Below the pieces are notes generated by a model. That model was not told the origin of the DNA. It worked only from the letters and a program-made list of their open reading frames with translations, and did no database searches. A stretch of DNA of 25,483 nt from a virus, in IMG/VR virus record IMGVR_UViG_3300030012_001254, positions 1-25,483 of that record, one strand, 5' to 3'. Positions 1 to 25,483 of this stretch are shown in pieces; positions within the stretch are counted from its first letter, which is position 1, and the number at the start of each line of letters is the position of its first letter. The position numbers were made by a program, and so were the translations under genes.

Positions 1-226
1 TAAAGTTATGATTATCAATTAATTCTTTATTTAGAAAACCTATTCCTAAACCCGCTACTAATATATCTCCTGTAGCATTATCCCATAACCATTGATGTTG
101 ATAATATTCTGTTGCAGAATCTTTCATGATAGAACCTATGCTTTTTTTAATTAGTGAAAGTTCTCCATTATCCATTTCTAATTTCCAATCTGTTGTTTCG
201 TTTTCGGGTATATTTATTCCTAACAA
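1..226 (-). CDS. SAM-dependent methyltransferase-like protein, N-terminal part
   Basis: This is the first 75 residues of a gene that runs off the left edge. The start is TTG, chosen because a strong SD (AGGTGAT) lies four bases upstream and overlaps the end of the preceding gene. Residues 52-63 read TGDILVAGLGIG, the glycine-rich motif I of class I SAM-dependent methyltransferases and spermidine-synthase-like folds. The preceding WLWDNATGD context resembles spermidine-synthase-like proteins found in marine virus genomes. Substrate and activity cannot be judged because the acidic residue after strand 2 and the catalytic region are outside the window. It follows the fibre genes, so it might modify virion proteins or be unrelated cargo. 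The fold call rests on one motif. Confidence 0.6.
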   Translation of the reverse strand, partial: MLGINIPENETTDWKLEMDNGELSLIKKSIGSIMKDSATEYYQHQWLWDNATGDILVAGLGIGFLNKELIDNHNF

Positions 227-235
227 TTTAATCAC

Positions 236-1063
236 CTAACTTAATGTTAATTTATATTCTACAGCCGTTATTTCTGTGCTACCACCAACTTGTGCTTGAA
301 ATTGATAAACAATTCTCAAAGTTTCTCCCGCATTTGCACTAACATTTCCACCACCTCTACCTGCCGCATTTTGAATTAAAACTCCGCTATATGTGAGGTT
401 CTGCGGTAATTGCATGCCCAAACTATTTGTTAAAGTCCCATGCGACCCTAATCCACCATTTGCTCCGACTGAAATAATTGGTAATGCAAGAAGATGTCCG
501 TTGGTAAAATCCGTTGAATCCTGCAAAGGCCAATTATTACCTGTATAAGCAAAATTAAAAGGCGCAAGAGCAGGGTCGCCTTGCCATAGAGCAAGCGTAT
601 TAGTTATATTAGATTGAACAGCCACTATGTCATAAGCCAAATTACTCACAGTTCCGTTTGGACTCTCTAAAAAGAAACCTATAGTTGGAAATAAGTAATT
701 AGTTGAGTTTCCTCCGGTAAATCCACTATTCATGATAGAATTAAATGAAGTTGCAGGTATTGTAGTTTCTACTCTAATAAAAAAAGGCTGACCAATTAAA
801 GTTAGATTTGTTGCTGTTATACTCGCACTATTTGTGGCAGTTCCGCTAAGGGCAGGTATTTGAATTGGAAGAGAACCATTAATAAAGAATTGATTAAAAT
901 TAACTGCATATGTATTTATAATTATTCCTACTGAACCTCCGCTAGACTCCGCAGTATATATTTGGCTAGGTGGTGTTATTCCCGCAGGAGGCGTTCCTCC
1001 ACCACCTGCATTAGCCTTATCTTCAGCACAAGCCCCTGCAACAGCAAGATAAATGATAATCAC
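236..1063 (-). CDS. Putative tail fibre or virion surface protein
   Basis: This is a protein of about 275 residues that I do not recognise by family. It is rich in Gly, Asn, Ser and Thr with alternating hydrophobic residues, as in beta-structured fibre or adhesin proteins. The GTG start is chosen because it gives a GTGA overlap with the stop of the upstream fibre gene, the same style as two other junctions in this operon. An in-frame TTG at 1081 would add six residues. The N-terminus (MIIIYLAVAGACAEDK) is a short hydrophobic stretch followed by a Gly/Pro-rich linker. This might be a weak signal or membrane segment, but it is short and the lipobox-like AGAC is atypical. Its place between a fibre gene and the end of the tail module suggests a receptor-binding or accessory fibre role. 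Confidence 0.6.
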   Translation of the reverse strand: MIIIYLAVAGACAEDKANAGGGGTPPAGITPPSQIYTAESSGGSVGIIINTYAVNFNQFFINGSLPIQIPALSGTATNSASITATNLTLIGQPFFIRVETTIPATSFNSIMNSGFTGGNSTNYLFPTIGFFLESPNGTVSNLAYDIVAVQSNITNTLALWQGDPALAPFNFAYTGNNWPLQDSTDFTNGHLLALPIISVGANGGLGSHGTLTNSLGMQLPQNLTYSGVLIQNAAGRGGGNVSANAGETLRIVYQFQAQVGGSTEITAVEYKLTLS

Positions 1064-2469
1064 ACTCCTAATGCAATCCAATTATTACTGCCAATAGCAA
1101 TACAAGTTACACCATTAAATGTTCCAACGGTAATATCGGAAGCCGCATTGTTGATATTATTACCATTTCTAGCAACGGTAATATTACCTCCTGTTGTATT
1201 TAGAATAGTAAAATGCACTCCTGTAGCGGAGGTAGAAGGTAGCGTTACATTTCCTGCACAAATCAAATACCTTCCTGCGTGAGTTGCTTCTGTTAAAGTA
1301 GTGCTAGCACTTACAGAAACAGTTGGTAATCTAGGAGTTGAAAAGGTTTGACCTGTATCAACTGTAACTGCTCCTGTAAATGTTCCACCTGCTAATGGCA
1401 TAGCGGCAATATCCGATAATGTTTGAGCCGCAGTTCTACCTTCTATTTGTGTTCCATCTACTCTTAAGAAATCATCATCCGCTAAGTTAGCATTAGCCTG
1501 TAATATGTTATTGTTTGCTATGCCGAATGTTCCTGTCAATGCTCCTATGTCCGACGCTAATTCGCTTGCGCTTCTACCTTCTATTTGTGTTCCATCAACT
1601 CTCAAGAAGTCGTTATCAACTACATTTGCATTGGCTCTTAATATATTGTTATTACCGATACCAAAAGCCGCACCACTTAACAACGCTAATTCAGTAGAAG
1701 TTACTGAACTCGCAGTAATATTTTTACTAGAATCTGTTACTAATGCTCTACTAGCAGTAAGGTCTGTAGTTAATGTTCCATCCCCAGTTACAGCAAATTG
1801 TAGTTGGTCTGCGCTATCTGTAATTTGAAAGGCGTTAGAAGAACCAGTTCCATTAAGTTTTACTACTACTTGATTTTCTTCGGATAAAAATGTTGTTTTT
1901 CCACTACCCCCTGTAATAGACATTGTTTGGTCATATCCCGAATTGTCATAACCAATACTTACACCATTAGCAACCTTTCCTGTTGTTAAATATTGGACTT
2001 TCATATCGTTGAACCCATCAGCAGTAAAACTAATTATGGCTATTATAGTATCTCCTTCTGTGTATGGAGGTATTTTATTTGTGACATTAGATGCTCCTCC
2101 ATAAATTCCGCCTGTTCCAAATTTACGGATAACAACAGCATTATTAGAAGCCACTACTAACAAGTGATGTGCGTTTACAGTATTATTAAAATCACTTTGA
2201 GCAAATGTAGTTTGAGCAGTTGCGGCTGTTAGAATACCATCTCTAAATATTTTACCCGCTTCTACAACAACAGCACTGCTTGATGAAGAACTTTGAGTTA
2301 TATCAAACCCTGTCGCTGAATCTTTAATTACATAGTTTCCTTTCATTCCTAAACTTAAAGCCTTAATTAGCCCCGTATGTGGAAAATCTACTGCATCTTC
2401 TATTTGACTAATGGCGACATCATCTTTTGTCTGCTTAGAAAAATGGTGCGGGTTTGCTTCTGTTGGCAT
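1060..2469 (-). CDS. Tail fibre protein with tandem repeats
   Basis: This is a 469-residue protein with the style of long phage tail fibres. The N-terminal third (about 1-190) is probably the attachment part. Residues about 263-308 and 309-355 form two copies of a 46-residue repeat containing FLRVDGTQIEGR, followed by a serine/alanine-rich SDI segment. Such repeats are common in marine phage fibres, where they form triple beta structures. Around residue 357 comes MPLAGGTFTGAV, a typical fibre linker. The last 90 residues (GRYLICAGNVTLP to the end) look like a beta-sandwich tip. The ATG start follows SD GGAGGTAGAG, which overlaps the end of the preceding gene. The likely role is host-surface recognition. 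Confidence 0.8.
   Translation of the reverse strand: MPTEANPHHFSKQTKDDVAISQIEDAVDFPHTGLIKALSLGMKGNYVIKDSATGFDITQSSSSSSAVVVEAGKIFRDGILTAATAQTTFAQSDFNNTVNAHHLLVVASNNAVVIRKFGTGGIYGGASNVTNKIPPYTEGDTIIAIISFTADGFNDMKVQYLTTGKVANGVSIGYDNSGYDQTMSITGGSGKTTFLSEENQVVVKLNGTGSSNAFQITDSADQLQFAVTGDGTLTTDLTASRALVTDSSKNITASSVTSTELALLSGAAFGIGNNNILRANANVVDNDFLRVDGTQIEGRSASELASDIGALTGTFGIANNNILQANANLADDDFLRVDGTQIEGRTAAQTLSDIAAMPLAGGTFTGAVTVDTGQTFSTPRLPTVSVSASTTLTEATHAGRYLICAGNVTLPSTSATGVHFTILNTTGGNITVARNGNNINNAASDITVGTFNGVTCIAIGSNNWIALGV
1433..1669 (-). repeat. Two direct repeats inside the fibre gene
   Basis: Two diverged copies of about 99 bases lie at 1433-1531 and 1571-1669, offset by 138 bases (46 codons). 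They encode the paired FLRVDGTQIEGR units. Differences are mostly synonymous or conservative, which points to an old duplication kept by selection. The DNA similarity could allow repeat-number change by recombination. Confidence 0.8.
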
Positions 2470-2470
2470 A

Positions 2471-2821
2471 TTACTCTACCTCCAATAGTATAAAAAATTC
2501 TAAAGTATCGTTTGAAGAAAATGGCCCTATTCCATCAAAATTTTGTCTAATTACTAAATCACTAGAATTAAATAATCCAATTTCTCTAAGAACTTGACCT
2601 GTCATACCTGCCTGATTTCCACTTACAGTTACCTTGATTTGAACAACATTCGAGTTAGCATCGTTTGTGACTACACTTGTAGCACTTACGCTTGCTAACG
2701 GAACATCTAAATCTGCCTGTGTAGGAAAGGTAGAGTTGCCTCCTAAACCTACTTTGGCACTATTAATTAAACTAGTCGCTATGTTATTCGCAATCAAATT
2801 CTGTAATTTCTCGGTTATCAA
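2471..2821 (-). CDS. Baseplate or fibre-attachment protein (tail-collar-like)
   Basis: This is a 116-residue protein that starts with TTG overlapping the hub gene's stop (TTGA); SD GAGGAAGAG lies just upstream inside the hub's last codons. The N-terminus (LQNLIANNIATSLINSAKVG) and the later segment VLREIGLFNSS, followed by DLVIRQNFDGIGPF and a beta strand ending FFILLEVE, resemble the N-terminal fibre-attachment domain of phage tail-fibre or tail-collar proteins, where LxEIGLFD-type strands are typical. It sits between the hub and the fibre, as expected for an adaptor joining fibre to tail tip. The family assignment is by recognition of pattern only. Confidence 0.55.
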   Translation of the reverse strand: MITEKLQNLIANNIATSLINSAKVGLGGNSTFPTQADLDVPLASVSATSVVTNDANSNVVQIKVTVSGNQAGMTGQVLREIGLFNSSDLVIRQNFDGIGPFSSNDTLEFFILLEVE

Positions 2822-5800
2822 AACTCTTCCTCCACTAATGTAGTGATTGTTGTTACTCCTATGTTCAATGTCTCGGCATTCGTATTTAGTGTTTGTGTGT
2901 TAGTATTCAAGGCGAAAGACCCAAGCGGAACTTCGGTTTTTCTTATTAAGAACTTCAAGGGTTTTATTTTAGCCGACTTTACTATGTCGAATTTCTGTGC
3001 AACATCATCAAAATCATTTTCCCTAATCTTATTATTTACTGCGTTATTTGCTATTGCTAATTCAGCAAATCTATCCTCTAACCCTTTAGTGTAACTTCCT
3101 AATTCTAAATCCATAGTTCCAGTAAGATTATGTTGTATTTCTAAGACAATAAACTCCCTTCTTGTTATGCCTTCTTGCGGTATTTCTACAGTAACTACAT
3201 CACCCACCCTAAGTTGGGAAACCCCTTTGTGTCCGACATTTAATTTAAGGCCAAAACTTTCATCGTTGTGTAATTTTAACAACTGCAATGCTCTTTTGTC
3301 TACATCTTCTTGAGTAGTGAGTTCATTCTCAAACACTTGTAAAGTCTTCTTACCTCTTTTATTTATGCTTCTAAGTTCTTTTCTTACCCCTTTGTGGAAT
3401 TTACCAAATACTTCTATTTCATTGAATAAATCAAATTCGCTCTTTTCTCTACTATAAGAGAATATTTCAGTGTTATTATCTACAGTGTTAAAGAAAATCC
3501 TAGACGATAAATCTTGCTCGGTATCTTCTTTGATAGTAAAAGAACCACCTTGCTCTAATAATGTTTTATCTTTTTTAATTGTTAAAAATTTAATTGCTGA
3601 AAATAAATCAACTCCTCTAAAGTTAGGAGCAACTACGAATGGATAAGATGTAGGGGTTTGTGTAAAATCAATATCATTCTCTTCGAGTAATTCGTTAATT
3701 AAGTCATCTGTGTCCGATGCAATAGAAACGCTAGAACCTATTATTGCTCTTTTTGCATTTATGCTATCATTAGTCCCCACTAAAACATCCATAGTCTCGG
3801 AAACAGAAACTATACCTAATAATTCTTTTTGATTTTCAAGGGTCATTTCAAAACCAATTTCATTATCCGCATCAGTGAAATCTACTGTTGTAAAGTTATT
3901 GTTATCCCCATCACTAAAGTTCATCTGCAACTTACCTTCTGTCATTATATTATTTCTCATATTAACAGGATTCGTAATCACTATGTTATTTTCACTAGTT
4001 TGTCCATCTACATCTACTGCTACATACATGGAAAGAACCCCCTCATTGTTTCCTTCATCATTCCTACTGCCTAATTTATCTCCGTAAATGAAATTATTTA
4101 TTGTAGTATAAGTTAAATTATCTTTAGGTTTTTTCGTATATTGTGATGATAGTTGATTTAATCTAATTTTTTTAGGACTAAAATCATAAAAACAAGTATG
4201 GTTAGGTTGCATTATCCTAAATGTTTTCAATCTACTTGGGTCTAAAGCAGACGATTTTTCTGAAGGGAAATTACCACTTACTGTTAATATATGAGTTCTG
4301 TCTCTTCTTGTCGTGTCTATTTCATGTGATATAACATAGAGAATATGGTTAGGAGTTCCTAAATCAATAGATGCATTGTGTGAAAGCACATTATCTATTG
4401 ACCTGCTTCCTCCCTTATTTGCTGTTTCGTAGTCTTCTACCCCTCCATCTCCATCATCAATCTTAACTTCTTCCGATACCAAATAACATCCTGTTAAGTC
4501 TACATGGCTTAACCAAAGAGGATTATCTGCTCTAATGTGGGTTTCACTAGTATTATTGCTACCTGCGTTGGTGGTTAAAAAATAATCAGTGAATGCTAAT
4601 ACCGTGACATCAGTTCCATTAGTTGCTTTTTTAGTCCCTACTTTATTTCTACTAAATATGGCATCTGCTGTTCCTGATATTGTAGCATTGTTAGACATAG
4701 TAACAGTATCGGGCGTAGGGAATGTGCTGATTTCATGTGTTCTAGTAAAGAAAGGAACATTAGGGCTATCTACATACAAATAAACTTCACTACCCCCTCC
4801 TAATGAAGTAAACTCTTCGTCATCATGAATTTGATTATTTGTGTCTTCTAATCTAGCGGCTGTTGCCGTTACGGTATTGAAAACGCAAGAAGTTTTAAAA
4901 CCTACATCAATTCTTAATGTCGGCTTGAATCCACCAAACACACCATCTGCATCATCATCATATTCTTTATCAGTATCAAAATCAGTAAGAGTTCCCGAAT
5001 CCAACCTTCCTCCATTAAATTTGTCTGTGCTAAGTGTTTTAGTAGCGAAACCTATTTGGTCGCCAAATACATTTCCTTCAGTATCTCTAGTTCTAGTTAC
5101 TGTAGATAATCCATATCTAATTTCTTGCTTAATACTACCATCTATGTTTAGGTTTCTAGCAGAACCAATTTTAGTAGCGGCCATGCCAATATCTACTTTA
5201 GCCCCATTGCCTCCGGTTATTCCCCACCTGTCTAAAAATACAGGAATAAAACCTTGATATTTCCTAACAGTCGCTTTATGAATCATATTTTGAAAATTTG
5301 ACGCATTATGTTTAGTTATTCCAAATGCGCTTTGCGTAGACTGCGGAGTTGATAAAGTATTAGCCAACTCCGACATCATTGGAAATGGTGAAAAGTTAGT
5401 TAGTGACGCTAAACTAGTAGTGCCTGTAAATTTACTAAATTCTGCTAGCCAAGAAAAGTAAGAAAATCTTTCACTTGTTAATACCATAGGCAATATAATA
5501 CTATTATCTTGAGCAAAATTAGTCACTGACCCTCCCATAGCATTTACTCCAACTCTATCGCTAAATGAAGTATCGCAGAAATTTGCACTGTTTCCACCAT
5601 AGCCACTATCATTATTTCCTCTTGCCGCACCAGTTCCCGTTCCTTGACCTTGCGGAGTAAATGCCGAAACATAGTTATTAGGAAAACCACCCCCATCACT
5701 CGCTAATCCTCGCATCGTTACAAATTGCATTGGGTTAATATCACCATCACCTTGAATGAAATCATTTTGAGTATTATATCCTGAAATATTAGCAGTTCCT

Positions 5801-8800
5801 TGTTTATTTCTAAAGGTTAAATTTGTTGGGTTTTGAGAAGAATTCGAGTTAAACAATAATTCAAATTGATTGCTAGCAAAGTCTATGCTTGCTACTCTAT
5901 CAGTAAAAGTCGTTTGAACTCCATTTCCTGTAACTGTCATTCCAACATGAATTTTATCCATATTGCTTGCAGAAAGAACAGTGACGGTCTTACTTCCATT
6001 TACAGTTTGACATGCTATTACTTGTTCGAGTGCTTGATTGGTAGTTGCATGTTTTATCACACAAATATACATAATCGCTCCATTAGGCGCACTACCATCC
6101 TGTCTAGGAACAGTAGGCTGATAGTGAGCAACAGCGTTTGTTGCACCACTTATTATTGTTCTATGTGGTTTATCTATTAATGTTATACTATTACTTGATG
6201 TGCTTGCTACTACTCCAATAAATCTACCTGCCCTGTCTACAATTATATCTTCGGGTTGAACTGTAGTGGTGGGGTTTGCGGCAACGGTTAGCACTTTTCC
6301 ACTAACATTTGTAACATGCATGTTTAGCGAAGTAATGGTATGTTGTGGATATAGATTAATAGAGCCTATGTTTTTAGTGCTTTCCGGTATATTTTCGGGG
6401 TCAAATTGATTATAGAAACAATCGAAAACTAACTCGGTTAATCTCATAATACTAAATCTTCTTAGTTTATTTATCTCTTTATTATCAAAAGCAGAAAGAA
6501 TATTATGTTGTCTATAAGAATCATCTAAAGCAGTAATAGTATTAGTTATTCCTTTAGAACCTTCTTTCAATTCCGAATGATTTGTAATATTTAATTCACC
6601 TACAGTCAATAAAGAGTAGTTCACTATATTTCTATCTTTAGTTCTATTAAGTAGGCTATCCTTTCTCGTAGAAGAATAAGGCAATAAATCACTATTACTA
6701 AACAAAAACATTCTAGCAACTTTAGGGTCTATTTGTTCAAACTTATCTCTATATTGATGAGAGTTTAAGTGCCTAACTTTATTGTTATTTGTTGGCCTTA
6801 AGTTAGGATATGAAGATGGGCCATATGTAGCCAATTTAGTATGGGCATGGGGTGTATAGAATATTTTAGGTTTACCTCCCTGTCTAAATTGTGTTAATTC
6901 AAATGGGTTTGAGTGAAACTGCTCTAATGTTGTTGGTTCAAAAAATCTATCTCCGATGCTAGGTAAAAATCCTCTTGATTCTAATATTCTTTTATTGTCA
7001 AAAGAAAAGAAACTTGCCGTTATTGATGTATTAGAAGCGGTTGCGTTTACTGCCGTCCCTTCTAGTGTAACAAGTTTGGCCTGTAATACAAGGTCGCCCG
7101 AAGCACCATCACCAACTGTAGCACCAATAAATGTATTATCGGGTATTCCTGTGCCTGTTATTTTTTGACCCACTTTAAATACATTATGAAAGAAACTATT
7201 TGTGCTTCCCGAAATGAATGCTTCTACTGTTATATCTATTACAGAATTACCGCTAACGGTTTCTATCCTACCTTCTCCTATGAAGTTTCTTTGACATATA
7301 TCTGTCCCTATTATATTATCTTGACGAATACCATCAACATATTGTCCCGCATTATATCTATATGCACTAGCATAATATTTTATTTTACTAGTTTGGTCTT
7401 CATACATTGTAGAATTATCGAATAAAAGTTGTTTTGATTTGTTAAAATTACCTTTCTCTAAATTAATCAATCTATAATTAGAAGAACCAAATTGGGATTG
7501 ATAACTCCCTAATCTATCAACTCTAGCACTAGTTGAAAGTCCATGCGCCCTAGTTCCGCTTTGATACATCACGGGATGCTCGGCTTCCAATTTAAAATCT
7601 AAGACACTAGTAATGTTATTTACATTTAGTTGATTGACCTGTGGATGTAACAATGCAATGTTTTTTCCTCCATGTAAGTGACCACCATTTAATAAATTCA
7701 GTTCATGCGTGAACTTAGTAGTTTCTCTCACATCGTCTTGATTATGATGTCCTTCTAATCTATCTATTGACATTCCACTTTGGAAAAAAGCGGTGAATAC
7801 AGTTGTTACATTGATAGTAAGTTCCGCATTGTTGTCTAAAGTGATAGACCTTTCTTCTTTGTTTATACTTTCAATTAAGTAAGTAGTTCCAACTGTTAAG
7901 CCTGTGCCTATCACTCGCATGCCGACAAATAACTTTTCAGTATCTACATTTTTTACTACAGGAGAACCTGCAACTACTGATGCTCTTATGAAAGAATGAA
8001 CACCAACTGCTCGGTCTAATATTATTCTACATTGATTACTAGCCAATGAAAATTCAGTAGGGCTTGCACTAACACCATTAGCATTAATGCTCATTTCAAC
8101 GCTATCGCTACTTACGAAAGTTATAGTAGCGGATGAGGGAATGTTAGAATGAGTAGTGTTATCTATTACCATTCCTGCTGATAATTTACTTGTATCTACG
8201 GTTAATGTAGCGTCACCATTAGCGACAGTTGTTGCATTTACTGTAACATTAATATCCTTTTCAACTTGTAATATGTTTGCCAAAAACTTACCATTAACAA
8301 ACAAAGGCTTACCATGTAAATTCTTTTCTCCTCTAATATTATTAAAAGAAGATAGGGCAGTGTCGCTATCTACTTCTATAAATCTTCTAGCAAGAGTCAT
8401 ATTATGTGTTAATTTACCAACCAAAGTAAAATCAGTATCTTGCGTGTTAGCATAATTAATATCAACTCTACCTAAAGTTAATGGGTTATATGGAGCGATA
8501 GTTACAATAGTTCCCTTATTTTCACCTGCGGATTTGGTATTGACTATTTCAAAATCAATAAGAGTATTTACAGTATCAAAGGTTTCACTATTTCCATTTT
8601 CATCCTCTAATATAGTTTGGAAGTGGGAATCACTTTTCATATTAGCAACATCACTTAGGAAATATCCTGTAGCATTTTCGTTATCACTTCCACTACTACC
8701 AATTAAAATATCTCCTTCTTCACCTGTTGAAGTTATTTTAACTCCTGAATCAAAGATTAATCCTTTGCTAGATGCACCACTTAAACTTGTAGTAGAATCT

Positions 8801-11295
8801 ACAAAGTTGTTGGTCGCTAATGCTTTATTTAACATATAACTCTTATTAGATTCTTTAAATCCTGCAAGTGTAGTTCCCTGCGCTCTTGCTTTATCTACTA
8901 GTGTAAAACTAGTATCTGTCTTTCCTAATGATATTTCTCCTATATATCCCATCATGCCCGAAGCATGTTTAAGATAAACCTTGTCGCCTGTTGCTAAAGT
9001 TATACTGCCCGAAGCAGTTAATGTTTTACTATCAAATTCACAAGTAAAGTTTACTCCAACACTTACAAGTTTATTATACGGGCTTTGAGTTGAATAGATT
9101 ATATCTTGAGAAAACAAAGTATTCTTATTTATGATGGGAGATATTAGTTGCCTTATCTTACTTCTACCCGCTAACTTAACCTGCGTCAATCCATTTTCTT
9201 TGTAGTTATCTATTCTTTCAACAGTCCCATCTATCTTTTCTACTAAAATAGCATACTGACCATCCATGTAGTCTAACATAGTTCCTTGAGCATGATACTC
9301 ATGTTCATTACTAGTGTTACCATCCGAGTCATAATATGCTTTATTTGAAAAATCTAAAGTGATTAATTTTTTTTCTGCATCGGTAGAAGTCACACTAGCA
9401 TACAAAAAGGAAAACTCTTTTGATAATAATTTAACATACAAATCTGCTTCTCTATTATCTATTAATGGAAAATCAGTTAGAAGGGTTTTATCTCTTTTAT
9501 TATACGCTCTTCTTTCTAATGAACTGCCATTTGCTAAAGTTGGAACACTCCCTACTGTAAAGGATGATTCAGTTTCTAATCTATGATAGGTGTCAAATGT
9601 AATAGTTTGTGCAGTATTACTAAAACTCCCTAAAGCATCAACAACTAATATTCTACTACCTACTCTAACTTCATCCCCGATATTTAGATAACTACCTAAG
9701 TCGTGGTCTGTTCTTATGTTGTAAACTGTCCCTCCCGCATTTGAAACAATGCTAGCGTTAAATGTTTTAAATTCATTAAAGTCTCCCGTAAATAACTGTT
9801 GTCTAATTCTAAGAGGTTCATTGTCTCCCATCTTTGTAGTTATTATTCTAAATGGGTCTGCTATTTTCACTTCGGCCAAACTTCCTTTTGCTCCCATAGA
9901 CTCATACAAAAGTTGGTCTATGACATTGTAACTCAAGTTGGCCTTATCTTTGGAAAGATTATACGACAAGTATCTAATAGGGCCAGTATAATTTTGAGTT
10001 GCTAAATTTGTTACTTCATCATCGTCATCCCTTCTAGCATGACAGAAGCAACTATCTCTATCAAATGGTGTATAATCAGGTAAAGGAATACCACCTTCAT
10101 TGCCATTAACTGTATTCATAACGACGGGACTATCTAATTCCCTCAACCTATCTACTAACCTAGTCCTTAAGGAGAACCTACTATAATCAATAACCTCAAA
10201 ACCAAAGTCCTGCATAGTAGTAAAGAAACTAGTTGTTGTTAGAGTATCTGTTCCTGCCGAAAAGAAATCTAGTTCCGAATATAAAATATTATACTTTTTG
10301 TTGTGGTCAAGTTGATTTTTCTTATCTGTGTTTTCATCAAAGAAATAAAACAATGGTCTTGATAGACCCGCATTATGACCTATGCTATTTTTTATTCCAA
10401 GACCAACAGCCACTATAGTTTTATCAGTAGGAATAGGAGTAGAATACAATTTGAATTTAATTCCTTTGCTTACTTCATTCCCTAATTTCGGTTCAAATTC
10501 AAAAGAGTCTCCGACTACATCATCATTCAGTTTCTCTTTGACTCTAGCAAAATGATGCTTAGAACTATCATTAGAATGAATCATAGCGAATAGATGATGT
10601 GTGTCTAAATTTACGCTGTTAATATTTATTCCTGTCTGTGTTAAATCATCAAAACATTTTATGACATTACCGTTTGTGTTCTGCAAATTTTGATGTTCTA
10701 GCCCTAAAGTATATGTCGTATTAGTAGCAGTAGCACTCGCTTTTTCTGTTAAATGAAATGTATTGCTTGATGGTATGCTTTTGATTGTAGCAGTTATGCC
10801 CGTAAAACCTACTCCTGTTACGCTTTGACCAACATACAATGAGTTAGTATTTCCACTAGATAAAGTAACCTTTTCACTGCCTAATGTAACATTGCAGTTA
10901 GCAATTTGTGACCTACCTATGGGAGTTAATACAATACTTCCCGAACCCTCTTCAATTATTACAGCACCAAAATTATCTACAACCGAGCCACTACTAATCG
11001 GAGATAATGTGCTTGCACACAATAAAGGATTTGGGGGAACTTCATACGCTGATTTAGTAAAGGTTCTATCGGCAGTTGTAGAATTAGTAGCCGACTTGCT
11101 TAAGACAGCAGTTGTTGAACTTAGGCCAGTTATTATTGTTCCATCCGGTATTCCACTCCCTGTAACAACCATTCCAATAAATAGCCCACTAGTATTTGGC
11201 GATACAGTTAGATTAGCGTTACTATTAGTTGTGCTTGCTCTATCGAAGGTCAATGTGTCTTTAGATGGAGTAAAGGCCACTACTGTTGATGTCAT
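2818..11295 (-). CDS. Giant tail hub / tail tip protein
   Basis: This is a 2825-residue protein, one third of the window. The ATG start overlaps the upstream stop as ATGA and follows SD GAGGAGGT. The C-terminal 350 residues resemble tail hub proteins (gp27/gpD-like): about 2536-2615 a beta-rich segment, about 2626 IEVFGKFHKG, then ELTTQEDVDKRALQLL, and about 2694 LRVGDVVTVEIPQ followed by an EIQHNLTG strand. The N-terminal and central parts carry at least six diverged modules of about 65 residues with a VGMxVTGxGI core (near 21-80, 130-195, 1011-1085, 1100-1165, 1342-1428 and 1758-1828). Other parts (for example residues 1880-2200) I do not recognise. It probably plugs the tail end and contacts the host. 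Siphovirus tip proteins are usually 600-1500 residues, so this one is very long. Confidence 0.75.
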   Translation of the reverse strand: MTSTVVAFTPSKDTLTFDRASTTNSNANLTVSPNTSGLFIGMVVTGSGIPDGTIITGLSSTTAVLSKSATNSTTADRTFTKSAYEVPPNPLLCASTLSPISSGSVVDNFGAVIIEEGSGSIVLTPIGRSQIANCNVTLGSEKVTLSSGNTNSLYVGQSVTGVGFTGITATIKSIPSSNTFHLTEKASATATNTTYTLGLEHQNLQNTNGNVIKCFDDLTQTGININSVNLDTHHLFAMIHSNDSSKHHFARVKEKLNDDVVGDSFEFEPKLGNEVSKGIKFKLYSTPIPTDKTIVAVGLGIKNSIGHNAGLSRPLFYFFDENTDKKNQLDHNKKYNILYSELDFFSAGTDTLTTTSFFTTMQDFGFEVIDYSRFSLRTRLVDRLRELDSPVVMNTVNGNEGGIPLPDYTPFDRDSCFCHARRDDDDEVTNLATQNYTGPIRYLSYNLSKDKANLSYNVIDQLLYESMGAKGSLAEVKIADPFRIITTKMGDNEPLRIRQQLFTGDFNEFKTFNASIVSNAGGTVYNIRTDHDLGSYLNIGDEVRVGSRILVVDALGSFSNTAQTITFDTYHRLETESSFTVGSVPTLANGSSLERRAYNKRDKTLLTDFPLIDNREADLYVKLLSKEFSFLYASVTSTDAEKKLITLDFSNKAYYDSDGNTSNEHEYHAQGTMLDYMDGQYAILVEKIDGTVERIDNYKENGLTQVKLAGRSKIRQLISPIINKNTLFSQDIIYSTQSPYNKLVSVGVNFTCEFDSKTLTASGSITLATGDKVYLKHASGMMGYIGEISLGKTDTSFTLVDKARAQGTTLAGFKESNKSYMLNKALATNNFVDSTTSLSGASSKGLIFDSGVKITSTGEEGDILIGSSGSDNENATGYFLSDVANMKSDSHFQTILEDENGNSETFDTVNTLIDFEIVNTKSAGENKGTIVTIAPYNPLTLGRVDINYANTQDTDFTLVGKLTHNMTLARRFIEVDSDTALSSFNNIRGEKNLHGKPLFVNGKFLANILQVEKDINVTVNATTVANGDATLTVDTSKLSAGMVIDNTTHSNIPSSATITFVSSDSVEMSINANGVSASPTEFSLASNQCRIILDRAVGVHSFIRASVVAGSPVVKNVDTEKLFVGMRVIGTGLTVGTTYLIESINKEERSITLDNNAELTINVTTVFTAFFQSGMSIDRLEGHHNQDDVRETTKFTHELNLLNGGHLHGGKNIALLHPQVNQLNVNNITSVLDFKLEAEHPVMYQSGTRAHGLSTSARVDRLGSYQSQFGSSNYRLINLEKGNFNKSKQLLFDNSTMYEDQTSKIKYYASAYRYNAGQYVDGIRQDNIIGTDICQRNFIGEGRIETVSGNSVIDITVEAFISGSTNSFFHNVFKVGQKITGTGIPDNTFIGATVGDGASGDLVLQAKLVTLEGTAVNATASNTSITASFFSFDNKRILESRGFLPSIGDRFFEPTTLEQFHSNPFELTQFRQGGKPKIFYTPHAHTKLATYGPSSYPNLRPTNNNKVRHLNSHQYRDKFEQIDPKVARMFLFSNSDLLPYSSTRKDSLLNRTKDRNIVNYSLLTVGELNITNHSELKEGSKGITNTITALDDSYRQHNILSAFDNKEINKLRRFSIMRLTELVFDCFYNQFDPENIPESTKNIGSINLYPQHTITSLNMHVTNVSGKVLTVAANPTTTVQPEDIIVDRAGRFIGVVASTSSNSITLIDKPHRTIISGATNAVAHYQPTVPRQDGSAPNGAIMYICVIKHATTNQALEQVIACQTVNGSKTVTVLSASNMDKIHVGMTVTGNGVQTTFTDRVASIDFASNQFELLFNSNSSQNPTNLTFRNKQGTANISGYNTQNDFIQGDGDINPMQFVTMRGLASDGGGFPNNYVSAFTPQGQGTGTGAARGNNDSGYGGNSANFCDTSFSDRVGVNAMGGSVTNFAQDNSIILPMVLTSERFSYFSWLAEFSKFTGTTSLASLTNFSPFPMMSELANTLSTPQSTQSAFGITKHNASNFQNMIHKATVRKYQGFIPVFLDRWGITGGNGAKVDIGMAATKIGSARNLNIDGSIKQEIRYGLSTVTRTRDTEGNVFGDQIGFATKTLSTDKFNGGRLDSGTLTDFDTDKEYDDDADGVFGGFKPTLRIDVGFKTSCVFNTVTATAARLEDTNNQIHDDEEFTSLGGGSEVYLYVDSPNVPFFTRTHEISTFPTPDTVTMSNNATISGTADAIFSRNKVGTKKATNGTDVTVLAFTDYFLTTNAGSNNTSETHIRADNPLWLSHVDLTGCYLVSEEVKIDDGDGGVEDYETANKGGSRSIDNVLSHNASIDLGTPNHILYVISHEIDTTRRDRTHILTVSGNFPSEKSSALDPSRLKTFRIMQPNHTCFYDFSPKKIRLNQLSSQYTKKPKDNLTYTTINNFIYGDKLGSRNDEGNNEGVLSMYVAVDVDGQTSENNIVITNPVNMRNNIMTEGKLQMNFSDGDNNNFTTVDFTDADNEIGFEMTLENQKELLGIVSVSETMDVLVGTNDSINAKRAIIGSSVSIASDTDDLINELLEENDIDFTQTPTSYPFVVAPNFRGVDLFSAIKFLTIKKDKTLLEQGGSFTIKEDTEQDLSSRIFFNTVDNNTEIFSYSREKSEFDLFNEIEVFGKFHKGVRKELRSINKRGKKTLQVFENELTTQEDVDKRALQLLKLHNDESFGLKLNVGHKGVSQLRVGDVVTVEIPQEGITRREFIVLEIQHNLTGTMDLELGSYTKGLEDRFAELAIANNAVNNKIRENDFDDVAQKFDIVKSAKIKPLKFLIRKTEVPLGSFALNTNTQTLNTNAETLNIGVTTITTLVEEEF

Positions 11296-12425
11296 TCATC
11301 TACCTCCTCGAATCTAAAATAAAATAAAGTGTCATTTAAATTAGGAAGTAAGTTATTTATTAAAAACTTTTTTCTAACTGTTGTCACCATTGACATTTCA
11401 TGCATTTCTCCCATAAACTGTTTGTTGTGAGTAGTGCTACCTTTACCAGTAGAAAAACTTGGATTGTGATGATTGCCAATAAATGAGTCTTCTTGTGGCA
11501 TAACAAAATCATTTATCGTTAATGTATTTTTCTTTACTAATATTCCATTTAAGTATATTCTAACTTCTTTAGATATATCATTGTATGAGCATGCTATGTG
11601 AAATTGATTGTTTATGTAGCAAGCATCTTTGTAAGAATGGACATATATTTTAGTTGATGTAGATATTGTGCTAGAAGGTGCGTTTGCTAAATCGAAACTA
11701 ACACCTGTGTTTATTGAAGCAATAGTTCCTAAAGAGGTATAATTAAAACCATCTTTCAAGAAAACTTCTTGATTGACATGAAACTTACTAGTATCATCTA
11801 TATTTATTGTAACTCCACTACTAGAAGCATCTGTAGTTCCTGCATGTGAATGAGTCACTCTTCCATCTTCATTGAAGCCATCTATAACTAATGTATTCAA
11901 GGCATTTGTTGGTGGATAAGACCAACCAAAACCGGAGGTAGATTTGATTACAGGTAAGTTTGTTATGGTTGCTTGAGAATCTAAAACTACTTTTATTTTA
12001 TATTCTGCCGGTTGATTTTGATTGTGTGTGGTTGAGTTTACTAACGATATAGAAAACTTAGAGTTAGAAAAAAGCATCATCTCATGTGTCAATCTATCTG
12101 TAACATTTAGATAGCGTTCACTTCTAAAATTATCATTACCGCTAACACCGCTTTGAGTTTTAGTTACAGAAGGCATCACTTTTTGTGTTTCTGTTGTTGT
12201 CTCCACACCCACCGAATCTGTTGATGTAGACCACTGACCTGCTCCGTTTATGTCATAAGGTGTAACTATTGCTTCAAAAGTAAAACTTCCTGCATGAGAA
12301 AACAACCCATAATTTATATTATCAGTAGATGAATTAGTATTATCGCTATAATCTATCCTAACATGACCATTACACATGACAGGAAAGATTAGACCCCGTT
12401 GTTTTCCAATAAGCACATCATACAT
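11292..12425 (-). CDS. LamG/concanavalin-like lectin domain tail protein
   Basis: This is a 377-residue protein. ATG is preceded by SD GGTGAT. Two parts fit a concanavalin A-like (LamG) beta-sandwich: residues about 40-60 (GLFSHAGSFTFEAIVTPYD) and about 270-360, where the strand FHIACSYNDISKEVRIYLNG is followed by SFIGNHHNP and FMGEMHEMSMVTT. This is the usual order of the 'hva.tyd...riYvNG', 'iG' and 'G.i.evri' strands in the family. The domain binds sugars or surface ligands in many tail proteins. It lies between the distal-tail candidate and the hub, overlapping the hub start by four bases, so it is probably part of the tail tip and may bind host surface glycans. Confidence 0.7.
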   Translation of the reverse strand: MYDVLIGKQRGLIFPVMCNGHVRIDYSDNTNSSTDNINYGLFSHAGSFTFEAIVTPYDINGAGQWSTSTDSVGVETTTETQKVMPSVTKTQSGVSGNDNFRSERYLNVTDRLTHEMMLFSNSKFSISLVNSTTHNQNQPAEYKIKVVLDSQATITNLPVIKSTSGFGWSYPPTNALNTLVIDGFNEDGRVTHSHAGTTDASSSGVTINIDDTSKFHVNQEVFLKDGFNYTSLGTIASINTGVSFDLANAPSSTISTSTKIYVHSYKDACYINNQFHIACSYNDISKEVRIYLNGILVKKNTLTINDFVMPQEDSFIGNHHNPSFSTGKGSTTHNKQFMGEMHEMSMVTTVRKKFLINNLLPNLNDTLFYFRFEEVDE

Positions 12426-12433
12426 ATTATCAC

Positions 12434-13138
12434 CTATGGAACTATGATTGCTGTCTCAAACTCTAAATTAAATGTTAATTCAAACGCTTCTCCGCTAATG
12501 TCACATCCAAAATTTCTAATAAATCCTGTCATACCTGTATCTGTTTCAAAGTCGGGGAAAGAAGATATTTTAGCAGGAACTCCTAAATTATCTAAAGAGT
12601 TATTATCTCCTCTTGATGCAAAATTAAATGGAACATTTTGACCCGCATCCCTACTACTATTGTCAAAAACAGTTTGCGTCCATGTTCCTCCTCCGGCTTC
12701 ACAGTCTGTCTTATTTTTATGGTCACTTATACTACAAGTTCCTCTATAATTATAATCACTAGCAACAAAAGATGGTATCAAAACTACAAGTTCATTTACC
12801 GCTTGATTCTTAGCAAACCCTGTAGAATCAACACCGGATGCAATCATTTGTGCTATTTCGTGTGCCGTAAATTTTCTAAGAGTAGATGTTTTATTGACAA
12901 TTTTAGTAATGGTTTCATCCATTATTATACCCTGCAATGAAATACTTTTAGTTGCCATACCTAAATCTAATGCGGCTGTTATTGACTCACCTGTTGCTAC
13001 ACCGGATAAAGGAATAGGAAATGCAGGTATCGCCTTGCTGACACTTATACCTACACTATTTACTTTTAGAGGTATTACATTAGTAGTCAGTCCATCACCG
13101 TCTTTATGATTCTGTATTTTCAAATATACTGTAGTCAA
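12434..13138 (-). CDS. Putative distal tail protein
   Basis: This is a 234-residue protein. The start is TTG, with SD GAGGTGATGAT directly upstream that overlaps the tape measure stop; no better start exists nearby. The N-terminal half (residues about 25-110) has beta strands like those of distal-tail or baseplate ring proteins, with ATKSISLQGIIMDE resembling the strand that crosses a tail ring. Residues about 131-153 hold a small cysteine insert, CSISDHKNKTDCEAGGGTW, a disulfide-type mini-motif that I have seen in marine phage tail proteins. The protein directly follows the tape measure, the standard place for the distal tail (Dit) protein. The call is mainly from position and fold style. 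Confidence 0.5.
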   Translation of the reverse strand: MTTVYLKIQNHKDGDGLTTNVIPLKVNSVGISVSKAIPAFPIPLSGVATGESITAALDLGMATKSISLQGIIMDETITKIVNKTSTLRKFTAHEIAQMIASGVDSTGFAKNQAVNELVVLIPSFVASDYNYRGTCSISDHKNKTDCEAGGGTWTQTVFDNSSRDAGQNVPFNFASRGDNNSLDNLGVPAKISSFPDFETDTGMTGFIRNFGCDISGEAFELTFNLEFETAIIVP

Positions 13139-13142
13139 ATCA

Positions 13143-15143
13143 TCACCTCACGAATCCACTAGAAGAAAAACTTCTATTGATTTTATTTGTTATCATATTT
13201 CCAACTTGGTCTGCTATTCTCCTTAATTCAGCATCGGAAGTATCTTTAGCATTTATAGTAATGTTGATGTTTGTATCTCCCATTTTTACTGATTCAGCGT
13301 TACTGTGAACTCTACTTCCCGCAGGTAACTTAACTAATTCCGGCCCTTTTTCTCCAACCAGTTGTAAGCCGGAAGCAGAAACTATACCTCCATCTGCAAA
13401 AGCACCTTTTATGTTCCCTGTCATCAAAGTCTTTAGATTCCCCGTTTCATCTACGACCTTCTTTTGTTCGTCACTTAATCTATTATAGCCCGATATTGAC
13501 TTAGCCGCACCAACAGCCTTATCTTTTACTCCACCTAAGAATTTTGCTAATCCTTTGAATATCTTTACTTTGAAAACAAAGTCCTTAGCAAAATCTCTCA
13601 ATGTGCTAAGAATATCTGAAAAGAACTGACCACTCATAATGTAATCTAATAATTTAGCAACAAACTCTACAGGCTCTTTAATTATCTTAAGTAGCATATC
13701 ATTTATCTCTTTTTTATATCTACTATACAACGCTACTAAGAAAGCAGACACTAAGACAAATACTGCTATTGGTATAGAATAAGTAGCAATTAGTTGTAAT
13801 GCCATAGCGATTAGAGTTCTAGCCATCCAAACTCCTGCTACTAGCATACCTGCTTTGACTGCATATCCTATCACCGCTTCTCTAAAACTAGCATCATTGA
13901 CAAAGGCATCAAAGAAATCTATTATTAAACCGAAACCTTCCGTTAATGTAGTCCATGCTAATGCAAGTAGTAATTCTCCTCCTTCTAATAATAGGTCTTT
14001 AATCTTAGTCAGCATAGGTGGTATTAGTTCAAATGCTTTTTCATAATCTCCACTAATGAAAGCGTAGGCTATATTGAATAAATCCATTGCTACGCTAAAT
14101 ACTCCTATAAGGAACTCTTTTATTTCGGCTATCATCCCCATCTCTTCTAATACTTTGAATATTTCATATGCGGCTTTTACGAATAATAAGAACGCTATTG
14201 CACCAAATATAACAAATAATATCATCTTTTGTAAATTAGGCAATATTGACTTTTGCATCATACTGTTAAAATTCAATATTTTTTGTTGGAACTTCTTTCT
14301 ATTCTTCGCTAATTTAAACATACCAACTAAAGGAGCAACAGGTAAAGCAAGAGCCTTGAATTGTTTAGGGTCAAAGAAACTCTTTCTTAAATTTTCAAAG
14401 CCTTCTTTTTTACTGTCTTTGGCTAGTCCTTCTTGTTCTTCGGACATCTTTTGTTTTTCATCCCCGATAGCAAACTTTACCTCACGCTTAGTTTGTTTTT
14501 CATCCATGCCTAGCAGTTCTGCTCTTTTTCTAGCCTGTTTTTCTGCTAATACTAATCTGTCTTCATCAAAAGCATGAGCCTGTTTTGCCATTTTTATGAC
14601 TTCTTCTTCCTCTTTTCGCATTTGTTTGTGTTTTTCTGTAACACTATTGTAGGCTTTAGCCATAGCATAGGCTTCGTCACCTGTTGCTTTAAGTGCTATT
14701 TGAAATGCCGCAGTATCTTTTATTTGTTCTTTCAAAAGTTCGCTTTCTGCTTCAGTTTCTATACCTCTTTGGTAGTTTTCATATGCTACCATTGTGTCTT
14801 TCATTGCGGCATTCAAAGTTTCATATTGTTTTATATTTTGAACAATAGCATCATTCTGTTTATTTCTCTCATCGGTATTTTTCCTAGACGCTTCTGCAAA
14901 CTCGGACAAAACACCTAATGCTCCTCTTAAATAGTTTTGAACTTTCCACAAAGGAGTTCCTGAAACCAATCTGCTAAAAATAGTCCACTTTTTACCTGCA
15001 CCGTCTAAAGAATTAGCGGCATTGGTTATTTCTTTAAACAGACCCTTAAACTCAATACCGGAACTAAAGGAAACTCTTTCTAAACTTGCTAATGAATCCC
15101 CAAGACTTTCGATTTCTCTTTCTGTCTTTTCGAGGTCACTCAT
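13143..15143 (-). CDS. Tape measure protein
   Basis: This is a 666-residue protein that sets tail length during assembly. ATG at 15143 is preferred over GTG at 15152 because SD GGTGA lies six bases before it. Residues 1-270 are mostly charged helix, suited to coiled coil. From about 304 to 470 come several hydrophobic segments (for example FVIFGAIAFLLFVKAAYEIF). The C-terminus has the hallmark tape-measure ending: ADGGIVSASG, then VGEKGPELVKLPAGSRVH at about 594-612, then a NITINAKDTSDAELRRIADQV helix. Using the usual 0.15 nm per residue, the tail would be about 100 nm long. It is preceded by the chaperone pair, exactly as in lambda-like tails. Confidence 0.9.
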   Translation of the reverse strand: MSDLEKTEREIESLGDSLASLERVSFSSGIEFKGLFKEITNAANSLDGAGKKWTIFSRLVSGTPLWKVQNYLRGALGVLSEFAEASRKNTDERNKQNDAIVQNIKQYETLNAAMKDTMVAYENYQRGIETEAESELLKEQIKDTAAFQIALKATGDEAYAMAKAYNSVTEKHKQMRKEEEEVIKMAKQAHAFDEDRLVLAEKQARKRAELLGMDEKQTKREVKFAIGDEKQKMSEEQEGLAKDSKKEGFENLRKSFFDPKQFKALALPVAPLVGMFKLAKNRKKFQQKILNFNSMMQKSILPNLQKMILFVIFGAIAFLLFVKAAYEIFKVLEEMGMIAEIKEFLIGVFSVAMDLFNIAYAFISGDYEKAFELIPPMLTKIKDLLLEGGELLLALAWTTLTEGFGLIIDFFDAFVNDASFREAVIGYAVKAGMLVAGVWMARTLIAMALQLIATYSIPIAVFVLVSAFLVALYSRYKKEINDMLLKIIKEPVEFVAKLLDYIMSGQFFSDILSTLRDFAKDFVFKVKIFKGLAKFLGGVKDKAVGAAKSISGYNRLSDEQKKVVDETGNLKTLMTGNIKGAFADGGIVSASGLQLVGEKGPELVKLPAGSRVHSNAESVKMGDTNINITINAKDTSDAELRRIADQVGNMITNKINRSFSSSGFVR

Positions 15144-15148
15144 TAACT

Positions 15149-15355
15149 TCACCGTCTATTTTTTGCTTTTTCTAACTCTTCGCTCTTTATCGTTTCAATT
15201 ACACCGTGAACAGTTAATAAATCTTTTACCAAACTAACCGGCATTTTATACACCTCTAACGGACTTATGCCTAATGCGGAGGATAATGTATATACCATTA
15301 TTAGACTAATAGTTTTAATATCGGAAGGCTTACCTTTCAATGCCTTCCTAATCAT
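15149..15355 (-). CDS. Tail assembly chaperone, second frame (T-like domain)
   Basis: This is a 68-residue frame lying -1 relative to the gene before it. Its ATG overlaps that gene's stop (ATGA), so it could be translated alone by coupling. The frameshift signal just upstream suggests that its main product is the C-terminal part of a fusion protein. The sequence is helical (IKTISLIMVYTLSSALGISPLEVYKMP), like the C-terminal extensions of tail assembly chaperones, which bind the tape measure. It lies directly before the tape measure gene. Confidence 0.8.
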   Translation of the reverse strand: MIRKALKGKPSDIKTISLIMVYTLSSALGISPLEVYKMPVSLVKDLLTVHGVIETIKSEELEKAKNRR

Positions 15356-15717
15356 TCCTTTTTTTCTTCATCCTCCTGCATGAGCATCATAGGGTTTGGT
15401 AAAATTTCTTTAATTTGATTGCCAACATAAGGGCTTAGTTTTAGCATATCAATAGTTGAGAGGGATGGTTCGGTCTTAGAAATAAAATTATCCATCATGT
15501 AACGATACATGGCGTTTAAATCAATATCTAAGTTTTGCGTCTTAGTGTCAATTTTCATAACAGAATTCAACGCTTTTTCAGTTTCTAACCATGTGGGTTC
15601 TTTTACCCACACTTTTAGATATTCTTCTTGGTCGGGTGCTACTTTGATATAATGTAGCGTAGGCTCTTGTAGTGCAAATAAAGCACTCTTATCACTTATT
15701 ACTTTCTTTTCAGTCAT
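15149..15717 (-). CDS. Frameshift fusion of the tail assembly chaperone (GT-like)
   Basis: This is the predicted -1 frameshift product. Residues 1-120 come from the first frame and end EEKK at the heptamer. A glycine (GGA) follows, then the 68 residues of the second frame beginning MIRK, giving 189 residues in total. In lambda the G:GT ratio matters for tail assembly, with GT linking the chaperone to the tape measure and tube protein. The fusion is inferred from the signal and frame arrangement, not observed as protein. Confidence 0.78.
15323..15377 (-). promoter_or_regulatory. Programmed -1 ribosomal frameshift signal
   Basis: Three elements lie in order on the minus strand. An internal SD, AGGAGG, is at 15377-15372. 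Seven bases later comes the slippery heptamer A AAA AAG at 15364-15358, in the correct phase (GAA AAA AAG). Nine bases after that a perfect 7-bp hairpin, GGAAGGC/GCCTTCC with a 12-base loop, spans 15348-15323. The zero-frame stop TGA follows two codons after the heptamer. This is the architecture of the E. coli dnaX frameshift signal, used here at the place where lambda makes G and GT. Confidence 0.85.
15352..15717 (-). CDS. Tail assembly chaperone, first frame (G-like)
   Basis: This is a 121-residue protein. The start is taken as ATG at 15717, six bases after SD AAGGTGG; an in-frame TTG at 15741 lies upstream but has no SD. The sequence is acidic and helical, with EPTWLETEKALNSVMKID, NAMYRYMMDNFI and LSTIDMLKLSPYVGNQIKEI, the pattern of siphovirus tail assembly chaperones that coat the tape measure before tube polymerisation. 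It lies between the tube gene and the tape measure gene. The last codons contain the slippery heptamer, so a minority of ribosomes should continue into the next frame. Confidence 0.8.
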   Translation of the reverse strand: MTEKKVISDKSALFALQEPTLHYIKVAPDQEEYLKVWVKEPTWLETEKALNSVMKIDTKTQNLDIDLNAMYRYMMDNFISKTEPSLSTIDMLKLSPYVGNQIKEILPNPMMLMQEDEEKKE

Positions 15718-15733
15718 TTCATCCACCTTCAAA

Positions 15734-15760
15734 ACCAACAAACAAACAAACGGTGTTGGT
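15734..15760 (-). other. Hairpin in the gap before the chaperone gene
   Basis: A 7-bp inverted repeat (ACCAACA/TGTTGGT) encloses a 13-base loop containing GTTTGTTT repeats. It lies in the largest untranslated gap of the tail module, between the 41-residue gene and the chaperone start. On the coding strand it is followed by TTTTG. It could be a processing site or a weak terminator; function is unknown. Confidence 0.35.
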
Positions 15761-15771
15761 GGAATTTATAA

Positions 15772-15897
15772 TTACTCGGCCTTCGGAGTTTCTTTCTTCT
15801 CCTCCTTAGCCTTCGTAGTTGTCTTTTTTGCTTGACGCTTTGGCTTTTTAGCCTTCTCTAATTGCGTCAATTTAATCAAATCTGCTCTTGATACCAC
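15772..15897 (-). CDS. Small basic lysine-rich protein (41 residues)
   Basis: This short gene starts with GTG. SD GGGGTGAT lies directly upstream and overlaps the stop of the tube gene, which is why I accept it despite its size. The product begins VSRADLIKLTQLEKAKK and continues with a Lys/Ala/Glu/Thr-rich tail ending ETPKAE. About one third of its residues are lysine. It fills what would otherwise be a gap of 180 bases. Its style resembles the Lys/Pro tail of the gene at the right end of the window. It could bind nucleic acid or acidic protein, or be an accessory to the tube or chaperone. I do not recognise a family. Confidence 0.65.
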   Translation of the reverse strand: MVSRADLIKLTQLEKAKKPKRQAKKTTTKAKEEKKETPKAE

Positions 15898-15901
15898 TTA
15901 A

Positions 15902-17527
15902 TCACCCCTGCAATACCCAGTGGGTTTTAACTGTGCAAAGCGTTAAGTTTCTTGGCATTACTGTTGCTTCTACAACAATTGGCCCTTTATCTTCTGCAAT
16001 AGGGAAGTTATTTGCACTAATGAAATAATCTTCAAACTTTAGTGTAATTGTTTCTCCATTAGACTTAGTAAAGATTAACTCTATGGTTTGCGAAGTATCT
16101 TCACTATCATTCAATAATGCTGTGTAAAGAGCATCGTCTGTTACATGACCAGTAAAAGATATTTCATATGTTCTTTGTGCAGGTATAGATTCTTGAACAT
16201 CTTTTGAACCAACACCTAAGAATCTTCTATCTTGTAAATTATTATTCATAGTTAAAGTTAATGAGTTAATTTTCAAGAAAGTGCTTCCTAGTAGTTTGAA
16301 AGTTCCATCGGAGAAAAAGAAAGGCTCTCTTGTTTCGTCTGCATTAGTGCTAGATTCGTAATTGATAAATGCTGTTTCATCAGTAACTCCTCTTCTAGCA
16401 TCATACAATTCATCTTGAGCAAGGTCATGAACATTTCTTGTTGTCAAATCTAATGTCATCTTAACTTCTTCGTTTTCGTTGGCGGTCATAGTCAAAGTAT
16501 TGACTCTACAACCTCTAGCGATTTTAACAAAGTTCAAATCTTCTGCTTCTGCTGAATTGTTTGTTCTGTAAATATTAGTTCCTGTTAGTTTAGATAGATT
16601 TTGCTCTAGTGAAAAGGACGGTAGTAAATCTCCATCCTGTTCATCGAATGTATATGTAATTGCTTTTGTTAATGTGGTAGAACCTGTTGGCCTATCTAAT
16701 TTATGGTAAAAATCTAATTGAGCATCAGTAGCCTCGAAAGGAGTGATAGGAGGACATATTTTATTACCAACTGCTCTTCTAAATATTGGCCCTGTTTCTA
16801 CAATACCGGCAATAGTCTTATCATCACCTGCGGGAATTTCGCTTGTTCCGGCATCCATAGAACGAATTAGGAAACTATTGTTATCTCCCGAATCGGGTAA
16901 TGTTTGTCTATGTGCATCAGTAGATAAAGCAGTAGCCAAAGCATCTGTGCTACAAGTCAAGGTTGTGCATTTTCCAAAGAAGTAATACAAGAATGCACCA
17001 TGATTTGCCACAAGACCCAAGTTACCACCACTAAAAGAAGTAATGCCTTTGTATTGATAAGTAAAGTTTCTTGAGCCACCGAGAGAAAGATTTTGTTGTT
17101 TCATTTCAACTTCGGTTGTTGGGAAAGTAGCACTTTCAAGAATACCTAACCATTGGTCGGAAAGTAATCTCTTTGCTGTTGAAACAGGAGCAGGAACAGG
17201 TGCGCCATATGACTTAATTACAAAATAATCAGTAGAAGCGGCTGAAGCAGAAGGAGTTATTGTTACAGTATTTACAGTATTCGCTGTTATTCTATGAGTG
17301 GATTGTAAGGCATCACTTGTATTGTATCTTTCTAAAAGACATCCTTTATACAAGTTAGTAACTAATTCAAAGTCAGTATCAAAGGTTGCATTTACTTGTA
17401 TAACACTTTGGGCTGAACCGTCTAATGCTCCTCCACCACTTTTTAATCCTACACCTAAAAATAAATCATTTTCCGGTATAAATGTTATACTTGCCCCGCT
17501 TCCTAAAAATATATCTGTATTTGCCAT
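15902..17527 (-). CDS. Major tail tube protein
   Basis: This is a 541-residue protein. The ATG start follows SD AAGGAGAGG. Segments typical of tail tube proteins include VEMKQQNLSLGGSRNFTYQY and, in the last 120 residues, strands with FLKINSLTLTMNNNL, RTYEISFTGHVTDDALY and ETITLKFEDYFISANNFP. Position supports this: it follows the tail-completion candidate and precedes the chaperones and tape measure. At 541 residues it is about twice the usual tube length. Residues about 30-110 (LYKGCLLERYN, then HRITANTVNTVTITPSA) look like an extra beta module similar in style to those in the hub, which might decorate the tube surface. Two cysteines are close together in GKCTTLTCSTD. Confidence 0.75.
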   Translation of the reverse strand: MANTDIFLGSGASITFIPENDLFLGVGLKSGGGALDGSAQSVIQVNATFDTDFELVTNLYKGCLLERYNTSDALQSTHRITANTVNTVTITPSASAASTDYFVIKSYGAPVPAPVSTAKRLLSDQWLGILESATFPTTEVEMKQQNLSLGGSRNFTYQYKGITSFSGGNLGLVANHGAFLYYFFGKCTTLTCSTDALATALSTDAHRQTLPDSGDNNSFLIRSMDAGTSEIPAGDDKTIAGIVETGPIFRRAVGNKICPPITPFEATDAQLDFYHKLDRPTGSTTLTKAITYTFDEQDGDLLPSFSLEQNLSKLTGTNIYRTNNSAEAEDLNFVKIARGCRVNTLTMTANENEEVKMTLDLTTRNVHDLAQDELYDARRGVTDETAFINYESSTNADETREPFFFSDGTFKLLGSTFLKINSLTLTMNNNLQDRRFLGVGSKDVQESIPAQRTYEISFTGHVTDDALYTALLNDSEDTSQTIELIFTKSNGETITLKFEDYFISANNFPIAEDKGPIVVEATVMPRNLTLCTVKTHWVLQG

Positions 17528-17557
17528 GCTTTCCTCTCCTTCCTTTTTACCTACTTA

Positions 17558-18067
17558 CTAAGGGAGTGTTAATGCGAATCGTTTTGTTTCTACTGTCAAT
17601 TTATATCCAAATAACCTCTTTGCTCTATCGTTACTTTCGCTTCTTGAACCCACAAACACTTGATTAAACTTAGAACCATCACTTGCGGTATATCCTTTAC
17701 GACCACGCTCAAGCGTATGACGGGCTATCAAGTATAAAGCCTTTAGCCTATCTTTGCCAAAGTTAGCATCTGTTCCTGCTCTTTCATCATGTATCGTTCT
17801 AATGTGCATTGTGAACGAATGTGTTTCATTTCTTAAATCAAAATGTATTGTTGGATAAGTTATATTTTGTGAATCTTCAAAGAATATAATTACATCTTTA
17901 GCAGTTAAATCATATCTAACTCCTCTATTCTTATCTAAGGTTCTAACATCAACGAAGTTAGGAGTTCCTGCATGGTCAGCAGTTATCTTTCCTTCACTAA
18001 TTAAAGTTGTAACTGAAGAACTCCATTTACTTGAAACTAAATCTATTAGTAAACTTACTTCATCCAT
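17558..18067 (-). CDS. Putative tail completion / tail terminator protein
   Basis: This is a 169-residue alpha/beta protein that overlaps the previous gene by 13 bases. A strand-rich core (YDLTAKDVIIFFEDS, THFDLRNETHSFTMHIRT type strands) is followed by a helix (DRLKALYLIARHTLERGRKG) and a C-terminal strand (GYKLTVETKRFALTLP). This layout, with its size and its position just before the tube gene, fits the tail terminator/completion family that caps the tube at the head end. The C-terminal 'R.G.Y.V.V' type ending is common in minor tail proteins. The assignment is by position and fold style. Confidence 0.55.
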   Translation of the reverse strand: MDEVSLLIDLVSSKWSSSVTTLISEGKITADHAGTPNFVDVRTLDKNRGVRYDLTAKDVIIFFEDSQNITYPTIHFDLRNETHSFTMHIRTIHDERAGTDANFGKDRLKALYLIARHTLERGRKGYTASDGSKFNQVFVGSRSESNDRAKRLFGYKLTVETKRFALTLP

Positions 18068-18258
18068 TTCAAAACATCCTCCGCTATTTGCTTTCTAAGG
18101 ACTTTAGTATATGATTGCATTGCATATTCAATAACTTCTTCATCACTAAAAGACACATCAATGCCTAATATTTGGGAAAGTTCTTGCGTAGCCGCTTGTC
18201 TTTCTTTTTGTATCTCTACAAATTTTCTAAAGTCTGCAACTAATTTTTTGCTAGACAT
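18055..18258 (-). CDS. Small helical protein of the connector region
   Basis: This is a 67-residue protein with ATG after SD AAGGAGATGA, which overlaps the stop of the gene before. It is almost wholly predicted helix (DFRKFVEIQKERQAATQELSQIL, then DEEVIEYAMQSYTKVLRKQIAEDVLKWMK). The 13-base overlap with the next gene implies translational coupling. It might be a chaperone or a small neck component. No family is recognised. Confidence 0.6.
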   Translation of the reverse strand: MSSKKLVADFRKFVEIQKERQAATQELSQILGIDVSFSDEEVIEYAMQSYTKVLRKQIAEDVLKWMK

Positions 18259-18261
18259 AAC

Positions 18262-19443
18262 TCATCTCCTTAGTATGTCTTTAATTGATTTTGAAAGTTC
18301 ATCACTTTTTGCTAGTGGTATTTTTCTAGGTTGTCTTTGTCTTAATCTACTTTGCGATGGTATTTGTCCTTTAGGAACTAATCTGCTACCTCTTCTTGAA
18401 TCGGGATTTCTTCTAACCAGTTGTCCTCCGGCTCTAGGATTTTGTTTTGCTTGACGCTTTGCTTCTCTCGCTTGTTGTCTTTGTTGTTGTTGTGCCAATC
18501 TTTGTTGAGTTTTTTGTTGTCTAGCCTGTTGTTTAGCCTGTTGTTTTTGTTGTTTAGCCTGTGCCTTAGCATCTTTTCTCCGTTGTCTTCCGCTTTTAGC
18601 ACTTCTTTGGACTGTTCTTTGCATATCTTGTAAGAACTTATCCTGTCTTTTTCTTTGTTCTTGTATTAATTGTTGATTAACACCGGGTATTTCTTTTGGT
18701 GGGATAGGATTACCTTCAGCATCACTAGGAGGAGGAGGAGGATTGTTAGATTGTTGTAGTCTTCTTTGTTGTGCTTCTTGATTTAATTGTGCTGTAGTCT
18801 TTCTTTTAGGAGGAGGGCCAGTTCTTTGTTTTTGTTGAGGAGGTGGCTGTGAAGCCTGTTGTGTTGCTTCTTGTGTAACTTGTTGTGTTTGTTTTGGAAC
18901 ATTAGGTAATGGAATACTCTCTATTGTAGGGGTATTTTGTTCTTGTGTTTGTTGTCCCATATATCCTCTTTGTCTAGCAAAGCCCGCTAAGTCAGCAGGG
19001 TTTTCTCCTTGAACCGGAGGTAAATTAGGAGCAGGTGGAACATTTCTTGTTGCGTCTACTACACTTGTAGCGGGTTGTTGAGTTCCTGTTGATTGAACAT
19101 TAGGTTTTAACATCTGTTGCCAATTTTGTTGTTTAGGTGTTGCTTTTTGAGATTTTAGTCGCTGAACTGCCGGAGCAATTTGATTATCTCTTTGATTCTT
19201 TAACCTGTCTAACTCGCTTTTATCTCTATTATAAGCCGACCCACCTTTTGCTCTAGTAGCAACTAAAGCCTCTAACCGTTTTATTTCTGGATTATATCTA
19301 TCATTAGCGGCTCTAATTAGATTCTGTAATTGAGTTCTATTCATAGAATCTAAGTTTGTGCCTGTTCCCCCAAAGCCTTCTCTTCCTAAGTAAGTGGCGG
19401 CACTCTTTCTTACTACATAAGAACGCCAATCACCAATAGCCAC
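18262..19443 (-). CDS. Gln/Pro/Arg-rich low-complexity structural protein
   Basis: This is a 393-residue protein. The start is GTG with SD GGAGTGAT, which spans the stop of the connector gene. Residues 1-100 look folded and helical (MAIGDWRSYVVRKS, then LIRAANDRYNPEIKRLEAL). Residues about 100-330 are dominated by Gln, Pro, Arg and Lys, including long CAA/AGA-rich stretches such as KQQKQQAKQQARQQKTQQ. The C-terminus is basic (RRNPDSRRGSRLVPKG). The protein is strongly positively charged and probably disordered over most of its length. It lies between the connector and the tail-completion candidate, so it is likely a virion or assembly component. DNA contact or a scaffold role is conceivable but unproven. 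Confidence 0.65.
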   Translation of the reverse strand: MAIGDWRSYVVRKSAATYLGREGFGGTGTNLDSMNRTQLQNLIRAANDRYNPEIKRLEALVATRAKGGSAYNRDKSELDRLKNQRDNQIAPAVQRLKSQKATPKQQNWQQMLKPNVQSTGTQQPATSVVDATRNVPPAPNLPPVQGENPADLAGFARQRGYMGQQTQEQNTPTIESIPLPNVPKQTQQVTQEATQQASQPPPQQKQRTGPPPKRKTTAQLNQEAQQRRLQQSNNPPPPPSDAEGNPIPPKEIPGVNQQLIQEQRKRQDKFLQDMQRTVQRSAKSGRQRRKDAKAQAKQQKQQAKQQARQQKTQQRLAQQQQRQQAREAKRQAKQNPRAGGQLVRRNPDSRRGSRLVPKGQIPSQSRLRQRQPRKIPLAKSDELSKSIKDILRR

Positions 19444-19447
19444 AAAA

Positions 19448-20566
19448 TCACTCCAATAAATATACGAGGTCGCCTTTGCCCTTTAAGATTTCCATAGCCT
19501 CTTTAGTTAAAATATCATATTTTTCTTTAGTAGTTATATTACCACCTGTTTCAGCAATCATTATTGTTTGGTCATCATGTCTTAACAATTCAGCCGCTAC
19601 TAACATTGTTGTTGCCTTATGTATAGCCGATGGCACACGGCTTGAACCTGCAATATAAGTAACTATGATAGAGTTTTGAGTATGGTATGGATAATCTCTT
19701 AAGAAAAATATTCTACCGTCATCTTTGATACTCCAAAAACTACCTAATCTTTTCATATCTTGCTTATCAGTAAAATTCTCCGAAGTGGACTGTGAGTTCT
19801 GTCCCGCTTTATCTGCGATTGTTATTGTGCATCCCGAACCATCTTCCCCTGCTAATAAACTCGAAATGTTAATTTTATATCCATCATCGGGGTCTATTGA
19901 AGCATAAAAGAAGTCACTTATGCTTAAACCATTAGGAGAAGATGTCCTTTCTTTATCTCTATTAGCCCCTGTAAACTGTGCAGTATTAGCAGGGAACTCT
20001 TCATTAATTAGATGACAAATATCTCTTGCTGTTGTCTTTGCACCAAATCTACTATCGAAAGTATTGTGTGCTGACATAGTTCCCTCTCCGTGATGAAACA
20101 AAGTAAATGTATCACCGCTATTTGGTAATTGTAGTGTTATGCTTCTAAGATGTTGAAAGTTATCGGGGTCTAATGTAACACTTGCTTGAGCCGATGCTAA
20201 CTCAAGATAACTATTGCCTTGCCAAACCTTGAGAGATATAACTTTCTTTAATTTCATAGTTGCCAATTGTATAAACCCAACATAGCCGCCATAATACGCT
20301 TGCATTGGGTGTCTTACAAATTCAAAATCATGAAACTCGTCTTCGTGAATAATTGGTCTATAAGACCTTTTTACTTTATCATCAACAATACCTTCTATGT
20401 TTTTAATTATCTTACCGACTTGCGCTTGGCTAGGGAAAGTAGAAGATGTAAATGCGGGTATTTGTAGCATATCCGATACTGCGTCTTTATCTGTATAGAA
20501 TCCCTTGCCTGTTGAATAATCTACATCTATTGTGGTGTAGTCACTTGGCGACGATGCTATTGCCAT
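19448..20566 (-). CDS. Putative head-tail connector (adaptor) protein
   Basis: This is a 372-residue protein. ATG follows SD GAGGT. Residues about 28-70 (DAVSDMLQIPAFTSSTFPS, then QVGKIIKNIEGIVDDKVKRS) match the pattern of HK97 gp6-like adaptors, in which a short loop is followed by a long helix with acidic and basic residues. The C-terminus returns to helices (AIHKATTMLVAAELLRHDD, then YDILTKEAMEILKGKGDL), also as in connectors. Between them lies a beta-rich insertion of about 220 residues, so the protein is much longer than the usual 90-120 residues. It precedes the tail-completion candidate, as expected for the neck. The family call is moderate. Confidence 0.6.
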   Translation of the reverse strand: MAIASSPSDYTTIDVDYSTGKGFYTDKDAVSDMLQIPAFTSSTFPSQAQVGKIIKNIEGIVDDKVKRSYRPIIHEDEFHDFEFVRHPMQAYYGGYVGFIQLATMKLKKVISLKVWQGNSYLELASAQASVTLDPDNFQHLRSITLQLPNSGDTFTLFHHGEGTMSAHNTFDSRFGAKTTARDICHLINEEFPANTAQFTGANRDKERTSSPNGLSISDFFYASIDPDDGYKINISSLLAGEDGSGCTITIADKAGQNSQSTSENFTDKQDMKRLGSFWSIKDDGRIFFLRDYPYHTQNSIIVTYIAGSSRVPSAIHKATTMLVAAELLRHDDQTIMIAETGGNITTKEKYDILTKEAMEILKGKGDLVYLLE

Positions 20567-20567
20567 A

Positions 20568-22370
20568 TCAAATACCTCTTTCTAATGTGTCTATGTTTCC
20601 TCTTATAGAGTTAATGAATGTGTTTAATAAAGCAGTATTAGTTTTGCTTTGTAATATTTTAGTGGCTTCTCTTTTCTTCTTAGGATTAGGATTAAGACCT
20701 CCTCCTTTGAATATAATTTGTTTTCTTTTAGCGTTAAGTCTCTTAAATTTATAAGTTGTATTTGTTTTGCCTTTAGGATTCTTTTCTGTTTTATTTGTGG
20801 TTTTAGTTGTTTTAGTTACAATAAACTCAATATCAAAAACATACTCTAAATCATTTAAATATCTCATCAACACCTTTTGTAGAAACTCTTTAGATTTTTG
20901 ATAAATCGCTCCGTCTGTAAATTCTGCATTTACTTTCATAGATTTTATCTTTGCACTTGTATCGGAATATATATCCTCTTCTTCTTTGTCCAAGAATTCT
21001 GCTTTTTCTCTTATTATTTTTTGCTTTTCAGTCGCTACATAATTTCCTGCGGATAGTGTGCTTTCTATTGATTTATTTTGACCTTTAAAGAATACACCGT
21101 ATGGTATTTTTTTAATTTCTTTAACACTACTATAGTCTATCCCACTCAAACCAATCCCTATTATTTCTTCAAAGGGAATTTTCTTATCGTCATCGCTCTT
21201 AAGTTTATTATATAACTCAACTATTTCTTTAGCGACTTTATTTGATACCTTTTTCTTTTTTGCTAAACCCATAACTTTGCTTTGTTCGGGAGCAAACTTA
21301 GAGCCTTCTTTTATTCTTCTTCCCGATTCAGTTTCTTTATCTTCGTAAATACTTTTATCTTCTAAATCTCTTTCAATGTCTATCATTTCTTTTCTAAGTT
21401 CATTGAGAATAGTTTTTTCTAAACCTTCTAACATCTTAGGAACACTATCAAGAAACTTATATTTCTTTACAGTTTCTTTATTATCTCTATCATACTTAAC
21501 AGCCGCTTCTAAAATTAAAGGGTCTATTGAACTACCCTCTCCTATTTTTCTTAAACTATTATTGAATCTATTAATTAAGTAAAGTGGTATTTCTTGTAGG
21601 TCTAATGTTTTTGATGTTTTTCTTGTATCGTATGTAAGTTCTTCTGTAGGAAACAAGCCACGAAACATCGGGTTAATGTCGGTTCTACTACGAACATCAC
21701 CTGCCGGAACTTTACCGCTTAATTCTTCTATTAAGTTATAACTTTGGCCTTCTTTATTTTCTCCCTTTATAGTTATATTAGTAAAACCTAATTCTACTAA
21801 TTTTTTGAACTTAGCACCATCTCTAAAATTATCTAATTCATTTATTCTAACTGTCTTAGTAGTTTGAGTTCCATTCTTGACTTTACTTTCTTTTTCTGTA
21901 ACTTCATATAGACTATTGAAGTAACTATCGTAATTATCAATACCTTCCTTTAATGCAATCTTAGTATCTTTTTCATCAGTAGGGGATTCTAATATTCTTG
22001 CTAATACAGCCCTGCTCAATTCTTTAGGTGCTTTATCCATTAAAGATTCTATTTCTTTTAGAGGAACAAATTTTTCTTTAAGTGGTTCTCCTTCGATAAG
22101 TTCTCCTATCTTAGTTTCTTTAACTTTATCTAAACCATCTTTGTATATCTTTCTATAATCTGCAATTCTAAATCCTTTTCCAACATTTCTTGATTTGATT
22201 TCATCCGAATCTAATATGTTATTTATATCATCAACTGATTGGTTTTCTGTTCCCAATCTAATTTGTTTCTTCTTGTCTAAAACATCATGAATAGCAAACT
22301 CTTTGAAAAACTCGAAAGCGACTTCTTCGTTCCAATCGGGAATAGAAGAACCCACAATACCTACTTTCAA
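20568..22370 (-). CDS. Large charged protein of unknown function
   Basis: This is a 600-residue protein. The start is TTG, four bases after SD AAGGTGG. I do not recognise a family. It is very rich in Lys, Glu, Asp and Ile, and predicted mainly helical with several coiled-coil-like stretches (for example MLEGLEKTILNELRKEMIDI). Near the C-terminus a Thr/Lys-rich hinge (TKTTKTTNKTEKNPKGK) precedes the basic segment LNAKRKQIIFKGGG. The stop lies two bases before the connector ATG. Its position between the GTPase block and the connector suggests a head-neck or internal virion protein, or an assembly factor. The function is unknown. Confidence 0.6.
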   Translation of the reverse strand: MKVGIVGSSIPDWNEEVAFEFFKEFAIHDVLDKKKQIRLGTENQSVDDINNILDSDEIKSRNVGKGFRIADYRKIYKDGLDKVKETKIGELIEGEPLKEKFVPLKEIESLMDKAPKELSRAVLARILESPTDEKDTKIALKEGIDNYDSYFNSLYEVTEKESKVKNGTQTTKTVRINELDNFRDGAKFKKLVELGFTNITIKGENKEGQSYNLIEELSGKVPAGDVRSRTDINPMFRGLFPTEELTYDTRKTSKTLDLQEIPLYLINRFNNSLRKIGEGSSIDPLILEAAVKYDRDNKETVKKYKFLDSVPKMLEGLEKTILNELRKEMIDIERDLEDKSIYEDKETESGRRIKEGSKFAPEQSKVMGLAKKKKVSNKVAKEIVELYNKLKSDDDKKIPFEEIIGIGLSGIDYSSVKEIKKIPYGVFFKGQNKSIESTLSAGNYVATEKQKIIREKAEFLDKEEEDIYSDTSAKIKSMKVNAEFTDGAIYQKSKEFLQKVLMRYLNDLEYVFDIEFIVTKTTKTTNKTEKNPKGKTNTTYKFKRLNAKRKQIIFKGGGLNPNPKKKREATKILQSKTNTALLNTFINSIRGNIDTLERGI

Positions 22371-22380
22371 AGAACCACCT

Positions 22381-23055
22381 TCACATTAACCATTTAGCCC
22401 AAGCCGCACCTTTTTGTATGGCACTACCTAAACCTAAACCGCTAGAAGGTGGCTCATAACTCATTTGTCCTTGAGCATCTATCCAATATGGTCTTCCATA
22501 ATTGTCAGTTCCCGATGGTGGAATAGGATAGCCACTACCATTATTCATAGCACCTTGAACTTGATTATATTGTTGCATATTACCAGTTAATCCCGCTATT
22601 GCTACACCTGCGGTTGGTGATGCCATTTGTTGTGTTTGCATACCACCACCACCGCTAAATCCTTGTGATTCTAAGTATTGCTGTTTTGCTAACTTTCTTT
22701 GATTAACAACTTCTGTATTGATAGCCGCATCTAATACTTTTTGTATATCTAATTCTATATTTTCTGCCGTAATCTTTTCAAATTCTCTCATAGCATCATT
22801 ATGAATCTTTAGCATGCCTGTTGTAGAATCAGTTGTGAACTGTAACTTAGCCAACATTTTACTAACTACTCTTTCTACAACATCTTCCATAAGTTTCTCC
22901 ATCTGAGTCAAAAACATTTGACCGTGATATTGAAAGAACTCTTCGACATGATTATCTTGTAAAGAAAGTAAGTTATTTACATTCTTAAATTGTTGGTCGC
23001 TTTGTTGTTGAACTGCTCCTAAAACAGTTTTATTACTTGTTCCTAAAATTCCCAT
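22381..23055 (-). CDS. Helical protein with Gly/Gln-rich C-terminus
   Basis: This is a 224-residue protein. ATG at 23055 is chosen because SD AGGTGA lies five bases upstream; GTG at 23064 would add three residues. Residues about 20-130 are predicted long amphipathic helix (FFQYHGQMFLTQMEKLMEDV, then AREFEKITAENIELDIQKVL type segments). From about 140 the chain becomes Gly/Gln/Met/Pro-rich and ends GSAIQKGAAWAKWLM. The upstream gene's stop overlaps this start region (TAATATG). It may partner the zinc-binding protein before it. The family is not recognised. Confidence 0.6.
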   Translation of the reverse strand: MGILGTSNKTVLGAVQQQSDQQFKNVNNLLSLQDNHVEEFFQYHGQMFLTQMEKLMEDVVERVVSKMLAKLQFTTDSTTGMLKIHNDAMREFEKITAENIELDIQKVLDAAINTEVVNQRKLAKQQYLESQGFSGGGGMQTQQMASPTAGVAIAGLTGNMQQYNQVQGAMNNGSGYPIPPSGTDNYGRPYWIDAQGQMSYEPPSSGLGLGSAIQKGAAWAKWLM

Positions 23056-23056
23056 A

Positions 23057-23689
23057 TTACTCACCTTTCGCTCCCTTTAATAAATGATTTATCCTTTCTG
23101 TATTTAATTGTATTTCAGTATTCAATCTAACTATTTCTGCCAGTTGTGTTTCTTCGTCTGCTATTGGAGTTGGTGGCGTTATAGTCCATCCCATGCTAGT
23201 CAGCCTCATAACATCTTCTTTTGTTAAGTCAGTTATTTGTTGTCTTTTCAACATAGAAGGCATTTTTGCTTTAGGAATAAATGCTTTAAAATCTAAGCCA
23301 TGTTCATCAGCCAATATCTGTTGTTGTAGCATTTCCATTTGCTTATGGATAGCCGCATGTCTAGGACAGTAAGTTCCTCTAAGTGGTCTTCCTTTCTCTA
23401 CTTTATCTAGTGGTATTGGTGGTCTTAAATAATCACCGGACTCCCAAATATGGTGAGTTCCACATACCACACATCTATCTTTAAAGTTAAATTTGTGACC
23501 ATACTTCAAAAACAATATCTGTTTCTTTTCCGGTAGCAATACTTTTCTTATTTCTTTCATTTGCTTCTTTGGTTTTAGCGCATCAAACTTATAATCTTCA
23601 ATCGGCCCAACTGCTCTATACTGCTGTAGTTTAGGCAAGAAAGCGTTCTTTGCTTGTTGCGTGTTTATCAAATTCGGTTGCTGATACAT
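23057..23689 (-). CDS. Putative zinc-binding protein
   Basis: This is a 210-residue protein. ATG follows SD GAGGA. Residues 73-76 are CVVC and residues 108-111 are CPRH, with a further His at 115, giving a C-x2-C...C-x2-H arrangement that could bind one zinc ion. The 31-residue spacer (GTHHIWESGDYLRPPIPLD and onward) also contains His79 and His80. After this the protein is helical (AAIHKQMEMLQQQIL) and ends in a coiled-coil-like helix, TEIQLNTERINHLLK. It could bind nucleic acid or serve as a structural knuckle in a virion or assembly protein. It follows the GTPase gene by 10 bases. The metal site is inferred from residues only. Confidence 0.6.
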   Translation of the reverse strand: MYQQPNLINTQQAKNAFLPKLQQYRAVGPIEDYKFDALKPKKQMKEIRKVLLPEKKQILFLKYGHKFNFKDRCVVCGTHHIWESGDYLRPPIPLDKVEKGRPLRGTYCPRHAAIHKQMEMLQQQILADEHGLDFKAFIPKAKMPSMLKRQQITDLTKEDVMRLTSMGWTITPPTPIADEETQLAEIVRLNTEIQLNTERINHLLKGAKGE

Positions 23690-23699
23690 TTTTTATTCC

Positions 23700-24218
23700 T
23701 CAATAATCTTTTATCATACTAGTAATTCCTTTATACACCATTTCGGGGTCGGACTTTGCTGATACTATATACTTGAAACAAGGTATGCCCTTGTCATTCA
23801 ACTGCCTCATCCCGTATGTAAATGGTTCAAATATTTCATGTTTATCTATAGGCTTATCACTTTTATATTTCTCTCCCCACATATCATATTTGTTAGCCCA
23901 TATACCGACAGCCATAGGATAGTCTGCTTCTTTTTTCTTTCTACCCGAAGGCCACCTGTCTGCCTCTCCTCCTAAGTCAGCACTTTTAATTGTATGAGAG
24001 TCACCATCAATCTTTACATTTTTTCTAGTGGCTCTATGTAAACCAACAGTTCTATCGTTTATTGTGGGAACTTCACCCCTTGTTCTAAGTTGATGGCTCA
24101 AAGTTGTTTTACCAACCATTGTAGAGCCATAGACTCCGAAGTTAATTGCATGAACTCTTTTGTAAAATCCTATTATGGCTTCACCGACCAATATGGCAAA
24201 GCCAGTCATTATGGACAT
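23700..24218 (-). CDS. Ras/Arf-like small GTPase
   Basis: This is a 172-residue P-loop GTPase with all five G motifs: G1 GSTMVGKT at 31-38, a G2 candidate threonine near 57-63 (TVGLHRAT), G3 DLGG at 81-84, G4 NKYD at 109-112 after the hydrophobic strand MAVGIWA, and G5 SAK at 153-155. The length matches Ras/Arf proteins. The residue after G3, where Ras has catalytic Gln61, is Glu85, so hydrolysis may be slow or need a partner. Residues 5-19 (TGFAILVGEAIIGFY) are hydrophobic and could insert in a membrane. The ATG overlaps the stop of the small membrane protein before it. GTPases are unusual in virion operons; the role here is unknown. Confidence 0.82.
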   Translation of the reverse strand: MSIMTGFAILVGEAIIGFYKRVHAINFGVYGSTMVGKTTLSHQLRTRGEVPTINDRTVGLHRATRKNVKIDGDSHTIKSADLGGEADRWPSGRKKKEADYPMAVGIWANKYDMWGEKYKSDKPIDKHEIFEPFTYGMRQLNDKGIPCFKYIVSAKSDPEMVYKGITSMIKDY

Positions 24219-24419
24219 TTAATGCCCCCAAATATCCTTAGCCCTCTCTATAATCCAACCCATTATATTAATGTCAAAGACTCCCATTATATTACCAATC
24301 AAAAAGGCTGATAGTGCCGCACAAGAACCCCAAAAATACATCTTCATTTTTATGAAGAACATATCTGCCGAATGCGCTCGACTTTGATTATATACATAGT
24401 CGGACTCACTAAAGCCCAT
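24219..24419 (-). CDS. Small single-pass membrane protein
   Basis: This is a 66-residue protein using ATG at 24419; an in-frame TTG at 24437, 11 bases after the previous stop, would add six residues. Neither start has a good SD, so it may be translated by coupling. Residues about 24-47 (MKMYFWGSCAALSAFLIGNI) form one transmembrane helix, and the tail GWIIERAKDIWGH is amphipathic. Its stop touches the GTPase start (TAAATG), so the two are probably made together and may act together at the membrane. The family is not recognised. Confidence 0.6.
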   Translation of the reverse strand: MGFSESDYVYNQSRAHSADMFFIKMKMYFWGSCAALSAFLIGNIMGVFDINIMGWIIERAKDIWGH

Positions 24420-24448
24420 TATGTCGCCAAAGACCAAATGACCACAAC

Positions 24449-24856
24449 CTACTGTTGTATAGTCGCTAAGAATTCATTTCCTATTGTGTTGTCGTCGTAT
24501 TCTTCGTTAGCCATTACTCCACTTCGCCATGTTTCACGCCTTACTGTTCCAAACTGTTTCATACTTTCTTGTAGTTTAGTTTTAATTTGTTCTTCCCTTT
24601 GTAGTCTTTGGAAATGATTTTCTATTTGTCTGTCTAACAACCTTATTTCTATCTTATCATTTAGTGATAAATCAAATAGTGCCTTCATAACCATAATCGC
24701 TCCTACTGTGATAAGCCCGAATAAAACAGAATGGGCTAATGCTCCATAAGGAAAACCTAGACCATATGCTGAATAAAAATATACATTCGCTCCGCTAACC
24801 GTTCCGACAAATAAAATTGTCATAACCAACCTTGTATCTTGACTTAATGCCGCCAT
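24449..24856 (-). CDS. Two-helix membrane protein with cytoplasmic coiled coil
   Basis: This is a 135-residue protein. ATG follows SD GAGGT. Two hydrophobic helices, about 9-30 and 39-61 (the latter including HSVLFGLITVGAIMVMKALF), form a hairpin. A charged helix (KIEIRLLDRQIENHFQRLQR) and an acidic tail follow. It could be an internal membrane or cell-envelope protein or, in a tailed virus, a holin-like or ejection protein. Its place ahead of the small membrane protein and the GTPase suggests a common membrane complex. The function is unknown. Confidence 0.6.
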   Translation of the reverse strand: MAALSQDTRLVMTILFVGTVSGANVYFYSAYGLGFPYGALAHSVLFGLITVGAIMVMKALFDLSLNDKIEIRLLDRQIENHFQRLQREEQIKTKLQESMKQFGTVRRETWRSGVMANEEYDDNTIGNEFLATIQQ

Positions 24857-24865
24857 AATAAAACC

Positions 24866-25171
24866 TCAATTGAACTCGACGGAGATATTAGCCGTAGAAC
24901 TTCCCGCTTCGGTTATTTCTAGGAATATCCCATTCCTACACAAAACACCATGCATGTCGTATTCTAAGTTATAGTGTCCGTTAGTTGCTTGATGTATTCT
25001 AGCAACTTCTGTTCCCGTGTTGTCTGTTCCATTGAAAACTTTAACCGTTACTGCATCTCCACCGGAGATTGAGATTGCCGAATGAATACTAACTAACTTA
25101 GCCTGTTCATTACTGACAACCGCACTTGCGCCTAAAACACCACTACTTCTGCATCCGCCTATACCTGCCAT
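24866..25171 (-). CDS. Small beta-rich virion protein (possible decoration protein)
   Basis: This is a 101-residue protein. ATG follows SD AGGTGAGAG. The sequence alternates hydrophobic and polar residues as in a beta sandwich: LVSIHSAISISGGDAVTVKV, then GTEVARIHQATNGHYNLEYD, then HGVLCRNGIFLEITEAGSST. The last part, HGVxxxNGIFLEI, is a pattern seen in small marine phage structural proteins. Its place upstream of the connector and probably downstream of the capsid gene suggests capsid decoration or a collar role. A hairpin precedes its SD. The assignment is by style and position. Confidence 0.6.
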   Translation of the reverse strand: MAGIGGCRSSGVLGASAVVSNEQAKLVSIHSAISISGGDAVTVKVFNGTDNTGTEVARIHQATNGHYNLEYDMHGVLCRNGIFLEITEAGSSTANISVEFN

Positions 25172-25190
25172 ACTCTCACCTGTTCAATTA

Positions 25191-25207
25191 GTGGAGAAAG
25201 ACTCCAC
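25191..25207 (-). other. Perfect hairpin between two genes
   Basis: A 6-bp perfect stem (GTGGAG/CTCCAC) with a 5-base loop lies in the 52-base gap before the small beta-rich gene. On the coding strand it is followed by TAATTGAAC, not a T run, so it is a poor terminator. It may be a processing or RNA stability element. An AT-rich ATTAAATA lies just before it. Confidence 0.4.
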
Positions 25208-25223
25208 CTATTTAATGTAGCGA

Positions 25224-25483
25224 TTACTCTTTCTTTGCTTTAGAAGAAGTTTTTGCTTTTGGTTTAGGTTTTGGCTTAGGCTTGGGCTTTGCTTTTTTAG
25301 GCAGAAGTTCATCTGCTAAATCTTTAGCAGTTGAAATATCCTTTCCAGTTTCTTTACAGCCCATTAGAACAAGTTTATCCGACAATGCTAACAATTCTTC
25401 ACGGTCTTCTTCACTAAAAACAAAGAAATAATTTGGGTCGGAAAGACGAAGGACAGCCCATTTTACTGAAACTGTCGCTTCTT
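25224..25483 (-). CDS. Protein with Lys/Pro-rich C-terminal tail, C-terminal part
   Basis: These are the last 85 residues of a gene entering from the right edge. A helical segment (SEEDREELLALSDKLVLMG, then DLADELLP) is followed by an extended tail of alternating Lys and Pro (KPKPKPKPKPKAK) ending SSKAKKE. The tail is strongly basic and probably disordered; such tails often contact DNA or acidic partners. It is likely part of the head gene set, but the start is outside the window and no family is recognised. Confidence 0.6.
   Translation of the reverse strand, partial: EATVSVKWAVLRLSDPNYFFVFSEEDREELLALSDKLVLMGCKETGKDISTAKDLADELLPKKAKPKPKPKPKPKAKTSSKAKKE

Follow-up and report, generated by a model that had tools for sequence, protein, structure and literature searches.

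The sequence analysed here, termed the window, covers positions 1 to 25,483 of virus record IMGVR_UViG_3300030012_001254. Two overlapping open reading frames, G and T, lie on its minus strand between the genes for the tail tube and tape measure proteins, in the order tube-G-T-tape measure (Table 1). The junction reads GAA AAA AAG GAA TGA in the phase of G. A TGA at 15370-15368 closes the -1 frame, which is open from 15367 through 15149, so that a shift from G into T is possible only inside a 16-base overlap that consists essentially of just the A-run. Joining the frames predicts a G-T fusion of 120 + 69 = 189 amino acids (...EEKK-G-MIRK...), the length that a first-pass annotation made from the DNA letters alone had given. 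The Shine-Dalgarno (SD) sequence, the in-phase heptamer and the 7-bp hairpin which that annotation had described at the frame junction were each found at their positions, on the minus strand.

Table 1. Features of the G/T junction and its flanking genes in the window.
Feature	Position	Strand	Remarks
Tail tube protein	15902..17527	-	upstream of G; Pfam Phage_tube_2, E 2.8e-17
G, tail assembly chaperone, 0 frame	15352..15717	-	121 aa + TGA
Internal Shine-Dalgarno AGGAGG	15372..15377	-	7 nt 5' of heptamer
Slippery heptamer A AAA AAG	15358..15364	-	in phase with G
TGA stop of G	15352..15354	-	overlaps the T-frame ATG (15355-15353)
T frame, -1 relative to G	15149..15367	-	68 aa; in the fusion read from codon GGA (15358-15356)
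Downstream 7-bp hairpin	15323..15348	-	arms 15348-15342 / 15329-15323; local form of the 3' stimulator
Tape measure protein	13143..15152	-	directly 3' of T; PHROG tail length tape measure protein, E 2e-8

The proposed identity of G and T as tail assembly chaperones is supported by gene order, PHROG matches and predicted fold. Among relatives, 36 of 43 G and 20 of 39 T sequences matched PHROG tail assembly chaperone families. An AlphaFold model of G from the window (mean pLDDT 85) resembled YqbN (Z 6.8) and the tail assembly chaperone gp13 of HK97 (Z 4.3), two of the three solved structures listed; Z scores of this size are middling and supportive only. Foldseek alone yielded no significant match for G, with YqbN ranked first, Pfam gave no significant match for G or T, and tblastn of G against a phage collection found nothing.

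Searches of viral contigs with G and the tail tube protein provided 139 distinct G/T junctions. All of them carry an in-phase slippery heptamer in the short overlap (AAAAAAC, 105; AAAAAAG, 22; AAAAAAA, 7; GGGAAAC, 3; GGGAAAA, 2). The replacements by G GGA AAC or G GGA AAA preserve tandem slippage but lose the A-run. The base preceding the AAA codon always fits the heptamer, though the codon to which it belongs differs (GAA, CAA, GGA, ACA, GTA or GCA). AAT as the final heptamer codon occurs in none of the 139 junctions, because AAT followed by GA would create a TGA in the -1 frame. Loss of the heptamer in relatives that keep both frames, which the first-pass annotation had proposed to look for, was thus never seen, and the conserved G/GT strategy that it had recognized holds with respect to both the two frames between tail tube and tape measure and the heptamer. 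As judged from the window's own genes, the chance of an in-phase X XXY YYZ heptamer in an overlap of this size is about 1.5%, and that of A AAA AAG/C about 0.15%. Given its conservation across relatives, the whole signal is far beyond chance.

The internal SD was subject to constraint at the expense of usual codon choice. At the SD codons five and four positions before the AAA codon of the heptamer, CAG outnumbers CAA by 67 to 0 and GAG outnumbers GAA by 82 to 1, whereas elsewhere in G usage is the opposite (CAA:CAG 323:56; GAA:GAG 991:230). The nominal significance of this contrast is inflated by the kinship of the sequences, but the contrast remains extreme. Dual coding does not account for the bias because in most loci the overlap with T does not reach as far as these codons. 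Codon choice thus bears out the expected conservation of the SD in relatives, and selection on the SD is strong at this level. The window and most of the relatives with an SD share a distance of 7 nt to the heptamer, 70 junctions having AGGAGG at the usual spacing. An SD is also located close upstream of nearly all of the 18 gene starts inspected in the window; the host of the virus therefore evidently uses SD pairing.

Downstream of the heptamer, the window can form a perfect 7-bp stem with a 12-nt loop that begins 9 nt after the heptamer. Taken alone, this hairpin is moderately unusual (z -1.8 against dinucleotide shuffles, reached by 11 of 200; z -2.6, p 0.02 against synonymous recoding), and its energy is modest (-12 kcal/mol including the neighbourhood). 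Synonymous recoding of the 60 bases 3' of the heptamer, with the T protein kept, was applied to 86 representatives. In nearly all of them the native RNA was more stable than its recodings, and on average far more so (mean z -3.2; p<0.05 in 87% of the representatives), as opposed to z values of -1.1 to +0.3 at control offsets. In 69 aligned junctions, a family stem was recognized in which about +6/+9 to +19 pairs with +45 to +58, and its covariation score was 0.391 compared to 0.264 +/- 0.010 for shuffled and 0.16-0.20 for slid controls; since the stem was derived from the same sequences that were used to score it, the comparison with slid controls is biased towards it. The recoding test is independent of the family-stem model. 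RNAalifold predicted no consensus structure for the 69 aligned sequences, probably because several clades pair the same 5' arm with other partners, and a named-structure count recovered the stem that RNAalifold had missed. In both forms the stem-loop starts 5-9 nt past the heptamer (9 nt in the window, about +6 to +9 in the family).

The window itself keeps only six of the nine core pairs of the family stem. Formation of the family stem in the window was rejected, as the forced fold reaches -6.2 kcal/mol compared to -16.9 kcal/mol for the window's own hairpin. Here, as in the closest relatives of the window, the 5' arm region of the family stem pairs with a nearer partner to give the 7-bp hairpin, and most relatives have the longer stem at this position. 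Three junctions (L057, L064 and L079) possess a further local solution. What the relatives conserve, with covariation, is a downstream stem; its 7-bp version is specific to the clade of the window, and a few relatives show little structure.

Taken together, the locus is very probably a programmed -1 ribosomal frameshift site from which a siphovirus-like virus would make two tail assembly chaperones. The majority of ribosomes would end G at its TGA. A minority would pause on A AAA AAG, between a duplex of AGGAGG and the anti-SD behind and an RNA stem ahead. Both tRNAs could then move back by one base and pair anew with AAA AAA, after which translation would enter T to yield the 189-residue G-T fusion. 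By analogy with phage lambda, G may coat the tape measure protein while the T domain of G-T may recruit the tail tube protein. This reading rests on features of the sequences, namely (i) a conserved anatomy; (ii) selection on SD and heptamer at the codon level; (iii) an RNA stem under selection; and (iv) homology to tail chaperones. That ribosomes slip here, how efficiently they do so and what both products do is what we infer.

With frameshifting taken as real, it is conceivable, albeit rather unlikely, that the 7-bp hairpin of the window is no stimulator and that SD and heptamer are enough. Little structure was seen in relatives L028, L089 and L226, and the stem of the window is identical among its few close relatives, which is why it displays no covariation. 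A role of the hairpin is favoured, by contrast, by its start at the position where the family stem starts, by the codons of its 3' arm, which are invariant while those of the loop vary, and by the p value of 0.02 obtained on recoding of the window.

Synthesis of T as a separate protein, by termination and reinitiation at the T-frame ATG with the A-run being incidental, is very improbable. The ATG overlaps the stop of G as ATGA in the window and in some relatives, and some separate T might be made there. Yet many relatives that retain both frames carry ATA, TTA, CTA or GTA in place of this ATG, whereas the heptamer stays. Only 56 of the 139 junctions have an ATG within approximately the first seven codons past the slip, and many have none for at least 15 codons. 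As the T-frame ATG is not conserved, reinitiation cannot be the general mechanism in the group. Moreover, the only SD available to T is 16 nt away, as opposed to the close SDs at other genes of the window, and reinitiation offers no reason for the conservation of SD, heptamer and stem.

Still less credible is transcriptional slippage, in which RNA polymerase would lengthen or shorten the A-run by one A, so that G-T could be read by normal translation. The window does contain seven consecutive A, and such slippage would yield -2/+1 products too. Against it stand the five loci with GGGAAAC or GGGAAAA and other loci with only six A; moreover, an SD and a downstream stem, here one with covariation, stimulate ribosomal and not transcriptional events. 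An assembly error or a decayed gene split by an indel, for which the proneness of homopolymer runs to error might speak, can practically be dismissed since 139 distinct sequences, obtained from many metagenomes, share this frame break while both flanking frames are intact.

In 11 distinct junctions (L084, L086, L092, L098, L107, L122, L123, L125, L128, L129 and L190), T is in the -2 (= +1) frame relative to G. All 11 carry GAA AAA AAG (A7G), on which both tRNAs could move back by two bases and pair again with AAA AAA, and in ten of them a -1 slip would meet a stop one codon later. The final codon AAG is present in 11 of 11 of these junctions as compared to 11 of the 128 others (nominal p 1e-10, which is overstated because the sequences are related). 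Stem and SD are retained. After a -2 slip the junction residues would be KK-R-M-I-K, which match the KN-R-M-I-R of the -1 relatives and therefore favour -2 over +1. A +1 slip was considered for the 11 loci and rejected, as these loci showed no good site for +1 re-pairing and the junction would lose one residue. L128 is without an ATG, which argues against reinitiation at this locus. In a tree built from G plus T, the frame label needs four changes, at least two of which are forced by well-supported branches. The same slippery site has probably switched from -1 to -2 frameshifting in part of the virus group, as far as can be read from these junctions. If true, the changes between -1 and -2 would allow the evolution of frameshift direction to be studied at one site. 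In phage Mu a -2 frameshift is known, at the level of decoding (PMC5009743). The likeness to the tail chaperone of Mu concerns the 11 relatives, the window itself being -1; unlike in Mu, the -2 slip would take place on A7G, in lineages that otherwise use -1. The available text of the literature found attributes only -1 and +1 frameshifting to archaeal viruses.

The present locus shares with the G/GT system of lambda-like phages the gene order, overlapping frames before the tape measure gene, a heptamer near the end of G and a fusion product. The -1 frameshift in the G/GT tail assembly chaperones of these phages was reportedly described by Xu, Hendrix and Duda in 2004. Lambda-like G/GT uses G GGA AAG, as opposed to A AAA AAG/C in the group studied here, in which, unlike in lambda-like phages, an internal SD and a long stem are conserved. 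PMC5009743, PMC8211752 and PMC7911831 describe G/GT frameshifting for HVTV-1 and HCTV-1, 2 and 5 (-1), HSTV-2 (+1) and Hardycor1. G/GT frameshifting is thus already known in related haloarchaeal viruses, and the signal reported here belongs to a known kind. HVTV-1 and HCTV-5 have GGAGG and, 10 nt further on, G GGA AAG close to where G ends, together with an annotated joined tail assembly chaperone; compared to the present group, their heptamer is further from the stop of G, the spacing is 10 nt and protein identity is low. Profile comparison gave weak links of G (E 2e-4) and T (E 3e-5) to the proteins of HVTV-1 and HCTV-5. The genome map of Aoguangviridae already bears the label of a tail assembly chaperone. 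No report of a frameshift signal in magroviruses was found in an incomplete search of the literature, and priority is not established.

Designation of the signal as dnaX-like is appropriate with regard to its type, given that E. coli dnaX combines the same A AAA AAG with an upstream SD and a downstream stem-loop, in a different gene and for a different purpose. It is less so in two details: the SD, although present and selected, stands at 7 nt whereas stimulatory SDs of bacterial -1 sites are spaced by 9-14 nt (PMC5009743), and most relatives use A AAA AAC. According to the available text of PMC8211752, the one archaeal -1 case tested experimentally is fucA1 of Saccharolobus solfataricus. As described there, fucA1 resembles the present group in having an A-rich heptamer (A AAA AAT) and a stem-loop, but differs in being a cellular enzyme gene with rare codons and in that no SD is reported in that text.

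Among named viruses, the closest relatives of the tail tube protein are from the haloarchaeal viruses HVTV-1 and HCTV-1, 2 and 5 (Druskaviridae). The longer relatives comprise 43-97 kb, with one of 185 kb. A family B polymerase in two parts was found in 18 of 20 and GroEL (Cpn60) in 15 of 20 of these; both markers belong to the relatives and not to the 25-kb window itself. Magroviruses of Poseidoniales have genomes of 90-110 kb, a two-part family B polymerase and GroEL (PMC10768690), and the order Magrovirales with its Poseidoniales host has been described (PMC12999244). No match to PCNA (sliding clamp; PF00705) or primase (PF01896) was obtained in 15 relatives, and matches to MCM-like proteins (in seven relatives) and to TFIIB were weak. 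A scan of genome contigs with the tail tube alignment detected no relative on any host contig, and a scan with the viral GroEL returned only a Roizmanbacteria sequence at 36%; neither scan is informative as to the host. By their gene content the relatives look like magroviruses of Poseidoniales, and the host of the virus is probably a Poseidoniales archaeon, an uncultured member of an abundant marine group. The suggestion of an archaeal host thus gains indirect support from the haloarchaeal tail tube relatives and the magrovirus-like markers, while PCNA and primase, two archaeal replication markers, were not found in the relatives. The longest relative, L078 (IMGVR_UViG_3300021958_000021; 184,733 bp), has the polymerase set and GroEL twice each, as would result from the joining of two magrovirus genomes in assembly.

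Very few cases of programmed frameshifting are on record in archaea: it has been demonstrated for one cellular gene, and a handful of further cases are predictions in haloarchaeal viruses. The 139 junctions make up a large natural data set on signals to which archaeal ribosomes likely respond: a preferred A AAA AAC, an SD at 7 nt and a stem from about 5-9 nt on.

Two further genes on the minus strand of the window deserve mention. Positions 23700-24218 encode a 172-aa protein whose motifs (GSTMVGKT, DLGGE and NKYD) follow the pattern of a small Ras/Arf-like GTPase, which is unusual for a tailed virus; neither a Pfam match nor a relevant PDB match was obtained for this protein. Downstream of the tail genes, positions 2818-11295 encode a protein of 2825 aa without clear family match, which is possibly a tail tip or fibre protein.
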